Positions 1 to 64,000 of a stretch of 64,000 nt of DNA are shown here, piece by piece. Location of the stretch: contig AP025582.1 of the NCBI GenBank assembly GCA_022846075.1, forward strand, positions 744,001-808,000, written 5' to 3'. Positions within the stretch are counted from its first letter, which is position 1, and each line of letters opens with the position of its first letter. Below the pieces are notes generated by a model. That model was not told where the DNA came from and searched no databases. It worked only from the letters and a program-made list of their open reading frames with translations. A program made the position numbers and the translations under genes. Source of the stretch: Oscillospiraceae bacterium. GTDB lineage: Bacteria > Bacillota > Clostridia > Oscillospirales > Oscillospiraceae.

Positions 1-276
1 GACACCCTGGTGCTGGGCTGCACCCACTACCCCCTCCTGGCCGAGGTGGTGGCCAAGACCATGGGGCCGGAGGTGGCCCTCATCGATACCGGGGCCGCCT
101 GCGCCGCCGCCGCCGCCGGGACCTTGGCGGAGCGGGGCCTGCTGGCGGACCGGGTCCGGGGCGGGAGCCGCTACTTCGTCAGCGACTCCACCGAGGACTT
201 CGCCCGGCTGGCCTCCGTCTTTCTGGGGGGCGGCGTGGACGGGGACGTGGAGCGGGTGGAGATCGAGAAGTATTAG
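1..276 (+). CDS. murI: glutamate racemase, C-terminal part (cut by window edge)
   Basis: Glutamate racemase converts L- to D-glutamate for peptidoglycan synthesis in the cytoplasm. Reading frame 1 opens at the window edge with DTLVLGCTHYPLL, the conserved C-terminal motif carrying the second catalytic cysteine of the Asp/Glu racemase family. The remaining ~90 residues end the protein at a TAG. The N-terminal half, with the first catalytic cysteine, lies outside the window, so the true start is not visible. The next gene begins about 105 bp downstream behind its own promoter. Confidence 0.9.
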   Translation, partial: DTLVLGCTHYPLLAEVVAKTMGPEVALIDTGAACAAAAAGTLAERGLLADRVRGGSRYFVSDSTEDFARLASVFLGGGVDGDVERVEIEKY

Positions 277-316
277 AGGATGCCCTGCTCCTGCGGGGAG
301 CCGCCGAAATCCGCCC

Positions 317-345
317 TTTACACAGCCCGAAAACCCATGTATAAT
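317..345 (+). promoter_or_regulatory. sigma-A-type promoter of the DUF1934-argS unit
   Basis: TTTACA (317-322), a 17-bp spacer and a consensus TATAAT (340-345) lie 37 bp ahead of the DUF1934 start codon. This also argues against the longer upstream-extended reading frame for that gene, because the promoter would fall inside it. Confidence 0.7.
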
Positions 346-381
346 ATCTGCGCTTCATTTTTTGAGACGAGGTCGCGTTTT

Positions 382-828
382 ATGTCTGAGAATAATGTCA
401 TTATCTCCATCCGGGGCCAGCAGGCCTTCGAGGGGGCCGAGGGGGAGACCATGGAACTGGTCACCGAGGGCCTTCTCCAGCGGGAACCGGACGGCTATAC
501 CCTGAGCTATCAGGAGAGTGAGGTCACCGGTATGAAGGGGACCCTCACCACCTTTCAGATCGAGAAGGACTGCGTGACCCTGATGCGGGTGGGGCAGTTC
601 AACTCCCAGATGGTGTTCCAGGAGGGCCGCCGCCACCTGTCCATGTACGATACCCCCTACGGCAGTCTGGCCGTGGGCATCAACACCCGGAAGATGCGCT
701 CCGCCATCGGAGACCAGGGCGGCGACATCGAGATCGACTACAACATCGAGATCGACCACCGGGTGGCCGGGATGAATGTCTTTCAGATCAGCGTCCGGGA
801 AAAAACACCGGGGGCCATCGCCCAGTGA
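382..828 (+). CDS. DUF1934 (YwiB-like) protein
   Basis: A 148-residue protein of the DUF1934/YwiB family, a small calycin-like beta-barrel of unknown function. The N-terminus (NVIISIRGQQ), the central GMKGTLTTFQIE and the C-terminal IDYNIEIDHRVAGMNVFQI fit this family, whose members are often found just upstream of argS in Firmicutes, as here. The open frame extends to 280, but the ATG at 382 is preferred because a good promoter sits at 317-345. Family assignment is by recognition of the pattern; the biochemical role is unknown. Confidence 0.75.
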   Translation: MSENNVIISIRGQQAFEGAEGETMELVTEGLLQREPDGYTLSYQESEVTGMKGTLTTFQIEKDCVTLMRVGQFNSQMVFQEGRRHLSMYDTPYGSLAVGINTRKMRSAIGDQGGDIEIDYNIEIDHRVAGMNVFQISVREKTPGAIAQ

Positions 829-866
829 ATGCCCGGCCCAACCAAAGAGAGAAGGAGAATCACACC

Positions 867-2618
867 ATGTCCAATCTGATACTTGCCGCCCGGGAGCAGG
901 TGGCGGCCCTCACCCAGAGCGCCTACGAGAAGGCCGCCGCCGCGGGGGTGCTGCCCGCCGGGGCCGCCGTCGCCGCCAAGGTGGACATCCCCAAGGACGT
1001 CAGCCACGGGGACTACGCCTCCTCCTTCGCCATGGCCGCCGCCAAGGCCCTGGGCAAGTCCCCCCGGGACATCGCCCAGGCGCTGCTGGACCACCTGGAC
1101 CTGGGGGGCAGCTTCTTCGACAAAGCGGAGATCGCCGGGCCCGGCTTTCTGAACTTCACCCTGGGGAAAAACTGGTTCGCCCAGGTCCTCGCCGACGTGG
1201 ATACGGAGGGCATGACCTACGGCAAAAGCGACGAGGGGAAGGGCGAGAAGGTGATGGTGGAGTTCGTCTCCGCCAACCCCACCGGCCCCATGCACATGGG
1301 CAACGCCCGGGGCGGCGTGCTGGGGGACACCCTGGCCTCCATCCTGGAGCGGCTGGGCTATGACGTATGGCGGGAGTTCTACGTCAACGACGCGGGCAAC
1401 CAGATCCACAAGTTCGCCACCTCCATCGACGCTAGGTACATGCAGCTCATCCTGGGGGAGGAGAACGTGCCCTTCCCCGAGGAGGGCTACCACGGCGAGG
1501 ACATCAAGGCCCTGGCCCAGGACATCTACGACGCCCACGGCGAGGGTTGGAAGGACCTCCCCGAGGAGGAGCGGCTGGAGCGGATGGCGGAGTACGGCCT
1601 GGGGGTGAACATCCCCAAGATGAAGGCCGACCTGCTGAAATACGGTATCGAGTACGACCAGTGGTTCCTGGAGTCCACCCTCCACGACTCCGGCGCCGTG
1701 GCCGCCACGGTGGAGGAGCTCACCGGGAAGGGCTGGACCTACGAGAAGGACGGCGCCCTGTGGCTGGACACCACCCGGCTTTTGAAAGAGAAGTTCATGC
1801 GGGAGGGGAAAACCCGGGAGCAGGTGGACAAGCTGGAGCTGAAGGACGACGTGCTGCGCCGGGCCAACGGCTTCTATACCTACTTCGCCGCCGACATCGC
1901 CTATCACAGCAACAAGCTCAAGGACCGGGGGTACGATACCGCCATCAACATCTGGGGCGCCGACCACCACGGCCACGTGGCCCGGCTCCAGGCGGCCCTG
2001 GACGGCCTGGGGCTGGACGGCTCCCACCGGCTGGTCATCGTGCTGATGCAGCTGGTAAACCTCCTCCAGGACGGCAAGCCGGTGCGGATGTCCAAGCGCT
2101 CGGGCAAGGCCATCGCCCTGGCCGACCTGCTGGACGAGATCAGCGTGGACGCCGCCCGGTTCTTCTTCAATAACTCCAAGCCCACAAGCCCCCTGGACTT
2201 TGACCTGGACCTGGCGGTGCGGCAGGACAGCGACAACCCGGTGTATTACGTCCAGTACGCCCACGCCCGCATCTGCTCCCTGTGCGCCAAGATGGCCGAG
2301 GAGGAGCACGTGGCGGTGCCCGCCGCCGGGGAGGTGGACGCGGGGCTTCTGAACAGCCCGGAGGAGCTGGCCCTGATGAAGGCCCTGGCCCGGTTCCCCG
2401 AGGAGATCAAGATCGCCGGGCGGGACTACGACCCGGCCCAAATCAACCGGTACCTCATCTCCCTGGCGGGGGATTTCCACCGCTTCTACAACGCCCACCG
2501 CATCAAGGGGGAGGAGCCCCAGGTGGCCAAGGCCCGGCTCAAGCTGGCCGACACCACCCGCTCCGTGCTGGCCAACGGCCTGGCCCTTATCGGCGTCACC
2601 GCGCCGGTGAAGATGTAA
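867..2618 (+). CDS. argS: arginyl-tRNA synthetase
   Basis: Charges tRNA-Arg in the cytoplasm; class I aminoacyl-tRNA synthetase, 583 residues, normal family length. The N-terminal Arg-tRNA additional domain is followed by the HIGH-type motif in SANPTGPMHMGNARGG, by GADHHGHVARLQAA, and by the KMSKS-type VRMSKRSGK. The C-terminal DALR anticodon-binding domain ends in ADTTRSVLANGLALIGVTAP. The start at 867 is chosen because GAAGGAGAA lies 7-8 bases upstream; an in-frame ATG at 825 lacks this. It is probably co-transcribed with the DUF1934 gene, 38 bp upstream. Confidence 0.97.
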   Translation: MSNLILAAREQVAALTQSAYEKAAAAGVLPAGAAVAAKVDIPKDVSHGDYASSFAMAAAKALGKSPRDIAQALLDHLDLGGSFFDKAEIAGPGFLNFTLGKNWFAQVLADVDTEGMTYGKSDEGKGEKVMVEFVSANPTGPMHMGNARGGVLGDTLASILERLGYDVWREFYVNDAGNQIHKFATSIDARYMQLILGEENVPFPEEGYHGEDIKALAQDIYDAHGEGWKDLPEEERLERMAEYGLGVNIPKMKADLLKYGIEYDQWFLESTLHDSGAVAATVEELTGKGWTYEKDGALWLDTTRLLKEKFMREGKTREQVDKLELKDDVLRRANGFYTYFAADIAYHSNKLKDRGYDTAINIWGADHHGHVARLQAALDGLGLDGSHRLVIVLMQLVNLLQDGKPVRMSKRSGKAIALADLLDEISVDAARFFFNNSKPTSPLDFDLDLAVRQDSDNPVYYVQYAHARICSLCAKMAEEEHVAVPAAGEVDAGLLNSPEELALMKALARFPEEIKIAGRDYDPAQINRYLISLAGDFHRFYNAHRIKGEEPQVAKARLKLADTTRSVLANGLALIGVTAPVKM

Positions 2619-2620
2619 CA

Positions 2621-2651
2621 CAAAAAGGGCCCGTTCCGCCGGAACGGGCCC
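2621..2651 (-). terminator. intrinsic terminator for the minus strand (left palindrome)
   Basis: An 11-bp perfect stem (GGGCCCGTTCC / GGAACGGGCCC, loop GCC) is preceded on the plus strand by AAAAA. Read on the minus strand it is a stem followed by a U-tract, and so would end the ferredoxin transcript. The same 25-bp palindrome recurs at 2873-2897 in the opposite functional orientation. Confidence 0.65.
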
Positions 2652-2872
2652 TCAGCTTGCGGAAAAACCTGTACATTAGGGATCTCGCCCGGTCTGCGGC
2701 GGGGGAGCACGAGGGGGCGGCGCCCGCCTCGTATGGGATCAAATGCCCCGAAAAGCCTGTATCAGCAGGCGTTCGGTGAGCGAAGCGAGGACTTTCCTGG
2801 GGCAAAGCCCCGGGAAAGTAACGGCATTGAGTAGGCTGCGAAAAATTCCAGTTGGAATTTATCACAGCCTGT
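2652..2872. repeat. hairpin-rich spacer between two identical palindromes
   Basis: Non-coding spacer between the convergent argS and ferredoxin genes. It contains a stem-loop at about 2790-2820 (ACTTTCC-GGGGC arms around AAA) and another at 2843-2860 (AAATTCCA / TGGAATTT). No convincing gene is seen. Bounded by the identical palindromes at 2627-2651 and 2873-2897, the whole 2621-2901 block has terminal inverted repeats. Confidence 0.5.
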
Positions 2873-2901
2873 GGGCCCGTTCCGCCGGAACGGGCCCTTT
2901 T
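2873..2901 (+). terminator. intrinsic terminator for argS (right palindrome)
   Basis: The same 11-bp stem and GCC loop as at 2627-2651, here followed by TTTT on the plus strand, so it would terminate the argS transcript after reading through the spacer. Confidence 0.65.
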
Positions 2902-2906
2902 CACTC

Positions 2907-3095
2907 TTATTCCTCCACGTAGATGACGCTAACGGGGCAGCTTTCCGCCGCCGTTTTCGCGGCCGCCTCCTGGTCGGGGCCGGGCTGCTGGTAGGCCTCA
3001 GACCGGCCGTCGTCCGCGATGCGGAAGACCTCGGGACAGGTGGCCTCACACAGCCCGCAGCCGATGCAGTCGTTCCGCTCGATGGAAACTTTCAT
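2907..3095 (-). CDS. ferredoxin, single [4Fe-4S] cluster type
   Basis: A 62-residue soluble electron carrier. The motif CIGCGLCEATCPEVF gives Cys-x2-Cys-x2-Cys near the N-terminus, and a distant Cys in ESCPVSVI supplies the fourth ligand. The extra Cys of the first motif may form a disulfide, as in Thermotoga-type single-cluster ferredoxins. The start at 3095 is favoured because GGGAGGTG lies about 6 bases upstream; an in-frame start three codons earlier would overlap that site. It is monocistronic and convergent with argS. Its redox partner cannot be told from context. Confidence 0.9.
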   Translation of the reverse strand: MKVSIERNDCIGCGLCEATCPEVFRIADDGRSEAYQQPGPDQEAAAKTAAESCPVSVIYVEE

Positions 3096-3104
3096 CCATA
3101 TCAC

Positions 3105-3473
3105 CTCCCAGACAGTATTCCGCGCCTTTCCGGCTTTATGTGCCGTACACCCGGAAACGAGAGAGACGGGGACGGCGGGAGAAGAGGGGAAAATATCTTT
3201 TGTCGATGACCGGACGGGTTTTCTCCAATCGTTAAGAAAACCTTTATCGTCAGTTCACAGCCCGTTCACCAAATCTTTCCTCGCCTGTATTATCATAACA
3301 TCATCAGGCAGGAGCCTTTTACATAGATCGTATCACCTTTCCCCCTTCTCTTTCTCTCTCTCAAATACAGCAAGGACGCAGGCCGGTTCCCCGGCCTGCG
3401 CCTTTGCTGTTGTCTGCCGTGTTCCCCGGCCAGTGGGATTCCACAATATTTGAAGAGGCGGAGGCCGATAGAG
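3105..3473. other. intergenic region between ferredoxin and ECF sigma gene
   Basis: A 369-bp stretch without a supported gene. It holds a possible plus-strand promoter (TTCACC 3265-3270, 17 bp, TATTAT 3288-3293), a pyrimidine-rich tract at about 3332-3362, and a long GC-rich hairpin at 3368-3409 just before the sigma factor gene. Confidence 0.5.
3368..3409. other. long stem-loop upstream of ECF sigma gene
   Basis: Arms 3368-3386 and 3391-3409 (19 nt each) pair almost perfectly around a TTCC loop; the core is CGCAGGCCGG / CCGGCCTGCG. No U-tract follows on the plus strand, so it is not an obvious terminator. It would lie in the 5' leader if the promoter at 3265-3293 is used. Confidence 0.5.
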
Positions 3474-4046
3474 ATGTTTTTGTTTCCAGGCTATATCCTC
3501 GCCATTGAGGACGACAGCGACCGGGCTTTTATGGAAGAGCTCTATACAAGATACCACAAACTGGTCATTTCAAAGGTCCGTGACAGTCTGACCGATGCCG
3601 ACAACAGTTGGCAGGATGTGGTCCAAACCACCTGGATGAGGCTAATCCGCCGCACCGCCCAGCTGCGGGAGCTGGACTCCTCCCGTATGGCCTCGTATAT
3701 CGTCCGAACGGCGGTGAACGCGGCCAAAAACCACAACCGTGGCGGAGCCCGGCACGCCGCCGTGCCCCTGGACGAGACGTGGGACCAGCCCGACCCGGAG
3801 GACGGCGTGGAGAGCAGGCTGATCCGGATGGAGGAGATCGGTGAGCTGTACACGGTGTGGAAGGACCTGGACGAGGAGACCCAGTCCCTTCTGTCGGAAC
3901 GGTATATTTTGGGGATGACGCCCACGGAGATGGCGCAGCAGCGGGGCGAAAAGCCGGGCACCGTTCGGGTGGCCCTGAGCCGGGCGCGGAAAAAGGCGCT
4001 GAGGCTCATCGAGGCCAACCGGGGCGAAAAGGCCGCGGTCCGGTGA
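3474..4046 (+). CDS. RNA polymerase sigma factor, ECF type (orphan)
   Basis: A 190-residue sigma-70 family protein. Region 2 (residues ~15-80) includes DNSWQDVVQTTWMRLIRR, resembling the usual DAEDIVQETFLRLW helix. After a variable linker comes region 4 (~130-180): LDEETQSLLSERYILGMTPTEMAQQRGEKPGTVRVALSRARKKA, a helix-turn-helix for -35 recognition. ATG 3474 is chosen over a TTG at 3450 because GCGGAGG lies about 9 bases upstream. No anti-sigma gene follows, only a terminator, unlike the second ECF system at 33.6-35.4 kb. Target promoters are unknown. Confidence 0.85.
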   Translation: MFLFPGYILAIEDDSDRAFMEELYTRYHKLVISKVRDSLTDADNSWQDVVQTTWMRLIRRTAQLRELDSSRMASYIVRTAVNAAKNHNRGGARHAAVPLDETWDQPDPEDGVESRLIRMEEIGELYTVWKDLDEETQSLLSERYILGMTPTEMAQQRGEKPGTVRVALSRARKKALRLIEANRGEKAAVR

Positions 4047-4061
4047 GGAGGCTCCTGCGCA

Positions 4062-4106
4062 AAAACCCGCCCTGGGGATGTTGGCCCCCGGGCGGGTTTG
4101 TTTTTT
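4062..4106 (+). terminator. intrinsic terminator after the orphan ECF sigma gene
   Basis: AAACCCGCCC and GGGCGGGTTT form a stem, followed by GTTTTTT. Confidence 0.8.
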
Positions 4107-4227
4107 GCCGCCCCGCGGAAAAGTTTGGGATACAAAAAGAAAACCAGATATGTCTCAAGCCAACCCTCTGTTTTTGTGCAAAGAATAAAGAGTTTCTTAA
4201 CGTTCCCTTAAATCTCCTTCCCGCCCC

Positions 4228-4255
4228 TTGTAAACCGGAAATGACATGCTAAGAT
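4228..4255 (+). promoter_or_regulatory. possible promoter of the glycosyltransferase gene
   Basis: TTGTAA (4228-4233), a 16-bp spacer and TAAGAT (4250-4255), about 45 bp before the ATG. The -10 is weak, so this is tentative. Confidence 0.4.
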
Positions 4256-4300
4256 AAAGGCAGTAAAAGGAAAAATCAAGAATGACGGGAGGGGACCGGG

Positions 4301-5584
4301 ATGCGGCTCATTCACTTTGTGCAGGACTTCAATCTTGTGATCGGAGTGACCATCACCCTGCTCTATCTCTACCAGGTGGGATATCTGGTCGTGGGACTGT
4401 TCCGGCGGCGCTGGCGGGATAAATACCAGCCCAAAGCCCTCCACCGGTATGCCGTCCTCATTTCGGCCCGGAACGAGGAGGGGGTCATCGGAGAGCTCAT
4501 CGGCAGCCTGAAACGGCAGAATTACCCGGCGGAGCTGCTGGATATCTACGTGGTGGCCGACAACTGCACCGACGACACCGCCGGGGCAGCCCAGGCGGCG
4601 GGGGCCAATGTATACCGCCGCTTCAACCACACGGAGGTGGGCAAGGGCTACGCCCTGGACTACCTGCTCAAGCAGCTGGAGGCCGACGGCCTGGCCGGGC
4701 GGTACGAGGGCTACTTTATCTTTGACGCCGACAACATCGTGGACCCCAACTTCGTCTCCGAGATGAACCGCACCTTCGACCGGGGGAACTTCGACGCCGT
4801 GACCAGCTACCGAAACTCCAAGAACTTCGGCCAGAACTGGATCACCGCGGGGTATTCCATCTGGTTCCTGCGGGAGGCCCGCTTCGTTAACTCCGCCCGG
4901 ATGACGCTGGGCACCAACTGCGCCGTGTCCGGCACCGGGTTTTTGATCTCCGCCCGGATCATCCGGGAAAAGGGGGGGTGGCCCTACCATCTGCTCACCG
5001 AGGACATCCAGTTCTCCGCCGAGTGCGCCGTAGAGGGCCGCCGGATCGGCTACTGCGACGGGGCCATGATCTATGACGAGCAGCCCACCTCCTTCCGCCA
5101 GTCCTGGGACCAGCGGATGCGGTGGTCCAAGGGCTTTTACCAGGTGGACGGCCGGTACGGGCTGTCCCTCATCCGGGGCATCTTCAGGGGCGGCCGGCGG
5201 GGGCTGGGGTGCTATGACATCCTGCTCACGGTGACCCCCGGGGTGCTGCTGTCCGTGCTGGGCGGCGCGCTGAACCTTATGGTGCTGCTGGTCTGCCTGT
5301 CGGCCCCCGCCTATGTGGTCAACCGGGTGCTGGACCTGACGGGGAATTTCCTGGCCAGCGGCTTCCTCAACTTCTACCTGGGCATGTTCTTTTACGGCCT
5401 GCTCACGGTGCTCAGCGAGTGGCGGCACATCCGGGCCACCGGGTGGCAGAAGCTGAAGTATCTTGCCCTGTTCCCCCTGTTCATGCTGACTTACATACCC
5501 ATCTCCGTGGCCGCTCTTTTCCAGAAGGTGGAGTGGAAGCCCATCACCCACAAATCCATGGCCCAGATCGACACGGCGGTGTAG
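4301..5584 (+). CDS. membrane glycosyltransferase, family 2 (processive type)
   Basis: A 427-residue inverting GT-A glycosyltransferase. An N-terminal membrane helix (~10-33) precedes the catalytic domain. Motifs are ARNEEGVIGELI, the nucleotide-binding VVADNCTDDT, the metal-binding FIFDADN, the acceptor-site ED in LLTEDIQFS, and SWDQRMRW, the Q-x-x-RW signature of processive enzymes. At least two C-terminal membrane segments (~305-340, ~350-400) follow. This architecture fits a polysaccharide synthase-like enzyme (hyaluronan/poly-GlcNAc synthase type), but donor and product cannot be read from sequence. It appears monocistronic, with a terminator directly after. Confidence 0.85.
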   Translation: MRLIHFVQDFNLVIGVTITLLYLYQVGYLVVGLFRRRWRDKYQPKALHRYAVLISARNEEGVIGELIGSLKRQNYPAELLDIYVVADNCTDDTAGAAQAAGANVYRRFNHTEVGKGYALDYLLKQLEADGLAGRYEGYFIFDADNIVDPNFVSEMNRTFDRGNFDAVTSYRNSKNFGQNWITAGYSIWFLREARFVNSARMTLGTNCAVSGTGFLISARIIREKGGWPYHLLTEDIQFSAECAVEGRRIGYCDGAMIYDEQPTSFRQSWDQRMRWSKGFYQVDGRYGLSLIRGIFRGGRRGLGCYDILLTVTPGVLLSVLGGALNLMVLLVCLSAPAYVVNRVLDLTGNFLASGFLNFYLGMFFYGLLTVLSEWRHIRATGWQKLKYLALFPLFMLTYIPISVAALFQKVEWKPITHKSMAQIDTAV

Positions 5585-5596
5585 CGGACACCCCCC

Positions 5597-5627
5597 AAGC
5601 CCGGTGGTTTTTGACCACCGGGCTTTT
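5597..5627 (+). terminator. intrinsic terminator after the glycosyltransferase
   Basis: AAGCCCGGTGGT and ACCACCGGGCTT form a perfect 12-bp stem followed by TTT. Confidence 0.8.
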
Positions 5628-5640
5628 CCTTTGGGGCCGG

Positions 5641-5670
5641 TTGCGTTTTCGGGCTTTTTCGTGATATACT
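5641..5670 (+). promoter_or_regulatory. promoter of the 5701-9213 gene run
   Basis: TTGCGT (5641-5646), 18-bp spacer, TATACT (5665-5670). A GGAGGG Shine-Dalgarno follows at about 5689, 6-7 bases before the ATG at 5701. Confidence 0.6.
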
Positions 5671-5700
5671 ACTGACAATCAAAAACTTGGAGGGATATGG

Positions 5701-6510
5701 ATGGAAGTTCCCCTGCCACTGACCGCCGGAGCCGGGCCCAGCCCGAAGCGGCGGCTCGGCTCCATGGAATTTGGCGGCCCCCCGGACCCGGAGCGGTTCG
5801 AGGAGGCGGTGTCCCGCTGTTCGGCCGCCCTGGCCGGGACGGACGGGCCGGTGTGGTGCGGCGGGCTGGAGAGCCTGGCCGACGGCCGGTGCGCCCTGCT
5901 GGCGGCCGGGGGGCCGGTGTGGTGTACCTTCCGGTGCGACCGGGAGGGGCGCACCGCCGCGGGCGCCGACGTGCTGGCCGCCCTCATCGTCATGGAGGGC
6001 ATGGGATGCGCCGCCTTCGGCCTGGAGGGGGACGATCCGGAGGCCCTGGCCGGGCAGATGGCCCGGCTGGCCCCCTACGCCACCGTGCCCCTGTTGTGGC
6101 CCGGGGACCTGCCCCGGCCCACGGTGGATTGGGCGTTGGGCCGGGCACTGGCCGACCCGGACGTGATCCCCTGCGCCAGCGGCACGGAGGCCCGGTTCCT
6201 CACCCCGGACGTGGACGTGGGGGAGACCCTGCGGTGCGGGCCGGGGCTGGTGGAGGAGATCCTGGAGAGCGAGGAGCAGCGGCCCCAGGGGGCGCTGAAG
6301 ATCGCCATTCTGGACGAGGACGACTTGTGGGCCTTTTCGGAGGCCCAGTACGCCATCCGGGACGCGCTGTGTCTGTGGTCCGACGTGCCGGAGCTGCTGG
6401 AAAAGGCCCTGCGGTATTATCAGGGCCGGGCCTTCTGGGACGGCACCGGGGACCTGGAGGGGGACTTTTTGGAGGAGATGGCCCGAAAATACGGGCTGAT
6501 CCTGCTGTGA
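5701..6510 (+). CDS. homocysteine methyltransferase-like protein lacking zinc ligands
   Basis: A 269-residue protein of uncertain function. The stretch AAFGLEGDDPEALAGQMARL and the following PYATVPLLWPGDLP resemble the second half of the homocysteine S-methyltransferase barrel (FG-x-NC-x-x-x-P... then LPLI...). However, the zinc-ligand Cys of that motif is replaced (GLEG) and no GG-x-CC motif is seen. The C-terminal ~70 residues (KIAILDEDDLWAFSEAQYAI onward) are unassigned. If the match is real, this is a degenerate or repurposed, metal-free relative. It heads a tight five-gene run. Similarity is by eye only. Confidence 0.45.
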   Translation: MEVPLPLTAGAGPSPKRRLGSMEFGGPPDPERFEEAVSRCSAALAGTDGPVWCGGLESLADGRCALLAAGGPVWCTFRCDREGRTAAGADVLAALIVMEGMGCAAFGLEGDDPEALAGQMARLAPYATVPLLWPGDLPRPTVDWALGRALADPDVIPCASGTEARFLTPDVDVGETLRCGPGLVEEILESEEQRPQGALKIAILDEDDLWAFSEAQYAIRDALCLWSDVPELLEKALRYYQGRAFWDGTGDLEGDFLEEMARKYGLILL

Positions 6511-6523
6511 GGGGGAGAGGGAC

Positions 6524-7150
6524 ATGACTGAGATTGGGTTGGACAACTGGCCCCGCCGGGACCGCTACGGATTCTTCAAAGGGATGTCCTGGCCCTTCTG
6601 GACCGTCACCTTTCCCGTGGACGTGACCAGGCTCCGCCGCTGGACGAGGGAGCGGGGCGTCTCCTTCTACCGGGCCATGGTCTACGCCGTGACCAAGGCC
6701 ATGGAGCGGGTGGAGGCCTTCCACTACAAGGACCGGGATGGGGAGATCGTCCGCCACGACGCCCTGGTGCCCAGCTTTACCGACCTGAGGCCGGGGAGCG
6801 AGGACTTCTATATCGTCACCCTGGAGGCGGGGGACGACATGGAGGAGTTCTGCCGCCGGGCCAGGGCGGCCAGCGAGGCCCAGGACGCCTTTATCACCCA
6901 GGGCCCCTGGGCGGAGGATGAACTGGTCTACTTCACCTGCCTGCCCTGGTTTCCCGTCACCGCCCTCACCAACGAGCGGGACCTGGTGCCCTGGGACTCC
7001 GTCCCCCGGGTGAGCTGGGGGAAGTACACCACCGACGCCGCCGGGCGGGACACCCTTCTGGTGTCCCTGGAGCTGAACCACCGCCTGCTGGACGGGGTCC
7101 ACGCCGGGCGGATGTTTGAGGCCCTCACCGATCTTTTGGAGGCGCTATGA
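6524..7150 (+). CDS. chloramphenicol acetyltransferase-like acyltransferase
   Basis: A 208-residue protein of the CAT fold. The catalytic H-x-x-x-DG motif appears as NHRLLDGVHAG near residue 185, the right position for the general-base histidine. The N-terminus DNWPRRDRYGFFKGMSWPFW matches the typical CAT start (W-x-R-x-x-x-F-x-x-F). Chromosomal CAT-like proteins often do not confer resistance, so real chloramphenicol acetylation is not assured. It starts 14 bp after the previous gene and overlaps the NUDIX gene by 4 bp (ATGA), indicating translational coupling. Confidence 0.8.
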   Translation: MTEIGLDNWPRRDRYGFFKGMSWPFWTVTFPVDVTRLRRWTRERGVSFYRAMVYAVTKAMERVEAFHYKDRDGEIVRHDALVPSFTDLRPGSEDFYIVTLEAGDDMEEFCRRARAASEAQDAFITQGPWAEDELVYFTCLPWFPVTALTNERDLVPWDSVPRVSWGKYTTDAAGRDTLLVSLELNHRLLDGVHAGRMFEALTDLLEAL

Positions 7151-7746
7151 CATACGGGGAACTGACAAGCCGCCTGGCGGCGGCCGGCCAGGGCGAAAAG
7201 GGCGGGGGCTATGCCCTGGCGGTGCCCGTGGCGGAGGAGGGAGAGCTCTCCCTCCTCTTTGAGGTGCGCTCCGACGCCCTCCAGACCCAGCCGGGGGAGG
7301 TCTGCTTCCCCGGCGGCGGGGTGGAGTTGGGGGAGACCCCCGAGGAGGCCGCCCTGCGGGAACTGGAGGAGGAGCTGGGCCTGTCCGCCCCCCTGGTAGA
7401 ACTGGGCCGCCCCCTGGGCCGTCAGGGGCACCAGGCGGGCTTTTTCACGGATCCCTTTTTGGTCCGGCTGGCCCCCGGCTGGCGGGAGGCCATGCGGCCC
7501 AGCGGGGCCGAGGTGAAGGAGACCTTTACCGTCCCCCTGGACTTTTTCCGGCGGACGCCGCCGGAGCGCTACACCTGCCGGCTCCAGACCGTGCCGCCGG
7601 CGGATTTCCCCTATGAGAAGATCGGCTTTCCCCAGGGATATCCCTGGCGGGAGGGCCGGTTTGAGGTGCCGCTGTGGATGTGGGAGGGCCGCCCCATCTG
7701 GGGCCTCACCGCCCGGGTGGTCCAGGCTTTGGTGGCGGCGTTGTGA
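7147..7746 (+). CDS. NUDIX hydrolase, CoA pyrophosphatase-like
   Basis: A 199-residue NUDIX hydrolase. The Nudix box GGVELGETPEEAALRELEEELGL (residues ~57-79) carries the metal-binding REL-x-EE. The preceding QPGEVCFPGG resembles the element typical of the CoA diphosphatase subgroup (NudL/YeaB type), which cleaves CoA to phosphopantetheine and 3',5'-ADP. Substrate assignment is therefore plausible but not proven. It overlaps both neighbours by 4 bp within a coupled operon. Confidence 0.8.
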   Translation: MTYGELTSRLAAAGQGEKGGGYALAVPVAEEGELSLLFEVRSDALQTQPGEVCFPGGGVELGETPEEAALRELEEELGLSAPLVELGRPLGRQGHQAGFFTDPFLVRLAPGWREAMRPSGAEVKETFTVPLDFFRRTPPERYTCRLQTVPPADFPYEKIGFPQGYPWREGRFEVPLWMWEGRPIWGLTARVVQALVAAL

Positions 7747-8369
7747 GGGGCGGAGAGGAACGGCTGGGGCCCTATGTCTACCGCTGGACGGAGGACTGCT
7801 TTCCCCTGGGGGCGGACAGTCTGGCCCTGGGGGAGTTCTGCGCCCTGAGGGAGGGGGAAAAGGTCCTGGACCTGGGCTGCGGTGCGGGGCTGCTGCTCCT
7901 GCTGTGCGCCCGCCGGGCGCCGGGGCTTACCCTGACGGGGGTGGAGCTGGACGCCGAAGCCGCCGCCCTGGCCCGGCAAAACCTTTCGGAAAACGGCCTG
8001 GCGGGAGAGATCCTCACCGGGGACCTGCGGGGGGCGGAGCTGCCGACGGGGCAGGATTTGGTGCTCTCCAACCCGCCCTGGCATCCCGCCGGTTCCGGGG
8101 CAGAGGGCGGCCCCGGGCGGATGGAGGGCTGCACCCTGCCCCAGCTCTGCCGGGCGGCCGCCGGGGCCCTGCGGCACAGGGGCCGCTTTGACCTGGTCCA
8201 CCGGCCCGAGCGGCTGGCGGACCTGCTCGCCGCGCTGCGGGGGGCGGGGCTGGAGCCCAAACGGCTCCGATTCTGCCGCCACGCACCGGACAAGGCCCCC
8301 TACGCCGTATTGGCCGAGGGGGTGAAGGGGGGCAGGTCGGGACTGGCCCTGCTGCCCGATCTGGTTTGA
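7743..8369 (+). CDS. tRNA1(Val) adenine-N6 methyltransferase-like (TrmN6/YfiC)
   Basis: A 208-residue SAM-dependent methyltransferase. Motif I VLDLGCGAGLLLLL and the catalytic NPPW (in VLSNPPWHPAG) define the N6-adenine class; PYVYRWTEDCFPLGADSLAL is typical of YfiC/TrmN6 proteins, which modify A37 of tRNA-Val. The start is read as the GTG at 7743, overlapping the NUDIX stop (GTGA); an ATG at 7674 lies deep inside that gene. It sits 16 bp before rsmI, another RNA methyltransferase, and this pairing is common in Firmicutes. Confidence 0.8.
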   Translation: MRGGEERLGPYVYRWTEDCFPLGADSLALGEFCALREGEKVLDLGCGAGLLLLLCARRAPGLTLTGVELDAEAAALARQNLSENGLAGEILTGDLRGAELPTGQDLVLSNPPWHPAGSGAEGGPGRMEGCTLPQLCRAAAGALRHRGRFDLVHRPERLADLLAALRGAGLEPKRLRFCRHAPDKAPYAVLAEGVKGGRSGLALLPDLV

Positions 8370-8385
8370 AAAAGGAGGCCGCCAC

Positions 8386-9213
8386 ATGGCCGGAATTCTC
8401 TATCTGGTCCCCACTCCCATCGGCAACCTGGGGGACATCTCCCACAGGATCGCCAAGACTCTGGAGGAGGTGGACTTCATTGCCGCCGAGGACACCCGGG
8501 TGACCCTGAAGCTGCTGAACCACCTGGGGCTCAGGAAGCCCCTCATGAGCTACTACCGCCACAACACCGAGGGGGCTGGGGAGCAGGTCCTCTCCCGCCT
8601 GCTGGCGGGGGAGAACGGAGCGCTGGTCACCGACGCCGGGACCCCTGCCGTCAGCGATCCGGGGGAGGACCTGGTGGCCCTGTGCGCCGCCCAGGGTGTG
8701 ACGGTGACGGCCATCCCCGGCCCCTGCGCCCTCGTCACCGCCCTGGCGGTGTCCGGCCTGCCCACGGGGCGGTTCACCTTCGAGGGGTTCCTCCCCATGA
8801 ACAAGAAAAACCGCCGCGCCCACCTGGAGGGCCTCAAGGGGGAGGAGCGGACCATGATCTTCTACGAGGCCCCCCACAAGCTGACCGCCACCCTGGACGA
8901 CCTGGCGGAGGCCTTTGGGGGAGAACGGCGGATCGCCCTGTGCCGGGAGCTGACCAAGCTTCACGAGGAGATCTTCCGCACCACCCTGGCCGGAGCCGCG
9001 GCCCGCTATGGCGCCGAGAGCCCCCGGGGGGAGTTCGTGTTGGTGGTGGAAGGCGCACCCGCGCCTGAAGAGGCGGGGGCCACGCTGGACGTCGGCCTGG
9101 CCCGGGTGGCGGAGCTCCGGGAGGGGGGAGCCTCTCTGAAAGACGCCGCCCGGCAGGCGGCCAAAGAGCTGGATCTGAGCAGGAATGAGCTCTATGCCGC
9201 CGCGCTGAGATAG
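8386..9213 (+). CDS. rsmI: 16S rRNA (cytidine1402-2'-O)-methyltransferase
   Basis: RsmI adds the 2'-O-methyl group to C1402 in the decoding centre of 16S rRNA. The 275-residue protein starts with LYLVPTPIGNLGDISHRI and contains AEDTRVTLKLLNHL, LVTDAGTPAVSDPGEDLV and IPGPCALVTAL, all hallmark motifs of this SAM-binding tetrapyrrole-methylase-fold family. AAAGGAGG precedes the ATG. It is the last gene of the 5701-9213 run; a strong bidirectional terminator follows after an AT-rich 124-bp stretch. Confidence 0.95.
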   Translation: MAGILYLVPTPIGNLGDISHRIAKTLEEVDFIAAEDTRVTLKLLNHLGLRKPLMSYYRHNTEGAGEQVLSRLLAGENGALVTDAGTPAVSDPGEDLVALCAAQGVTVTAIPGPCALVTALAVSGLPTGRFTFEGFLPMNKKNRRAHLEGLKGEERTMIFYEAPHKLTATLDDLAEAFGGERRIALCRELTKLHEEIFRTTLAGAAARYGAESPRGEFVLVVEGAPAPEEAGATLDVGLARVAELREGGASLKDAARQAAKELDLSRNELYAAALR

Positions 9214-9337
9214 GATAAAGGTTTTGCAGTTAAACGTTGTAAATTGGAAGCTACTTTTCTTTCTTTTTCGACTGCGGCATACAAAGCTTCGTTGAAATAT
9301 TACACATTGTAATAAATTGAGACAAAATTCGACAATT

Positions 9338-9389
9338 CTATGATAAAAAGTCCGGGCACCCCAACGGGTGCCCGGACTTTTTATCATAG
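9338..9389. terminator. bidirectional terminator between rsmI and abrB-like gene
   Basis: A perfect 24-bp inverted repeat with a CAAC loop. The stem core GTCCGGGCACCC is flanked by A- and T-tracts, so both strands end in hairpin plus U-run. It separates two convergent genes. Confidence 0.9.
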
Positions 9390-9395
9390 GGCCGA

Positions 9396-9638
9396 TTACA
9401 GACCGGCCAATTCCTTCAGGCAGTTCTGGCAGACGATCTTCCCCTTGAAATTGACCACGTCGGTGGCGTCGTCACAGAAAACACAGGCGGGCTGGTACTT
9501 CCGAAGCACGATGGAAGAGCCGTCCACGTAGATTTCCAAGGAATCCTTCTCCTCGATATCCAGTGTGCGGCGCAGTTCGATGGGCAGTACGATCCGGCCT
9601 AATTCGTCGACTTTCCTAACAATACCAGTGGATTTCAT
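9396..9638 (-). CDS. AbrB/SpoVT-family transcriptional regulator with CxxC pairs
   Basis: An 80-residue transition-state-type regulator. Residues 1-47 form the swapped-hairpin AbrB DNA-binding domain (GIVRKVDELGRIVLPIELRRTL). The C-terminal part has CVFC and CQNC spaced by ~20 residues, which may form a small zinc site; classical Bacillus AbrB lacks this arrangement. Such proteins repress post-exponential genes as DNA-binding multimers. CAGAAGGAGAC precedes the ATG, and the gene has a fully consensus promoter at 9692-9719. Targets are unknown; the neighbouring spmA upstream region could be one. Confidence 0.9.
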   Translation of the reverse strand: MKSTGIVRKVDELGRIVLPIELRRTLDIEEKDSLEIYVDGSSIVLRKYQPACVFCDDATDVVNFKGKIVCQNCLKELAGL

Positions 9639-9691
9639 ATATTTTGTCTCCTTCTGTGTAAAATGGACAAATTACAACTTACTATATTGAA

Positions 9692-9719
9692 ATTATAACA
9701 TGCTGTATAAGAATGTCAA
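9692..9719 (-). promoter_or_regulatory. consensus sigma-A promoter of the abrB-like gene
   Basis: On the minus strand, exact TTGACA (9719-9714), a 16-bp spacer and exact TATAAT (9697-9692). One of the best vegetative promoters in the window. Confidence 0.85.
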
Positions 9720-9740
9720 TCAGAAAATGGAAAATTAGGC

Positions 9741-9763
9741 AGAAAATTTTAGATGAATTTTCT
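9741..9763. promoter_or_regulatory. AT-rich inverted repeat upstream of spmA
   Basis: AGAAAATT (9741-9748) and AATTTTCT (9756-9763) around a 7-bp spacer, between the divergent abrB-like and spmA genes. It is a candidate operator; the binding protein is unknown. Confidence 0.35.
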
Positions 9764-9849
9764 AAAAAGTGGAAATCTGTCGAAGCCCGCCGGCGGGGCA
9801 CATAGCTTGGCCCCGGGGCGCATAGAGTGGAGGGACGAGAGGAGTGGAT

Positions 9850-10431
9850 ATGATGGCCATGTCGATTATCTGGACGGGGATGGTGGTGGTCTCCGTGGTG
9901 TGCGGGCTCATGCTGGGCAACGGCCCGGCGGTGGCCGCCGCCGCCGTGGAGGGGGCCGCCGCCGCCATCGAGCTGTGTCTCACCATGGCGGGGGTGCTTT
10001 GCCTGTGGATGGGGGTCATGGAGATCATGAAGCGGTCCGGTTTGGCGGATAAGCTCTCCAAGCTCCTGCGGCCCATCCTCTGCCGGCTCTATCCCGACTT
10101 CAAAAAGGACCGGGAGACCATGGACGCCGTGTCCGCCAACGTCTCGGCCAACCTCCTGGGGCTGGGCAACGCCGCCACCCCCCTGGGGATCCAGGCCGCC
10201 CGGCGGATGGCGAAAAAGACGCCGGGGGTGGCCTCGGACAGTCTTTGTATGCTGGTGGTGTGCAACACCGCCTCCATCCAGCTCATTCCCACCACGGTGG
10301 CCAGCGTGCGGCTGGCGGCGGGGTGCGCCGCTCCCTTCGACATCCTGCCGGCGGTGTGGCTGGCCTCGGCCGTCTCAGTGACGGTGGGAGTGCTGGCGGC
10401 CAAGATCATGGGAAAAGTCTGGAGGAAATGA
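9850..10431 (+). CDS. spmA: spore maturation protein A
   Basis: A 193-residue membrane protein of the nucleoside-recognition/gate fold family. With SpmB it is needed for proper dehydration of the spore core in Bacillus. Hydrophobic segments and the motifs GVMEIMKRSGLADKLSKLL and SANLLGLGNAATPLGIQAA match SpmA. ATG 9850 is taken as start, with AGGAG ending 6 bases upstream; GTG 9844 is possible. It overlaps the spmB region by coupling, confirming the usual spmAB pair. Confidence 0.92.
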   Translation: MMAMSIIWTGMVVVSVVCGLMLGNGPAVAAAAVEGAAAAIELCLTMAGVLCLWMGVMEIMKRSGLADKLSKLLRPILCRLYPDFKKDRETMDAVSANVSANLLGLGNAATPLGIQAARRMAKKTPGVASDSLCMLVVCNTASIQLIPTTVASVRLAAGCAAPFDILPAVWLASAVSVTVGVLAAKIMGKVWRK

Positions 10432-10433
10432 GC

Positions 10434-10955
10434 ATGGAGCTGCTGTTCAATATGGTAGTCCCCCTCACCATCGCCTTCGTGGCCTGCTGGGGCATGGCCC
10501 GGCGGGTGGACGTGTACGACGCGCTGGTGCAGGGGGCGGGGGAGGGGCTGGGGGTCCTCATCAAGATCGTCCCCGCCATGGTGGGGCTGATGACGGCGGT
10601 CTATATGCTCCGGGCCTCCGGGGTGCTGGAGCTGGCGGGGCAGGCCCTTGCCCCCTTTCTCACCCGGCTGGGCGTGCCGCCGGAGACGGTAGGGCTGCTG
10701 CTGGTGCGGCCGGTGAGCGGCAACGCCGCCCTGGGGGTGGGGGCGGAGCTTATCTCCACCTACGGCGCCGACTCCACCGTCGGCCGCACCGCCGCCGTCA
10801 TGCTGGGCTCCACCGAGACCACCTTCTACACCATCGCCGTCTACTTCGGCGCCGCCGGGGTGTCCAAGACCCGGTACGCCGTCCCCGCCGCCCTCTGCGC
10901 CGACGTGGCCGCCTTCCTGGCGGCCTCCTGGGCGGTGCGGCTGTGTTTTGGATGA
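10434..10955 (+). CDS. spmB: spore maturation protein B
   Basis: A 173-residue membrane partner of SpmA. Features are VLIKIVPAMVGLMTAVYMLRASG, LLVRPVSGNAALGVGAE and MLGSTETTFYTIAVYFGAAGV, typical of SpmB. The in-frame ATG at 10428 overlaps the spmA stop but is only 1 base from GGAGGA. The ATG at 10434 has a proper spacing and is chosen. The protein acts in the forespore membrane in known sporulators. Confidence 0.92.
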   Translation: MELLFNMVVPLTIAFVACWGMARRVDVYDALVQGAGEGLGVLIKIVPAMVGLMTAVYMLRASGVLELAGQALAPFLTRLGVPPETVGLLLVRPVSGNAALGVGAELISTYGADSTVGRTAAVMLGSTETTFYTIAVYFGAAGVSKTRYAVPAALCADVAAFLAASWAVRLCFG

Positions 10956-10962
10956 GAAAGGA

Positions 10963-10992
10963 TTGACAAAACCGCCCCAGTGGGATTACAAT
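10963..10992 (+). promoter_or_regulatory. promoter of cysK
   Basis: TTGACA (10963-10968), 18-bp spacer, TACAAT (10987-10992), about 33 bp before the ATG. Confidence 0.7.
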
Positions 10993-11024
10993 ATGTAAAT
11001 CCTACTGAAAAGAGAGGAATTCAT

Positions 11025-11951
11025 ATGAAAATTGCTTCCATTCTCACGGACCTGATCGGAAACACGCCGCTTCTGCGGCTGGAGCGCTTCGCCCCCGGCG
11101 GTGGGGTGCTGGCGAAGCTGGAGTGTATGAATCCTCTGTCCTCCGCCAAGGACCGGGCGGCGCTGTACATGATCGACGAGGCGGAGCGGGCGGGAAAGCT
11201 GGCGCCCGGCGGCGTCATCGTGGAGCCCACCAGCGGCAACACTGGGGTGGGCCTGGCCTACATCGGGGCCCTCCGGGGCTATCGGGTCATCCTCACCATG
11301 CCCGAGTCCATGTCCCAGGAGCGGCGGGACCTGCTCTCCGCCCTGGGGGCCGAGCTGGTCCTCACCCCCGGCGCCACCGGCATGGCCGGCGCGGTGGCTG
11401 AGGCGGAGGCCTTGGCCGCCTCCATCCCCGGCGCCTGGATCCCCGACCAGTTCGGCAACCCCGCCAACCCCAAGGCCCACTATGAGACCACCGGTCCAGA
11501 GATCTGGCGGGACACCGACGGCGAAGTGGACATACTGGTGGCGGGGGTGGGCACTGCGGGGACCCTGTGCGGCACAGGACGCTACCTCAAGGAGCGGAAA
11601 CCCGGGATCAAAGTGGTGGCGGTGGAGCCCGCCGAGTCGGCCCTTCTCTCGGGAGGCGCCGCGGGGCCTCACAAGATCCAGGGCATCGGAGCCAACTTTA
11701 TCCCCGGCAATTACGATCCCTCCGTGGCGGACGAGGTTTTGAAGGTGCCCGGAGACGAGGCCCTGGCCGCGGGCCGGGAGCTGGTGCGGACGGAGGGCCT
11801 CCTCTGCGGCATCTCCTCCGGCGCGGCGGCCTGGGCGGCTCGGGAGCTGGCCCAGCGGCTAGAGTATGCCGGGAAAGTCATCGTTGCGGTCCTCCCCGAC
11901 ACCGGGGAGCGGTATCTGTCCACCGAGCTGTTCCGGGGGCCGGCCCGCTGA
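11025..11951 (+). CDS. cysK: cysteine synthase (O-acetylserine sulfhydrylase)
   Basis: A PLP enzyme forming L-cysteine from O-acetylserine and sulfide; 308 residues, full length. Near the N-terminus are IGNTPLLRLERF and NPLSSAKDRAA with the PLP-binding lysine. VEPTSGNTGVGLAY binds the substrate carboxylate, and the phosphate-binding loop GVGTAGTLCGTGRYL and GIGANFIPGNYD follow. A short frame extension to 10980 is ignored because AGAGAGGAA precedes the ATG at 11025. Convergent with an IscR-like Rrf2 regulator gene, which may link the two through Fe-S/sulfur status. Confidence 0.93.
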   Translation: MKIASILTDLIGNTPLLRLERFAPGGGVLAKLECMNPLSSAKDRAALYMIDEAERAGKLAPGGVIVEPTSGNTGVGLAYIGALRGYRVILTMPESMSQERRDLLSALGAELVLTPGATGMAGAVAEAEALAASIPGAWIPDQFGNPANPKAHYETTGPEIWRDTDGEVDILVAGVGTAGTLCGTGRYLKERKPGIKVVAVEPAESALLSGGAAGPHKIQGIGANFIPGNYDPSVADEVLKVPGDEALAAGRELVRTEGLLCGISSGAAAWAARELAQRLEYAGKVIVAVLPDTGERYLSTELFRGPAR

Positions 11952-11973
11952 AAAAGCGGAGAGCCGTTTCAAA

Positions 11974-12012
11974 CAAAAAAACTCCGCCGGTTTTTCACCG
12001 GCGGAGCTTTTT
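11974..12012. terminator. bidirectional terminator between cysK and rrf2
   Basis: CTCCGCCGGT (11982-11991) pairs with ACCGGCGGAG (11997-12006). An A-tract on the left and a T-tract on the right serve both convergent genes. Confidence 0.85.
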
Positions 12013-12434
12013 CATTCATCGCACTTCTCGTGGTACCGTGTCACCAGATCGGCCAGCGTGATGTGGTCCACCACCCCGGCCACGGCCTCCTGTATCTTGG
12101 CCCACACCTCCACGGTGACGCAGCGGTCCATCCGCGCGCAGCAGCTTCCGTCCGTGGCGCAGCTCACCGGGGCCAGGCTACCCTCCAAAACCCGCAGGAT
12201 CTCACCCACGGTGTACTCGGTGGGCGGACGAGTCAGCAAGTAGCCCCCTCCGGCCCCCCGGACGCTGCGGACCAGGCCGGCCCGGCCCAGCTGGGTGACG
12301 ATTTGTTCCAGATATTTGTCTGAGATCTCCTGCCGCTCGGCGACATCCCGCAGGGGGACCGGCTGGCCGGAGCCCGTGAGGGCAATGTCCAGCATCAGCC
12401 GCAGGGCGTACCGGCCCTTGGTGGATATTTTCAT
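12012..12434 (-). CDS. Rrf2-family regulator with IscR-like cysteines
   Basis: A 140-residue winged-helix regulator. The N-terminus MKISTKGRYALRLMLDIAL and ISDKYLEQIVTQLGRAGLVRSVRGAGGGY are the canonical Rrf2 DNA-binding region. Residues ~95-110 contain SCATDGSCCARMDRC. Its Cys-x5-Cys and Cys-x5-Cys spacings resemble the three [2Fe-2S]-ligating cysteines of IscR and differ from the cysteine-poor CymR type. It may therefore sense Fe-S or sulfur state. ATG 12434 is preferred because GGGAGGG lies 6 bases upstream. Confidence 0.88.
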   Translation of the reverse strand: MKISTKGRYALRLMLDIALTGSGQPVPLRDVAERQEISDKYLEQIVTQLGRAGLVRSVRGAGGGYLLTRPPTEYTVGEILRVLEGSLAPVSCATDGSCCARMDRCVTVEVWAKIQEAVAGVVDHITLADLVTRYHEKCDE

Positions 12435-12513
12435 GACGGTCCCTCCCGACACCTTGTTTTCCTATCGTATTGATATCATATCATAATTCTGTGAAATTTC
12501 AAGCAAAAAGAAC

Positions 12514-12542
12514 TTGACTTTAGCGCCAAAAAGTGCTAAAGT
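12514..12542 (+). promoter_or_regulatory. promoter of the aroF-tyrA leader with inverted repeat
   Basis: TTGACT (12514-12519), 17-bp spacer, TAAAGT (12537-12542). An inverted repeat CTTTAGCGC (12518-12526) / GTGCTAAAG (12533-12541) fills the spacer and may be an operator. Confidence 0.7.
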
Positions 12543-12569
12543 AACGGACAGAAAGCAGGTGACGCCTCC

Positions 12570-12644
12570 ATGGTCAACCAGAACCGGCATGGGTATTGCT
12601 ATTATTACCGCTATTGCGATAGCGGTTTTTTGTCATGCCCATGA
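12570..12644 (+). CDS. tyrosine-rich leader peptide of the aroF-tyrA operon
   Basis: A 24-codon reading frame, MVNQNRHGYCYYYRYCDSGF then LSCP and stop, has five Tyr codons among residues 9-15. AGCAGGTGA lies about 8 bases upstream. The Tyr codons at 12594-12614 run into the left arm of an intrinsic terminator (12607-12631). A ribosome stalled for lack of charged tRNA-Tyr would therefore cover that arm and allow read-through. This is the classic logic of amino-acid attenuation. The downstream genes make tyrosine precursors. Not tested; too short for ordinary gene callers. Confidence 0.75.
   Translation: MVNQNRHGYCYYYRYCDSGFLSCP
12607..12631 (+). terminator. first attenuator terminator, inside the leader peptide
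   Basis: ACCGCTAT (12607-12614) and ATAGCGGT (12619-12626) form a perfect stem with loop TGCG, followed by T6. It overlaps the last Tyr codons of the leader peptide. Confidence 0.75.
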
Positions 12645-12670
12645 CCGGCCCTGCCGTCACTGAATCGTAG

Positions 12671-12704
12671 ACGCGGCAGCCCGATTGGGGCTGCCGCGTT
12701 TTTT
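12671..12704 (+). terminator. second attenuator terminator upstream of aroF
   Basis: CGCGGCAGCCC and GGGCTGCCGCG pair around GATT-G, followed by T6 (12699-12704). CTGCCG at 12651-12656 could instead pair with the left-arm CGGCAG, giving an antiterminator alternative. Confidence 0.8.
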
Positions 12705-12730
12705 CTTGATCTGAGAAAGGAGAACATAGT

Positions 12731-13747
12731 ATGGTCGTCATTATGAAGCCGGGCTTCAGCCAGGAGGAATTAAACAGCGCCATCAAGGAGATGGAGCGGG
12801 GCGGGGTCAACGTGATGATCTCCCGGGGCTCCGAGACTACCATCCTGGGAGCCGAGGGCAACGCCCAGGGTATCGACATCGAGAAGATGCAGGCCCTTCC
12901 CGGCGTGGAGCGGGTCATGCGGGTCAGCGAGCCCTACAAGAAGGCCAACCGGAAATACCACCCCGACGACAGCGTGGTGGAGATCGCCCCCGGCGTATCC
13001 GTGGGCGGGGAGCGGCTGCTGGTGGTGGCGGGGCCCTGCTCGGTGGAGAGCGAGGAGCAGATCACCGCCGTCGCCCGGGACGTGAAGGCCGACGGGGCCC
13101 AGGCCCTCCGGGGTGGCGCCTTCAAGCCCCGCACCTCTCCCTATGCCTTCCAGGGCATGGGGTACGGCGGGCTGGACCTGCTGGAAAAGGCCCGGATCGC
13201 CACAGGTCTGCCCGTGGTCACCGAGCTGATGTCCACCGATGATATCGACTACTTTGTGGAGCATGTGGACGTCATCCAGATCGGGGCCCGGAACATGCAG
13301 AACTTCGACCTTCTGAAGCGGCTGGGAAAGACCACCAAGCCCATCCTTCTCAAGCGGGGGCTCTCCGCCACCATTGAGGAGTGGCTCATGTCGGCGGAAT
13401 ACATTCTGGCCGGGGGGAACCCCAACGTCATCCTCTGCGAGCGGGGCATCCGCACCTTTGAGACCTTCACCCGCAACACCCTGGACCTGTCCGCCGTGCT
13501 GGCGGTGAAGCGGCAGTCCCACCTGCCGGTGATGGTGGACCCCTCCCACGCCAGCGGCCAGGCCTGGATGGTGGAGCGGATGAGCCTGGCGGCCATCGCC
13601 GCCGGGGCGGACGGCCTCATCATCGAGGTGCACAACGACCCGGTCCACGCCCTGTGCGATGGGCAGCAGTCCATCACCCCCGCCCAGTTCAAGGACCTGA
13701 TGGACCGGGTGGGCCGGGTGGCGGAGTGCGTGGGGAGGACGATTTGA
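12731..13747 (+). CDS. aroF: 3-deoxy-7-phosphoheptulonate synthase (type I-beta)
   Basis: DAHP synthase joins phosphoenolpyruvate and erythrose-4-phosphate, the first step to aromatic amino acids. The 338-residue protein has an N-terminal ~65-residue ferredoxin-like regulatory domain (MVVIMKPGFSQEELNSAIKE). The catalytic barrel follows, with VVAGPCSVESEEQ, GAQALRGGAFKPRTSPYAFQG, IGARNMQNFDLL and MVDPSHASG. This fits the Thermotoga-type enzyme, which is feedback-inhibited by tyrosine. AAAGGAG lies 8-9 bases upstream of the ATG. Expression is probably controlled by the Tyr leader in front. Confidence 0.95.
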   Translation: MVVIMKPGFSQEELNSAIKEMERGGVNVMISRGSETTILGAEGNAQGIDIEKMQALPGVERVMRVSEPYKKANRKYHPDDSVVEIAPGVSVGGERLLVVAGPCSVESEEQITAVARDVKADGAQALRGGAFKPRTSPYAFQGMGYGGLDLLEKARIATGLPVVTELMSTDDIDYFVEHVDVIQIGARNMQNFDLLKRLGKTTKPILLKRGLSATIEEWLMSAEYILAGGNPNVILCERGIRTFETFTRNTLDLSAVLAVKRQSHLPVMVDPSHASGQAWMVERMSLAAIAAGADGLIIEVHNDPVHALCDGQQSITPAQFKDLMDRVGRVAECVGRTI

Positions 13748-13748
13748 G

Positions 13749-13826
13749 ATGAAGCGGTTCGTCATCGTGGGCCTGGGCCTGATCGGCCAAACCCCACGGG
13801 ACTCCGTCCCGCGGGGGCCCCGTTGA
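13749..13826 (+). pseudogene. duplicated 5' fragment of tyrA
   Basis: A 25-codon frame starting one base after the aroF stop encodes MKRFVIVGLGLIGQ, then diverges and stops. Residues 4-13 (FVIVGLGLIG) are identical to residues 5-14 of the complete TyrA starting at 13909, but 7 of those 10 codons differ synonymously. The position fits the ancestral tyrA start, now cut off by a palindromic insertion. Confidence 0.6.
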
Positions 13827-13908
13827 TTTGATCAAACGCGCCATTCGGCGCGGGCGCTGACGCGCCTGGAGCCGCTGGGAAGGCGAGAAGAAAAGAGAGG
13901 CGCTTTAT
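13788..13908. repeat. palindromic insertion between tyrA fragment and tyrA
   Basis: About 120 bp built of short palindromes: a CGGGAC-TCC-GTCCCG hairpin, TTTGATCAAA, GCGCC-ATTC-GGCGC and GGCGCG...CGCGCC. It carries the new Shine-Dalgarno (AGAGAGG) of tyrA at its right end. No coding capacity is seen. Confidence 0.5.
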
Positions 13909-14769
13909 ATGTCAAAAAAGTTTGTCATTGTCGGTCTAGGTTTGATCGGCGGCTCCATGGCCCTGGCCCTCAAGGGCTTTGAGGATTTTGAGATCGTGGG
14001 CGTGGACGTGTCCGAGCCCACCCTCCGCTTTGCCCGGGAGCACGGGGTGGCCGACGTGGTCACCAACCGGGCCCGGGAGGCGGTGGAGGGGGCGGACGTG
14101 GTCATGCTAGCCCTCCACCCCCAGGGCATCCTGGACTTCCTGGAGGAGCACCGGGACAGCTTCAAGGCCGGGTGCCTGGTCACCGACGTGTGCGGCGTGA
14201 AGTCCGCCGTCATGGAGGGGGCCAAGTGCCTGCCCCCCCAGGTGGACTTCATCGGCTGCCACCCCATGGCGGGCACCGAGTTCTCCGGCGTGGAGCACGC
14301 CTTTGCCGAGATGTTCCAGGGCTCCCACCTGATCCTGACCCCACGGGAGGACAGCACGGAGGAACACCTGGCCCTGCTGGAGCGGCTGGCCCGGCGCATC
14401 GGCTGCCAGGACGTAGTACGGACCACCCCAGGCCAGCACGACGCCATCCTGGCCTACACCAGTCAGATGATGCACATCATCGCCGTATCGGTCTGTGACG
14501 ACCCCAGCCTCTTTGCCTGCAAGGGCTACGAGGGCAGCTCCTTCCGGGGCTGCACCCGGGTGGCGGCCCTGGACGTGGGGCTGTGGACCCAGCTCTTTTC
14601 CCTCAACGCCCCGGCGCTGGTGGGATGCCTGGACACCCTCATTGGAAATCTCAGCGCCTACCGGGAGGCCATCGCCTCCGGGGACCGGGAGGCCCTGGCG
14701 GGGAAGCTGGCCTGGTCCGCGGACCGGAAGCGGAAGATGGACCTGCCGGGGCCGGACCTGCTGGGCTGA
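13909..14769 (+). CDS. tyrA: prephenate dehydrogenase
   Basis: Oxidatively decarboxylates prephenate to 4-hydroxyphenylpyruvate in tyrosine synthesis. The 286-residue protein has the NAD-binding Rossmann motif GLGLIGGS (residues 9-16), DVCGVKSAV, and the substrate-loop signature FIGCHPMAGTEFSG. A C-terminal helical dimerization domain follows, with LAYTSQMMHIIAV and GSSFRGCTRVAALD. No ACT domain is present, so regulation probably lies with AroF and the leader. The first ~12 codons use AT-richer synonymous codons than the rest, next to the odd duplicated start upstream. Confidence 0.93.
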   Translation: MSKKFVIVGLGLIGGSMALALKGFEDFEIVGVDVSEPTLRFAREHGVADVVTNRAREAVEGADVVMLALHPQGILDFLEEHRDSFKAGCLVTDVCGVKSAVMEGAKCLPPQVDFIGCHPMAGTEFSGVEHAFAEMFQGSHLILTPREDSTEEHLALLERLARRIGCQDVVRTTPGQHDAILAYTSQMMHIIAVSVCDDPSLFACKGYEGSSFRGCTRVAALDVGLWTQLFSLNAPALVGCLDTLIGNLSAYREAIASGDREALAGKLAWSADRKRKMDLPGPDLLG

Positions 14770-14816
14770 ACGGGGCCCGGCCCAAGAGACCCGGGGGCCC
14801 TCCCAAAAACAGAAAG

Positions 14817-14853
14817 AGACCGCCCGCCGGATCCTGCCGGCGGGCGGTCTTAT
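14817..14853. terminator. terminator between tyrA and LCP gene
   Basis: GACCGCCCGCCGG (14818-14830) pairs with CCGGCGGGCGGTC (14837-14849). T-rich sequence is better on the minus-strand side, so it mainly serves the LCP gene. Confidence 0.7.
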
Positions 14854-14855
14854 GG

Positions 14856-15935
14856 TTATTTTCCCTGCACCATGCGGACCATGTCCCGGGTCACATCGGT
14901 GGTATAGGGGTTAAGGCAGGAATTGATGATCTCCAGGCTGGCCTCGATGTCCAGGGCGTAGCAGTCCCGGACCCCCTCGAAGGTGACGGTGCCGTCCCCC
15001 GGCAGGGTGGCGGTGGTCAGATCGGCGAAGTCAAAGCCCAGGGCGGGCTCCACGAACCAAAGCATGTTGGCCAGGGACAGGTCGGTCTTTACATACTGGG
15101 AGAAGATCTCGATATAGCTGCCCACCTTCTGGGGATTGGAGAGGACCTTCTTGGCGATGGTCTTGATCATCTCCTGCTGGGTCCGGGTGCGGCCGATGTC
15201 CGCGTCGGGGTAGGCGTCGTAAATATTGTTGGGATAGGTGCCCGGCCCGTCGGAGTTCTTCCGGCAGCGGACCACGGCCAGAGCTTGTTTGCCGGTGAGG
15301 TGCTGCATCCCCGGCTCGAAGTGGATGTGCAGGTCCTGGTCGGGGGCGTCATAGCTCATGTGGACGGGCACGTTGAAGTCCACGCCGTCCACCGCGTCCA
15401 CAATGGCCACGAAAATCTTGGTGTCGATGAGGATATAGTGGTCGATGGGGATGCCCAGCACCTCGCTGACGGCGTCCTTCAGCTCGCCGATGCCGCCGCC
15501 GGGCAGGGCGTATGCGTTGCCGTTGGAGTAGGCGGCGTTGAGCTTGTGGTATTCCCAGCCCTCCCGGTCCACCAGGGTGTCCCGGGGGACGGAGACCAGG
15601 CCCATCTTCTGGTTGGCCGTGTCATAGGTGCATACCATGATGGTGTCCGCGCTGCCGCTGACCTGGTCCTCCGCGGCCAGCAGGAAGGTCCAGGTGCTCT
15701 CCTTGCGCTGGAGGCCCTTGCTCTCATCCTCCTCGGTGTCCGGGTTGTCCGTGACGACGGCGGCGGAGGGCTGGGCCGGGATCTCTGCGGTGCTGGGCCG
15801 TTTGGCGGCCAGCTTATAGGCGCAGAAGAGGACCACGATGATGGCGGAGAGGACCACAAGGGCCCGGTAAAGCCCTCTCCCCAGCCGCCGAAGAGGAGAG
15901 GGCTGTTTGCGGTTTTGTCTGGATGCCACGGGCAT
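14856..15935 (-). CDS. LytR-CpsA-Psr (LCP) family phosphotransferase
   Basis: LCP enzymes attach teichoic acid or other undecaprenyl-linked glycopolymers to peptidoglycan on the outer face of the membrane. The 359-residue protein has a short basic N-terminus, one membrane anchor (~25-45, ALVVLSAIIVVLFCAYKLA) and an extracytoplasmic LCP domain. Typical elements are ADTIMVCTYDTANQKMGLVSVPRDT, HKLNAAYSNG, HLTGKQALAVVRCRKN and DIGRTRTQQEMI with conserved arginines. The ligated polymer is unknown. It is monocistronic, convergent with tyrA. Confidence 0.9.
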   Translation of the reverse strand: MPVASRQNRKQPSPLRRLGRGLYRALVVLSAIIVVLFCAYKLAAKRPSTAEIPAQPSAAVVTDNPDTEEDESKGLQRKESTWTFLLAAEDQVSGSADTIMVCTYDTANQKMGLVSVPRDTLVDREGWEYHKLNAAYSNGNAYALPGGGIGELKDAVSEVLGIPIDHYILIDTKIFVAIVDAVDGVDFNVPVHMSYDAPDQDLHIHFEPGMQHLTGKQALAVVRCRKNSDGPGTYPNNIYDAYPDADIGRTRTQQEMIKTIAKKVLSNPQKVGSYIEIFSQYVKTDLSLANMLWFVEPALGFDFADLTTATLPGDGTVTFEGVRDCYALDIEASLEIINSCLNPYTTDVTRDMVRMVQGK

Positions 15936-16039
15936 GGCTCCCCTTTCCGGTGTTTCAAATCAGTATGCCCAGTATACATAAATTTTACCACCGGCGCAAG
16001 GGGAGAGGGGAAAAATAAGAAAAACGTTACATCCTGTCG

Positions 16040-16318
16040 TCAGGAGTTCCGGCACAGCAGGGCGGCGGTGAGGGAATTCACCGCCCCCAGCAGATCCATC
16101 AGCAGTTGATTTTGACAGGCCAGCTGCTCCAGCACTTGGGTCATGGCCGTGGGCAGGTCCTCTTCCGAAGCGGGGCAGAGGCCGGGCGCCGGCTGGGGGA
16201 TGGGGTAGGTGTAGCGGCGCATGGGCTCGGCTTCTGCCTCCAGCTCCCGCTGGGCGTCCAGCACCCTGGCGTGGGCCCGCTGAGCGGTGCGGTATGTACG
16301 GTTGTCGCGCCTTACCAT
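16040..16318 (-). CDS. small protein of unknown function
   Basis: A 92-residue protein I do not recognise. The N-terminal third is basic and alanine/arginine rich (RTAQRAHARVLDAQRELE), probably helical. The middle is proline-rich (YPIPQPAPGLCP), and the C-terminal ~35 residues form a predicted amphipathic helix (LEQLACQNQLLMDLLGAVNS). AAAGGAGG precedes the ATG at ideal spacing, which supports real translation. It lies between the LCP gene and the divergent ABC importer. Confidence 0.6.
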   Translation of the reverse strand: MVRRDNRTYRTAQRAHARVLDAQRELEAEAEPMRRYTYPIPQPAPGLCPASEEDLPTAMTQVLEQLACQNQLLMDLLGAVNSLTAALLCRNS

Positions 16319-16381
16319 GAAAAATACCTCCTTTCTCTGTTATCCTATTCTATGCGCGGGTCCGAAAAGGGCGACAGCTTC

Positions 16382-16410
16382 TTGACAGGCCCCCGGGAAT
16401 TGGGTAGACT
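16382..16410 (+). promoter_or_regulatory. promoter of the ABC importer operon
   Basis: TTGACA (16382-16387), 17-bp spacer, TAGACT (16405-16410), 30 bp before the ATG. No riboswitch-like fold was recognised in the short leader. Confidence 0.75.
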
Positions 16411-16440
16411 AGACTGGAATTCGAAAAGGAAGGATGGAAG

Positions 16441-17487
16441 ATGAACGTGAAATGGAATAAACTGCTGGCCCTCACCCTGGGCCTGTCTTTGTTGGCGGCC
16501 TGCGGCCCCAAGGAGGCCCAGCCCACCCCCACCCCGGAGACGACGGCGTCCCCGGAGGTCACCGCCACCCCCGCCCCGGAGGGGACGGCCGTGAACGTGG
16601 CCATGCTCAAGGGCCCCACGGGCCTGGGCGCCGCCAAGCTGATGGCCCGGAGCGACGCCGGGGAGACCGTCAACGACTATACCTTCTCCGTCCTGGCTGA
16701 GCCCGCCCAGGCGGTGGCCGCCCTCACCAGCGGAGAGGTGGACATTGCCGCCGTGCCCACCAACATGGCCTCCATCCTCTATCATAAGCCGGACGTGGAC
16801 ATCCAGCTCCTGGCCCTCAACACCCTGGGCGTCCTCTATATCCTGGAGCGGGGGGACACGGTAAACTCCCTGGCCGACCTGGCGGGGAAAACGGTGTACG
16901 CCACCGGCCAGGGGGCCAACCCGGAATACGCCCTCAACTACCTCCTGCGCCAGAACGGCCTGGAGCCGGGGGAGGACGTGACCATTGAGTGGAAGGCCAC
17001 CGGCGACGAGGTGGCCGCCGGCATGACAGCCGGGGAGATCGACCTGGCCATGCTCCCGGTGCCCGCCGCCACCAGTGTGCTGATCCAGAATCAGGACGTG
17101 CGCAAGGCGGTGAGCCTGACCGAGGAATGGGAGAAGGCCGGGGCCGACGGGGTGCTGACCATGGGCTGCGTGGTGGCCCGGGCCGAGTTTGCCCAGGCCA
17201 ACCCCGAGGCGGTGGACACCTTCCTGACGGAGTACGGCGCCTCCATCGCCTATATGTCCGACGAGGCCAACCGGGATGACGCCGCCGCCCTGGCGGAGAC
17301 CTACGGCATCGTCCCCAAGGCCGCCGTGGCCAAGAAGGCCCTCCCTGACGCCAACCTGTGCTTTATCACCGGGGACGACATGATCGACGGCATCCAGGGC
17401 TATTATGAGGTCCTCTTCGCCGCCGACCCCGCCTCCATCGGCGGCTCCATTCCCGACGGGGCCTTCTACTATCACGCCAAATCGTAA
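16441..17487 (+). CDS. ABC transporter substrate-binding lipoprotein (NMT1/SsuA-like)
   Basis: A 348-residue periplasmic-binding-type lipoprotein. The signal peptide ends in the lipobox LLAAC (Cys ~21), followed by a Thr/Pro-rich linker and a binding domain of the nitrate/sulfonate/thiamine-precursor superfamily. Supporting segments are LTSGEVDIAAVPTNMASIL, LADLAGKTVYATGQGANPEYAL and EIDLAMLPVPAATSVL. It is first of a three-gene importer with the permease 4 bp downstream. The ligand cannot be deduced; no metabolic gene is attached. Confidence 0.85.
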   Translation: MNVKWNKLLALTLGLSLLAACGPKEAQPTPTPETTASPEVTATPAPEGTAVNVAMLKGPTGLGAAKLMARSDAGETVNDYTFSVLAEPAQAVAALTSGEVDIAAVPTNMASILYHKPDVDIQLLALNTLGVLYILERGDTVNSLADLAGKTVYATGQGANPEYALNYLLRQNGLEPGEDVTIEWKATGDEVAAGMTAGEIDLAMLPVPAATSVLIQNQDVRKAVSLTEEWEKAGADGVLTMGCVVARAEFAQANPEAVDTFLTEYGASIAYMSDEANRDDAAALAETYGIVPKAAVAKKALPDANLCFITGDDMIDGIQGYYEVLFAADPASIGGSIPDGAFYYHAKS

Positions 17488-17490
17488 TCT

Positions 17491-18237
17491 ATGAAAGGGA
17501 AATTACTCCGGGTGGTCCTTCCCCTGGCCTTTTGGCTGGCGGTGTGGGAGGCGGCGGCCCATCTGCTGGGGAAGGAGCTGTTCCTGCCCACGGTGGAGGC
17601 GGTTGTCCGCTCCCTGGGGGAGCTGGCGGTGACGGGGGCCTTCTGGCGCTCCGCCGCGGCCACCCTGCTGCGGGTGCTGGCGGGCTTTGGGCTGGGGGCC
17701 CTTCTGGGCACCGGGCTGGGTGCCCTCACCGCCGCCTGCCGGTGGGGGGACGTGCTGCTCTCTCCCGCCCTCCGGGCCATTCGGACCGTACCCGTGGTCT
17801 CCTTTATCCTGCTCCTCTATTTCTGCCTGCCCACCGCCCAGGTGCCGGTGGTGGTGTCCGCCCTCATGGCCCTGCCGGTGGCCTGGCGGTCGGCCCGGCA
17901 GGGCATTGCCGCCGCCGACCCCCTCCTGGTGGAGCTGGCCGGGTCCTACCGGCTGGGCCGGTGGAAGACCCTCCGGCTGGTCTATCTCCCCGCCGCCCTC
18001 CCCGCCTTGGCCGCCGGATGGGAGACCTCCCTGGGCCTGGCCTGGAAGTCCGGGGTGGCCGCCGAGGTGCTGTGCCAGCCCAAGTGGGCGGCGGGGACGG
18101 CCCTCCAGGCCGCCAAGGCCTACCTGGACACCCCGGGCCTGGTGGCCTGGACGGTGGTCATCATCCTGATGAGCGTGACGGTGGAGGGCCTGCTGAGATG
18201 GGCCCTCCGGCGCTGGAGAGGGGGGCGGGGCGCATGA
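17491..18237 (+). CDS. ABC transporter permease (SsuC/TauC-like)
   Basis: A 248-residue inner-membrane permease with about six hydrophobic segments. The EAA-type cytoplasmic loop is seen in ELAGSYRLGRWKTLRLVYLPAALPAL, where the ATPase docks. RTVPVVSFILLLYF is typical of sulfonate/nitrate-type permeases. It overlaps the ATPase gene by 4 bp (ATGA), so the two are translationally coupled. Confidence 0.88.
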   Translation: MKGKLLRVVLPLAFWLAVWEAAAHLLGKELFLPTVEAVVRSLGELAVTGAFWRSAAATLLRVLAGFGLGALLGTGLGALTAACRWGDVLLSPALRAIRTVPVVSFILLLYFCLPTAQVPVVVSALMALPVAWRSARQGIAAADPLLVELAGSYRLGRWKTLRLVYLPAALPALAAGWETSLGLAWKSGVAAEVLCQPKWAAGTALQAAKAYLDTPGLVAWTVVIILMSVTVEGLLRWALRRWRGGRGA

Positions 18238-18785
18238 TCGAGGCCAGAGGGATCACGGTCCGCTACGGAGACCGGCTGGTGCTGGACCGGTACGATTTTT
18301 CCGCCCCGGAGGAGGGGCTCACCTTTCTCTCCGGCCCTTCAGGGGAGGGAAAGACCACCCTGCTGCGGGTGCTGGCGGGGCTCCTCACCCCGGAGACCGG
18401 CCAGGTCTCCCTGCCGGGGCGGCCCGTCATTCTCTTCCAGGAGGACCGGCTGTTCCCCGGCCTCAGCGTCCGGCGGCAGGTGGAGGCCGTCCTGCCCAAG
18501 GGAAGGCGGGAGGAGGCCGGCCGCTGGCTGGAGCTGGCCGAGCTGACCCAGGCGGCCCACCTGCTGCCCGGGGAGCTGTCCGGAGGCATGGCCCGGCGGG
18601 CGTCCCTGGCCCGGGCCCTGGCGCTGGAGGGGGAGGTCTGCCTGCTGGACGAACCCTTCGCCGGGGTGGATCTGGACCGGGCAAAGCGAGTCTTGGAGAG
18701 GATCCGCCTGCTGGGAAAGCCCGTCATCCTCACCGGGCACATCCCGGAGCTGGCCGCCCTGTGCGACCGGACCGTGGAACTGTGA
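18234..18785 (+). CDS. ABC transporter ATP-binding protein (short)
   Basis: A 183-residue ATPase energising the importer. Walker A is GPSGEGKTT (~residues 35-43), the Q-loop lies in VILFQEDRLFP, the signature is LSGGMARRASLARAL, Walker B is VCLLDEPFAGVD and the H-loop is ILTGH. It lacks the C-terminal extension seen in most ~240-residue relatives but retains every catalytic motif, so it should work. ATG 18234 overlaps the permease stop. Confidence 0.9.
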   Translation: MIEARGITVRYGDRLVLDRYDFSAPEEGLTFLSGPSGEGKTTLLRVLAGLLTPETGQVSLPGRPVILFQEDRLFPGLSVRRQVEAVLPKGRREEAGRWLELAELTQAAHLLPGELSGGMARRASLARALALEGEVCLLDEPFAGVDLDRAKRVLERIRLLGKPVILTGHIPELAALCDRTVEL

Positions 18786-18786
18786 T

Positions 18787-18824
18787 AAAAAGGAGCCCGC
18801 GCCAGCGGCGTGGGCTCCTTTTTT
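18787..18824. terminator. bidirectional terminator after the ABC importer
   Basis: AGGAGCCC...GGGCTCCT stem with GC-rich inner pairs, flanked by A5 and T6. It separates the importer from the convergent membrane protein. Confidence 0.85.
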
Positions 18825-20139
18825 ATTTCGTCTCGGTTGAGGCGGGGGTGATGGGCTCGTCGTGCTCGAAGGTGTCGAAGTAGTCCTCGTCCTGGAGGGT
18901 GGGACGGCGGTGCCGCACCACCGCGGTGATGACGGGGTAGAGGACGATGGCCACCAGTCCGCCGGAATAGCCGTTGTTATAGAGGTTGATCCCCTCCACC
19001 GGGGTCCCCGCGTGGAGGACCACCGAGGCGTGGAGGAACCCGGCCAGCACTCCGAAGGGCCAGCCGAAGTAGCCCGGAATGGGGGCCAGGGTGGTGCAGA
19101 ACAGGCCGGCCAGCTGGACGGAGGAGTCGTTGATGTTCCACTGCATGGTCAGTCCGCCGATGAGCACGCCCAGCATGACGGGGGTGATGTTCCGCCAGTG
19201 CTTGCCGTAGGCGGAAAAGCCGATGATGGTAAAGATGCCGCCCAGGGTGGGGCCGTTCAGGTCCCCGCCGATGGCCAGGATGTAAACGACGCCGATAAGG
19301 CCGTTGACCCCCATGTTGATGAGGACGGGGGCGGCGCCGTAAGTACGCAGGAAGTCACTGGGTGCCCGGCCGGTGGCCTTCAGGAGGTGCCGGTAGCCGG
19401 CCCAGGCGGCCCAGGGGGGGCGGTTGCAGAAGAAGAGCCCGGCGATGATGAAGATGAGGCACAGCCCCGCCATGAAGATGCCCAGGGTGGTGTTATAGCC
19501 CTTGGCCCAATAATAGGCGGTGGTGGGGGCGTGGCCCATGGAGCTCATGACGGGGACCATGATCATGGCCACCAGGCCGCAGGCAAAGCCCATGTTGTAG
19601 AGGTTCATACCGTTTTGGATGCGGTAGGTGTAGGCCGACAGGGAGGGGAGGACAAAACCGATGCACACCCCCAGCAGGATGCCCGTGACGAAGCTGGTCC
19701 AGTCTCCGGAGAAGCACACGAAGCTCACCACCGGGGACAGGGAGGTGGCCAGCAGGGAGACGTTGGAATATTTTACGAAGGGCTCCCGGCGGAACCGGGC
19801 GTAGAGGAAGGAGCCCAGAATGATGGGCCAGATATTGAAGATGTTTTTTCCGAAAAGAGAGAACCCGCCCATCAGTCCCAGGGTGACGATGGTATAGCCG
19901 TTCAGGGGGTCCTGCACCAGCCACAGGATCAGAAGGCTGGCCAGAATGACCAGAGCGGAGTTGACGAAGGCCGCCCCGATCCCCGCCAGCTCGATGTAGT
20001 CGGTGATGAGGGAGTCCTCCATCAGGATGATCCGCTGCATACCGGTCCAGATGTTTCCCGGCGTGTCCAGCACGAAGGCCAGAAAGATCAGCGCAGTGCA
20101 GTAAAAGATGGCGGCCGGGTATATCTTCTTATATCGCAT
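18823..20139 (-). CDS. polytopic membrane protein, DUF1576-like
   Basis: A 438-residue protein with about 12 hydrophobic segments. It contains two similar halves: IQNGMNLYNMGFACGLVAMIMVPV in the first and VEGINLYNNGYSGGLVAIVLYPV in the second. This internal repeat (G-x-NLYN-x-G...GLVA) suggests an inverted- or tandem-repeat transporter architecture. I recall it as the DUF1576 family, with no established function. GGGGGA precedes the ATG. A 116-bp gap separates it from the ribF operon. Confidence 0.7.
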   Translation of the reverse strand: MRYKKIYPAAIFYCTALIFLAFVLDTPGNIWTGMQRIILMEDSLITDYIELAGIGAAFVNSALVILASLLILWLVQDPLNGYTIVTLGLMGGFSLFGKNIFNIWPIILGSFLYARFRREPFVKYSNVSLLATSLSPVVSFVCFSGDWTSFVTGILLGVCIGFVLPSLSAYTYRIQNGMNLYNMGFACGLVAMIMVPVMSSMGHAPTTAYYWAKGYNTTLGIFMAGLCLIFIIAGLFFCNRPPWAAWAGYRHLLKATGRAPSDFLRTYGAAPVLINMGVNGLIGVVYILAIGGDLNGPTLGGIFTIIGFSAYGKHWRNITPVMLGVLIGGLTMQWNINDSSVQLAGLFCTTLAPIPGYFGWPFGVLAGFLHASVVLHAGTPVEGINLYNNGYSGGLVAIVLYPVITAVVRHRRPTLQDEDYFDTFEHDEPITPASTETK

Positions 20140-20255
20140 CGTCGTATTCCCCCAGTTTTTGGGTCCCTGTGCGGTATACGGCCCTGAAAGGCCATGGCTT
20201 CGATATCGGGCGGCGGCCGGGACGGCCGCGGGCCCTCCTTTACCGCGGTTCCTGG

Positions 20256-21161
20256 TCAGGCGGTAAAAAAGTCCTCGGTCTGCCGGGCGTTGCGCATGAC
20301 CTCCGCCCGAAGCTCTTCCAGTGTATCAAATTTTCGCTCGCCGCGCAAGTAGTCATAGAACTCCACGCGGATGGTCTGGCCGTAGAGATCGCCGTCAAAG
20401 TGGAGGATGAAGCCCTCCACTGTCACCGCGTCCCCGTCGTCCACCGTGGGGCGGACCCCCACGTTGGTCACCGCCGGGCGGCTCTCCCCGTTGGCAAAGA
20501 CCACCCGGGTGACGTACACCCCATGGGCGGGCACCAGCACGCCGGAGGGGAAGTGGAGGTTCACCGTGGGGAACCCCAGGGTGGAGCCCAGCTTCTTGCC
20601 GTGGGACACCGTGTCGGTGAGGGTGTGGGGGTGGCCCAGGAAGCGGACGGCCCGGGCCATCTCCCCCTGGGCGATGAGGGTGCGGATGTAGGTGGAGGAG
20701 ACGGTGATGCCCTCCTGTTCCACCTTGGGCACGATGTCACAGCCGATGCCCAGCTCCTCACACAGCGCCTTCAGCTTTTGGGGATTGCCCTCCCCCTTGT
20801 AGCCGAAGTGGAAGTCGTGGCCCGCCACCAAGTGGACGGCCTTGTGCTCCCCCACCAGAAGGCCGGTGACGAAGTCCTGCCAGGGGGTTTTCATCATCCG
20901 CTCGTCGTAGTGGCCAATGATGACGTCCTGGATGCCGTAATAGCGGCGCATCAAATCGGCCCGGTCGGCGGGGGTGGTGAGGAGCGGGACGGGGGATTTG
21001 AGAATAAGGGCGGAGGGGTGAGTGTCGAAGGTGAAGGCGGAGGGGACCGCCCCCAGCTCTTTGGCCCGCTGGGCACAGAGGGAGAGCAGGGCGCCATGGC
21101 CGGTGTGGACTCCGTCAAAGAAGCCCAGGGCGATGACCCTGCCCGTATCTTTCGTATTCAA
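20256..21161 (-). CDS. ribF: bifunctional riboflavin kinase/FAD synthetase
   Basis: Phosphorylates riboflavin to FMN and adenylylates FMN to FAD. The 301-residue protein has the N-terminal nucleotidyltransferase domain (GFFDGVHTGHGALL, with the H-x-GH motif; TFDTHPSAL; ISSTYIR-like VSSTYIRTLIAQG). The C-terminal flavokinase barrel has HGKKLGSTLGFPTVNLHF and VTNVGVRPTV. It is the last gene of the rbfA-nrnA-truB-ribF unit, 3 bp after truB. Confidence 0.95.
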   Translation of the reverse strand: MNTKDTGRVIALGFFDGVHTGHGALLSLCAQRAKELGAVPSAFTFDTHPSALILKSPVPLLTTPADRADLMRRYYGIQDVIIGHYDERMMKTPWQDFVTGLLVGEHKAVHLVAGHDFHFGYKGEGNPQKLKALCEELGIGCDIVPKVEQEGITVSSTYIRTLIAQGEMARAVRFLGHPHTLTDTVSHGKKLGSTLGFPTVNLHFPSGVLVPAHGVYVTRVVFANGESRPAVTNVGVRPTVDDGDAVTVEGFILHFDGDLYGQTIRVEFYDYLRGERKFDTLEELRAEVMRNARQTEDFFTA

Positions 21162-21164
21162 AGG

Positions 21165-22040
21165 CTACACCTCGAAAAAGTTCTTGATGGTGGTGAGTTT
21201 TCCGGCCTCTACCCGGCCCAGGAGGAGAAAATCTCCCCGGAGGCCGTAGACCCGGTACTCCCCGGGGGCCGCCCCCTTGCATGCGGGGGAGGCGCCGTGA
21301 CGGAGCCGCTCTTCCTGTTTGGCGTCCACCGTCAGGGCGGGCCGGTCCCGGAAGAGCTGGTCCACGGGGCGCAGAAGGGCGGCGGGGTCGGGGGCGTCGA
21401 TGACCTGGGCCAGGGGCAGGGCGTCTGCTTCCAGGGAAAAGCCGCAGGCCTGGGTGCGGACAAGGGAGGACATGCACCCCCCGCAGCCCAGGGCCCGGCC
21501 GATGTCGTGGCAGAGGGTGCGGATATAAGTGCCCTTGGAGCAGCGCACCCGGAGGAGGAAGTCCCCCTCAGGAGAAAGGGCTGGCTCCAGGGTCAGGCCG
21601 TGGATGGTGACGGTCCGGGCCTTCCGCTCCACCTCCACGCCCTTCCGGGCCAGCTCGTAGAGCTTTTTGCCGTTGATTTTCACCGCCGAGTACATGGGCG
21701 GCACCTGCTGGAGCTCCCCCCGGAAGGGGGCCAGGGCGGCCTCCAGGGCTTCCCGGCTCACGTCGGCGGGGTTTGTCTCCAAGGCGTCCCCGGAGGTGTC
21801 CTGGGTGTTGGTCACCAGGCCCAGCCGGAGCCCCGCCAGGTATTCCTTTTCCCCGGTCTCGGCAAACTGCACCGCCCGGGTGGCCCGGCCCACAAAGACG
21901 GGCAGGACCCCGGTGGCCATGGGGTCCAGGGTACCGGCGTGGCCGATCCGCTTTTCATGGAAGGCCCCCCGCAGCTTGGCGCACACGTCCATACTGGTCC
22001 AGTCCTGGGGCTTGTCGATGATGATGATGCCGCTGGGCAT
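21165..22040 (-). CDS. truB: tRNA pseudouridine-55 synthase
   Basis: Makes pseudouridine 55 in the T-loop of tRNAs. The 291-residue protein has the catalytic aspartate in [15 protein letters not shown] (Asp39), [17 protein letters not shown], and [18 protein letters not shown]. The C-terminal region is PUA-like. It lies in the usual place between nrnA and ribF. Confidence 0.95.
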
Positions 22041-22105
22041 GGCGTTACCTCACGTTTCTAGTATGTAGCGGGGACTCTCACAGGGGAGTCCGCCGGTGGA
22101 GGGGG

Positions 22106-23056
22106 TTAGGAGGCCCGCACCTGCTCAATGGCGGCGACGATGGCCCGCTTGGCGTCGGCAATGCTCCCCATCACGGTACAGCCGGAGGCCGCGGCATGGC
22201 CGCCGCCCCCCAGCAGGGCACAGACGGTGGAGGCGTTCAGGTCGGCCCCCGTGCGCACCGAGAGCTTGCACTCGCCGGGCTGGATCTCCCGGATGGTGAC
22301 GGCGGTGTGGACCCCTTCCAGCTGGCCCACGAAGGCGGCGATGTCCTCCACGTCCTCCTCCCGGGCGTTCAGCTCTTTCAAATCGGCCAGGGAGATGGCG
22401 GCCAGGGCGGTCTGCCCGTTGTCCCGCAGCTCCAGGGTCTCCATGATCCGGGCCTCGATCCGCAGGCGGGTGTAGCTCTTGGTGCGGAAGTGGCGTTTGT
22501 TGACCCAGGCGGCGTCAATGCCGGTCTCCATCAGCGCCGCCGCCACCCGGTGGGTATTGGGGGTGGTGTTGGAGTACATGAAGCAGCCCGTGTCGGTGGC
22601 CACCGCCACGTAGAGGGGCAGGGCGATCTCCTCCGTCACCGGGAACCACTGGGTGATGACGTCGTAGAGAATCTCCCCACAGGCCGCCCTGCTTGGGTCC
22701 ACATAGTTGAGGGCGGCAAAGCCCTCGTTGGAGGGGTGGTGGTCAATGGACAGGTCCACCTTGCCCTTGTAACAGGCCTCGCTGCCGGTAAAGAGGCCCT
22801 CACTGGCGATGTCCACGGACACCAGGGTTTCCGGCACGTAGTCCGCCGGGGCCAGCACGCCCTCCAGATAGGGATCGAAGAGGGAGGTGGCGTCCCCGTT
22901 GGGGAGGACCCAGGCGGTCTTGCCCAGCTTGCGCAGGGCGCGGCACAGCCCCACGGCGCAACCCAGGGTATCCCCGTCGGGGCGCTTGTGGGTGAGGATG
23001 AGGTAGCCGTCCCGGGATTGGAGCCAGCGGGCGGTTTCTTGGACAGTCATGGCCAT
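22106..23056 (-). CDS. nrnA: DHH-family oligoribonuclease/pAp phosphatase
   Basis: NrnA degrades short oligoribonucleotides and dephosphorylates 3'-phosphoadenosine 5'-phosphate. The 316-residue protein has the metal-binding HKRPDGDTLGC near residue 23, VSVDIAS, the DHH motif in LSIDHHPSN, and the DHHA1 C-terminal GGGGHAAASGC. It is 13 bp downstream of rbfA, as in many Firmicutes. Confidence 0.92.
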   Translation of the reverse strand: MAMTVQETARWLQSRDGYLILTHKRPDGDTLGCAVGLCRALRKLGKTAWVLPNGDATSLFDPYLEGVLAPADYVPETLVSVDIASEGLFTGSEACYKGKVDLSIDHHPSNEGFAALNYVDPSRAACGEILYDVITQWFPVTEEIALPLYVAVATDTGCFMYSNTTPNTHRVAAALMETGIDAAWVNKRHFRTKSYTRLRIEARIMETLELRDNGQTALAAISLADLKELNAREEDVEDIAAFVGQLEGVHTAVTIREIQPGECKLSVRTGADLNASTVCALLGGGGHAAASGCTVMGSIADAKRAIVAAIEQVRAS

Positions 23057-23069
23057 AGGGAGGCCCTCC

Positions 23070-23408
23070 TTATTTGTCGAGGCTTTCGATGATCTCCAGG
23101 ATGTGGGCGCCCTTGTCGATGGAGTCGTCCCGCAGGAAGGTGAGCTCCGGGGTGGCGCGCAGGGAGAGGGCGGCCCCCAGCTCCCGGCGGAGATAGCCGG
23201 CGGCGGACTTGAGGCCCTTGATGACCTGGTCCACGTCGCTCTTGTCCAGGACGCTGACGTGGACCTTGGCGTATTTCAGATCGGGGGTGGTCTCCACCGC
23301 GGTGATGGAGATGAGGCCGTGGACCCGGGGGTCCTTCACCGAGCGGATCAGCTCGGACAGGGTGCGCTGGATCTCCTCGTTGATGCGGCCGATACGGTTA
23401 CTTGGCAT
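23070..23408 (-). CDS. rbfA: ribosome-binding factor A
   Basis: Late 30S assembly factor with a KH-like fold, 112 residues. It begins NRIGRINEEIQRTLSELI and includes DPRVHGLISITAVETTPDLKYAKVHVSVL and ATPELTFLRDDSIDKGAHI, all typical. The frame extends to 23462 but the ATG at 23408 has AGGAGAA upstream. It normally follows infB closely; here more than 1.3 kb of repeats and two small genes intervene. Confidence 0.95.
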   Translation of the reverse strand: MPSNRIGRINEEIQRTLSELIRSVKDPRVHGLISITAVETTPDLKYAKVHVSVLDKSDVDQVIKGLKSAAGYLRRELGAALSLRATPELTFLRDDSIDKGAHILEIIESLDK

Positions 23409-23621
23409 AGCGGTTCTCCTGTTCTTTGGTACGTTGTACCGTTTGATTTTGAGTGATTGCACGTTAAACGTGCGTGTCTCTGGTGTGGCCTTGAGCGCAG
23501 TTTCCCTTTTCAGTAGGAGGTCTACTGCCCAAAGCTAGGGGGAAAAGCACGGGAGCGTCTGTGCGACCCGTGGTTCCCCTTGCGCCGCTCGGCCGCTGAC
23601 CTGTTCTTGACTGAAGGCTGG

Positions 23622-23771
23622 TCTTTAGCCTTCCCCCAGGGGGAAGGTGGCAGCCCGAAGGGCTGACGGATGAGGGGAACTGTGGAAAATACGAAAGGCT
23701 CTGCTAGAAAGATAAGTTCCCCTCATCAGTCTCACTTCGCTCGACAGCTTCCCCCAGGGGAAGCCTAAGAC
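23622..23771. repeat. MITE-like element with ~50-bp terminal inverted repeats (copy 1)
   Basis: The left end reads TTAGCCTTCCCCC...GATGAGGGGAACT. The reverse complement of the right end reads TTAGGCTTCCCC...GATGAGGGGAACT, giving imperfect ~54-bp terminal inverted repeats around a core with AAAGGCTCTGC. A related copy is at 27980-28122. No transposase is encoded. Confidence 0.7.
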
Positions 23772-23914
23772 CTGCCGAACCCCGGACCCGTTACGGAGTA
23801 AGGGGCTGGGGTCATCTTACCCTCTTGTAGACAGCCTGGGGAGGGTTTCAAGGGGGGGGCCCGGAAGGGGAAATCGAAATCCCCCTCCGGGCGTCTTTTC
23901 TGGGGGGGCTGGGG

Positions 23915-23980
23915 GCCGCAGCGTTAAGAAAATGTGCCGGTGGCACATTTTTAGCGGAGGCTGCCCGGCTATGCCGGGCA
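23915..23980. repeat. tandem-hairpin repeat, copy A
   Basis: CCGCAG-GTTAAG, then hairpin AAAATGTGCC-GGT-GGCACATTTT, then hairpin GCCCGGC-TAT-GCCGGGC. It is about 80% identical to copy B (24660-24750), with changes that preserve pairing in both stems. Confidence 0.7.
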
Positions 23981-24058
23981 GGTCTCTCTTCTTGAAACTG
24001 GAAAAGATGATCCCCCAGACGCACCCACGCGGGTGGCCCGCGCAGTCAAAAGATGACG

Positions 24059-24271
24059 TTAATCTGTAAGTCCCAAGAGATAATCGGACGACACTCCATA
24101 GTGTTCACAAATCAGCACTAATTTTTCAAGAGTGGTGGTTTTCTTGCCGTTTTCCATATCGCTGATTTGGGGTGTGGAAACCTGAAGGATTGCGGCCAAG
24201 ACGTTTTGGTTCTCACCGCTGGCCTTTCTTACCTCCCGCAAGCGCAGGCCAAACTCTTTTTTGTTTAGCAT
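24059..24271 (-). CDS. XRE-family transcriptional regulator
   Basis: A 70-residue single-domain helix-turn-helix protein. The lambda-repressor-like fold spans nearly all of it: FGLRLREVRKASGENQNVLAAIL, VSTPQISDMENGKKTTTLEKL, HYGVSSDYLLGL. Base composition is lower in GC than its neighbours, suggesting acquisition. It is divergent from a small gene at 24343 with a shared 71-bp control region, so autoregulation and control of that gene are likely. Confidence 0.88.
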   Translation of the reverse strand: MLNKKEFGLRLREVRKASGENQNVLAAILQVSTPQISDMENGKKTTTLEKLVLICEHYGVSSDYLLGLTD

Positions 24272-24281
24272 ATTGACCCCC

Positions 24282-24309
24282 TTGACAAATTAACTTATTG
24301 TTATATAAT
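24282..24309 (+). promoter_or_regulatory. consensus promoter of the 24343 gene with direct repeats
   Basis: TTGACA (24282-24287), 16-bp spacer, TATAAT (24304-24309). AATTAAC occurs just after the -35 and again just after the -10 (about 24287 and 24311), a candidate pair of sites for the divergent XRE regulator. Confidence 0.75.
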
Positions 24310-24342
24310 TGAATTAACAAAAAGCTAAACGAGGTGTTTTAT

Positions 24343-24597
24343 ATGGACGATTTGACCCGTGTCCTCTGCGACTACGCCTACGATAATCTCATGGAAGGCA
24401 GTTATGGCGTTCGCTCCCGTAGCATCCGGCGGGAAAACCAATTCCAGGCGGAACGGCGGCTGGACCGGCTCTGCGCCGCCCATCCTGAGCTTCGGGAAGA
24501 GCTGGAGGATATGTTGGAAGAGCTGTCCGTGGCGGCGGGAGAGGACATGGACGCCGCGTTCGCCTGCGGCCTCAAAGTGGGCCTCGCCCTTCGATAA
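24343..24597 (+). CDS. small conserved-type protein, possibly DUF6809-like
   Basis: An 84-residue acidic, mostly helical protein: MDDLTRVLCDYAYDNLMEGS, then RRLDRLCAAHPELREELEDML and AFACGLKVGLALR. The pattern of a helical body with E-L-E repeats ending in AF-x-x-G-x-x-x-G-x-x-L recalls DUF6809-type proteins of gut Firmicutes. That assignment is from memory and weak. GAGGTG precedes the ATG by 6 bases. Divergent partner: the XRE regulator. Confidence 0.6.
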   Translation: MDDLTRVLCDYAYDNLMEGSYGVRSRSIRRENQFQAERRLDRLCAAHPELREELEDMLEELSVAAGEDMDAAFACGLKVGLALR

Positions 24598-24603
24598 GCA
24601 GAA

Positions 24604-24628
24604 AGGGGCGGGCGATACGCCCGCCCCT
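24604..24628. terminator. GC-rich palindrome after the 24343 gene
   Basis: AGGGGCGGGCG-ATA-CGCCCGCCCCT, a perfect 11-bp stem between the small gene and the infB 3' end. There is no clear U-tract, so it may be a weak terminator or a dispersed palindrome. Confidence 0.5.
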
Positions 24629-24643
24629 ACGGCTTTGCTTTAA

Positions 24644-24659
24644 ACTTCGATCTGCTGCA
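24644..24659. repeat. 16-bp direct repeat of the infB 3' end
   Basis: ACTTCGATCTGCTGCA here is identical to 24751-24766, which encodes the last residues of IF-2. Read on the minus strand this outer copy gives Q-Q-I-E-V-TAA, an apparent former infB end. Confidence 0.7.
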
Positions 24660-24750
24660 CCGCAGTGTTAAGAAAATTTGCCGGTGGCAAATTTTTAACG
24701 TAGGCGCCCCGGCTGTGCCGGGGCGGGCCCTCCTGCGGGGGAGGTATCAC
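24660..24750. repeat. tandem-hairpin repeat, copy B, inserted at the infB stop
   Basis: Same architecture as copy A (23915-23980): AAAATTTGCC-GGT-GGCAAATTTT and CCCCGGC-TGT-GCCGGGG. It is flanked by 16-bp direct repeats (24644-24659 and 24751-24766), as if inserted with a target duplication. Confidence 0.7.
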
Positions 24751-27122
24751 ACTTCGATCTGCTGCATCTCAAAGGCCTCGATGATATCGCCGACCTTGAT
24801 GTCGGAATACTTCTCGATACCGATGCCGCACTCGTAGCCCTGGGCGACCTCTTTCTGGTCGTCCTTGAACCGCCGCAGAGAGGCGATGGCCCCCTCGTGG
24901 ACCACGATGCCGTCCCGCACCAGACGGATCTGGGCGTTGCGGGTGACCCGGCCGGAGGTGACGTAGCAGCCGGCGATGATGCCGGCCCCGGTGATCTTGT
25001 AGACCTCCCGGACCTCCACGGTGCCCAGCTCCACTTCCTTGAACTTGGGGGAGAGCATCCCCTTCATGGCCGCCTCGATCTCGTCGATGGCGTCGTAGAT
25101 GACCCGGTACATCCGCATATCCACGTGGTCCCGGGCGGCGGAGGCCTTGGCGTTGGTGTCGGGCCGGACGTTGAAGCCCACGATGATGGCGCCGGAGGTG
25201 GAGGCCAGCATCACGTCGCTTTCATTGATGGCGCCCACGGCGCAGTGGATGACCCGCACCCGGACCTCCTCGTTGGAGATCTTCTCCAGGGAGGCCTTCA
25301 CCGCCTCGGCGGAGCCCTGGACGTCGGCCTTGACGATGACGTTCAGGTTTTTGACCTCGCCTTGCTGGATCTGGCTGAACAGATCCTCCAGGGTGACCTT
25401 GCCCAGGGCGCTGGAGGAGGCCATCTTCTGGTCGTGCTTGCGCTGCTCGGCCAGCTCACGGGCCATGCGCTCGTCGGCCACGGCGTGGAAGTCGTCACCC
25501 GCCTGGGGCACCTCGGCCATGCCGATGATCTCCACGGGGACGGAGGGGCCGGCGTGCTCCAGGGTCTCGCCCTGGGCGTTCTGCATGGCCCGGACACGGC
25601 CCACGGCGGTGCCGGCGATGATGACGTCGCCCTGGTTGAGGGTGCCGTTCTGCACCAGGAGGGTGGCCACGGGGCCACGGCCCTTGTCCAGCCGGGCCTC
25701 GATGACGGCGCCGTGGGCGGAGCGGTTGGGGTTGGCCTTCAGCTCCCGCATCTCGGCGGTGAGGGTGACCATCTCCAGCAGGTTATCCACGCCCTCGCCG
25801 GTCTTGGCGGAGATGGGGCAGATGATGGTCTCGCCGCCCCAGTCCTCGGCTACCAGCTCGTACTCGGTGAGCTGCTGCTTGATGCGCTCGGGGTTGGCCT
25901 CGGGCTTATCCATCTTGTTGATGGCCACGATGATGGGGATCTCGGCGGCCTTGGCGTGGTTGATGGACTCGATGGTCTGGGGCATGATGCCGTCGTCGGC
26001 GGCCACCACCAGGATGGCCACGTCGGTGATCATGGCGCCCCGGGCCCGCATGGCGGTAAAGGCCTCGTGGCCCGGCGTGTCCAGGAAGGTGATGGGCTTG
26101 CCCTTCACCTCCACCTGATAGGCGCCGATGTGCTGGGTAATGCCGCCGGCCTCCCGGTCCACCACGTGGGCGCTGCGGATATAGTCCAGCAGGGAGGTCT
26201 TGCCGTGGTCCACGTGGCCCATGACCACCACCACGGGGGCGCGGTCGATGAGGTCCTCGGCCTTGTCCTCGGCGGTGTCGATGAGCTTCTCCTCGATGGT
26301 GACGATGACTTCCTTCTCCACCTTGCAGCCCATCTCCTCAGCGATGATGGCGGCGGTGTCGAAATCAATGACATCGGACATGGAGGCCATGATGCCGTTC
26401 TTCATGAGGGTCTTGACCACCTCGGCGCCGGTCTTTTTCATCCGGGAGGCCAGTTCGTTGACGGCGATCTCGTCGGGGATCATGACCTTCAGGGGAGTCT
26501 TTTTGGCGATCTCCAGCTGGAGCCGGCGCATCCGGTCCTGCTCCTCCTGGCGGCGCTTGTTGCCCTGGAAGCCGCCGCCCCGGCGCTGGTTATTGTTGCG
26601 GCCCTGGAACTTCTGCTTGCCCGCCTGCATCTGGGTGGTCTTGGTGGAGGCGATCTTCTCCAGCCGCTCGTCGTATTTCTCCAGGTTCACGGCGCCGCCC
26701 TTGCGGGTGTCCACCAGCTTCTTCTCGGGAACACGGGTGGCGGGGCGCTGGACCTGGGCGGCGGGCTGAGCCTGACCGCCCTGCTGGGGCCTGGCTCCCT
26801 GCTGCTGGGGAGCGGCGGGCTGGGCGTGCTGCTGGGGCTTGCCCTGGGCGGGGGCGGCCGCCTTGGGCGCCGCGGGGGCGCTGGGGGCGGGAGCCGGAGC
26901 GGGCTTGGGCTCGTGATAGACGTCGGCAAAGACGCTCTCGATGCTCTCCACCTGATGGTGCTGGGTCAGATACTCAAAGATGAGGGAGAGCTCCCGGTCC
27001 TCAAGGGCCTGCATGTGGTTCTTGGGGGCCGTGGCGTACTGGGTGAGGATATCCGCGATCTCCTTGGAGTTCTTTCCGAAATCTTTGGCTACTTCATGGA
27101 CACGATACTTGTTATTCAGCAA
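24747..27122 (-). CDS. infB: translation initiation factor IF-2
   Basis: GTPase that places fMet-tRNA on the 30S subunit; 791 residues. The N-terminal IF2_N domain ([20 protein letters not shown]) is followed by a low-complexity Ala/Pro/Gln linker and a second IF2_N domain ([19 protein letters not shown]). The G domain has [10 protein letters not shown] (~residue 300), DTPGHEAF and NKMDK; beta-barrel domains follow. The open frame begins at a TTG at 27221, but the TTG at 27122 is chosen because GGAGGTGG lies 5 bases upstream and the protein then starts at the conserved domain. The stop is displaced by repeat B. Confidence 0.93.
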
Positions 27123-27127
27123 ATGAG

Positions 27128-27135
27128 CCACCTCC
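27128..27135 (-). promoter_or_regulatory. Shine-Dalgarno deciding the infB start
   Basis: GGAGGTGG on the minus strand, 5 bases before TTG 27122. No comparable site precedes the in-frame ATG at 27137 or TTG at 27221. Confidence 0.7.
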
Positions 27136-27141
27136 ATGTGG

Positions 27142-27201
27142 GGGCTTGTGCCAACGAGAAAAGGGGAGAGGGTTCTCCCCCTTTCTGATTGGAACAAGCC
27201 C
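27142..27201 (-). other. structured leader hairpin between ylxQ and infB
   Basis: The outer stem GGGCTTGT / ACAAGCCC plus CCAA / TTGG encloses an inner stem GGGGAGA / TCTCCCC. On the minus strand the inner stem is followed by TTTTCT. It could be an attenuator, a processing site or a translational control element for infB. Confidence 0.55.
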
Positions 27202-27224
27202 GGTTCCTGATTCTCTTCCAACGT

Positions 27225-27683
27225 TCATGATCTGCGTTCCTTGGGCGGGGGCGCCCAGGGTTTGTGCTGTCTGGCCTCAATGGCCTTTTCCTTGTTTTTG
27301 CGCTCCTTCTGGCGGCGGTAGGTCTTTTCCGCCTTGTGGTCCAGCCGCCCCGCGGCTTCGCCGTACTGCTCGGGGTCGGCCTGGGCCAGCTTCCTGGCCG
27401 TGGAGGCGGCGAAGCCCACCTCGGTGAGGGCCATCACCGCGCAGCTGGCCCGGCCCACGGCCCCGCCCAGCTCCGGCTTGGAGAAGGGGGACACCAGACA
27501 GGGGCAGTTGCCGATCTCCCCCAGGCTCTTGGCCCGGCGGATGGTGTTCTCGGCGGCGTCGGAGGCCAAAAGGATGAGCTTAGCCTTGTGGGTGCGGGCG
27601 GCGATGGAGACCGGCTCCTCGCCCACCTCCACCCGGCCCGCTTTCCGGGCCAGGCCGATGAGGCCCAGCAGGGAGTTATCCAT
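27225..27683 (-). CDS. L7Ae/YlxQ-family RNA-binding protein
   Basis: A 152-residue kink-turn-type RNA-binding protein. Residues 1-95 are the L7Ae/L30e fold (LLGLIGLARKAGRVEVGEEP, KLILLASDAAENTIRR). The C-terminal ~45 residues are a basic, Lys/Arg-rich tail absent from short YlxQ proteins. The start ATG at 27683 overlaps the ylxR end by 8 bp with AGGTGA upstream. It is a standard member of the nusA-infB operon. Confidence 0.88.
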   Translation of the reverse strand: MDNSLLGLIGLARKAGRVEVGEEPVSIAARTHKAKLILLASDAAENTIRRAKSLGEIGNCPCLVSPFSKPELGGAVGRASCAVMALTEVGFAASTARKLAQADPEQYGEAAGRLDHKAEKTYRRQKERKNKEKAIEARQHKPWAPPPKERRS

Positions 27684-27951
27684 TTTTGTCACCTGCTTCC
27701 ATCTGGGCTTCCAGCGCCGCCCATACCTCATCGGGCAGGGGGGCGGAGAAGGCCCGCTCCAGGGCCCGGGATTTGCGGGCCCGCATCAGGCAGGCGGGGT
27801 CGGGACACACGTAGGCGCCCCGGCCGGGCTTCTTGCCTTTGAAATCCAGGGAGACCTCCCCTTCCGGAGAGCGGACCACCCGGATCAGCTCAGGTTTGGG
27901 CCTGTGTTCCCGGCAGCCCACACACTGGCGCAGGGGAATTTTTTTCGGCAT
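27676..27951 (-). CDS. YlxR/RnpM family RNA-binding protein (DUF448)
   Basis: A 91-residue protein with the family hallmarks PLRQCVGCRE and GRGAYVCPDPAC. YlxR has been described in Bacillus as an RNase P-associated modulator (RnpM). It sits between nusA and ylxQ, as expected, but a MITE-like element separates it from nusA by about 170 bp. Confidence 0.9.
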   Translation of the reverse strand: MPKKIPLRQCVGCREHRPKPELIRVVRSPEGEVSLDFKGKKPGRGAYVCPDPACLMRARKSRALERAFSAPLPDEVWAALEAQMEAGDKNG

Positions 27952-27979
27952 GGGGGAAACCTCCCTTCAAATGATCTGT

Positions 27980-28122
27980 GTTGGCCTTCCCCTCGGGGGA
28001 AGGTGCCCCCGAAGGGGGCGGATGAGGGGAATGGCGCGATATGGGAAAGGCTCTGCGTATCCGATAAGCTCCCCTCATCAGTCAGCCATTCGGGCTTACA
28101 GCTTCCCCCAGGGGAAGCCTTA
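27980..28122. repeat. MITE-like element (copy 2) abutting the nusA stop codon
   Basis: Terminal inverted repeats begin GGCCTTCCCC and GGCTTCCCC, with GATGAGGGGA inside each arm and the core GGGAAAGGCTCTGC; they match copy 1 (23622-23771). The nusA TAA lies exactly at the element's edge. Confidence 0.7.
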
Positions 28123-29346
28123 TTCTTCGGAAGCGGCCTCTTCGGCCTCATTGGCCTCGCCGGTCTCATTGACCTCGTCGACCGCATTGGTCTCGTCGGC
28201 CTCCTCGGGCTCCTCGTCCAGGATGAGGTCCTCCTCCTCCGGTTCGGGATCCTCGGGGGCGCTCTCGGGCTTGATGTCGATCTTGTAGCCGGTGAGCTTG
28301 GCGGCCAGGCGGGCGTTCTGCCCCTCCTTGCCGATGGCCAGGGAGAGCTGGTCGTCGGGGACCACCACCCGGCAGTTCTTGCCGTCGTCCAGGGTGGTGA
28401 CCGAGATCACGTCGGCGGGGGCCAGGGCGGCGGCCACGTACTCCGCCGGGTCCTCGGACCACTTGATGATGTCCACCTTCTCGCCCTTGAGCTCGGCCAC
28501 GATGTTGTTCACCCGCTGGCCCTTGGGGCCCACGCAGGCGCCGATGGGGTCCACGTTGGGGTCGGCGGACCACACCGCCAGCTTGGTGCGGCTGCCCGCC
28601 TCCCGGGCGATGGACTTGACCTCCACGGTGCCGTCGTAGATCTCGGGCACCTCCAGCTCGAAGAGCCGCTTGACGAGGCCGGGGTGGGTGCGGGAGATGA
28701 GGACCTGGGGGCCCCGGGTGGAGCGGCGGACCTCCACCACGTAGACCTTGAGGCGCATGCCCTCCACGTAGCTCTCTCCCCGGACCTGCTCACTGGGGGC
28801 CAGATAGGCCTCGGTAAACTCGCTGCCCGAGGAGATGCGCAGGGAGGCGCCCCCGGTGCGGGGGTCGATGCGGGTGACGAGGCCGGTGAGGATCTCGTGC
28901 TCCTTGGAGGTGAACTCGTCGAAGATCATGCCCCGCTCGGCTTCCCGCATCCCCTGGATGATGACCTGCCGGGCGGTCTGGGCGGCGATGCGGCCGAAGT
29001 CCCGGGTCTTGACCTCGATGGAGACCACGTCCCCCAGCATGGCCCGGGGCAGCTTGGCCTGGGCCTCTTCCAGGCTGATCTCGGTGGCGGGATTGTCCAC
29101 GGTCTCCACCACGTCTTTTTTGATATACATGCGCACGGTGCCCTTTTCGGGGTCGGCGTCCACCACGATGTTGTCCCCGGCGTCCTCGTGGTCCTTCTTG
29201 TAGGCGGAGACCAGGGCCAGGGTGATCTTCTCCATCATATAGCCCTTGGGGATGCCCTTTTCCTTCTCAATGAGCTCGATGGCGGTGAAGAACTCGGGGG
29301 CGTCCAGCTCGTTGGTCTTCTGGGCCTTCTGATTTTTCTTCGGCAT
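28120..29346 (-). CDS. nusA: transcription termination/antitermination factor NusA
   Basis: Elongation factor binding RNA polymerase and nascent RNA; 408 residues. The N-terminal RNAP-binding domain is followed by S1 (~135-200), KH1 and KH2 (GACVGPKGQRVNNIVAELKGEKVDII; LSLAIGKEGQNARLAAKLTGYKIDI). A very acidic Glu/Asp tail of ~45 residues replaces the C-terminal repeats of proteobacterial NusA. The stop codon TAA coincides with the boundary of the MITE-like element. It starts 23 bp after rimP. Confidence 0.95.
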   Translation of the reverse strand: MPKKNQKAQKTNELDAPEFFTAIELIEKEKGIPKGYMMEKITLALVSAYKKDHEDAGDNIVVDADPEKGTVRMYIKKDVVETVDNPATEISLEEAQAKLPRAMLGDVVSIEVKTRDFGRIAAQTARQVIIQGMREAERGMIFDEFTSKEHEILTGLVTRIDPRTGGASLRISSGSEFTEAYLAPSEQVRGESYVEGMRLKVYVVEVRRSTRGPQVLISRTHPGLVKRLFELEVPEIYDGTVEVKSIAREAGSRTKLAVWSADPNVDPIGACVGPKGQRVNNIVAELKGEKVDIIKWSEDPAEYVAAALAPADVISVTTLDDGKNCRVVVPDDQLSLAIGKEGQNARLAAKLTGYKIDIKPESAPEDPEPEEEDLILDEEPEEADETNAVDEVNETGEANEAEEAASEE

Positions 29347-29368
29347 GATACTTAGTCTCCTTTATCCA

Positions 29369-29824
29369 TCAAACGCGCACGTACAGCCGTACCTGCGCTA
29401 TGTCTTTTTTCAAAAAGGTTTTCTCCCCGGCGGGGGCGGAGATGCTCACGTCCCCGTCGGCGTAGGCGGTGAGGGTGCCCACCCACTCCTTCCGGCCCTC
29501 CTCGGCCCGGTAGAGCTTGACCTCCACCTCGCTGCCCAGGCAGGCGGCGAAGTGCTCCGGCTTTTTGAGGGCCCGGTCCGCCCCGGCGGAGGAGACCTCA
29601 AAGGTGTAGCTGCCCGGAATGGGGTCGGCCGCGTCCAGCACCGGGTCCATGGCGTGGTCGATGGCCACGCAGTCGTCGATGGACACGCCGCCGGCTTTGT
29701 CGATATAGAGCCGCAGGTACCAGACCCCGGCCTCCTTGACGTACTCCACGTCCCAGAGGGTGCAGCCGTTCTCCTCCACAATGGGCTGGGCCAACGCCTG
29801 AACCACTTCGGTCACTTTCGCCAT
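29369..29824 (-). CDS. rimP: ribosome maturation factor RimP
   Basis: 30S assembly factor; 151 residues in two domains, with VEENGCTLWDVEYVKEAG and the characteristic YTFEVSSAGADRALKKPEHF. The start ATG at 29824 gives the expected N-terminus MAKVTEVV. A frame extension to 29869 would run through the leader hairpin and is rejected. It is the first gene of the rimP-nusA-infB operon. Confidence 0.93.
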   Translation of the reverse strand: MAKVTEVVQALAQPIVEENGCTLWDVEYVKEAGVWYLRLYIDKAGGVSIDDCVAIDHAMDPVLDAADPIPGSYTFEVSSAGADRALKKPEHFAACLGSEVEVKLYRAEEGRKEWVGTLTAYADGDVSISAPAGEKTFLKKDIAQVRLYVRV

Positions 29825-29850
29825 TCGGACTTCAAACCCCTCTTTCCAAT

Positions 29851-29880
29851 CAAAAAGAGTGAGGAACAAACCTCACTCTC
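29851..29880 (-). terminator. attenuator-like terminator in the rimP leader
   Basis: On the minus strand AGAGTGAGG-TTTGTT-CCTCACTCT is followed by TTTTTG, between the promoter and the rimP start codon. It would prematurely end transcription unless read through; NusA-dependent autoregulation is conceivable. Confidence 0.7.
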
Positions 29881-29906
29881 ACCATACTTACACTACTATC
29901 ATAGGG

Positions 29907-29935
29907 AGTATACCACGAAAATGCTTCCAATGCAA
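29907..29935 (-). promoter_or_regulatory. promoter of the rimP-nusA-infB operon
   Basis: On the minus strand TTGCAT (29935-29930), 17-bp spacer, TATACT (29912-29907). Confidence 0.8.
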
Positions 29936-30038
29936 GATTATTTGCGAAAATCAATGGCTGCGCCGGGGAAAAGTTTCTCTTGTTCCTGTCGAAAAAGCAG
30001 ATATAATAGAAGAAAAGAGCGTGAGAGGGGTGGGGGAT

Positions 30039-31244
30039 ATGCGACGGCTGCTGGCGCTGGTATTGACCGCCGGCCTGCTGGCGGGCTCCGCGGGGGCTGT
30101 CTGGAGCGACGCCGGGGACCACTGGGCCGGGGAGGCCCTGGAGCGGGCGGGGAGCCGGGGGTGGCTCTCCGGCTACGAGGACGGCACGGTCCGGCCCGAC
30201 GACGCCCTGACCTGGGGGCACTATCTGACCATGCTGGGCCGGGCCTTCTGGCCCGACGCCCTGGCCCAGACGCCCCCCGAGGCGGAGGGCGGCCACTGGG
30301 CCTCCGGCGCCCGGGCGGCGGCGGAGGGGGCCGGGGTGCTGGGGGGCCTGGACGCCGGTGACCTGGACGCTCCCCTGACCCGGCAGGAGGCGGCCGTCCT
30401 GCTGTACGCCGCCCTGTCCGGCGTGGGCGGGGTCTCCGACCTGGAAGGGGCCCAGCCGGCATTCACCGACTGGGACAGCGTGCCGGAGCCCTGCCGGGCC
30501 GCCGTGGCCCAGATGGCGGGCCGGGGCCTGCTGGGGGGCTACGAGGACGGCTCCTTCCGGGGAGAGAACCCCCTCACCCGGGCGGAGGGGACGGTGTTGC
30601 TGGACCGGCTGGCCCAATTCCTGGACGCCTGGGCGGAGGAGCACGCCGGAACCCTGGAGGAGCCGGAGGAACCGATCCCTGCGGAGGGAGAGGCCCCCGC
30701 CGCCCCCTCCGGCGATCCGGCCCTCCGGGCGCTGGGGGAGAACGACGCCAAGCTCGTCCGCCTCTATGGGACGGCGGAGCGCAGGCGATATGACAATGAG
30801 GAGGAGGCGGCCGGGCACATGGCCCAGGTGACCGTGCCGGTGTGGAAGCTGGACAAGGCCACCGGCATCAAGACCACGGGACACCTGACCTTTACCGTCC
30901 ACGAGGCCATCGTGGACGACATGACCGCCATCTTTACGGAGATCTACCTGGACCCTGAGCAGTTCCCCATCTACGAGATCGGCGGCTACGACTGGCGGGG
31001 GGACAGCGCCAAGGGGGAGCACAACTGCGGCACGGCGGTGGATATCAACGCCGGGGAGAACTACCAGGTCTACGCCAGCGGGGCCGTGGGAGCGGGGAAG
31101 TACTGGAAGCCGGGGGAGGACCCCTGGTCCATCCCGGAAAACGGCAGCGTGGTGCGGACCTTCAACGCCTACGGCTATTCCTGGGGGGGCAACGCCTGGC
31201 CCACCAACAAGGACTATATGCACTTTTCCTATCTGGGCGTTTAA
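30039..31244 (+). CDS. secreted SLH-domain protein with M15 peptidase domain
   Basis: A 401-residue exported protein. A signal peptide (RRLLALVLTAGLLAGSAGAV) is followed by three SLH repeats (residues ~20-200: DHWAGEALERAGSRGWLSGYEDGTVRP and similar), which bind pyruvylated wall polymer. An acidic Pro-rich linker leads to a C-terminal M15 (VanY/CwlK-like) domain with zinc ligands in GEHNCGTAVDIN and DYMHF. It probably cleaves D-Ala-D-Ala or L-Ala-D-Glu bonds in peptidoglycan at the cell surface. A TATAAT at 30002-30007 with TTGTTC 16 bp upstream is a possible promoter. Confidence 0.85.
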   Translation: MRRLLALVLTAGLLAGSAGAVWSDAGDHWAGEALERAGSRGWLSGYEDGTVRPDDALTWGHYLTMLGRAFWPDALAQTPPEAEGGHWASGARAAAEGAGVLGGLDAGDLDAPLTRQEAAVLLYAALSGVGGVSDLEGAQPAFTDWDSVPEPCRAAVAQMAGRGLLGGYEDGSFRGENPLTRAEGTVLLDRLAQFLDAWAEEHAGTLEEPEEPIPAEGEAPAAPSGDPALRALGENDAKLVRLYGTAERRRYDNEEEAAGHMAQVTVPVWKLDKATGIKTTGHLTFTVHEAIVDDMTAIFTEIYLDPEQFPIYEIGGYDWRGDSAKGEHNCGTAVDINAGENYQVYASGAVGAGKYWKPGEDPWSIPENGSVVRTFNAYGYSWGGNAWPTNKDYMHFSYLGV

Positions 31245-31277
31245 GCGCGCGGGAAAGGGACACTTTCGAAAAGAGAA

Positions 31278-31321
31278 ACCGTCCGGGATCGAAGAAAACT
31301 TCGATCCCGGACGGTTTTTTA
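31278..31321. terminator. bidirectional terminator between SLH gene and EF-G paralogue
   Basis: A perfect 17-bp stem (ACCGTCCGGGATCGAAG and its complement) with an AAAA loop, followed by T6. Confidence 0.9.
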
Positions 31322-31332
31322 TTGATGGGTGA

Positions 31333-33411
31333 TCAGTCGTCCAGCTCCGCCATGGCTTTGGCGGCGGCGATGGCCTTTTCCTGGGCGGCGGGGGGCGCCT
31401 CCTCGTAGCGCACGAAGTGGAAGGTGAAGGAGCCCCGGCCCTGGGTCATGGACCTGAGGTCGATGGCGTAGCGGCCCATCTCGGCCATGGGGACCTCGGC
31501 GGAGATGACCTGGTCGCCGTCCCCGGCGGGGTCCATGCCCAGCACGCGGCCCCGGCGCTTGTTCAGATCGCCGATGACGTCGCCCATGTAGCTGTCGGGC
31601 ACGGTGACCTTCAGCTCCCCGATGGGCTCCAGCAGGGTGGGGGAGGCGTCGGGCATACCGGCCTTGTAGGCCAGCTGGGTGGCGGTCTTGAAGGCCATTT
31701 CGGAGGAGTCCACCGGGTGGTAGGACCCGTCGAAGAGGGTGGCCTTCAGGTTGACCACGGGATAGCCCGCCAGCACGCCGTGCTGGACCGCCTCCCGCAT
31801 CCCCTTTTCCACGGCGGGGAAGTAGTTTTTGGGCACGGCGCCGCCCACCACGGCCTCGCAGAACTCCAGCTCCTCGCTCTCGCCGGGCTCGAAGCGCATC
31901 CACACGTCGCCGAACTGGCCGTGGCCGCCGGTCTGCTTCTTGTGGCGGCCCTGGACCTCCACCTTTTTGCGGATCTTCTCCCGGTAGGCCACTCGGGGCT
32001 CGGAGAGCTCGGCGTCCACGCCGAAGCGGTTCTTCAGCCGGGAGAGGATCACGTCCATCTGCATGTCGCCGGTGCCGGAGACCACCATCTGCCGGGTCTC
32101 GGCGTTGTTGACCCAGTGGAAGGTCTGGTCCTCCTCCTCCAGGCGGGTGAGGCCGGCGGCGATCTTGTCCTCCTGGCCCTTGGTCTTGGGGGAGATGGCC
32201 ACGGAGTAGCAGGGCTCGGGGAAGGGGATGGGCTCCAGCTTCACCACCTTGCGGGGGTCGCACAGGGTGTCGCCGGTCTTGAGCTTATCCATCTTGGTGA
32301 CGGCACCGATGTCGCCGCACTGCAGCTCCTTCACTTCCTCTGCCTTCTTGCCCCGCATCTGATAGAGACGGCCCAGCTTTTCCGGCTCGCCGGTGCGGGC
32401 GTTCACGATGGGCATATCGGGCTTCAGACTGCCGGAGAGGACCTTGAGGTAGGAGTACTTGCCGTACTGGTCGGAGACGGTCTTCCACACGAAGGCGGTG
32501 GGCAGGGCGCCGGGGGCGGCCACGAACTCGTCCAGCTCCCCGTCGGCGTTCTCGCCCATCAGGGGGCGGCCCTCCACGGGGTTGGGCAGCAGTTCGATGA
32601 TGGCGTCCAGAAGCATCCGGGTGCCCAGGCCGGACAGGGCGGAGCCGCACAGCACCGGGAACAGGGACAGGTCCCGCACGCCGGCCCGAAGGCCCTGGAC
32701 CATCTCGGCGTAGGTGAAGTCCTCGCCGCCGAAGTATTTGTCCATCATGGCCTCACTGGTCTCGGCCACCGACTCCTTCAGGGAGTCGTAGAGCTCGTCC
32801 AGGACGGCCTTCTTGTCCTCGGGCACGTCGATCTCCAGCCGCTCCCCCTTGGGGCCGGCCTCAAAGGCCCGCTTATGGAGGACGTCGATGATGCCGATGA
32901 CCTTTTTATCCGCGTCCCAGATGGGGGCCACCAGGGGGGCGATGTTCTTGCCGAAGCGGTCCCGGAGGGTGGCGAAGGCGGCGTTATAGTCGGAGTTCTC
33001 CTCGTCGGTCTTGGACACGTAGAGGATGCGGGGGATCTTCCGCTCGGCGCAGAATTTCCACGCCTTCTCGGCGCCTACGCTCATGCCCGACTTGGCCGAG
33101 CAGACGATGATGGCGGCGTCGGCGGCCTGGAGGGCCTCCATCACCTCGCCGGAGAAGTCGAAGTAGCCCGGGGTGTCCAGCACGTTGATCTTACAGCCGT
33201 TGTACTCCACGGGGAGGATGGAGGTGGAGATGGAGATCTGGCGCTTGATCTCTTCGGGGTCGTAATCGCTGACGGTGTTGCCGTCGGGCACGGAGCCCAG
33301 GCGGATGGAGCCGCCGGCGAGATAAAGCATACTTTCCGCCAGGGACGTCTTTCCGTTGCCACCGTGCCCCAGCAGGCAGACGTTGCGGATGTTTTGCGCG
33401 GAATAGCTCAT
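31333..33411 (-). CDS. elongation factor G paralogue (EF-G2-like)
   Basis: A 692-residue translational GTPase with all EF-G domains. The P-loop is GHGGNGKTS rather than the GHIDAGKTT-type loop of canonical EF-G. DTPGYFDF and SKTDEE (instead of NKMD) also differ, and domain IV has HKKQTGGHGQFGDV. These features match the EF-G2 subgroup, whose members may act in stress, recycling or ribosome rescue rather than routine translocation. Start ATG 33411 has GGAGAGGA upstream. It is monocistronic and not next to rps genes, which supports its being a second EF-G. Confidence 0.85.
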   Translation of the reverse strand: MSYSAQNIRNVCLLGHGGNGKTSLAESMLYLAGGSIRLGSVPDGNTVSDYDPEEIKRQISISTSILPVEYNGCKINVLDTPGYFDFSGEVMEALQAADAAIIVCSAKSGMSVGAEKAWKFCAERKIPRILYVSKTDEENSDYNAAFATLRDRFGKNIAPLVAPIWDADKKVIGIIDVLHKRAFEAGPKGERLEIDVPEDKKAVLDELYDSLKESVAETSEAMMDKYFGGEDFTYAEMVQGLRAGVRDLSLFPVLCGSALSGLGTRMLLDAIIELLPNPVEGRPLMGENADGELDEFVAAPGALPTAFVWKTVSDQYGKYSYLKVLSGSLKPDMPIVNARTGEPEKLGRLYQMRGKKAEEVKELQCGDIGAVTKMDKLKTGDTLCDPRKVVKLEPIPFPEPCYSVAISPKTKGQEDKIAAGLTRLEEEDQTFHWVNNAETRQMVVSGTGDMQMDVILSRLKNRFGVDAELSEPRVAYREKIRKKVEVQGRHKKQTGGHGQFGDVWMRFEPGESEELEFCEAVVGGAVPKNYFPAVEKGMREAVQHGVLAGYPVVNLKATLFDGSYHPVDSSEMAFKTATQLAYKAGMPDASPTLLEPIGELKVTVPDSYMGDVIGDLNKRRGRVLGMDPAGDGDQVISAEVPMAEMGRYAIDLRSMTQGRGSFTFHFVRYEEAPPAAQEKAIAAAKAMAELDD

Positions 33412-33484
33412 TTGATTCCTCTCCTTACGTTTTGGGATGCAGCTCACAGTGGGGAGCCGGGAAACGAAAACACTGTTCTTGTTG

Positions 33485-33513
33485 ATTATAACGCAAACCG
33501 GCCGTTCTGACAA
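33485..33513 (-). promoter_or_regulatory. promoter of the EF-G2-like gene
   Basis: On the minus strand TTGTCA (33513-33508), 17-bp spacer, TATAAT (33490-33485). Confidence 0.8.
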
Positions 33514-33547
33514 CTGAAATTTGAGAAAAATGCACAGCGGAGAGGCA

Positions 33548-33577
33548 AAGAAAAAAGCAGCGGTTTTTACCGCTGCT
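33548..33577 (-). terminator. terminator after the sigma/anti-sigma operon
   Basis: On the minus strand AGCAGCGG/CCGCTGCT stem followed by TTTTTTC, directly after the anti-sigma stop codon. Confidence 0.85.
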
Positions 33578-33579
33578 TT

Positions 33580-34659
33580 TTATGGCGTATTTGGGTCGGC
33601 CTCCGCCGGAGTGACCGTCCCGGCAGTCAGGTCCGCCAGATAAGAAGTGACGGCCTCCCCTTGCAGGCAGGTCACGGGATAGATGTGGTCCGTCTGGGTC
33701 TCGCCGCAGGTGAGGACGGCTGTCTCCCCCTCCGGCAGGGTGAGGGTAAGGGTCCGGGCGGAGCGGTCGTAGACGGGGGCCGGGTCGGAGAGGGCGTCGG
33801 GGAAAAGCTCGGCGGCACAGAGGTCCAGGACCTCTTTCTGAACGTCGGGGAAGCTGTAAAAGGTGACGGCCTGACGCTGCTCCGGCTGGGCGGCAGGCTC
33901 GGCGGAATCCTCCGGGGGGAGGGCATCCTGGTCGGCCTGGGCCGTGTCATTGGAGGCACCCGGAAGGCCGTTGGCGGGAGCCACGCCCAACTCGGGGCTG
34001 ATGCTTCCGACGGGAATGGGGGCGCTGCGGAATTGCATGGCGGGGGTGGGGGCCGGAGTGGGGGAGACCGCCTTGTAGGCGGCGGAGCCGGCCCCCCCGC
34101 CGCAGGTGGCGTCCGCCTGGACGGGGGCGGCGGTTTCCTCCGGAACGGCGGACCCAGCCCCATTGTCTTCCAGCGCGCTGAACGCCTGGACACTCTGCTC
34201 GGCGCTTTCCGGAGTGCCCTCGCCGGCATCCGCCGGCGCGGCGGCCCCGGAGCGGCCGGCGGCGGTCATGGCCATCGCCGTGTCCGCCGAGGGGGCGGAG
34301 GTGTTGCCGCCCGCCATCCAGGGGCGGAGGGCTCCCGCGCCCACCAGGATCACGGCCAGCACGGCCGCGGTGGCCAGCCATTGGTTCCGGCGCCTGGCCC
34401 GGGCCTTGGCCTCACCGGGGACAAAAGGGATTGTGTTGTCCGCCCGCACGGCTTCCATGACGCGCCCGGCCAGATCCGGGGGAGGCGCCACAGGGGGCAG
34501 GGCGGCCACGGCGGCGTGAAGGGCGGAGAGCTCCTCCGCCAGGGCGCGGCAGTCCGGACAGCCGGCCAGATGCTCCTCCAGCCGGGTATTCTCCTCGGGG
34601 GAGAGCGCCCCGTCCAGCCGGGCGCTGATCAGCTCCAGATATTCGTCGCAGTTTGACAC
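33580..34659 (-). CDS. anti-sigma factor with zinc-finger domain
   Basis: A 359-residue membrane protein. The N-terminal ZAS domain has the His-x3-Cys-x2-Cys motif in EEHLAGCPDCRALAEEL (~residues 28-45), which typically binds region 2/4 of the cognate ECF sigma. One membrane helix (~95-115, WLATAAVLAVILVGAGAL) leads to an extracytoplasmic Ala/Pro/Thr-rich linker and a C-terminal domain of ~100 residues with no recognised family, the likely sensor. It follows the ECF sigma gene by 143 bp on the same strand. Confidence 0.88.
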   Translation of the reverse strand: MSNCDEYLELISARLDGALSPEENTRLEEHLAGCPDCRALAEELSALHAAVAALPPVAPPPDLAGRVMEAVRADNTIPFVPGEAKARARRRNQWLATAAVLAVILVGAGALRPWMAGGNTSAPSADTAMAMTAAGRSGAAAPADAGEGTPESAEQSVQAFSALEDNGAGSAVPEETAAPVQADATCGGGAGSAAYKAVSPTPAPTPAMQFRSAPIPVGSISPELGVAPANGLPGASNDTAQADQDALPPEDSAEPAAQPEQRQAVTFYSFPDVQKEVLDLCAAELFPDALSDPAPVYDRSARTLTLTLPEGETAVLTCGETQTDHIYPVTCLQGEAVTSYLADLTAGTVTPAEADPNTP

Positions 34660-34802
34660 GGGTCACCCTCCTCTCTCGTTTGGTTCCAGCCTTTGGACGG
34701 CGGTCGGCCGGAAAAGTTCCCGCTTTTTATAAATCATATCAGAGGATTTACAAAAATGTGACGGCGCCCGCCCCGGCGGGCCGGGCACATGGGAGAAAAA
34801 AC

Positions 34803-35363
34803 TTAGAAATTATTTTTTTTCAGAAAATCCCGCAGGGACAGCCGGGCCCGGGCGATGCGGGATTTGACGGTCCCCTCCTCCAGGTCCAAACACTGGGCGA
34901 TCTCCTGGTAGCTGAGCCCCTCCAGCTCCCGCAGCAGAAGGACCTGCCGGTGGTCGGGGGAGAGGGCGTCCAGCCCTTTCTGCACCGCTTCCCGGGCCTC
35001 CTGCCGCTCCAACTGCCGCTCCGGGGACCAGCGGTCGTCGGGGACCTCGGCCTGCCGCTCCTCGTCGCCGCTCTCCACCGTCATGGACAGGGTCCCCCGC
35101 CGCTTCTCCCGGCGGAGGAAGTCGATGCAGGCGTTGGAGGTGAGGCGGTAGAGCCAGGTGGAAAAGGCGCTCTGGCCGCCGAACCGGGCCAGGCCCCGCC
35201 AGGCGTTGAGGAAGGCCTCCTGGGTGAGATCGGCGGCATCGTCGGGACTGCCCGTCATGCGGTAGGCCAGGTTGTACACCATGGTCTGGTTGGCCTCCAC
35301 CAGCTGGGCGAAGGCGTCCTGGTCGCCCGACTGGGCGGCCTGGATGAGGGCTTGTTCTGTCAC
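34803..35363 (-). CDS. ECF RNA polymerase sigma factor (SigW/RpoE-like)
   Basis: A 186-residue sigma factor. Region 2 has [45 protein letters not shown] and [18 protein letters not shown]. Region 4 has [48 protein letters not shown]. It starts at a GTG with AGGTGAG 5 bases upstream. The paired anti-sigma factor follows, so release probably depends on an envelope signal. The self-regulated promoter could not be identified with confidence. Confidence 0.93.
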
Positions 35364-35665
35364 CGGTTCTCACCTGCCTTTTGGGTTGGGATATCCCGCC
35401 TGCGGGCGGGGACGGACGGCAGGGCGGCCCTGCCGGGGGCCCAAACCCATTTCTTTTGTCTTGCCAAAAGAAACGGTTTTGGATGCCAAAGAAAAGCGCT
35501 AACTAAATATACAAGTGGCAGCTTCTAACGACCGGCGCTCACGTCTGTCAACTCCGTCTCCTCTGAGCGCCGCTGCCGCTGGGTACTGCTGTACAGACAG
35601 TATTTGCAACTCATTGGTGCGCCTGAGCGGGGAGAAGTTTAAAAAGTTGCGGGGGACGCGGGGAT
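35364..35665. other. intergenic region between sigma operon and dusB
   Basis: 302 bp with no supported gene. On the minus strand TTGACA occurs at about 35550 with only a weak -10. Near 35450-35490 is a TTCTTTTG...CCAAAAGAA inverted repeat resembling a motif dispersed in this window. Nothing else convincing is seen. Confidence 0.4.
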
Positions 35666-36649
35666 TTATTCCTCCGGGTCCCTTAGGTCCCGCTTGATGC
35701 CCTCGGTGATGCGGTAGACTTGTTCCAGGGTCTCCACCTTGCAGAGCTGTTCCTTATAATACCCGGCGTAGGGGATGCCCTTGAGGTACCAGGCGTAGTG
35801 CTTCCGGGCCTCCAGGCAGGCGATGTGCTCGCCCTTGTGCTCCGCCGCCAGTTCGATCTGGCGGACGGCCGTGTCGCACCGCTGGGCCAGCGGGGGGCGG
35901 GGGGGGATGGGCTCGCCCGCCAGGGCGGCGGCGGACTGCTGGAAGAGCCAGGGGTTGCCGAAGGCCCCCCGGCCGATCATGGCCATGTCGCAGCCGGTGC
36001 GCTGGAGGATTTTTACGGCGTCCTCCGGGGTAAAAATGTCCCCGTTGGCGATGACCGGGATGGAGACGGCCTCTTTGACCTGCCGGATGCCCTCCCAGTC
36101 GGCGCGGCCGGAGTACATCTGCACCTTGGTGCGGCCGTGGACGGCGATGGCGGAGGCCCCCGCGTCCTCCAGCCGCCTGGCCAGCTCCACGCAGTTGATG
36201 TGGCCCTTGTCCCAGCCCAGCCGGATCTTTACGGTGACGGGGGCGCCCGCCGCCCCCCGGACGGCGGCGGCGGCCACCCGGGCGGCCCGCTCCGGGTCCC
36301 GGGCCAGGCCGGAACCGTCCCCGTTGTTGCACACCTTGGGCACGGGACAGCCCATGTTGATGTCGATGATGTCCGCCCCCGAAAGGCGGAGTGCTTTGGC
36401 GGCGGCCCGCTCCATGCTCTCCTCGTCGCTTCCGAAGAGCTGGACGGCGGCGGGGTGCTCCCCCCGGCCCAGGCTCAGGAGGGGGAGGCTTTTCTGGTCC
36501 TGATAGCACAGGGCCTTGGCCGACACCATCTCGGTGACGGTATAACCCGCCCCCAGCTCCCGGCAGATGGTTCGGAAGGCCAGATCGGTGACCCCGGCCA
36601 TGGGGGCCAGGGCCAGGGGGGAGGGGATGGTAACATTGCCGATGTTCAC
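35666..36649 (-). CDS. dusB: tRNA-dihydrouridine synthase (DusB-like)
   Basis: Flavoenzyme reducing uridines in tRNA D-loops; 327 residues. It shows [16 protein letters not shown], the catalytic-cysteine motif [60 protein letters not shown] and [13 protein letters not shown]. The GTG at 36649 is taken as start because CAGGAGA lies 8 bases upstream and the protein then has the usual N-terminus ([11 protein letters not shown]). The longer frame to 36847 runs into the spoIIE control region. Confidence 0.92.
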
Positions 36650-36777
36650 GTCAGTGTCTCCTGTTTCCGTAATTTGCTCCATTTTAGCACGATTGCGGAC
36701 ATTTGACAATCGGAAAGGCGGAGCCCCTCCGCCGGATCTGTCCGGCTTCCCCGTCCCATCCGTTCCCCTCCCCCTAT

Positions 36778-36811
36778 TTCGGCAAAGAATTTCCAATACC
36801 TGGAGTATACT
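36778..36811 (+). promoter_or_regulatory. possible Spo0A-linked promoter of spoIIE
   Basis: TTCGGCAAA (36778-36786) is one mismatch from the reverse-complement Spo0A box (TTCGACAAA) and sits at the -35 position of a TATACT -10 (36806-36811), where the -35 itself is poor. This matches the logic of Spo0A-activated spoIIE in Bacillus, but the evidence is short. Confidence 0.35.
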
Positions 36812-36861
36812 GTCATCGAAATGGGTAAAAATGGAAACCCTGTACATAGGAGGAGACTGTG

Positions 36862-39201
36862 ATGGCGGTAAAATGGAAAACCAAGGCGGCCCAGGTGGGG
36901 GAGGAACTGGGACAGACCGGCCGGGTGGTGCTCCGGGCCCCGGCCCTGGCCCGGGGGGCGGAGTGCCTCATGCGCTTCATGCTGGGGGCGGTGCTGGCCG
37001 GAGGGGAGATCTTCGGCGGGTACGCCCCCTTTGGGATCGGGCTGGTGGCCTGCTCCGGCTCGGGGATGGACGGGCTGTGCGCCCTGCTGGGGGCCTGCCT
37101 GGGGTATCTCACCTTCCGGGGCTTCGTGGAGGGGCTGCGCTACGCCGCCGCCTGTGTGCTGGTGTTTTCGGTGGCCTTTGCCTTTTATGATGTGCGGCTT
37201 TATCAAAAGACCTGGTTCATGCCTTTGGTGGCGGCGGCAATGGACGCCGTCACTGGTTTTGTCTACCTGTCGGACGCCCGCTGGCGGCCGGCCCAGGTGA
37301 TCTTTTTCGCCACGGAGATCCTGCTGGCGGGGGCGTCGGCTTACTTCTACCGCACGGCTTTCTCCCCCTGGACCCAGAAGCGGGAGGACAGCGCGCTGAC
37401 CACCCGGCAGACGGTGAGCCTGTTCCTTCTTCTGGGCACCCTTCTGGTGGCCCTGGCGGGCGTCACCTTCTGGGGGGACCTGTCCATCGGGCGGCTGGCG
37501 GCCGCCCTGCTGGTCATGGCGGTGGCCCACGAGGGGGGGCTGGGCCTGGGAGCCGCCACCGGGGTGGCCGCGGGCCTGGGCATGGACCTGGCCGCCGGAG
37601 GCGCCCCCTTCTATACCATGGCCTACGGCTTTTCCGGCCTGCTCACCGGGGCGGGGTGGAAGCAGGGGCGGCTCTTTGGGGCCCTCACCTATGTGGTCAC
37701 CAACGCCGTGGCGGTGCTGTGGACCTGGGACGCCGCCCAGCGGGTGTCCAGCCTCTACGAGGTGTTCATCGCCTCCGTCCTCTTTCTCCTGCTGCCCCAA
37801 AAGCTGACGCGCAGGCTCTCGGCCCTGCTGACCCGGGAGGGGAAGCAGGACACCGCCCGCCGGGCGGCGGCCTATGTGTGGGACAAGCTCTCGGCCACCG
37901 CCGGGGCCTTTCGGACGGTGTGCGAGGGCCTGCGCTCGGCCTTCCCGCCCCAGGGGCCCAACGACGGCGACGTCTCCTCGGTCTTTGACCGCACCGCCGA
38001 GCGGGTCTGCCAGCGGTGCGCCCTGCGGAACACCTGCTGGGAGCACGACTATGTCAGCACCTATAACGCACTCAACGACGCTTTGCCCACCATGCTGGAG
38101 CGGGGGCGGGGGGAGGCGGGGGATTTCCCCGGCTGGTTCGCCAGCCGGTGCCTCCAGTTCCCAGCCTTCCTGCGGACCGCCAATGAGGAGGTCACCGCCC
38201 TCCTCTACCGGCGGCAGTACCAGAACCGGGTCCGGGAAAACCGGGGAGCGGTGTGCCGGCAGTATGAGGCCCTGGCCGACGTCCTCTCCACCGCCGCCGT
38301 GGAGCTCTCCACCGAGCTGACCCCCGACCCCCTCCGGGAAAAACGGCTGCGCCAGCACCTCACCGCCCTGGGGCTGGAGGGGGAGACGGCGGTCTACTAT
38401 GACGAGCTGGGCCATCTCCGTGCCGAGGTGGCCGGGGACGGACTGGAAGTCCTGCGGGAGGCGGCGGAGCTGCGCAAGCTCTCCGACCTGATGGGCCTGC
38501 CCCTCCGGTTGGCGGAGGAGGACAGGGCGGACCGGGTGACCTTCCTCCAGGCGGAACCTCTGATGGCGGTGGCCGGCCTGGCCGCCCGGCGGAAGGAAGG
38601 GCAGACCGAGAGCGGGGACACGGGAACCTGGTTCAAACGCTCCGACGGCAGCCTTTTCGTCCTCCTCTGTGACGGCATGGGCAGCGGGGCCGCCGCCCAG
38701 CGGGAGAGCGCCCTGGCTGTGCGGCTCCTGGAGGAGTTCCTCCGGGCGGGGCTGGAGGCCGCCGCCGCCCTGCGGACGGTGAACTCCGCCCTGGCCCTGC
38801 GCAATGAGGAGACGGGGGCCTTCACCACGGTGGACCTGCTGCGGCTGGACCTCTTTACCGGCGGGGGAGAGGTGTGCAAGTACGGGGCCGCCCCCACCTA
38901 TGTGAAGCGCTCCGGCGTGGTGAGCCGGATCACCGGCGCAGCCCTCCCCGCCGGTCTGGTGGACGGAGACGGGGTGGGGCCCGACGTCACCGGCCTGGCC
39001 CTGGGCCCGGGAGACTGCGTCCTCCTCCTCAGCGACGGCGTGGCCGACGCCTCTGACGACCAGTGGGTGCGGGACATGCTGGCCCAGTTTGACGGGGAGA
39101 GCCCCAAGGAGCTGGCCCGGGACATCATGGCCGAGAGCGAGAAGCGGGTGGGGGCCGCCGACGACCGCACGGCGGTGGTCATCCGGATCGGCAGACGGTG
39201 A
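36862..39201 (+). CDS. spoIIE: stage II sporulation protein E, serine phosphatase
   Basis: SpoIIE dephosphorylates SpoIIAA to activate sigma-F in the forespore and takes part in polar septum formation. The 779-residue protein has an N-terminal region with about ten membrane helices (~35-310), a central cytosolic part with Cys-rich [13 protein letters not shown], and a C-terminal PP2C-type phosphatase. Metal-binding [15 protein letters not shown] and [13 protein letters not shown] are intact. ATG 36862 follows AGGAGG; an adjacent in-frame GTG at 36859 is possible. A terminator follows at once. Confidence 0.95.
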
Positions 39202-39208
39202 GAAAATG

Positions 39209-39245
39209 AAAAAGGCCCGGCGTCCAACGGACGCCGGGCCTTTTT
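39209..39245. terminator. bidirectional terminator between spoIIE and the abf operon
   Basis: A perfect 17-bp inverted repeat (AAAAAGGCCCGGCGTCC and complement) with an AAC loop. Confidence 0.9.
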
Positions 39246-39271
39246 ATTAGGAATGCCGCGGGGTTAGGAGA

Positions 39272-40576
39272 TCAGTCCTCGTACTTGCAGTGGAAGCGCT
39301 TCTCGAACTCCTCGATCAGGCCGGCCCGGAAGTCGGGGTGGGTGATCTTGATGAGGTTCTTGGCGCGGTTGCGCAGGGTCTCGCCCTTCAGGTGGGCGAT
39401 GCCGAACTCGGTGATGACGTAGTCCACGTCGTTACGGCAGGTGGTGACGGCGGCGCCGTGATCCAGGAAGGGAACGATCTTGGAGACGGTGCCCTTGGCG
39501 GCGGTGGAGGGGCAGGCCATGATGGACACGCCGCCCTTGGAGGCGGAGGCGCCGCGGACGAAGTCGACCTGGCCGCCGGTGCCGGAGATCTGACGCAGGC
39601 CCACGGACTCGGAGGCCACCTGGCCCATCAGGTCCACCTGCACGCAGGAGTTGATGGAGATCAGGTTGTCGTTCTGAGCGATGACGAAGGGGTTGTTGAC
39701 GTAGTCCACCGGCTGCATATCCACGTCGGGGTTCTTGTTGACGAAGTCATAGAGCCGCTTGGTGCCCATGAGGAAGGTGACCACGAACTTGCCGGGCTTC
39801 AGGGTCTTCTTGGCGTTGGTGATGACGCCGGCCTCCACCAGCTCCACCACGCCGTCGGAGAACATCTCGGAGTGGATGCCCAGGTCCTTCTTGTCCTTCA
39901 GGAACAGCAGGACGGCGTCGGGGATGGCGCCGATGCCCAGCTGGAGGGTGGCGCCGTCGGGGATCAGAGAGGCGCAGTGCTCACCGATGGCCCGCTCGGT
40001 GTCGCCGATCTTGGGGGCGCCCAGCTCGATGAGGGGCTCATCATGCTCCACGAAAGCGGAGATGTCGGTAACGGGAATGACGGTGGCGCCGTAAGTAAAG
40101 GGCATGGAGGGGTTGACCTGGGCGATGACGGTCTTGGCGCACTTCACGGCCTCGGCGGTGTAGTCGCAGGACACGCCCAGGGAGACGTTGCCGTTCTCGT
40201 CGGGAGGGGTGACGTTGATGAGGGCCACGTCCACGGGCAGGGTGCTGTGGAACAGGCGGGGGATCTCAAAGAAGAAGCAGGGGGTGAAGTCGCCCTGACC
40301 GCTCTCCACGGCCTTCCGGGTGGAAGCGCCCACGAAGAGGGAATTGTGATGGAAGTGCTCGGCCATCTCGGGGGCGCAGTAAGCGCCCTTGCCCATGGCG
40401 ACCATGTGGACGATCTCCACGTCCTTATAGGCGTCGGCGTTCTCCACCATCTTGTCCACCAGGTAGATGGGCTCGCCGCAGGCGTGCTCGACGACGACCC
40501 GGTCACCGGACTTGATCAGCTTGACAGCCTCCTCGGCGGTGGTGGTATGCTCCTTGTAGTAGGTTTTCCAATCCAT
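39272..40576 (-). CDS. abfT: 4-hydroxybutyrate CoA-transferase
   Basis: Transfers CoA from acetyl-CoA (or similar) to 4-hydroxybutyrate. The 434-residue protein closely follows the known Clostridium aminobutyricum enzyme: MDWK start, GDRVVVEHACGEP, NVSLGVSCDYT, TLQLGIGAIPDAVL with the catalytic Glu region LGIHSEMFSDGVVEL, FLMGTKRLYDFVN, and GGQVDFVRGAS. It is the last gene of the permease-abfD-nfu-abfT unit. Product 4-hydroxybutyryl-CoA is the AbfD substrate, so the pairing fixes the pathway. Confidence 0.92.
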   Translation of the reverse strand: MDWKTYYKEHTTTAEEAVKLIKSGDRVVVEHACGEPIYLVDKMVENADAYKDVEIVHMVAMGKGAYCAPEMAEHFHHNSLFVGASTRKAVESGQGDFTPCFFFEIPRLFHSTLPVDVALINVTPPDENGNVSLGVSCDYTAEAVKCAKTVIAQVNPSMPFTYGATVIPVTDISAFVEHDEPLIELGAPKIGDTERAIGEHCASLIPDGATLQLGIGAIPDAVLLFLKDKKDLGIHSEMFSDGVVELVEAGVITNAKKTLKPGKFVVTFLMGTKRLYDFVNKNPDVDMQPVDYVNNPFVIAQNDNLISINSCVQVDLMGQVASESVGLRQISGTGGQVDFVRGASASKGGVSIMACPSTAAKGTVSKIVPFLDHGAAVTTCRNDVDYVITEFGIAHLKGETLRNRAKNLIKITHPDFRAGLIEEFEKRFHCKYED

Positions 40577-40648
40577 AATACGTTGGGCCCCTTTCCTATT
40601 ATTTTACTCTGGCGTTATACGCAGAAATTGGAGCGATTGGCAACGTCC

Positions 40649-40939
40649 TTACGGATGGTTGCGGCCCATCAGGGCACGGGCCTGAGCCAGCAGCTCCTCG
40701 CTGACCTGCTGCACCAGCACCACGTCCTTGATGTCGGGAAGGGCGCCCTTCAGCTCCTCAGCCACCACCTCTTCGGTGGTGAGATAGGCGGAGGGGCAGT
40801 TGGAACAGTGGCCAAGGAACTGGAAGCGGTAGGTCCCATCCTCAAAGCTCAGGGACTTGACCTCGCCGCCGTGGTCCCGCAGATGGGGCCGCACGTTCTG
40901 GTCCAATACCTTCTCGATGTCTTCCATAGTCGTTGCCAT
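40649..40939 (-). CDS. NifU-like C-terminal domain Fe-S protein (Nfu)
   Basis: A 96-residue Nfu domain protein that carries and delivers [4Fe-4S] clusters. It begins MEDIEKVLDQNVRPHLRDHGGEV and has the cluster-binding Cys-x2-Cys in GHCSNCPSAYLTTEEVV. GGAGTG precedes the ATG. Lying between abfD and abfT, it probably services the [4Fe-4S] cluster of AbfD. An internal promoter upstream (40974-41002) could give independent expression. Confidence 0.9.
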   Translation of the reverse strand: MATTMEDIEKVLDQNVRPHLRDHGGEVKSLSFEDGTYRFQFLGHCSNCPSAYLTTEEVVAEELKGALPDIKDVVLVQQVSEELLAQARALMGRNHP

Positions 40940-40973
40940 GTGGATTCACTCCGTTTCGTTTGTCGATGGCTCC

Positions 40974-41002
40974 ATTATAATACCTCGGGCCACTCTCCGC
41001 AA
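40974..41002 (-). promoter_or_regulatory. internal promoter ahead of nfu-abfT
   Basis: On the minus strand TTGCGG (41002-40997), 17-bp spacer, exact TATAAT (40979-40974). Its -35 lies within a hairpin (40986-41030). Confidence 0.6.
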
Positions 41003-41030
41003 ATGTATTTTATTTGCAGAAAGCGGCCCG
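40986..41030 (-). other. intercistronic hairpin between abfD and nfu
   Basis: CGGGCC and GGCCCG close a long imperfect stem that includes GCAAAT/ATTTGC around a ~6-nt loop. There is no U-tract, so it may stabilise the upstream abfD mRNA or modulate the internal promoter. Confidence 0.5.
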
Positions 41031-41079
41031 AAGCGATTTAGTTCAGTTCACTCTTAGGCGATGGCCGCCTGGAGCGCAA

Positions 41080-42531
41080 TTACTCCTTGATGTGGGCGAT
41101 GGCCTTGGCCAGCTCCTTCTTGTGGGCCAGGTTGCCCTGACGGGAGATCATGATGCGCTGAGCCTGGGGAGAGCCGGCGCCGTGCATGGACTCGGTGCGG
41201 TAGCCGACGGCGGCGGTGCCCAGGGACAGGTTCTCGATCAGGCGCAGGATGCGCAGACGGTTCTCGGTGGTGACGGAGGCGACGCCGCGCAGATACTTGT
41301 CGATGACGGGGCCCAGCTTGGGATCGCGGAAATCGGCCTCGGAGGGGGCGGTGACCATCAGGCCGCCGGCAATGTCCTCGGCCAGACGGACGATCTCGTA
41401 GGGGAAGCGGGTGACGTTCTGCTTACAGACGTTGGCCAGCAGAAGGTCGATGAGGTAGTTGCCGCTCTCGGTGGGCTGGCCCATGGCGGAGCAGGCAATG
41501 CCGCAGCAGAACAGGGTCTCGTTCAGGTGGGTCATCTCGATGAGCTTATCCTTCACGTGGCTGGCCTTGTTGGCGCCGTTGTAGTCGGCGGCAACGGCGG
41601 CGGCGCCGATGAGGACATCGCCCACGCCGACCTTACAACCGCCGTAGCTCTGGCGGTGATAGCCGGCGAAGCGCTCCACCAGCATGCCGGCGAACTCGGT
41701 CTCGCCGTTGAGGAAGATGCGGTCGTTGGGCACGAAGACGTTGTCGAAAATGGTCAGAGCCTCGACGCCGCCGAACTCGCTGTTGCCCACGTCCATCTCG
41801 CTGCCCTCGCGCTTGCGGGTGTCGCAGCTCTGACGGCCGATGATCATGTACAGGCCCTTGGTGTCCAGGGGCACGGCGAAGGAAATGGCGTAGTCCTTGT
41901 CATCGGGCCCCATGGACTGGGTGGGCATCACGATGACTTCGTGGCTGTTGAGGATGCCGGTCTGGTGAGCCTTGGCGCCGCGGACCACCACGCCGTCGGG
42001 ACGGCGCTCCACAACGTGCAGGAACAGGTCGGGATCGGCCTGGGCGTGGGGGGCCAGGGAGCGGTCACCCTTGGTATCGGTCATGGCGCCGTCAACGGTC
42101 AGGTCGTTGTCCTGGCAGTAGGTCATGAACTTGCGGAAGTTCTCATGATAGTTGGTGCCATGGGCCTTGTCGCACTCGTAGGTGGTGGAGAACACGGCGT
42201 TGAAAGCGTCCATGCCCACGCAGCGCTGGAAGCAGGCGGCGGTCTTCTGGCCGCACAGACGCTGCATCTTGACCTTGTTCATCAGGTCCTCAGTGGACTG
42301 ATGGATGTGGGTGAAACGGTTGACCCGCTTGCCGGTGTAGGGGGAGATGGCGGTCATAAGATCCTGATACTCGGGCATCTGAGCCAGATCGTAGGTCATA
42401 CGAACGGAGTTCAGAGAGGGGCGGAGGATGGGATCGTCGACAGGATTCTCCACTTTCTTGCCGAACATGTAGATCTCCATTTTGATCTTGCGGATACTTT
42501 CGATGTACTGCTCACCAGTCATGAGTGCCAT
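41080..42531 (-). CDS. abfD: 4-hydroxybutyryl-CoA dehydratase
   Basis: Dehydrates 4-hydroxybutyryl-CoA to crotonyl-CoA by a radical mechanism using FAD and a [4Fe-4S] cluster; it may also isomerise vinylacetyl-CoA. The 483-residue protein keeps the cluster ligands of the C. aminobutyricum enzyme: Cys100 and Cys104 (TAACFQRCVGMDAF), His292 and Cys299 (AGYHRQSYGGCKVGVGD). Other matches are VDGAMTDTKGDR, VVRGAKAHQTG and ESMHGAGSPQAQRIM. With AbfT it channels 4-hydroxybutyrate, from GABA or succinate, toward butyrate. Confidence 0.95.
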   Translation of the reverse strand: MALMTGEQYIESIRKIKMEIYMFGKKVENPVDDPILRPSLNSVRMTYDLAQMPEYQDLMTAISPYTGKRVNRFTHIHQSTEDLMNKVKMQRLCGQKTAACFQRCVGMDAFNAVFSTTYECDKAHGTNYHENFRKFMTYCQDNDLTVDGAMTDTKGDRSLAPHAQADPDLFLHVVERRPDGVVVRGAKAHQTGILNSHEVIVMPTQSMGPDDKDYAISFAVPLDTKGLYMIIGRQSCDTRKREGSEMDVGNSEFGGVEALTIFDNVFVPNDRIFLNGETEFAGMLVERFAGYHRQSYGGCKVGVGDVLIGAAAVAADYNGANKASHVKDKLIEMTHLNETLFCCGIACSAMGQPTESGNYLIDLLLANVCKQNVTRFPYEIVRLAEDIAGGLMVTAPSEADFRDPKLGPVIDKYLRGVASVTTENRLRILRLIENLSLGTAAVGYRTESMHGAGSPQAQRIMISRQGNLAHKKELAKAIAHIKE

Positions 42532-42656
42532 TTTCGATCATCCTTTCTTTACTTCACGATAAAAAGTTTGCGCTTGCTTACATCACGATATTGAGTTTCT
42601 GTATTTGTTCCGGCGTCCGCCGGATCTCAACTTTGGGAGAAAAGTTGGCGCAGGGA

Positions 42657-44048
42657 TCAATCCTGGATGCCAACGGGCTCCTCTGCCGCAGCCTTCTTGC
42701 CGGAGTAGAAGTACAGCAGGAAGTGGAGGATCAGGCCGACGGCCAGGCCCCAGGCAGCGCCCTGGATGGCCAGCACGGCGCCCATGACGCCGCAGATGCC
42801 GCGCTCAACCTCGTCCTCGCACATCTCCATAGCCAGACGGGTGCAGATGAAGCCCTGGACCAGAACGGTCAGAGACAGAGCGACGGGCAGCACGGGCTGG
42901 AGCAGGGAGGAGATGGGCATAAGGGACACGGCCACAAAGGTGGACCAACGGAAGGTACCGGCGCCGGAATAGAAAGATTCCATGGCCGTGGGGCCTTCCT
43001 CGTACCGCTGAGCAACAGCGGCGGTAACAGCCGCCCACAGGGGGCCGCACATCTGGGTGTAGGGGCAGCACAGAGCCATGGCCACGTTACGGATGCCGCT
43101 GATGAGGTTGGAGCGGTTGGCGTCGAACTCCAGGACCTCGTCGGGACGGGCAACGTCGGCGTGATGGAGCAGGGCCTCGGAGGTGACGAAGTCACCGAAG
43201 GCGATGATGTACACCACGATAGCCGTGGGGATGGCGGCGATAAAGGTAGCGGCGCTGGGGAAGCCGATGCCGAAGGGGGTCAACTGCTGGAAGATGTTGC
43301 CGAACTCGGGAACCTTGAACAGGGGCCACCAGGACACGGTGGGGACGGCGAGCTCGCCAGCGATGGGGCCGACGATGACGGCGATGATGATGGCGGGAAG
43401 CATACCGAACTTACCGATCAGGTTAATGCCCTTGTGACGCTTGCGCAGCCAGGCGAACTGGGGGCTGAACAGGCAGAAATAGGCCACCAGCAGACCGATG
43501 GTGACGGCGACGGGATAGATATGGAACCGGCCGCCCTCTTTGAACTCGCCGATGACGGAGGCAAGGCCGCCGCCCATCAGCACACCGGCCTTCACGGAGT
43601 TGGGCACGATGTCGATGACCTTGGAGCCGATGCCGGTGATGCCGAACACCAGAAAGATGATACCGACTTCCATCTGCAGGGCGATCAGGGCGTGGGTGCG
43701 GTCAGGGCCGATGGCGTAGCCGTCGGTCAGGAACGCGGTGACGATGGGGATGGCCGGGGTGATCCAGCCGGGGACCACGGGGTCGCCCAGAAGGACGTGC
43801 ATGTTGTAGAAGAAGCCGTTGATGATGACCATGGACAGGGCCACGCCGTACTCCACGCCGAGGACCTCGGTGAGGACGGGGATGGCGCCCAGACAGGTCG
43901 CGCACATAAACAGGGCTTGCAGCATCTCAGGGACAGACCATGCGTAGTGGACGAAGGGAAGCCGGATCTTAAAGACGCCGACTTTCCAGCAGGGCTGGAC
44001 TTCGCCGTACTTGCGGTAGCGGCTGTGCGAAATTTTCTCGTTTGCCAT
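42657..44048 (-). CDS. polytopic permease, NCS2-like, of the 4-hydroxybutyrate operon
   Basis: A 463-residue membrane protein with 12 or more hydrophobic segments. Motifs such as VLLGDPVVPGWITPAIPIVTAFL, VLMGGGLASVIGEF, AFGDFVTSEALLHH and CCPYTQMCGPLWAAV suggest the xanthine/uracil (NCS2) or SulP-like fold. The family call is by eye. Being first in the operon directly behind a sigma-54 promoter, it likely imports 4-hydroxybutyrate or a related acid. The start ATG at 44048 has AAGGTGG about 10 bases upstream. Confidence 0.65.
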   Translation of the reverse strand: MANEKISHSRYRKYGEVQPCWKVGVFKIRLPFVHYAWSVPEMLQALFMCATCLGAIPVLTEVLGVEYGVALSMVIINGFFYNMHVLLGDPVVPGWITPAIPIVTAFLTDGYAIGPDRTHALIALQMEVGIIFLVFGITGIGSKVIDIVPNSVKAGVLMGGGLASVIGEFKEGGRFHIYPVAVTIGLLVAYFCLFSPQFAWLRKRHKGINLIGKFGMLPAIIIAVIVGPIAGELAVPTVSWWPLFKVPEFGNIFQQLTPFGIGFPSAATFIAAIPTAIVVYIIAFGDFVTSEALLHHADVARPDEVLEFDANRSNLISGIRNVAMALCCPYTQMCGPLWAAVTAAVAQRYEEGPTAMESFYSGAGTFRWSTFVAVSLMPISSLLQPVLPVALSLTVLVQGFICTRLAMEMCEDEVERGICGVMGAVLAIQGAAWGLAVGLILHFLLYFYSGKKAAAEEPVGIQD

Positions 44049-44166
44049 TGGTTGAAGACCACCTTTCTCCAGTTGTTGGGGCTTTGCGTAACTCCTTTGT
44101 CCGCGGCTGCCCAGCAAAGGGCCGACGTCTCCCACCGTCCCGCGGCTTTGACACGCCTATTATATA

Positions 44167-44183
44167 TGCAAGGAACGTGCCAA
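44167..44183 (-). promoter_or_regulatory. sigma-54 (-24/-12) promoter of the abf operon
   Basis: On the minus strand TTGGCACGTTCCTTGCA matches the sigma-54 consensus (TGGCACG-N4-TTGCA) at every key base. It lies about 120 bp before the permease start codon and is followed by a ~105-nt leader. Confidence 0.9.
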
Positions 44184-44281
44184 CTTGTACAACAAATGAA
44201 TGGAGAGAGCCGGAAATCCCTGGGCTGGAACGGAAAGCAAAAATTGTAAAAAATAGTTTGCGGGGGCAAAGAAAAAAGAAA

Positions 44282-44321
44282 GGGGCCACTTTTGTTGCGA
44301 TAGTGCAACAAAAGTGGCCCC
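44282..44321. terminator. 40-bp perfect palindrome: terminator of the activator gene and enhancer site 1
   Basis: Arms GGGGCCACTTTTGTTGC (44282-44298) and its complement (44305-44321) surround GATAGT. On the minus strand TTTCTTTTTTC follows, so it terminates the activator transcript. Its core GTTGC-N6-GCAAC (44294-44309) recurs at 44362 and 44380. Confidence 0.75.
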
Positions 44322-44395
44322 GATCACGACCGCAGAAAGGGTATTTGCGGATTTGATAAACGTTGCAAAACTGCAACGTGATGCGAAACTGCAAC
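44294..44395. promoter_or_regulatory. three upstream activator sites GTTGC-N6-GCAAC
   Basis: Sites at 44294-44309 and 44362-44377 are exact GTTGC-N6-GCAAC; 44380-44395 is GATGC-N6-GCAAC. They lie about 110-230 bp upstream of the -24 element, the normal range for sigma-54 enhancers, between the activator gene and its presumed target. Confidence 0.75.
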
Positions 44396-44397
44396 GG

Positions 44398-45858
44398 TTA
44401 CATTTGGCTGATTTCTTCCTCCAGCGCCCGCTGAGTGTATTTCCTCCGTTTTCGGACAAAGGTAGAGGGGTCCATCATCAGGCTGGCGGCGGCCTGGCGG
44501 ACGTTCCCGTACTTGGCATAAGCCCGGTTGATGGCCTTTAGCTCCAGAGTCTCCATCTCCTGCCGCAGGTCCATGGGCTGGTCCAGGTCGGCCTCGGGAA
44601 GGCCCCCGGGGGTCCAGCTGCCCCGGAAGGGGAGGTCGGAGGGACGGATGAGGTCGTCCCGGCTCATGATGACCATCCGCTCCACCAGGTTCCGAAGCTC
44701 CCGGACGTTGCCGGGCCAGTCGTAGTCCAGAAGGGCCTGGAGGGCGGCGGGGGTGAACTGCTTGTTCAGATTGTATTTCTTGTTGAGCTCATCCAGGAAG
44801 GCCCTGGTAAAGGGGAGGATGTCGTCCCGCCGGTCCCGGAGGGGCGGGATGGTGATGGGGACCACGTTGAGCCGGTAGTAGAGGTCCTCCCGGAAGGTCT
44901 TCTGCCGGACCATCTCCTCCAGGTCCCGGTTGGTGGCGGCCAGGATGCGTACGTTGATGGAGACGGGCTCGCTGCCGCCCACCCGGACCACCTGCTGCTC
45001 CTGGAGGACCCGCAGCAGCTTGACCTGCATGTCCAGGGGGAGCTCGCCGATCTCGTCCAGAAAGACGGTGCCCTTGTCCGCCAGCTCGAACAGGCCCAGC
45101 TTGCCCTCCTTGTTGGCGCCGGTGAAGGCCCCCTTCTCGTAGCCGAAGAGCTCGGACTCGATGAGGTTGGGGGGGATGGCGCCGCAGTTGACGGTGAGGA
45201 AGCGCTCCCCGTGCCGGGGGCTGGCCTTGTAGATATATTTGGCGATCTGCTCCTTGCCCACGCCGGTCTCCCCCAGCAGCAGGACGGTGGCGTCCATGGC
45301 GGCCACCCGGTCCACCATGGCCAGCACCTCCAGCATCCGCTGGTCGGCGGCGATAAGCTCGGCGGAGTCCAACACCTGGCGGCGGACGAACTGGATCTCG
45401 GAGTAGTATTTCTGGGTCAGGGCCTCGGCGGCCTCATATTTCTCCTGCAGCTCATAGAAGTCGGTCATATCCCGGACGTTGGTGACCACCATGACGATCC
45501 GGTCCCCGTCGCCGAAAACGGGGGTGGAGGTGATGAGGGCCTTGCGGCCGGAGCGGAAGGTCTGCTCCAGGGAGGCGGGTTTCCGGGTGGACAGGGCGAT
45601 GAGGGTGCCCGAGCGGTCGATGACCCCCGCCTTCTCCAAGTCCCACATGTTCTGGCCCATGACCTCCTCTTCCTGGAGGCCGGAGATTTCCAGATAGGCC
45701 CGGTTGACCCGGATAGTGACGGCGTTCCCGTCGGTGATATAGATGCCGTCGTAGGAGCTTTCAATAATGACGTCCAGGCGGTCATAGGCCTCCTGAAGGC
45801 TGCCGAACATGCCTTTCCCATCGGTGCGGCGGTAATAGCTTGGCTGGCGGCTTGGCAT
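44398..45858 (-). CDS. sigma-54-dependent activator (PAS-AAA+-Fis type)
   Basis: A 486-residue enhancer-binding protein. The N-terminal PAS domain (~20-135, IIESSYDGIYITDGNAVTIRVNRAYLEISG) probably senses a small molecule. The AAA+ domain (~165-400) has Walker A GETGVGKE, the sigma-54-contacting loop GAFTGA, Walker B VFLDEIGELP, and the LYYRLNVVPITIPPLRDR region. The C-terminal Fis-like helix-turn-helix (NVRQAAASLMMDPSTFVRKRRKY) would bind the GTTGC-N6-GCAAC sites. It likely activates the adjacent abf operon and is probably co-transcribed with the DUF815 ATPase. Confidence 0.92.
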   Translation of the reverse strand: MPSRQPSYYRRTDGKGMFGSLQEAYDRLDVIIESSYDGIYITDGNAVTIRVNRAYLEISGLQEEEVMGQNMWDLEKAGVIDRSGTLIALSTRKPASLEQTFRSGRKALITSTPVFGDGDRIVMVVTNVRDMTDFYELQEKYEAAEALTQKYYSEIQFVRRQVLDSAELIAADQRMLEVLAMVDRVAAMDATVLLLGETGVGKEQIAKYIYKASPRHGERFLTVNCGAIPPNLIESELFGYEKGAFTGANKEGKLGLFELADKGTVFLDEIGELPLDMQVKLLRVLQEQQVVRVGGSEPVSINVRILAATNRDLEEMVRQKTFREDLYYRLNVVPITIPPLRDRRDDILPFTRAFLDELNKKYNLNKQFTPAALQALLDYDWPGNVRELRNLVERMVIMSRDDLIRPSDLPFRGSWTPGGLPEADLDQPMDLRQEMETLELKAINRAYAKYGNVRQAAASLMMDPSTFVRKRRKYTQRALEEEISQM

Positions 45859-45890
45859 AGCGCGCCTCCTTCCTTACATAATAAGGAGCC

Positions 45891-47093
45891 TTACAGGGTC
45901 CCCAGGCTGGCGATGAACTGCTGGGCGGTGCGGGGGGAGCGGCCGGGATGGCGGACGTCCCACTGGACGGCCATGGCGAAGAGCTCCTCCTTGGGCAGGC
46001 CGATGCCCGCCCGGCGGGCCAGCACCTCCACCAGCTCCAGATACTCGGCCTTGGCAAGGCCCAGGTAGGGGATGCGCAGGCCGAAGCGGTCGGCCAGGGC
46101 GGTCTTTTCCTGGATGGTCTCGTCCCGGTCCACCTCGTCCCCCGCCCGGTCGGAGAAGGTCTGGCGCACCAGATTGCGGCGGTTGGAGGTGGCGTAGATG
46201 GCCACGTTGGCGGGCCGGGGCTCCAGCCCGCCCTCCAGGATGGTTTTCAGCACCCCGTAGGTCCGGTCGTCCTGGTCGAAGGCCAGGTCGTCGATGAAGA
46301 GAATAAACTTCTGCCGCCGGTGGCCCAGAGAGCGGATGAGCTGGGGCATCTGGTGGACGCTGCCCTTTTCGATCTCCACCAGCCGCAGGTCCTCCGCCCC
46401 GGGAAGGGAGAGGAGGGACTTGACGGTGGCGGACTTTCCGGTGCCGCTGTCCCCGTAAAGAAGGACGTTGTTTACCCGGCGGCCGGAGAGCATGGCCCGG
46501 GTGTTGGCCTCCACCTGGGAGCGCTGGAGCCGGTAGCCCATGAGCTCCTCGGGCCCCGGCGTATCGGGCCGGGCCACCGGCAGGAGCCGGCCGTCTTCCC
46601 ACAAAAAGGCCCGGTAGCGGGCAAAGAGCCCGGCGCCGTGGGACCGGTACCACTCCGTCAGCCCCTCGAAGGTGATGGCGGGGCCGGCGGTCCAGAGGGG
46701 CAGGCTCTCCGCCGCCCCGCGGCCCTCGGGGGGGAGGAGGGCGGCCAGAGCGTCCCGGAGGCCGGCGGGGTCCAGGGCGGCCAGGGCGTCCAGGGTCTCC
46801 ACGTCTCGCCGGGCGGCGTCCGCCCAGAAGGGGGCCTCCAGCCCCACCTCGGCCCGGTGGGGCCAGGCCTCGTCGCTGTACCGCAGTTGGTCAGAGAGCC
46901 AGGCCCCCAGCCCGTCGCTCCCGGCCTGCCCCAGGCGGGAGACCAGCTCGGCCCAGGCGTCCAGGGCCTCCGGGCCCTGGCGGGCGGTCAGACGGGCCAG
47001 CAGGTCCAGCGCCGCCGCCAGCACCGGCTCCTTCAGCAGCCCCCGGTAGGCGGTCAGGCTCTTGAGCCTGTAATATAAGGTGTCCAGCTCCAT
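45891..47093 (-). CDS. DUF815-family AAA+ ATPase
   Basis: A 400-residue protein. The N-terminal ~190 residues are helical and leucine/alanine rich. The C-terminal AAA+ module has Walker A GDSGTGKSATV (~residue 215), Walker B FILFIDDLAFDQDD, sensor ATSNRRNLV and an arginine-containing DRFGLRIPYLGL. This is the DUF815 arrangement, of unknown biological role. The start ATG at 47093 has GGAGGAGG upstream. The sigma-54 activator begins 32 bp downstream, so the two are likely co-transcribed; a functional link is not evident. Confidence 0.82.
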   Translation of the reverse strand: MELDTLYYRLKSLTAYRGLLKEPVLAAALDLLARLTARQGPEALDAWAELVSRLGQAGSDGLGAWLSDQLRYSDEAWPHRAEVGLEAPFWADAARRDVETLDALAALDPAGLRDALAALLPPEGRGAAESLPLWTAGPAITFEGLTEWYRSHGAGLFARYRAFLWEDGRLLPVARPDTPGPEELMGYRLQRSQVEANTRAMLSGRRVNNVLLYGDSGTGKSATVKSLLSLPGAEDLRLVEIEKGSVHQMPQLIRSLGHRRQKFILFIDDLAFDQDDRTYGVLKTILEGGLEPRPANVAIYATSNRRNLVRQTFSDRAGDEVDRDETIQEKTALADRFGLRIPYLGLAKAEYLELVEVLARRAGIGLPKEELFAMAVQWDVRHPGRSPRTAQQFIASLGTL

Positions 47094-47121
47094 ATGGCAG
47101 TCCTCCTCCATGTCTCTTCTT

Positions 47122-47150
47122 ATTCTAAAAGCTCCCGCCGCCGCTGTCAA
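47122..47150 (-). promoter_or_regulatory. promoter of the DUF815-activator unit
   Basis: On the minus strand TTGACA (47150-47145), 17-bp spacer, TAGAAT (47127-47122). Confidence 0.8.
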
Positions 47151-47164
47151 CGAAAAACGACTAC

Positions 47165-47193
47165 TTGCGCCCGGGAGAAAAAGAGGTTAGAAT
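47165..47193 (+). promoter_or_regulatory. promoter of the first gntR gene
   Basis: TTGCGC (47165-47170), 17-bp spacer, TAGAAT (47188-47193), divergent to the DUF815 promoter. Confidence 0.7.
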
Positions 47194-47225
47194 AAATTTC
47201 AAACAAAAAGAAAAGAGGTGCGGTC

Positions 47226-47906
47226 ATGGGAAACGACATCAAATCCCTCTCCGCGGCGGTGGAGGAGCGGATCATCCAGATCATCAAGGAAAATGAGCTT
47301 CAGCCCGGGGACCGTCTGGACACGGAGATGGAGCTGGCCCGCCGGCTGGGTGTGGGCCGGGGGACCGTTCGGGAGGCCATCAAGGGCCTGGTGTCCCGAA
47401 ACATCCTGGTGGTGCGCCAGGGCTCCGGGACCTTCCTGGCTCCCCGGCCCGGCGTGGCCGACGACCCTCTGGGCCTCACCTTCGCCAAGCAGGACCGGCG
47501 CCTGGCACTGGACCTTCTGGACGTGCGGCTCATCCTGGAGCCGGAGATCGCCGCCATGGCCGCCGACCGGGCCACCGAGCAGGAGATCAAGCGGCTGGAG
47601 GGGCAGTGCGCCAAGGTGGAGCGCTTCATCCGGGGGGAGCGGCCCTATCAGCAGGAGGACGTGGAGTTCCACCGCTGTATCGCACTGGCCAGCCACAACC
47701 AGGTGGTGGGCACCCTGGTGCCCGTGATCCACTCCTCTGCCAGCCTGAACATCGACCTGACCCGCAACGAGCTCAAGGAGAACACCCTGCGCTGCCACCG
47801 GGAGCTGGTCAACGCCATCCGCCGCCACGACCCCCAGGGGGCCAGGTACACCATGATCCTCCATCTGGCGGAGAACCGCCGCTATATCCAGGCGCCCGAG
47901 GAGTGA
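47226..47906 (+). CDS. GntR-family regulator, FadR/FCD subfamily
   Basis: A 226-residue repressor-type protein. The winged helix (LSAAVEERIIQIIKENELQPGDRLDTEMELARRLGVGRGTVREAIKGL) is followed by an all-helical FCD ligand-binding domain with metal-site residues (LLDVRLILEPEIAAMAAD; VEFHRCIALASHN; HRELVNAIRRHD). FCD regulators commonly respond to organic acids, uronates or sugar acids. It lies upstream of lacI and the uronate operon but has its own transcript; its target is unproven. Confidence 0.9.
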   Translation: MGNDIKSLSAAVEERIIQIIKENELQPGDRLDTEMELARRLGVGRGTVREAIKGLVSRNILVVRQGSGTFLAPRPGVADDPLGLTFAKQDRRLALDLLDVRLILEPEIAAMAADRATEQEIKRLEGQCAKVERFIRGERPYQQEDVEFHRCIALASHNQVVGTLVPVIHSSASLNIDLTRNELKENTLRCHRELVNAIRRHDPQGARYTMILHLAENRRYIQAPEE

Positions 47907-48071
47907 GGGGCGCGGTCTTGGCGGTGGGAAGAGGCGTTTTTCCGACAAAATTCATCCGATGACTTTGTTAAGAATTTATCAACTAAAAATAGACAAATGG
48001 TAAACTGCACAAAACCATAGAGAGAAAAACAGCACATATTCACAAAATACTTTTCAATAAAGAAAATTCCG

Positions 48072-48100
48072 TTGACAAACCGGTTTCATTGAGGTAGGAT
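48072..48100 (+). promoter_or_regulatory. promoter of lacI with embedded operator
   Basis: TTGACA (48072-48077), 17-bp spacer, TAGGAT (48095-48100). The palindrome AAACCGGTTT (48077-48086), typical of LacI-family sites (central CG), fills the spacer, indicating autoregulation. Confidence 0.75.
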
Positions 48101-48142
48101 GAATTCGAAAACAGGGAACCACTTGATAAGGGATGTGAGAGT

Positions 48143-49192
48143 ATGCCAGCCACTCGGCCTGGGCGGGAAAAACGCGTGACCATCGACCAGGTGGCTCAAC
48201 AGGCGGGCGTCTCCAAGACCACGGTTTCCCGTTATCTCAACGGGCGCTACGACGCCCTCTCGGACGAGACCCGGGAGCGGATCGGGCTGGTCATCGACCG
48301 GCTCCACTACCGTCCCAACCGTATGGCCCAGAGCTTGAAGGCACAGAACAGCCGGCTTCTGGGATGCCTGGTGAGCGACATCTCCAGCCCCTTCTCCGCC
48401 CTCATCGTCAAAGGCATCAACAGCGTGTGCCTGTCGGCGGGCTACCAGCTCCTTCTGGTGGACAGCGGGGACGATCCGGAGCGGGAGCGCACCGCCATTC
48501 GGGACCTCCTGGAAAACCAGGTGGACGGCCTCATCGTCAACACCACCGGGCAGAACGACGAATACCTTATCTCCCTCCATGAGCGGGGCGTGCCCCTGGT
48601 CCTGGCGGACCGGTGCCTGTCGGCGCCGGGGCTCCTGGACACGGTGGCCACGGAGAGCTACCATATTACCTATCAGTGCATCACTTACTTAAAGAGCCTG
48701 GGCTATGAGCAAGTGGGCTTTTTCACCCAGGGGAATGAGCACGTGGCCCCCCGGATCCTCCGCTTCCAGGGCTACTGCGACGCCCTTCGGGACAGCTTCG
48801 GCCAGAACGGCGCCGAGCGGCTCTACCAGTTCCGGGTGGAGGACAAGAACGACTGTATCCGGCAGCTGGACAACTTCCGGAGTCGGTATCCCGGCCAACG
48901 GCTGGCCGCCTTCGCCGTCAACGGCGTGGCCATGCTGAACCTTTTACAGGCGATCCGATCCACCAACATTCAGATCGGATCCGGATTCGGTGTCTGCGGC
49001 TTCGACGACTGGGGATGGGCGGACCTGATCCCGCCGGGGATTACCACCATCTCCCAGGATTCCTGGATGGTGGGCCGCCGCTCGGCGGAGCTCCTTCTGG
49101 AGCGTATCGCCGGAAAGGGCCCCCAGCTCCCGGTCTACGAGGAGCTGCCCAACCGCTTGGAGATCCGAGGCTCCACCGTTACGGGCGATTGA
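48143..49192 (+). CDS. LacI-family transcriptional regulator of the uronate operon
   Basis: A 349-residue regulator. The N-terminal HTH and hinge read VTIDQVAQQAGVSKTTVSRYLNGRYDALSDETRERI...YRPNRMAQSLK. A periplasmic-binding-like effector domain follows (LLGCLVSDISSPFSALIVKGI; GLIVNTTG; GFGVCGFDDWGWADLIPPGITTISQDSW). It likely represses its own gene and the dctPQM-kdu operon through AAACCGGTTT sites, with KDG or a related ketouronate as inducer, as for KdgR-like proteins; the ligand is inferred. 126 bp separate it from dctP. Confidence 0.9.
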   Translation: MPATRPGREKRVTIDQVAQQAGVSKTTVSRYLNGRYDALSDETRERIGLVIDRLHYRPNRMAQSLKAQNSRLLGCLVSDISSPFSALIVKGINSVCLSAGYQLLLVDSGDDPERERTAIRDLLENQVDGLIVNTTGQNDEYLISLHERGVPLVLADRCLSAPGLLDTVATESYHITYQCITYLKSLGYEQVGFFTQGNEHVAPRILRFQGYCDALRDSFGQNGAERLYQFRVEDKNDCIRQLDNFRSRYPGQRLAAFAVNGVAMLNLLQAIRSTNIQIGSGFGVCGFDDWGWADLIPPGITTISQDSWMVGRRSAELLLERIAGKGPQLPVYEELPNRLEIRGSTVTGD

Positions 49193-49217
49193 CGCCCCTT
49201 TTTTCGACGGGGTTCAC

Positions 49218-49240
49218 AAACCGGTTTCAAAAAACGGTTT
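49218..49240 (+). promoter_or_regulatory. LacI operators in front of the TRAP/uronate operon
   Basis: AAACCGGTTT (49218-49227), identical to the lacI promoter site, and AAAACGGTTT (49231-49240), one mismatch, centred 13 bp apart. The promoter itself is less clear (possibly TTTCAA, 18 bp, TAAGGA). Confidence 0.65.
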
Positions 49241-49318
49241 CACCCCGGTAAGGATGGTTGCTCCCGGCAGAGATGCCGGATCGCAATAAAGATTTTTTTC
49301 GAGGAGGAAAAAAAGAAC

Positions 49319-50389
49319 ATGTCTACTAAGAAATCTGCCCTTGCTATGCTCCTGGCCGGCGCCATGACCCTGTCCCTGGCCGCCTGCGGCGGCGGCAACA
49401 CCACCGAGTCCAAGGCTCCCGTGGAGTCCACTCCCGTTGCTGAGAGTGCTGCTCCCTCCACTGACGGCGCCAAGGTCGGCCAGACCGTCCTGAAGCTCTC
49501 CTTCAACCAGACCCTTGAGAACCCCGAGGCCAAGACCGTCCTTGAGCTGTCCGACAAGCTCTACGACGCCACCGAGGGCCGCTATTCCCTGGAGGTCTAT
49601 CCCTCTGAGCAGCTGGGCTCCCAGCAGGAGTCGCTGGAGCTGGTGCAGCAGGGCGCCATCGACATGGCCATCGTGGCCAACTCCATCGTGGAGGGCGTGA
49701 ATCCCGACTTCGCCATCATCGGCACCCCCTACATCTATGACTCCATCGAGCATCAGAAGAAGCTGTTCCAGTCCGGCAAGCTGGACGACCTGTTCGCCAG
49801 CACCCAGGACAACGGCTTCACCGTCCTGGCCGCTTACAGCCTCGGGCCCCGCTGCCTGTACACCAAGGAGCTGATCACCACTCCCGAGGAGCTGGCCGGC
49901 AAGAAGATCCGCGTCATGCAGTCCGACACCATGATCCAGATGCTCAACAACATGGGCGGCGTGGGCACCGCCATGGCTCAGGGCGACGTGTACTCCGCCA
50001 TCCAGGCCGGTACCCTCGACGGCGCTGAGAACAACATCATCACCTACACCGACCTCCTCCAGTACGAGGTTGCCCCCTACTACACCCTCACCAACCACCT
50101 GATGATCCCCGACGAGCTGATCATCAACAACGACGTGCTGGGCAAGATGTCCGCCGAGGACCAGGAGGCTCTGAAGAAGCTGTCCACCGAGTCCGTGGAG
50201 ACCATGTTCACCCTGGCTGAGGAGCTGCGCGACCAGTACTTCACCGAGTGCGAGACCGAGCACGGCGTCACCGTCACCGAGATCGACATCAAGCCCTTCC
50301 AGGACCGCTGCCAGGGCCAGATCGAGGAGATCGCCAACCGCACCGACATGACCAAGTCCGTCTACGAGGCCATTCTGTCCCTGCGGTAA
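49319..50389 (+). CDS. dctP: TRAP transporter substrate-binding lipoprotein (DctP)
   Basis: A 356-residue extracytoplasmic solute receptor. The lipobox LSLAAC (Cys ~23) and a Ser/Thr linker precede the DctP fold (KLSFNQTLENPEAKTVLELSDKL; EQLGSQQESLELVQQGAIDMAIV; LGPRCLYTKELITTPEELAGKKIRVMQSD), with the carboxylate-binding arginine region near KKIRV. It probably binds a hexuronate or unsaturated/keto uronate, judging from the operon. Codon use is richer in T-ending codons than its neighbours, as expected for a very highly expressed gene. GAGGAGGA precedes the ATG. Confidence 0.9.
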   Translation: MSTKKSALAMLLAGAMTLSLAACGGGNTTESKAPVESTPVAESAAPSTDGAKVGQTVLKLSFNQTLENPEAKTVLELSDKLYDATEGRYSLEVYPSEQLGSQQESLELVQQGAIDMAIVANSIVEGVNPDFAIIGTPYIYDSIEHQKKLFQSGKLDDLFASTQDNGFTVLAAYSLGPRCLYTKELITTPEELAGKKIRVMQSDTMIQMLNNMGGVGTAMAQGDVYSAIQAGTLDGAENNIITYTDLLQYEVAPYYTLTNHLMIPDELIINNDVLGKMSAEDQEALKKLSTESVETMFTLAEELRDQYFTECETEHGVTVTEIDIKPFQDRCQGQIEEIANRTDMTKSVYEAILSLR

Positions 50390-50432
50390 TCGATTCCCCC
50401 TTAAATAGTTCCAATACTCTTACGTGACAGCA

Positions 50433-50460
50433 AGAGGCCCGCAGGCTCCTGCGGGCCTCT
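50433..50460 (+). terminator. partial terminator/processing hairpin between dctP and dctQ
   Basis: AGAGGCCCGCAGG and CCTGCGGGCCTCT form a near-perfect stem with weak TTCTG tail. It probably lets the receptor mRNA be more abundant than the permease part. Confidence 0.65.
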
Positions 50461-50507
50461 TCTGATAAAAACAGAAAACCGCAAGCAAGAGAAAAGGAGG
50501 ACCTTGT

Positions 50508-51029
50508 ATGCAAGCGTTTACCGCTGTGAAGCGGGGAGTGGACAAGGTCATAGAATGGCTGTGCATCATCATCCTGGCCGTCATGACCGTGCTGGTGACC
50601 TATCAGGTCGTCACCCGCTACTTCTTCAGCAAGCCCAGCGCCATCTCCGAGACCCTGGCCCAGTACCTCTTCGTGTGGATGATCATGTATGGCTCCGCCT
50701 ACGTGTTCGGCCTGAGAGAGCATCTGGACATCACCACCATCAAGGATAAGCTCCACGGCGTGCCCCTGCTGGTGGTGGAGCTGCTCATCAATGTGGTGCT
50801 GATCCTGTTCGCCGCCGTGGTGCTGATGTACGGCGGCCAGGCGGTCACCGCCCAGCAGATGGGCACCATGGACGCCGCCCTTCAGATCCCCATGGGCGTC
50901 ATCTACTCCGCCATCCCCATCTCCGGCGTGTTCATCCTGTTCTACGCCATCTACAACATTTTCCTGGCGTTCCACAACTACAAGTCCGGCGTGACCAGCG
51001 TTGACAAAGACGCCGGCAGCACCATGTGA
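50508..51029 (+). CDS. dctQ: TRAP transporter small membrane subunit (DctQ)
   Basis: A 173-residue protein with four membrane helices. The family pattern is visible in VIEWLCIIILAVMTVLVTYQVVTRYFF, SETLAQYLFVWMIMYGSAYVFGLREHLDI and GVIYSAIPISGVFILFYAIYNIF. It pairs with DctM, whose gene follows 17 bp downstream. Confidence 0.92.
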   Translation: MQAFTAVKRGVDKVIEWLCIIILAVMTVLVTYQVVTRYFFSKPSAISETLAQYLFVWMIMYGSAYVFGLREHLDITTIKDKLHGVPLLVVELLINVVLILFAAVVLMYGGQAVTAQQMGTMDAALQIPMGVIYSAIPISGVFILFYAIYNIFLAFHNYKSGVTSVDKDAGSTM

Positions 51030-51046
51030 GAGGAGGAGACTGAATT

Positions 51047-52390
51047 ATGGAACAAGCAGCAATCGCCGCCCTCGTCATGGTGGTGTCCATCGTCATCATG
51101 CTGGCCCTGGGCTTTCCCATCGGCCTTTCCATCGGTGCCGGCGCCGCCGCCGCCGTCATGGTGGTCCTCCCCTTCCAGCAGGCCATGATGACCGCCGCCA
51201 AGCGGACCTTTACCGGCGCCAACTCCTTCTCCCTGCTGGCCATCCCCTTCTTCGTGCTGGCGGGCAACATCATGAATAACGGCGGCATCGCCAAACGATT
51301 GATCGGATGCGCCCAGATATTGGCCCACAAGCTCCCCGGCTCCCTGGCCCAGACCAACATCGTGGCCAACATGCTCTTCGGCGCCATCTCCGGCTCCGGC
51401 GTGGCCGCGGCCTCCGCCATGGGCGGCATCCTGGGCCCCATGGAGGAGGAGGAGGGCTACGCCCGTGAGTTCTCCGCCGCCGTCAACATCGCCTCCGGCC
51501 CGACCGGCATGATGATCCCGCCCAGCAACATCATGATCGTCTACTCCACCGTGGCCGGCTCCGTCTCCATCGCCGCCCTCTTCATGGCCGGCTACGTCCC
51601 CGGCATCCTCTGGGGCGTGGGCTGTATGATCCTCACCGGCTTCATGGCCCACAAGCGGGGCTATGTTTCCACCGAGAAGTACCCCTTCCGCCAGGTCCTC
51701 AAGACCCTGTGGGCCGGCATCCCCAGCCTGCTGCTGATCGTCATCGTCATCGGCGGCATCCTGGGCGGCGTGTTCACCGCCACTGAGGGCTCCGCCATTG
51801 CCGTGGTCTACTCCCTGGTGCTGTCGGCGGTCTACCGCAGCATCAAGATGAAGGACCTGCCCAAGATCCTGCTGGCCAGCGTGAAGACCACCGCCGTCGT
51901 CGAGTTCCTGGTGTGCGTGTCCTCCATCATGAGCTGGGTCATGTCCTACGCCAAGATCCCCCAGATGATTTCCGATGCCATGCTGGGTATCAGCAACAAC
52001 CCCATCGTTATCCTCATCATCATGAACATCATCCTGCTGCTGGTGGGCACCTTCATGGACCCGACCCCCGCGGTGCTGATCTTCACCCCCATCTTCCTGC
52101 CCATCGTCCAGTCCTTCGGCATGCACCCGGTGCACTTCGGCCTGATGATGGTCATGAACCTCTGTGTGGGCACCCTGACCCCGCCAGTGGGCGCCATCCT
52201 CTTCGCCGGCTGCAAGATCGCCGACGTGAAGATCGACCAGGTCATCAAGACGCTGCTGCCCTTCTTCGGCGTGGTGCTGGTGGCCCTGCTGCTGGTGACC
52301 TATGTGCCCTTCCTGTCCCTGGCTATCCCCAACGCCCTGAAGCTGATCACCCTGCCCGCCGGCTTCAACATGTTCTTTGTGGGCGGCTGA
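51047..52390 (+). CDS. dctM: TRAP transporter large permease subunit (DctM)
   Basis: A 447-residue sodium-coupled permease with about 12 helices. It shows ALGFPIGLSIG, LLAIPFFVLAGNIMNNGGI, FGAISGSGVAAASAMGGIL, GPTGMMIPPSNIMIVYS and VMNLCVGTLTPPVGAILFAGC, all conserved DctM elements including the two ion-site hairpins. It ends the transport part of the operon; catabolic enzymes follow after 69 bp. Confidence 0.95.
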   Translation: MEQAAIAALVMVVSIVIMLALGFPIGLSIGAGAAAAVMVVLPFQQAMMTAAKRTFTGANSFSLLAIPFFVLAGNIMNNGGIAKRLIGCAQILAHKLPGSLAQTNIVANMLFGAISGSGVAAASAMGGILGPMEEEEGYAREFSAAVNIASGPTGMMIPPSNIMIVYSTVAGSVSIAALFMAGYVPGILWGVGCMILTGFMAHKRGYVSTEKYPFRQVLKTLWAGIPSLLLIVIVIGGILGGVFTATEGSAIAVVYSLVLSAVYRSIKMKDLPKILLASVKTTAVVEFLVCVSSIMSWVMSYAKIPQMISDAMLGISNNPIVILIIMNIILLLVGTFMDPTPAVLIFTPIFLPIVQSFGMHPVHFGLMMVMNLCVGTLTPPVGAILFAGCKIADVKIDQVIKTLLPFFGVVLVALLLVTYVPFLSLAIPNALKLITLPAGFNMFFVGG

Positions 52391-52459
52391 GTCCGCCCCT
52401 CCTCTCCTCTTTTTATACTCCTCAATTCAATCTCTGACTGACGAAAGGAATCGTCTTGT

Positions 52460-53434
52460 ATGGATAATCCGAAGATCATCATCTGTGACTGCGACCACAA
52501 GGACGTGGACACCGAAAAGGCCGTTTTCGACGCCGCGGGCTACGATTTCAAGTGGCTCCACTGCCAGACCCAGGAAGAGGTCATCGAGCAGTGCCAGGGG
52601 GCGGTGTGCTTTCTCAACCAGTACGCCCGGATGGACAAGAAGATTTTTGAGGCCATCCCCACCCTCAAGTTCGTGGTGCGCTACGGCGTGGGCGTGGACA
52701 ACGTGAACCTGGAGGACGCCACCGCCTACGGCGTCCAGATCTGCAACGTGCCCGACTACGGCACCAACGAGGTGGCCGACCAGGCCTTGGCCCTCATGAT
52801 GTCCCTCACCCGCAAGAGCTATATGATTGGCAACATGACCAAGGCCGGGGTGTGGAACTACATCGAGGCTGTGCCCGTCCACCGCCTCTCCACCCGCACC
52901 GTGGGCCTCATCGGCGCCGGCCGCATCGGCACCGCCTTTGCCGAGCGGGTGAAGGCCCTGGGCTGCAAGGTGATCGCCTTTGACGCCGCCTACGGCCAGC
53001 CCGGCTTCCACACCGCCGACTTTATCGAGTACAAGGAGACGGTGGACGAGGTGCTCTCCGAGGCCGACATCCTCTCCCTCCACTGCGGTCTGACCCCCGA
53101 GACCAAGGGCATGATGAACGCCGCCGCCTTTGCCAAAATGAAGGACGGCGCCTACTTCATCAACGTGGCCCGGGGCGGTCTGGTGGACGAGGACGCCCTG
53201 GAGGCGGCCCTCTCCTCCGGCAAGCTGGCCGGCGCCGGCATCGACGTGGTGTGCGCCGAGCCCCTGTCCAAGGACAGCCCTCTCTTCAAGCACGAGAACG
53301 TGGTGGTGACTCCCCACATGGGCTGGTACTCCGAGGAGTCCGCCGTGGAGCTCAACCGCAAGTGCGCTGAGGAGACCGTCCGCTTCATGAAGGGCGAGCC
53401 GGTCCACTACCCTGTGAACCACCCCAAAGTCTGA
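52460..53434 (+). CDS. D-2-hydroxyacid dehydrogenase (NAD-dependent)
   Basis: A 324-residue enzyme of the phosphoglycerate/D-lactate/hydroxypyruvate dehydrogenase family. It shows VVRYGVGVDNVNL, the NAD-binding GLIGAGRIGTAFAERVKALG, catalytic Arg in INVARGGLVDEDAL, and the acid/base His region in VVTPHMGWYS. It probably interconverts a 2-keto acid and a D-2-hydroxy acid made during uronate breakdown, but the substrate cannot be read from sequence. It is separated from the next gene by a GC-rich hairpin at 53445-53486. Confidence 0.85.
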   Translation: MDNPKIIICDCDHKDVDTEKAVFDAAGYDFKWLHCQTQEEVIEQCQGAVCFLNQYARMDKKIFEAIPTLKFVVRYGVGVDNVNLEDATAYGVQICNVPDYGTNEVADQALALMMSLTRKSYMIGNMTKAGVWNYIEAVPVHRLSTRTVGLIGAGRIGTAFAERVKALGCKVIAFDAAYGQPGFHTADFIEYKETVDEVLSEADILSLHCGLTPETKGMMNAAAFAKMKDGAYFINVARGGLVDEDALEAALSSGKLAGAGIDVVCAEPLSKDSPLFKHENVVVTPHMGWYSEESAVELNRKCAEETVRFMKGEPVHYPVNHPKV

Positions 53435-53444
53435 GAACAAACGC

Positions 53445-53486
53445 GGAATGCCGTCTGGCGGGTTAAGGCCCGCCATGCGGCATTCC
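53445..53486 (+). other. intercistronic hairpin in the uronate operon
   Basis: GGAATGCCG and CGGCATTCC enclose a second stem GGCGGG/CCCGCC. A C-rich, T-poor tail makes it more likely a processing or stability element than a terminator. Confidence 0.55.
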
Positions 53487-53532
53487 CCCCATTCCATCCG
53501 ATTCATCACCCAATATTTGGAGGCAGAAGCAT

Positions 53533-54546
53533 ATGCAGGCTATTATTTATGAGGGCCCCAGCAAGCTGGCGGTCAAAGATATCCCCATGCCCCAGGTCAA
53601 GGAGGGCTACGCCCTGGTGAAGGTGTCCCACGCGGGCATCTGCGGCACCGATCTGCACATCTACGAGGGCTCCCACCCCCGGGCCAAGGCCCCTCTGGTC
53701 ATGGGCCACGAGTTCTCCGGCACCCTGGAGTCCGACGGTGTCCCCGGCATCGCCAAGGGCACCCGGGTCACCGTTTACCCCCTGCTCTCCTGCGGCCACT
53801 GCACCCCCTGCAAGGAGGGCAACGGCCACGTGTGTAACACCCTGGGCCTGCTGGGCATCGACTGTGACGGCGGCTTCGCCGAGTACGTCCAGGTGCCCAA
53901 GGAGAGCATCATCCCCCTGGCCGACAACGTTTCCAACAAGCTGGGCGCCTTTGTGGAGCCCGCCGCCGTGGCCGTCCACGCCCTGCGGGAACGGGGCTAC
54001 ACCCCCGGCGACAACGCCATCGTCTTTGGCTGCGGCACCATCGGCATGGTCATCGCCCTGACCCTGCGGGTCTTCGGCTGCCAAGACCTGGTGATGATGG
54101 AGACCGATCCCGCCCGGGCCAAGCTGGCCCAGGACATGGGCTTCGAGGTCCAGGACCCCACCAAGGTGGGCCCCATGGGGGACTACTGCAAGTCCCGCAC
54201 CGGCGGCGACGGCTACGACTGGGTCTTTGACTGCGCCGGCGTCCAGCCCGTGGCCAGCGTCCTGCTGGAGGCGGTGAAGGTGAAGGGCCACATCCTGGTG
54301 GTGGCCTCCTATTCCAAGCCCGCCTCCATGCCCTACTTCCTGGGTATGGCCAAGGAGTGCGACATCCAGTTCACCCGGGTCTACCGGCTGAAGGACTTTG
54401 CCCTGGCCGCCCAGATCGTGGGCGCCGACCCCAACTATGAGAAGGTCATCACCCACGTCCTTCCCGCCGCCGAGGCCCAGAAGGGCTTTGACCTGTGCAC
54501 CACGAAGGGCTCCGGCGCGGTGAAGGTCATGTTCCAGTTTGACTGA
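53533..54546 (+). CDS. zinc-dependent medium-chain dehydrogenase (polyol/aldonate type)
   Basis: A 337-residue MDR-family dehydrogenase. The catalytic zinc ligands lie in GICGTDLHIYEG and MGHEFSG; the structural zinc in LLSCGHCTPCKEGNGHVC. The nucleotide-binding motif is GCGTIGMV. Relatives oxidise L-idonate, galactitol-1-phosphate or similar polyols and aldonates at C5. In this operon it may convert an aldonate to a keto-aldonate, a function that is inferred. 14 bp separate it from kduD. Confidence 0.85.
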   Translation: MQAIIYEGPSKLAVKDIPMPQVKEGYALVKVSHAGICGTDLHIYEGSHPRAKAPLVMGHEFSGTLESDGVPGIAKGTRVTVYPLLSCGHCTPCKEGNGHVCNTLGLLGIDCDGGFAEYVQVPKESIIPLADNVSNKLGAFVEPAAVAVHALRERGYTPGDNAIVFGCGTIGMVIALTLRVFGCQDLVMMETDPARAKLAQDMGFEVQDPTKVGPMGDYCKSRTGGDGYDWVFDCAGVQPVASVLLEAVKVKGHILVVASYSKPASMPYFLGMAKECDIQFTRVYRLKDFALAAQIVGADPNYEKVITHVLPAAEAQKGFDLCTTKGSGAVKVMFQFD

Positions 54547-54560
54547 GGAGGAGATCATAA

Positions 54561-55322
54561 ATGACGAATCTGTTTGATCTGACCGGCAAGCGGGCCCTGG
54601 TCACGGGCGGCGGCCGGGGCCTGGGCCTGGGCATGGCCGAGGGCCTGGCCCAGGCTGGTGCCAAGGTGGTCATCCTGGGCTCCAGCGACGCCGTGCTGAA
54701 GGCCGCCGAGGACCTGCGGGCCAAGGGCCTGGACGTCACCGGCCTCCAGGGCGACCTCAACGACCGCCAGGGCATTCCCGCCGTCTTTGACAAGGCCGTG
54801 GAACTACTGGGCGGCGGCATCGACATCCTCCTCAACAACGCCGGCGTCCAGCGCCGGAACCACTGTGAGGACTTTACCCTGGAGGACTGGGACACGGTGA
54901 TCAACGTGAACTTGAACGCGGTCTTTGTGCTCTGCCAGCTGGCGGGGCGGAAGATGATCGCCCAGGGGGGCGGCAAGATCATCAACCTGGCCTCCATGCT
55001 CTCCTTCTTCGGCGGCTTTACGGTCCCCGCCTACGCCGCCAGCAAGGGCGGCGTGGCCCAGCTGACCAAGGCCCTGTCCAACGAGTGGGCGGGCAAGAAC
55101 ATCCAGGTCAACGCCATCGCCCCCGGCTATATGGCCACTGAGATGAACACCGCCCTCATCCACGACGAGGGCCGCAACAAGGAGATCCTGGGCCGGATCC
55201 CCGCCGGCCGGTGGGGCACCCCCGAGGACATGGCCGGACTGGCCGTATTCCTGGCCAGCCCCGCCTCCAACTACATCAACGGCGCCGTCATCCCCGTGGA
55301 CGGCGGCTACCTGGCGAAATGA
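54561..55322 (+). CDS. kduD: 2-dehydro-3-deoxy-D-gluconate 5-dehydrogenase
   Basis: A 253-residue short-chain dehydrogenase reducing 2,5-diketo-3-deoxygluconate to KDG. It has the cofactor motif TGGGRGLGLGMA, NNAGVQRRNHCEDF, active-site Tyr and Lys in YAASKGGVAQL, and IPAGRWGTPEDMAGLAVFLAS, closely matching KduD proteins. It is flanked by the kduI-containing segment of the same operon. Confidence 0.88.
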   Translation: MTNLFDLTGKRALVTGGGRGLGLGMAEGLAQAGAKVVILGSSDAVLKAAEDLRAKGLDVTGLQGDLNDRQGIPAVFDKAVELLGGGIDILLNNAGVQRRNHCEDFTLEDWDTVINVNLNAVFVLCQLAGRKMIAQGGGKIINLASMLSFFGGFTVPAYAASKGGVAQLTKALSNEWAGKNIQVNAIAPGYMATEMNTALIHDEGRNKEILGRIPAGRWGTPEDMAGLAVFLASPASNYINGAVIPVDGGYLAK

Positions 55323-55399
55323 CCCGCTGATTCGGGCGGACAAAGAAATGTTTGACCGGGCCCCGCCGGAAGGCGCGGCCGGAAAAGGGAGTGTACGAT

Positions 55400-55759
55400 A
55401 TGGACGTAAAAGAACTGGGCTTCGCGCTGGCCCACATCGGCATCAACCAGGCGGACGCCGCCGAGGCCAAGCGGACCGTGGACACCCTGTGCGCCCTCTT
55501 CGGCTTTGAGAGCCGGGAGACCGACGGGTCCTACTTCGTGGGCAAGGACGAGTTCGAGGTCATGAAGATGCCCTTCCTGGGCCGTCTGGGCCACGTGGCC
55601 ATCTACACCGACGACGCCGTCAAGGCCAAGGCCTACCTGGAGGAGAAGGGCGTGTTCTGCGACGAGAGCACCGCCAGCTACGGCCCCGATGGGCGGCTGA
55701 TGGCCATTTACTTCAAAGAGGAGATCGCGGGCTTCGCCTTCCACCTCAAGCAGCGCTGA
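55400..55759 (+). CDS. VOC-superfamily protein of the KDG operon
   Basis: A 119-residue single-domain protein with the glyoxalase/VOC fold: LGFALAHIGINQADAAEAKRTVDTLCALFGF, GRLGHVAIYTDDAVKAKAYLEEKG, MAIYFKEEIAGFAFHLKQR. Similar small proteins accompany keto-deoxygluconate genes in Firmicutes and have sometimes been mislabelled as aldolases. It may be an isomerase, epimerase or binding protein for a keto-sugar acid. The start at 55400 follows GGGAGTG. Confidence 0.75.
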   Translation: MDVKELGFALAHIGINQADAAEAKRTVDTLCALFGFESRETDGSYFVGKDEFEVMKMPFLGRLGHVAIYTDDAVKAKAYLEEKGVFCDESTASYGPDGRLMAIYFKEEIAGFAFHLKQR

Positions 55760-55814
55760 GTCCGCGCTACATATGCCGGGGGCCGGAGGCTCCCGGAGCA
55801 AAGGAGTGAACAGC

Positions 55815-56657
55815 ATGGATATTCGTTATTCCACCGGCCCCAAGGATATGCAGCGCTACACCACCGAGGAGCTGCGCAGGGAATTCCTCATCGAGGATAT
55901 GTACCGGCCCGACGCCGTCACCGCCACTTACTCCCACGTGGACCGCATGGTGGTGCTGGGCATCATGCCCGTAAACCAGACCTTGTCCATCGACCAGGGC
56001 ATCGACGTGTGGGCCAACTTCGGCACCCAGTATTTCCTGGAGCGCCGGGAGGCGGGCACCTTCAACCTGGGCGGCCCCGGCGTCGTCGTGGCCGACGGCC
56101 AGACCTTCGAGCTGGACTTTGAGGACTGCCTCTACATCACCAAGGAGACCAAGTCCGTCACCTTCCAGAGCAAGGACCCCAAGAACCCCGCCCGGTTCTA
56201 TCTGGTCTCCGCCCCCGCCCACAAGGTGTGCAAGACCACCTTCATCTCTATGAAGGACGCCAACAAGCGCCCCTGCGGGGACGCCGCCGCCTCCAACAAG
56301 CGGGTCATCAACCAGTTCATCCACCCCGACGTGCTGGAGACCTGCCAGCTGTCCATGGGCCTGACCAAGCTGGAGCCGGGCAATGTCTGGAACTCCATGC
56401 CCTGCCACACCCACGAGCGGCGCATGGAGATCTACACCTATTACGCCATTCCCGAGGACGGGGTAGTGATGCACTTCATGGGCCAGCCCCAGCAGACCCG
56501 GCACCTGGTGATGCGGAATTTCGACGCCGTCATCTCCCCCTCCTGGTCCATCCACTGCGGCTGCGGTACCAGCAATTACACCTTCATCTGGGCCATGGGC
56601 GGCGAGAACCAGGCCTTCGACGACATGGACAACATCAACGTCCCCGACCTGCGGTAA
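55815..56657 (+). CDS. kduI: 5-dehydro-4-deoxy-D-glucuronate isomerase
   Basis: Converts 5-keto-4-deoxyuronate (from unsaturated uronates of pectin or glycosaminoglycans) to 2,5-diketo-3-deoxygluconate. The 280-residue cupin shows YRPDAVTATYSHVDRMVVLGIMPV, YFLERREAGTFNLGG, and the zinc site region NVWNSMPCHTHERRMEIYTYY with conserved His and Glu. Typical length. GGAGTGAACAGC precedes the ATG. Confidence 0.93.
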   Translation: MDIRYSTGPKDMQRYTTEELRREFLIEDMYRPDAVTATYSHVDRMVVLGIMPVNQTLSIDQGIDVWANFGTQYFLERREAGTFNLGGPGVVVADGQTFELDFEDCLYITKETKSVTFQSKDPKNPARFYLVSAPAHKVCKTTFISMKDANKRPCGDAAASNKRVINQFIHPDVLETCQLSMGLTKLEPGNVWNSMPCHTHERRMEIYTYYAIPEDGVVMHFMGQPQQTRHLVMRNFDAVISPSWSIHCGCGTSNYTFIWAMGGENQAFDDMDNINVPDLR

Positions 56658-56758
56658 CCTCCTTTTCTTGAAAGAAAAGGAGGCAAAAGAACTTCCATAC
56701 GCCATGAGGGGCCGGGAGACATCCCCCCTTTGTGCCCGGTAACGAAAGGAAATGCAAT
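56658..56758 (+). repeat. intergenic repeat with A/T-rich hairpin, copy 1
   Basis: CCTCCTTTTCTT-GA-AAGAAAAGGAGG (56658-56683), then GCAAAAGAACTTCC and, further on, GTGCCCGGTAACGAAAGG before the next gene. The same layout recurs at 57560-57682. Confidence 0.6.
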
Positions 56759-57559
56759 ATGATTACTGACAAGAGTTTCCGTCTGGACGGCAAGGTCGCC
56801 CTCATCACCGGCGCCTCCTACGGCATCGGCTTCGCTATCGCTTCCGCCTACGCCTCCATGGGCGCCATCATCGTCTTTAACGACATCAACGAAGAGCTGA
56901 TGCAGAAGGGCATGGCCGCCTATAAGGAGGCGGGTATCCCCGCCCACGGCTATGTCTGCGACGTCACCGACGAGGCGGCGGTCCAGGCCATGGTGGCCCA
57001 AATCGAGAAGGAGGTCGGCGTCATCGACATCCTGGTGAACAACGCCGGCATCATCAAGCGCATCCCCATGCTGGAGATGTCCGCCGACGAGTTCCGCAAG
57101 GTCATCGACGTGGACCTGAACGCCCCCTTCATCGTCTCCAAGGCTGTCATCCCCGGCATGCTGAAGAAGGGCGCGGGCAAGATCATCAACATCTGCTCCA
57201 TGATGAGCGAGCTGGGCCGGGAGACCGTCTCCGCCTACGCCGCCGCCAAGGGCGGGCTGAAGATGCTCACCCGGAACATCTGCTCCGAGTACGGCGAGGC
57301 CAACATCCAGTGCAACGGCATCGGCCCCGGCTACATCGCCACCCCCCAGACCGCCCCCCTCCGGGAGCGTCAGCCCGACGGCAGCCGCCACCCCTTCGAC
57401 CAGTTCATCATCGCCAAGACCCCCGCCGCCCGCTGGGGTACCACCGACGACCTGATGGGTCCCGCCGTGTTCCTGGCCTCCGAGGCCTCCGACTTCGTCA
57501 ACGGCCACGTCCTCTACGTGGATGGCGGCATCCTGGCCTACATCGGCAAGCAGCCCTAA
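56759..57559 (+). CDS. short-chain dehydrogenase, gluconate 5-dehydrogenase-like
   Basis: A 266-residue SDR. Cofactor motif TGASYGIGFAIA, NNAGIIKRIPMLEMS, catalytic YAAAKGGLKML, and C-terminal RWGTTDDLMGPAVFLASEASDFVNG. It resembles gluconate/idonate 5-dehydrogenases (GNO/IdnO type) and is distinct from the operon's KduD. The operon thus carries two SDRs, one for the 2,5-diketo-3-deoxygluconate step and one perhaps for an aldonate. The substrate is inferred from context. Confidence 0.82.
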   Translation: MITDKSFRLDGKVALITGASYGIGFAIASAYASMGAIIVFNDINEELMQKGMAAYKEAGIPAHGYVCDVTDEAAVQAMVAQIEKEVGVIDILVNNAGIIKRIPMLEMSADEFRKVIDVDLNAPFIVSKAVIPGMLKKGAGKIINICSMMSELGRETVSAYAAAKGGLKMLTRNICSEYGEANIQCNGIGPGYIATPQTAPLRERQPDGSRHPFDQFIIAKTPAARWGTTDDLMGPAVFLASEASDFVNGHVLYVDGGILAYIGKQP

Positions 57560-57682
57560 CTTCCTTTTCTTTGAAAAGAAAAGGAAGCAAAAGAAACTTC
57601 CGCATCGCCTCGGCGGCGTGTCCGGGAACGGACGTTGGTGCCCGGTGACGGAAGGCGCATTGGAACCAAGGAGTGGAACGGT
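57560..57682 (+). repeat. intergenic repeat with A/T-rich hairpin, copy 2
   Basis: CTTCCTTTTCTTT-GA-AAAGAAAAGGAAG (57560-57587), then GCAAAAGAAACTTCC and GTGCCCGGTGACGGAAGG. Relative to copy 1, CC/GG pairs in the stem are replaced by CT/AG pairs, preserving the hairpin. Confidence 0.6.
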
Positions 57683-58636
57683 ATGATTTCAAAACGTATT
57701 TTGACGGTGGGGGAGCCCATGGGCCTCTTCATCGCCCAGGAGGAGGCCAAGCTGGAAAAGGTCAAGCACTTCTCCACCTCCGTGGCCGGGGCCGAGTTCA
57801 ACGTGGCCGTGGGCCTGACCCGGCTGGGCCACAAGGCAGGCTACCTCACCAAGGTGGGGGAGGACCCCTTCGGCCGCCAGATCATCAACTGCATGAATGA
57901 AAACGGCATCGACACCGCCCTGACCCAAATCGACCCCGCCCACCGCACCGGCTTCATGCTCAAGAGCAAGACCAGCGAGGGCGACCCGGACATCTACTAT
58001 TTCCGGGCTGGGTCCGCCGCCTCCACCATCTCCCCTGAGGACGTGAAGGACGTGGACCTGAAGCAGTGGGACGCCATCCATTTGAGCGGCATCCTTCCCG
58101 CCACCTCCGAGACCGCCCTGGCCACCACTTATTATCTGATGGCTGAGGCGAGGAAGGCGGGCATCCCCATCTTCTACGACCCCAACCTGCGGCCCCAGCT
58201 GTGGCCCAGCAAGGAGAAGATGGTGGAGGAAATCAACAAGATGGCCGCCCTGGCCGACTACGTTCTCCCGGGGGAGAACGAGGGCCTGACCCTCTGCGGT
58301 AGCAAGGACCCCCAGGTTATCGGCAAATTCTATCTGGACCTGGGCGCCAAGACCGTCATCGTCAAGACCGGCGCCGACGGGGCCGAGACCTTTACCAAGG
58401 ACGGCTCCTTCCACACCCCGGCCTACCCCCCCAAGAAGATTGTGGACACGGTGGGGGCGGGCGACGGCTTCGCCGCCGGCGTGGAGAGCGCGCTGATGGA
58501 GGGCCTCTCCCTGGAGGAGGCGGTCCGCCGGGGCAGCGCCATCGGCACCATCCAAATCATGCACGTCAGCGACAACGAGGGCCTTCCCACCCGGGAGGAG
58601 CTTGAGAAGTTCATGGCGGAAAACAAGCAGAAATAA
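57683..58636 (+). CDS. kdgK: 2-keto-3-deoxygluconate kinase
   Basis: Phosphorylates KDG to KDPG. The 317-residue PfkB/ribokinase-fold protein has the N-terminal LTVGEPMGLF, GAEFNVAVGLTRLG, the substrate region YYFRAGSAAS typical of KDG kinases, FYDPNLRPQLW, and the catalytic DTVGAGDGFAAGV. GGAGTGGAAC lies upstream of the ATG at 57683. It is followed by the aldolase after 13 bp. Confidence 0.92.
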   Translation: MISKRILTVGEPMGLFIAQEEAKLEKVKHFSTSVAGAEFNVAVGLTRLGHKAGYLTKVGEDPFGRQIINCMNENGIDTALTQIDPAHRTGFMLKSKTSEGDPDIYYFRAGSAASTISPEDVKDVDLKQWDAIHLSGILPATSETALATTYYLMAEARKAGIPIFYDPNLRPQLWPSKEKMVEEINKMAALADYVLPGENEGLTLCGSKDPQVIGKFYLDLGAKTVIVKTGADGAETFTKDGSFHTPAYPPKKIVDTVGAGDGFAAGVESALMEGLSLEEAVRRGSAIGTIQIMHVSDNEGLPTREELEKFMAENKQK

Positions 58637-58649
58637 GGGAGTGATTTCC

Positions 58650-59282
58650 ATGGAGATGCAGGAAATTCTCTACAAGGTGGGCATCGTGCCCGTCATCAAG
58701 ATGGACTGCGTGGAGCACGCCGTCCCCCTGGCCAGGGCTCTGGCCAACGGCGGTCTGCCCGCGGCGGAGATCACCTTCCGCTCCGCCGCCGCCGCCGGGT
58801 CCATCCGGGCCATCGCCGAGGCGGTGCCCGAGATGTTCGTCTGCGCGGGCACCGTCCTGACCCCCGAGACCGCCCAGCAGGCGGTGGAGGCCGGGTCCAA
58901 GGCTGTCATCAGCCCCGGGCTCAACCTGGAGACGGTGCGCTGGAGCATCCAGCACGGCGTGCCCGTCATCCCCGGCACCGCCACCCCCTCCGAGGTGGAG
59001 GCGTGCATGCGGGAGGGTCTGGAGCTGGTGAAGCTGTTCCCCGCCGAGGTGGTGGGGGGCGTCAATATGCTCAAGGCCATGGCGGGGCCCTACGCGGGCA
59101 TGAAGTTCATGCCCACCGGCGGGGTGAAGCCCGGCAACGCCAAGGACTATCTGACCCAGAAGAACGTCCTGTGCTGCGGCGGCACCTGGATCGTGCCCAT
59201 GGACCTTCTGGAGGCCGGGAAATTCGACGAGATCGAGAAGCTGGCCCGGGAGGCCGCCCAGCTCCGGGACTCCGTGCGGTGA
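58650..59282 (+). CDS. eda: 2-dehydro-3-deoxy-phosphogluconate aldolase
   Basis: Cleaves KDPG to pyruvate and glyceraldehyde-3-phosphate, ending the pathway. The 210-residue TIM-barrel has GIVPVIKMD, the acid residue in AAEITFRS, AGTVLTPE, FVVSPG-like AVISPGLN, VIPGTATPSEVEA, and the Schiff-base lysine in LVKLFPAEVVGG. It is the last gene of the operon, with a strong terminator 20 bp on. Confidence 0.93.
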   Translation: MEMQEILYKVGIVPVIKMDCVEHAVPLARALANGGLPAAEITFRSAAAAGSIRAIAEAVPEMFVCAGTVLTPETAQQAVEAGSKAVISPGLNLETVRWSIQHGVPVIPGTATPSEVEACMREGLELVKLFPAEVVGGVNMLKAMAGPYAGMKFMPTGGVKPGNAKDYLTQKNVLCCGGTWIVPMDLLEAGKFDEIEKLAREAAQLRDSVR

Positions 59283-59301
59283 GCGGCGGCTGAGTACAAA
59301 T

Positions 59302-59338
59302 AAACGGCGTGATACCGATTCGGTATCACGCCGTTTTT
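59302..59338. terminator. terminator of the uronate operon
   Basis: A perfect 16-bp stem (AAACGGCGTGATACCG and complement) with ATT loop and T5. It also serves the convergent gene at 59341. Confidence 0.9.
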
Positions 59339-59340
59339 CT

Positions 59341-60018
59341 TTACTTCAGTCCCTTGATGGTGAGCATGGAGGTCTCCCGGAAGATGTGCAGCAAGGGCTG
59401 GAGGTCCTTGTCCTTCAGCTTGACCCGGTTCTCCATCATGATGCACACATCCATCCAGAAGAGGTAGAGGGCCGCCTCAAAGGAGTCGCCCAGGAAGGCC
59501 GGGACGAAGTCCGCCTGGATGAGGAAGATGGGCAGCTTCCGCTTCTTGAGGCCGGTGAAGCGCCCCTCTACCCGCCGGTTGCCGTACACCACCCGCAGGG
59601 GGGGCGGAAAGCCGGGGAGGGAGGCGACGAAGATCTCCTTCCCGTCGGGGGAGACGGTGGGCTCCTCCAGGGCGTCGTCCCAGGTGAGCCGGGAGTCCCG
59701 GATGCCCACGTTGCCCTCGATGTTCCTGGTCAGCTCCCGGGGGAGGAAGACCCGCCGCTGGTCCAGCTTGCCGTCCCGCTGGAACCAGTCCCACAGCTTG
59801 TCCTGGTCAAAGTGGAAGGTCACCGAGGTGTCCTGAAAGGTGTGCTCCAGGGGAAAGACCGCCTCATTCCGAGTAGGGGGGTAGCTCTGGGGGCTCCGGG
59901 CGGCGGAGCGGAGCACACGCCGCCACTCGTTGCGCCACTCGTTGGCGAAGGAACAGCCCTTGAGCCAAGGGGCGTCAAAGAGGGCGGCCTGGGCGGCGTA
60001 GAGTTCTTCATAGGTCAT
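59341..60018 (-). CDS. protein of unknown function
   Basis: A 225-residue soluble protein I do not recognise. It starts MTYEELYAAQAALFDAPWLKG, is rich in Arg, Trp and Phe (ANEWRNEWRRVL; KLWDWFQRDGKL), and contains predicted beta-rich middle segments (TFQDTSVTFHFD; LPGFPPPLRVVYGNRR). The C-terminal helix region is LYLFWMDVCIMMENRVKL. No signal peptide or clear catalytic motif. AAGGAGCGG precedes the ATG at 60018. It is divergent from the LpdD-UbiX genes, with which no link can be shown. Confidence 0.65.
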   Translation of the reverse strand: MTYEELYAAQAALFDAPWLKGCSFANEWRNEWRRVLRSAARSPQSYPPTRNEAVFPLEHTFQDTSVTFHFDQDKLWDWFQRDGKLDQRRVFLPRELTRNIEGNVGIRDSRLTWDDALEEPTVSPDGKEIFVASLPGFPPPLRVVYGNRRVEGRFTGLKKRKLPIFLIQADFVPAFLGDSFEAALYLFWMDVCIMMENRVKLKDKDLQPLLHIFRETSMLTIKGLK

Positions 60019-60166
60019 AAAAGCCCGCTCCTTTTTTCCTGATGTTGTACCACAGGCGCAGGGCCCCCGTGGGAGTACTTTCAATAAAGGAAGGATAAAA
60101 GAGGTTTACGGCTATTATACCACGGATTTCCCTCATTTTCCACAACGAAAAAGGGAAAGGAATATC

Positions 60167-60212
60167 TTGACAAAAGAAAGGGAAAGCGATACTATAAACT
60201 TATGGTATACAA
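60167..60212 (+). promoter_or_regulatory. promoter and GntR-type operator of the LpdD-UbiX-gntR unit
   Basis: TTGACA (60167-60172), 17-bp spacer, TACTAT (60190-60195). TGGTATACAA (60203-60212), near the start of transcription, differs by one base from the palindrome TTGTATACAA found twice upstream of the PreA-like gene. Confidence 0.65.
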
Positions 60213-60232
60213 TCGGTATGCAGGAGGAGCCT

Positions 60233-60589
60233 ATGGAGTTTACCTGGAATGAGGAGCAGGGACGGGTCAAGGTCACCCTGCGGTGCCTGCTCCAGAACGG
60301 GGACGGGATGTTCTGGCTTTACGGCGGAGACCGGCCCCACCTGGGGGCGGTGGGGATCTGGTCCCGGGGAGAGGAGCCCCAGGTCACCGTCTTTCCCGGC
60401 CATAAGGAGGGCGTGGTGGTCCAAGAGGCGGTCTGCCGGCTGGCCGGGTCCGGAAAGCTGGGGAACGTCACCCTGGGCTGTGGGATCCATCTGGACCGGA
60501 TCACGCCGGAGGAGATCGCCCTTGTGCTCACGCTGTGCCGCCGGCTGACCGGCCGGCTGATCAAAACGCTGGAAAGGGGGGAGGCGTGA
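60233..60589 (+). CDS. prenylated-flavin chaperone LpdD-like protein
   Basis: A 118-residue protein resembling the small LpdD/subunit-D component found with UbiX and UbiD-type decarboxylases (gallate, vanillate, 4-hydroxybenzoate systems). Features are LYGGDRPHLGAVGIW, VTVFPGHKEGVVVQEAV, KLGNVTLGCGIHLDRITPEEIALVL. It is thought to help handle prenyl-FMN. The start at 60233 follows GGAGGAG. Its stop overlaps the ubiX start by one base. The matching UbiD decarboxylase is not in the window. Confidence 0.7.
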   Translation: MEFTWNEEQGRVKVTLRCLLQNGDGMFWLYGGDRPHLGAVGIWSRGEEPQVTVFPGHKEGVVVQEAVCRLAGSGKLGNVTLGCGIHLDRITPEEIALVLTLCRRLTGRLIKTLERGEA

Positions 60590-61170
60590 TGGAGCCCAAG
60601 CGATTGGTCGTAGCCCTCACCGGGGCCACGGGGGCCATCTATGGAATCCGGCTGCTGGAGGTTTTAAGAGACATGGAGGGGGTGGAGACCCATCTGGTGG
60701 TCAGCCGTTGGGCGGAGGAGACCATCCGGGTGGAGACGGACTATACCCCGGAAGCGGTGCGGGCCCTGGCGGATAAGAGCTATGACGTCCATGCCCTGGG
60801 GGCGGCCATCTCCAGCGGGTCCTTCCGGACCATGGGCATGGTGGTCCTGCCATGCAGCATGAAGACCCTGAGCGCCATCGCCAACGGCTATGACGAGGAC
60901 CTGGTGGCCCGGGCCGCGGGGGTGACTCTCAAGGAGGGGCGCCTTCTGGTGGTGTGCCCCCGGGAGACCCCGCTGAGCCCTGTCCACCTGGAGAATATGC
61001 TCAAGCTCAGTCGCATGGGAGTCCGGGTGGCGCCCCCTATGCCCAGCTTTTACCACCGGCCCAGGACGGTGGACGGTCTGATCGACTACCAGGTCATGCG
61101 GGTGCTGGACCAGTTCGGGTTGGACCATACCGCCGGACGGCGGTGGGGAGAGGCGGAAGAGTGCCGGTAG
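60589..61170 (+). CDS. ubiX: UbiX-family flavin prenyltransferase
   Basis: Prenylates reduced FMN to prenyl-FMN, the cofactor of UbiD decarboxylases. The 193-residue flavoprotein has VVALTGATGAIYGIRLLEVL, ISSGSFRTMGMVVLPCSMKTLSAIANGYDEDLVARAAGVTLKEGR, VVCPRETPLSPVHLENMLKLSRMG and PMPSFYHRPRTVDGLIDY, all diagnostic. The UbiX/VdcB/LpdB subtype cannot be separated by eye. It sits between the LpdD-like gene and a GntR regulator. Confidence 0.92.
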   Translation: MEPKRLVVALTGATGAIYGIRLLEVLRDMEGVETHLVVSRWAEETIRVETDYTPEAVRALADKSYDVHALGAAISSGSFRTMGMVVLPCSMKTLSAIANGYDEDLVARAAGVTLKEGRLLVVCPRETPLSPVHLENMLKLSRMGVRVAPPMPSFYHRPRTVDGLIDYQVMRVLDQFGLDHTAGRRWGEAEECR

Positions 61171-61206
61171 GACGGCGGGAAAGAGAGAAAAGGTTGGTGC
61201 GAAAAT

Positions 61207-61869
61207 ATGGCAAAAAACGCGCTGAAAAATGTGGCGTATGAGTATTTGCTGAACGCCATCATGTCTTACGAGCTCAAGCCGGGGCAGGTCATCGTGGAAC
61301 AGGAGGTCTCCGACCAGCTGGGGATCAGCCGCACGCCCATCCGGGAGGCCTTCAAGCAGCTGGAGTCGGAGGGGCTGGTCCACCATTTTCCCTCCCGGGG
61401 CACCTTTGTGACCAATCTGACGGTGCAGGACGTGGAGGAGATCTTCCAGCTGCGGGAGATGTTTGAGCTCACCGCCCTCAAGTCGGCCATCCACCGCATC
61501 ACGGAGGAGGAGCTGCGGTACATCGAAGGGCGGCTCCGCTACCTGGACGACAAAAAGAGCGAGGAGCCCTCCACCAAGGAGGAGTTCTACGGCTCCGACC
61601 GGGAGCTTCATGAGCTGATTATGAAGTATTCCGGAAATTCCCGCATGGTGAAGTTCCACCGCACCCTGGAGGCCCAGCTGGAGCGGCTGCGCCGAATCTC
61701 CTCCATGACCCCCATGCGCCTGTCCAAGTCCAGACAGGAACATTTGGATATCCTGAACGCCTTGAGCGACAGGGATCTGGACGCGGCCACCGATGCCCTG
61801 CGCCTGCATCTGCGCAACATCAAGTCGAGCACCCTGGCCGTCTGCCGCAGCCAGTCCGTCGTCTACTGA
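61207..61869 (+). CDS. GntR-family regulator, FCD subfamily, of the prenyl-FMN locus
   Basis: A 220-residue regulator. The winged helix YLLNAIMSYELKPGQVIVEQEVSDQLGISRTPIREAFKQLESEGLVHHFPSRG is followed by an FCD domain (QLREMFELTALKSAIHRI; DRELHELIMKYSGNSRMVKF; RQEHLDILNALSDRD). It probably binds TTGTATACAA-like sites in front of its own unit and of the PreA-like gene, with an aromatic or other acid as effector; this is inferred from site positions. Confidence 0.9.
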   Translation: MAKNALKNVAYEYLLNAIMSYELKPGQVIVEQEVSDQLGISRTPIREAFKQLESEGLVHHFPSRGTFVTNLTVQDVEEIFQLREMFELTALKSAIHRITEEELRYIEGRLRYLDDKKSEEPSTKEEFYGSDRELHELIMKYSGNSRMVKFHRTLEAQLERLRRISSMTPMRLSKSRQEHLDILNALSDRDLDAATDALRLHLRNIKSSTLAVCRSQSVVY

Positions 61870-61884
61870 CCGCCTCGTTTTTCC

Positions 61885-61917
61885 GCAGGCGCCCCGCTCC
61901 GGGGCGCCTGCTTTTTT
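61885..61917 (+). terminator. terminator after the second gntR gene
   Basis: GCAGGCGCCCCG and CGGGGCGCCTGC form a perfect 12-bp stem, followed by T6. Confidence 0.9.
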
Positions 61918-62016
61918 GTTTGTACCAAAGAAAAAACAATCCTTTGCGGATTGAACAAATCGCCGGGAATGAAATTAGCTGAAACAACAATCTTGTCAAA
62001 TAGAGACAAAAAGGTG

Positions 62017-62045
62017 TTGCTTTTTGTCGAATGAGACGGTATGAT
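62017..62045 (+). promoter_or_regulatory. promoter of the PreA-like operon
   Basis: TTGCTT (62017-62022), 17-bp spacer, TATGAT (62040-62045). Confidence 0.7.
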
Positions 62046-62059
62046 TTGAGCATAAAAGA

Positions 62060-62151
62060 TTGTATACAACGAAAATACAAAAGAGGCAAAAGGAAAATCA
62101 ATCTCAACAAGCAATTTTTTAAAGCCAAAATTGTATACAAGTGGTATCCAA
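62060..62151 (+). promoter_or_regulatory. GntR-type operators TTGTATACAA
   Basis: Exact copies at 62060-62069 and 62131-62140, 71 bp apart (about seven helical turns), and a weaker TGGTATCCAA at 62142-62151. The first overlaps the expected transcription start, so binding would block initiation and could loop the leader. Confidence 0.7.
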
Positions 62152-62192
62152 TCTAAAGCAAAAGGGTCAATATTTGAAGGAGGTAAATTAAA

Positions 62193-63395
62193 ATGGCAGA
62201 TTTGAGAGTTACGGTGAACGGTGTCACATTCCCCAACCCCGTGATCGTGGGTTCCGCGTCTCCCTCCATGGATTGGATCGGTGTGAAAAAGGGCATCGAG
62301 GGCGGCTCCGGCGGCGTGATCGTCAAGTCCCTGTTCGGGGAGAAGGGCCGTCTGGGCCGCAGCTTCCCCCGTCCTCGCTTCAAGCTCTATGACTACAAGA
62401 ACTATCCCGGCTACCCCGAGAAGCTGCCCCACGCCTTCACGCTGAACTCCCTGGAGGAGTGCTCCCACTTCGGCTATCAGGAGTACATGGAGGACGTGAA
62501 CAAGGCCAAGGACGCCGTGGGTGATAAGGGCATCGTCATGGCCAGCCTCTCCGGCGTCACCCTGGACGAGTGGGAAGAGATGGTGGGCCTGGTCAACGAG
62601 ACCAACGCCGACTGGGTGGAGCTCAACGTCTCCTGCCCCTTTGCCGCCGACATGGGCGTGAAGATGGGCGCCGGCGCCGTGGATATGACCGCCGACGTGG
62701 TCCGCACCTGCGCCAAGCTGCTGAAGAAGCCCTTCAGCGTCAAGGTCTCTCCCCAGACTGTGGACCAGTCCAGCGTGGCTCTGGCCTGCCAGGAGGCCGG
62801 CGCCCAGTGCATCAACCTCTCCGCCCGTTTCTCCGGCTTCGATCTGGACATCGACCAGGCCCGTCCCGTGGGCCCCGGCGCCCAGGGCGGCTGGGGCGGC
62901 CCCTACTTCATCGGCTACGGCCTGAAGAATGTGGCCATCGCCGCCAAGAAGCTCAGCGTGCCCATCATTGCCGGCTTGGGCGTGTGGGATTGGCGCGATA
63001 TCATCAAATATACCATGGTGGGCGCCCATCTGGTGCAGTCCGGCGTGGGTATCATGCTCCAGGGCTACGACGTGGCCAAGAAGTGGAACGAGAACATCAG
63101 CCAATGGCTGGACGCCCGGGGCTACAGCTCCCTGGACGACATCCGCGGCATGGCCCTGCCCAACGTGCTGAAGACCGCCGAGGTGGAGCGGGCTCCCGAG
63201 GGCGTGTACGGCAAGGTGGATTATGAGAAGTGCACCAAGTGCGGCGTGTGCAAGCGCAGCTGCTTCTACGACGCCATCACCCTCACCAAGTGCGGCGCCG
63301 TCATCGACCAGCACAAGTGCGACGGCTGCGGCATGTGCATGGAGGTCTGCCCGGTCAACGCCGTGAGCATGACTTCCGCCCAGCATCGGGTCTGA
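62193..63395 (+). CDS. dihydropyrimidine dehydrogenase-like (PreA-like) Fe-S flavoprotein
   Basis: A 400-residue protein. The DHODH-like FMN barrel (residues ~1-330) has PVIVGSASPSMDW, VELNVSCPFAADMG at the catalytic-loop position, and PIIAGLGVWDWRDIIKYTMVGAHLVQ. The C-terminal domain binds two [4Fe-4S] clusters (CTKCGVCKRSC and CDGCGMCMEVC). This matches PreA/DPD-type architecture. However, the loop around the catalytic Cys differs from classical DPD (SCPHGM), so the substrate may not be a pyrimidine. GAAGGAGG precedes the ATG. A flavoprotein follows. Confidence 0.82.
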   Translation: MADLRVTVNGVTFPNPVIVGSASPSMDWIGVKKGIEGGSGGVIVKSLFGEKGRLGRSFPRPRFKLYDYKNYPGYPEKLPHAFTLNSLEECSHFGYQEYMEDVNKAKDAVGDKGIVMASLSGVTLDEWEEMVGLVNETNADWVELNVSCPFAADMGVKMGAGAVDMTADVVRTCAKLLKKPFSVKVSPQTVDQSSVALACQEAGAQCINLSARFSGFDLDIDQARPVGPGAQGGWGGPYFIGYGLKNVAIAAKKLSVPIIAGLGVWDWRDIIKYTMVGAHLVQSGVGIMLQGYDVAKKWNENISQWLDARGYSSLDDIRGMALPNVLKTAEVERAPEGVYGKVDYEKCTKCGVCKRSCFYDAITLTKCGAVIDQHKCDGCGMCMEVCPVNAVSMTSAQHRV

Positions 63396-63426
63396 TTTTC
63401 AAAACGACCGCCGGGAGGGTGAGGAA

Positions 63427-64000
63427 ATGAGAGAGATACGCTGCGACGTCCTGGTGGTGGGCGGCGGCGCCGCCGGCAGCCGGGCCGCCTACGAGGCCAA
63501 ACGGGCCCACCCCGAGCTGGAGGTGATGCTGGTCGTCACCGGCAGTTTTGAGGCCGGCGGCAGCACCAACATGGTGGCCTCCGAGGCCCTGGGCATCAAC
63601 GCCCCCTTCGACTATGAGAAAGACGGGGACGACCCGGAGGTCTACCTCATGGACACCCTGGAGACCGGCGGCGGCCTGGGGGACCCGGCGCTGTGCCGGG
63701 TCCTGGCCCAGGAGTCGGCCGACCGGGTGGGGGAGCTGATGGACCTGGGGGTCCGGTTCATCCGGGAGGGGGACCACCCCCAGCAGCAGAAGCTCTCCGG
63801 CTGTACCAAGGCCCGCAGCCTCACCTGCGGCGGGAGCACCGGGCGGCAGATCACCGCCTGCCTCAAGGCGGCGGCTCAGGAGCGCAACGTGACCATCCTG
63901 GAGGACACTCAGATCGTGAAGCTCCTCCAGGACGGGAACGGGCGGGTGACGGGCGCCGCCGGGATCTGCCGGGGAAAGCCCACCCTCTTCCGGGCCGGGG
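63427..64000 (+). CDS. FAD-binding oxidoreductase, fumarate reductase/AprA-like, N-terminal part (runs off the window)
   Basis: At least 191 residues. The FAD-binding Rossmann motif is DVLVVGGGAAGSRAAYEAKR at residues ~7-26. It continues with STNMVASEALGIN and LTCGGSTGRQITACLKAAAQERNVTIL, the layout of the succinate dehydrogenase/fumarate reductase flavoprotein superfamily. The start follows GGGAGGGTGAGGA, 31 bp after the PreA-like gene, so both form one operon. Its catalytic C-terminal domain is outside the window; substrate unknown. Confidence 0.85.
   Translation, partial: MREIRCDVLVVGGGAAGSRAAYEAKRAHPELEVMLVVTGSFEAGGSTNMVASEALGINAPFDYEKDGDDPEVYLMDTLETGGGLGDPALCRVLAQESADRVGELMDLGVRFIREGDHPQQQKLSGCTKARSLTCGGSTGRQITACLKAAAQERNVTILEDTQIVKLLQDGNGRVTGAAGICRGKPTLFRAG

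Follow-up and report, generated by a model that had tools for sequence, protein, structure and literature searches.

A conserved tyrosine-codon leader peptide ahead of aroF-tyrA in Oscillospiraceae as a probable ribosome-mediated attenuator

Introduction

Attenuators of the E. coli trpL and pheL kind follow a scheme in which regions of the leader RNA pair as 1:2, 2:3 and 3:4; T-boxes rely on direct binding between tRNA and mRNA and do so without translation. The closest experimental case to the locus analysed here is AroR of C. glutamicum, which lies 5' of the aroF operon and whose leader codons (Phe-Tyr-Phe) cause a stalling that relieves attenuation upon Phe limitation, Tyr availability being without effect according to a review (PMC11802643). 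In a 2005 survey, RNA-level control of tyrosine genes is by T-boxes, and attenuators are given for His, Thr and Phe (PMC1262725). Further candidates are the uORFC-13-1 motif before Acholeplasma aroF, described as a uORF candidate with promoter, terminator and at least one aromatic codon (PMC8632094), and the predicted His leader peptides of bacilli hisS*/hisZ (PMC2965389).

Here, we describe an aroF-tyrA operon with a Tyr-codon leader in a stretch of 64,000 nucleotides (the window) from an Oscillospiraceae bacterium (contig AP025582.1, positions 744,001 to 808,000; genome of 3.23 Mb in a single contig). Like AroR it has a leader peptide with aromatic codons ahead of a DAHP synthase operon but differs in its Tyr codons, in the operon (aroF-tyrA) and in phylum. 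With the trpL and pheL attenuators (PMC11802643) it shares a leader ORF. Mutually exclusive pairings, another trait of theirs, are predicted here, and it is unlike them in having Tyr codons and a terminator-like hairpin nested both in 1:2 and in the ORF. Its resemblance to uORFC-13-1 lies in a candidate uORF with promoter and terminator ahead of aroF, whereas that motif has Phe codon(s) in a U-run and another structure and taxon. The bacilli His leaders likewise stand for attenuation by leader peptides in Firmicutes, a group that usually has T-boxes, yet concern histidine and genes of the aminoacyl-tRNA synthetase type. The Tyr T-box of Firmicutes also senses tRNA-Tyr charging but is absent at aroF-tyrA. 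We file the locus as a putative variant of the known attenuator class (trp/phe/his type). While the class itself is old, Tyr specificity in Clostridia and a split between Tyr and Phe leaders (see below) are apparently new, neither having been found in the open-licence PMC literature among the matches listed. In this gut bacterium, a relative of Flavonifractor, a familiar style of control appears to act at an unexpected amino acid and in an unexpected bacterial group.

Results and Discussion

Features of the locus, with window coordinates and the evidence for each, are these.

12012-12452, reverse strand: divergent Rrf2-family gene (ORF list and family search)
12514-12542, forward strand: promoter TTGACTTT-N7-AAAAGTGCTAAAGT with the inverted repeat ACTTTAGCGC-CAAAAA-GTGCTAAAGT (motif conservation)
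12570-12644, forward strand: leader peptide ORF of 24 codons, MVNQNRHGYCYYYRYCDSGFLSCP and stop (direct reading; relatives)
12594-12614, forward strand: seven regulatory codons, YCYYYRY, of which five are Tyr (shuffles; 42 leaders)
12584-12596, forward strand: region 1, CCGGCATGGGTAT, the 5' side of an outer helix named P1 (fold; covariation)
12635-12648, forward strand: region 2, the 3' strand of P1, ATGCCCATGACCGG, including the stop codon (fold; covariation)
12607-12631, forward strand: T1, hairpin and U-run within the leader ORF, with Tyr codons in its left arm (terminator scan; fold)
12651-12657, forward strand: predicted antiterminator strand CTGCCGT, partner of the T2 left arm (fold prediction; genus conservation)
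12669-12704, forward strand: T2, strong intrinsic-terminator-like hairpin ahead of aroF (terminator scan; fold)
12731-13747, forward strand: aroF1, DAHP synthase (NF006421, TIGR01361, PF00793)
13909-14769, forward strand: tyrA, prephenate dehydrogenase (PF02153 and PF20463 above cut-offs; NCBIfam prephenate dehydrogenase models match, but below theirs)

An initial annotation of this DNA had proposed a 24-codon frame rich in Tyr, a terminator overlapping the Tyr codons and a second terminator before aroF, and direct reading bears out all three as well as the coordinates given for them: the ORF runs from ATG at 12570 to TGA at 12642-12644 with Tyr codons starting at 12594, 12600, 12603, 12606 and 12612, the T1 stem (12607-12626, followed by TTTTT at 12627-12631) takes up Tyr codons in its left arm, and T2 has a stem at 12669-12701 and a U-run. 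When 12543-12730 was shuffled 5000 times with its dinucleotides kept, five Tyr in seven codons never arose, and this stretch is unique across the six frames of the window. Thus clustered codons for the operon's end product sit in a short leader ORF, as is typical of attenuators. Read in another frame, the same bases are Leu-rich (six of one residue in seven codons), a side effect of the repeated TAT/TAC; a Leu-codon leader in this overlapping frame was rejected, an upstream ATG being open to it in 5 of 42 leaders versus 38 of 42 for the Tyr frame.

For the leader RNA (12549-12745), the predicted fold is more stable than that of any of 200 shuffles (z -6.44), and a large share of this margin is owed to T2. 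As a terminator scan gave six sites in 4 kb on both strands, where shuffles give 2.5 +/- 1.8, a single hairpin alone is unremarkable. An intrinsic terminator is predicted between the leader and the first gene. Since the Rrf2-family gene is divergent and both hairpins come after the promoter, a reading of the two as tandem terminators that serve a gene further upstream is rejected at this locus.

The leader is widely kept in relatives. A search with the aroF protein covered 150 family genomes (match at E <= 1e-60 in 117), and its 30 best aroF loci were used, 28 of them closest to aroF1. An intact Tyr-rich leader is present at 21 of these 28 orthologues, which were selected by protein similarity alone; examples are GYGYYRCYYFSGVFACP, SYYRYYNSGYFAYP and GYSYYRYYDSGIL, each ending at a stop. 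It is missing in intact form at L002, L019, L020, L021, L023, L024 and L028. L002 has a similar leader with N bases and an in-frame stop, and that of L019 looks decayed, retaining RSGFFACP and few Tyr; either may reflect loss or a sequencing error. Adding 12 promoter-found and 10 model-found loci, 22 that are biased towards having a leader, brings the count to 42 of 50, with tyrA in the same locus at 27 of the 28 protein-found and 49 of all 50 loci. The 42 leaders carry two to eight Tyr each (median five) and use both codons (TAT 136, TAC 88) at positions that shift between leaders; judged by sequence, 36 have a Shine-Dalgarno-like match of at least 4 nt at a start codon. The position of the stop codon varies among relatives, some of which stop early.

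A covariance model (R1) with a structure written by hand was built from the 18 of 32 leaders that share one T1 loop length, the set also used for pair counts. Under stricter filters it matches 36 of 250 family genomes, in 19 of 106 genera, and 29 of 30 loci examined adjoin aroF; the thirtieth, L158, lies 5' of a gene for an ABC-transporter substrate-binding protein (PF04392). Across the order (295 genomes) R1 gave nine matches, seven in the family and two weak ones elsewhere (L160, L161), where there is no aroF or tyrA match and which we take as chance. Among 25 loci drawn via tyrA from titled records, mostly metagenome-assembled genomes and some identical to other loci counted, 24 have a plus-strand R1 match upstream of tyrA (E <= 0.04), L203 being the sole exception; three show an extra weak minus-strand match on the palindromic hairpin. 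Flavonifractor plautii ATCC 29863 (L199) has the leader MRRYVGYGYGYYRCYFASGLFACP with its stop, and named Pseudoflavonifractor records have a Tyr leader, too. The closest tyrA among titled records is from Pseudoflavonifractor sp. Marseille-P3106 (88%) and from uncultured Clostridiales/Oscillospiraceae, that of F. plautii being more distant (73%). At L205 (2349-2412) an R1 match lies about 90 bases upstream of tyrA with no aroF start in the stretch searched; tyrA itself may be the direct target of a Tyr leader here.

P1 joins 12584-12596, which spans the first Tyr codon and codons ahead of it, to 12635-12648. For the 24 leaders that have their stop within the 3' strand, cognate strands average -14.9 and permuted ones -12.6 kcal/mol, and in the 15 others (12 early-stop leaders plus L015, L142 and L147) the figures are -19.8 versus -15.9, with 0 of 10,000 permutations reaching the cognate value in either set, although these permutations overstate independence because some sequences are near-identical (e.g. 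L005, L006, L146, L149). Stop codons follow suit: the middle base of TAA/TAG pairs with U in 13 of 16 (three TAA stops are unpaired there), and that of TGA with C in seven of eight and with U in one. A protector pairing of the 1:2 type that encloses the regulatory codons is hence predicted in 24 plus 15 leaders, and P1 is, by such comparison, the best-supported structure of the leader.

The T1 core helix forms six of six pairs in 29 of 32 leaders and five in the remainder; its pair 5 is A-U in 24, G-C in five (one, L018, in doubtful register) and mismatched in three. Out of 31 leaders, 10 have a T1 that scores as a terminator; on this prediction it is a weak one in most relatives. In the 18 leaders of one loop length, the count gave 84.1% pairs; this number of paired cells was matched by 17 of 500 shuffles, and the covariation score by 203 of 500, no higher than shuffles because five of the eight T1 pairs are invariant in that set. 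L027 reads the same AGCGG strand in a different frame, with GAA residues replacing SG, which points to constraint at the RNA level. Many leaders have the common ending SG...CP before their stop, from which one might argue that the peptide acts in trans as a small protein. We regard this as very improbable: the shared residues are accounted for by the helix strands, and genus members stop earlier, yet largely keep the RNA stretch GCCC...CGG.

Given a leader, helices and an operon linkage conserved in this way, we consider it highly probable that the locus is a ribosome-mediated transcription attenuator sensing charged tRNA-Tyr at aroF-tyrA. As for translation, stalling, termination and their order, and the role of T1 in particular, we infer the following. 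Transcription would start after 12542 and a ribosome translate the 24-codon leader. With tRNA-Tyr uncharged, the ribosome would stall on the Tyr codons, cover region 1 and the T1 left arm and keep 12651-12657 available as a partner for the T2 left arm, so that polymerase reads into aroF-tyrA. With tRNA-Tyr charged, it would reach the stop at 12642, where both the antiterminator strand and region 2 lie under its footprint, and T2 would form. In an untranslated leader, T1 could form and end transcription.

The switch was examined by folding. The T2 left arm contains CGGCAG (12674-12679), the complement of CTGCCG (12651-12656), and under a stalled-ribosome mask (A-site codon start plus 13 nt) CTGCCGT at 12651-12657 pairs with this arm before the right arm exists; a mask from the stop codon leaves only T2. 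Boltzmann samples, which are an equilibrium estimate on truncated RNA and not kinetics, put the antiterminator at this locus at 0.99 with a stalled ribosome, 0.99 without ribosome and 0.00 with a ribosome on the stop, the last being built into the calculation, since the antiterminator strand lies within the footprint assumed for the ribosome. The value without ribosome implies that an untranslated leader would escape T2 if T2 acted alone. T1 can deal with this state, which is the reason why we propose that each of the two states has its own terminator. Averages over 13 genus members are 0.71 (stalled), 0.77 (on stop) and 0.40 (free). Unlike this locus, early-stop relatives are mostly predicted to form the antiterminator even with the ribosome on the stop, and in such members of the genus the ribosome would have to be released and P1 form afterwards.

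The initial annotation had CTGCCG oppose the second terminator, a pairing that folding predicts here, that is conserved in the genus and that gave no significant result beyond it. Measured from GCCC, the best duplex with the T2 arm begins at 7-14 nt in 12 of the 13 genus members (at 3 in L114, the exception), and on average the 13 duplexes are stronger than those of mononucleotide shuffles (0 of 1000). The 19 leaders outside the genus are not above shuffles (p = 0.28); tested one sequence at a time, p <= 0.05 is reached in only 1 of 32, which makes that test uninformative; and swapping cognate partners gave p = 0.22 in the genus, 0.22 outside and 0.064 for all. Comparative support for the antiterminator is thus confined to the genus, and these tests leave the case for sensing much stronger than that for switching. 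That Tyr codons and hairpins ought to be kept in close relatives, as the annotation had it, is what we find for the Tyr-rich leader, the T1 helix, the outer helix and the aroF-tyrA linkage. Its reading as a Tyr leader attenuator is supported by this comparison, and the outer helix (12584-12596/12635-12648), the weak T1 in most relatives and the Phe leader of a sister operon go beyond it.

Control might also be exerted via T1 only, with a stalled or trailing ribosome masking T1 and T2 being a leaky second terminator that lacks a true antiterminator. This would fit the overlap of T1 with the Tyr codons, its conserved helix and the antiterminator not being significant outside the genus. We hold it to be unlikely, though deserving of attention, since T1 scored as a terminator in so few leaders (10 of 31) versus a strong post-stop hairpin with U-run detected automatically in 29 of 31 (T2 of L003, L015 and L010 was placed by eye), and CTGCCG is conserved within the genus.

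T-boxes are frequent in the source genome (13 matches, five above the cut-off), which might favour one, or a metabolite riboswitch, ahead of aroF-tyrA. None of the 13 lies within the window: Rfam at gathering score has no match there, the T-box RF00230 included, and at E up to 5 the region 12400-12800 gave four chance-like matches, none of them a T-box or riboswitch. These searches rule out such an element here, leaving it a negligible chance in our view. A T-box does precede tyrS (TIGR00234, 386 bits) in the source genome, with UAC at the expected specifier position in an alignment read by eye. One Clostridia genome hence appears to sense tRNA-Tyr twice, by a T-box at tyrS and by a leader peptide at aroF-tyrA.

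The promoter is sigma-70-like with TG before the -10. Its motif has a single match in the source genome (<=3 mismatches) and one match each in 15 of 16 same-genus genomes, the source genome included (<=2 mismatches). A DNA-binding regulator acting on the palindrome might be the main control, with the leader secondary or vestigial; in line with this, the promoter is kept at aroF1 loci without leader (L020, L021, L024, L028, L122) and the motif also occurs before other genes that look related to aromatic metabolism. We think this improbable: the selection seen on leader codons and helix would not persist in a vestigial leader, and two layers of control could coexist. The palindrome may nonetheless be an operator for a regulator of aromatic amino acid genes. 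With 0-2 mismatches it was seen elsewhere at L100, L105, L107, L123, L124 and L126, before one aminotransferase-like, three substrate-binding-protein-like and one indolepyruvate-oxidoreductase-like gene and tyrA alone (names other than tyrA read from translations).

Returning to the attenuator reading, the source genome has a second DAHP synthase (62% identical) in an operon aroF2-aroB-aroA-aroC-pheA-aroK-aroQ, of which aroF2 and pheA were confirmed by family search (pheA with Pfam PDT and CM_2 above and NCBIfam matches below their cut-offs) and aroB, aroA, aroC, aroK and aroQ were named from reading the proteins. Its leader, MNRTTLTTASFFTFGWARFMSAGYFAMGEKGWTK and stop, has Phe codons and is followed by a terminator-like hairpin (by eye). 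All 18 aroF2 regions examined have pheA and none tyrA. One automatic picker, treating F, Y and W alike and taking the best 12-codon window, was applied to all loci. At 50 aroF1 loci, it counted Y216:F54, with Y above F in 43 and below in six; at 19 aroF2 loci (two too short to show pheA) Y22:F58, with F above Y in 15 and below in two; and at three undivided aroF operons Y11:F12, a mixed leader, with tyrA in three of three, or in two of three after an overlap filter. Taken one by one, many aroF2 leaders do not stand out significantly from dinucleotide shuffles of their own upstream regions, so it is the comparison between classes that carries weight. That leader codon identity tracks the product of the operon is difficult to account for unless sensing is specific to the tRNA.

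A wider scenario, which we put forward tentatively and at somewhat less than even chances, starts from a single ancestor of the DAHP synthase operons (aroF-tyrA-aroB-aroA-aroC-pheA...), in whose leader Phe and Tyr codons were mixed. Duplication of aroF would have given an aroF1-tyrA Tyr sensor and an aroF2..pheA Phe sensor, attenuator codon identity evolving with operon content; and the Tyr sensor would use two terminators, T1 to stop untranslated and T2 to stop fully translated leaders, such that only a Tyr-stalled ribosome lets transcription pass. Two apparent ways of sensing tRNA-Tyr in one genome, together with a Phe leader on the sister operon, would offer a natural test of how the specificity of an attenuator changes once a gene has been duplicated, and of why some gut Firmicutes have leader peptides in place of T-boxes.

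An aroF2 Phe leader at L128 (1695-1799) has an Arg-centred layout (FGWARFMSAGYF) that resembles the YYRYxxSG of the Tyr leader, and Phe and Tyr leaders may be of common descent. Short ORFs also lie 5' of the substrate-binding-protein genes at L123 (G036:C12), L107 (G034:C24) and L158 (G125:C1; PF04392 was searched for L158 alone): that of L123 is Tyr-rich, that of L107 Phe-rich and that of L158 mixed, with terminator-like hairpins by eye. At the other end of the operon, 3' of tyrA, a terminator-like hairpin on both strands (14816-14851) is common to a convergent frame at 14856-15935.
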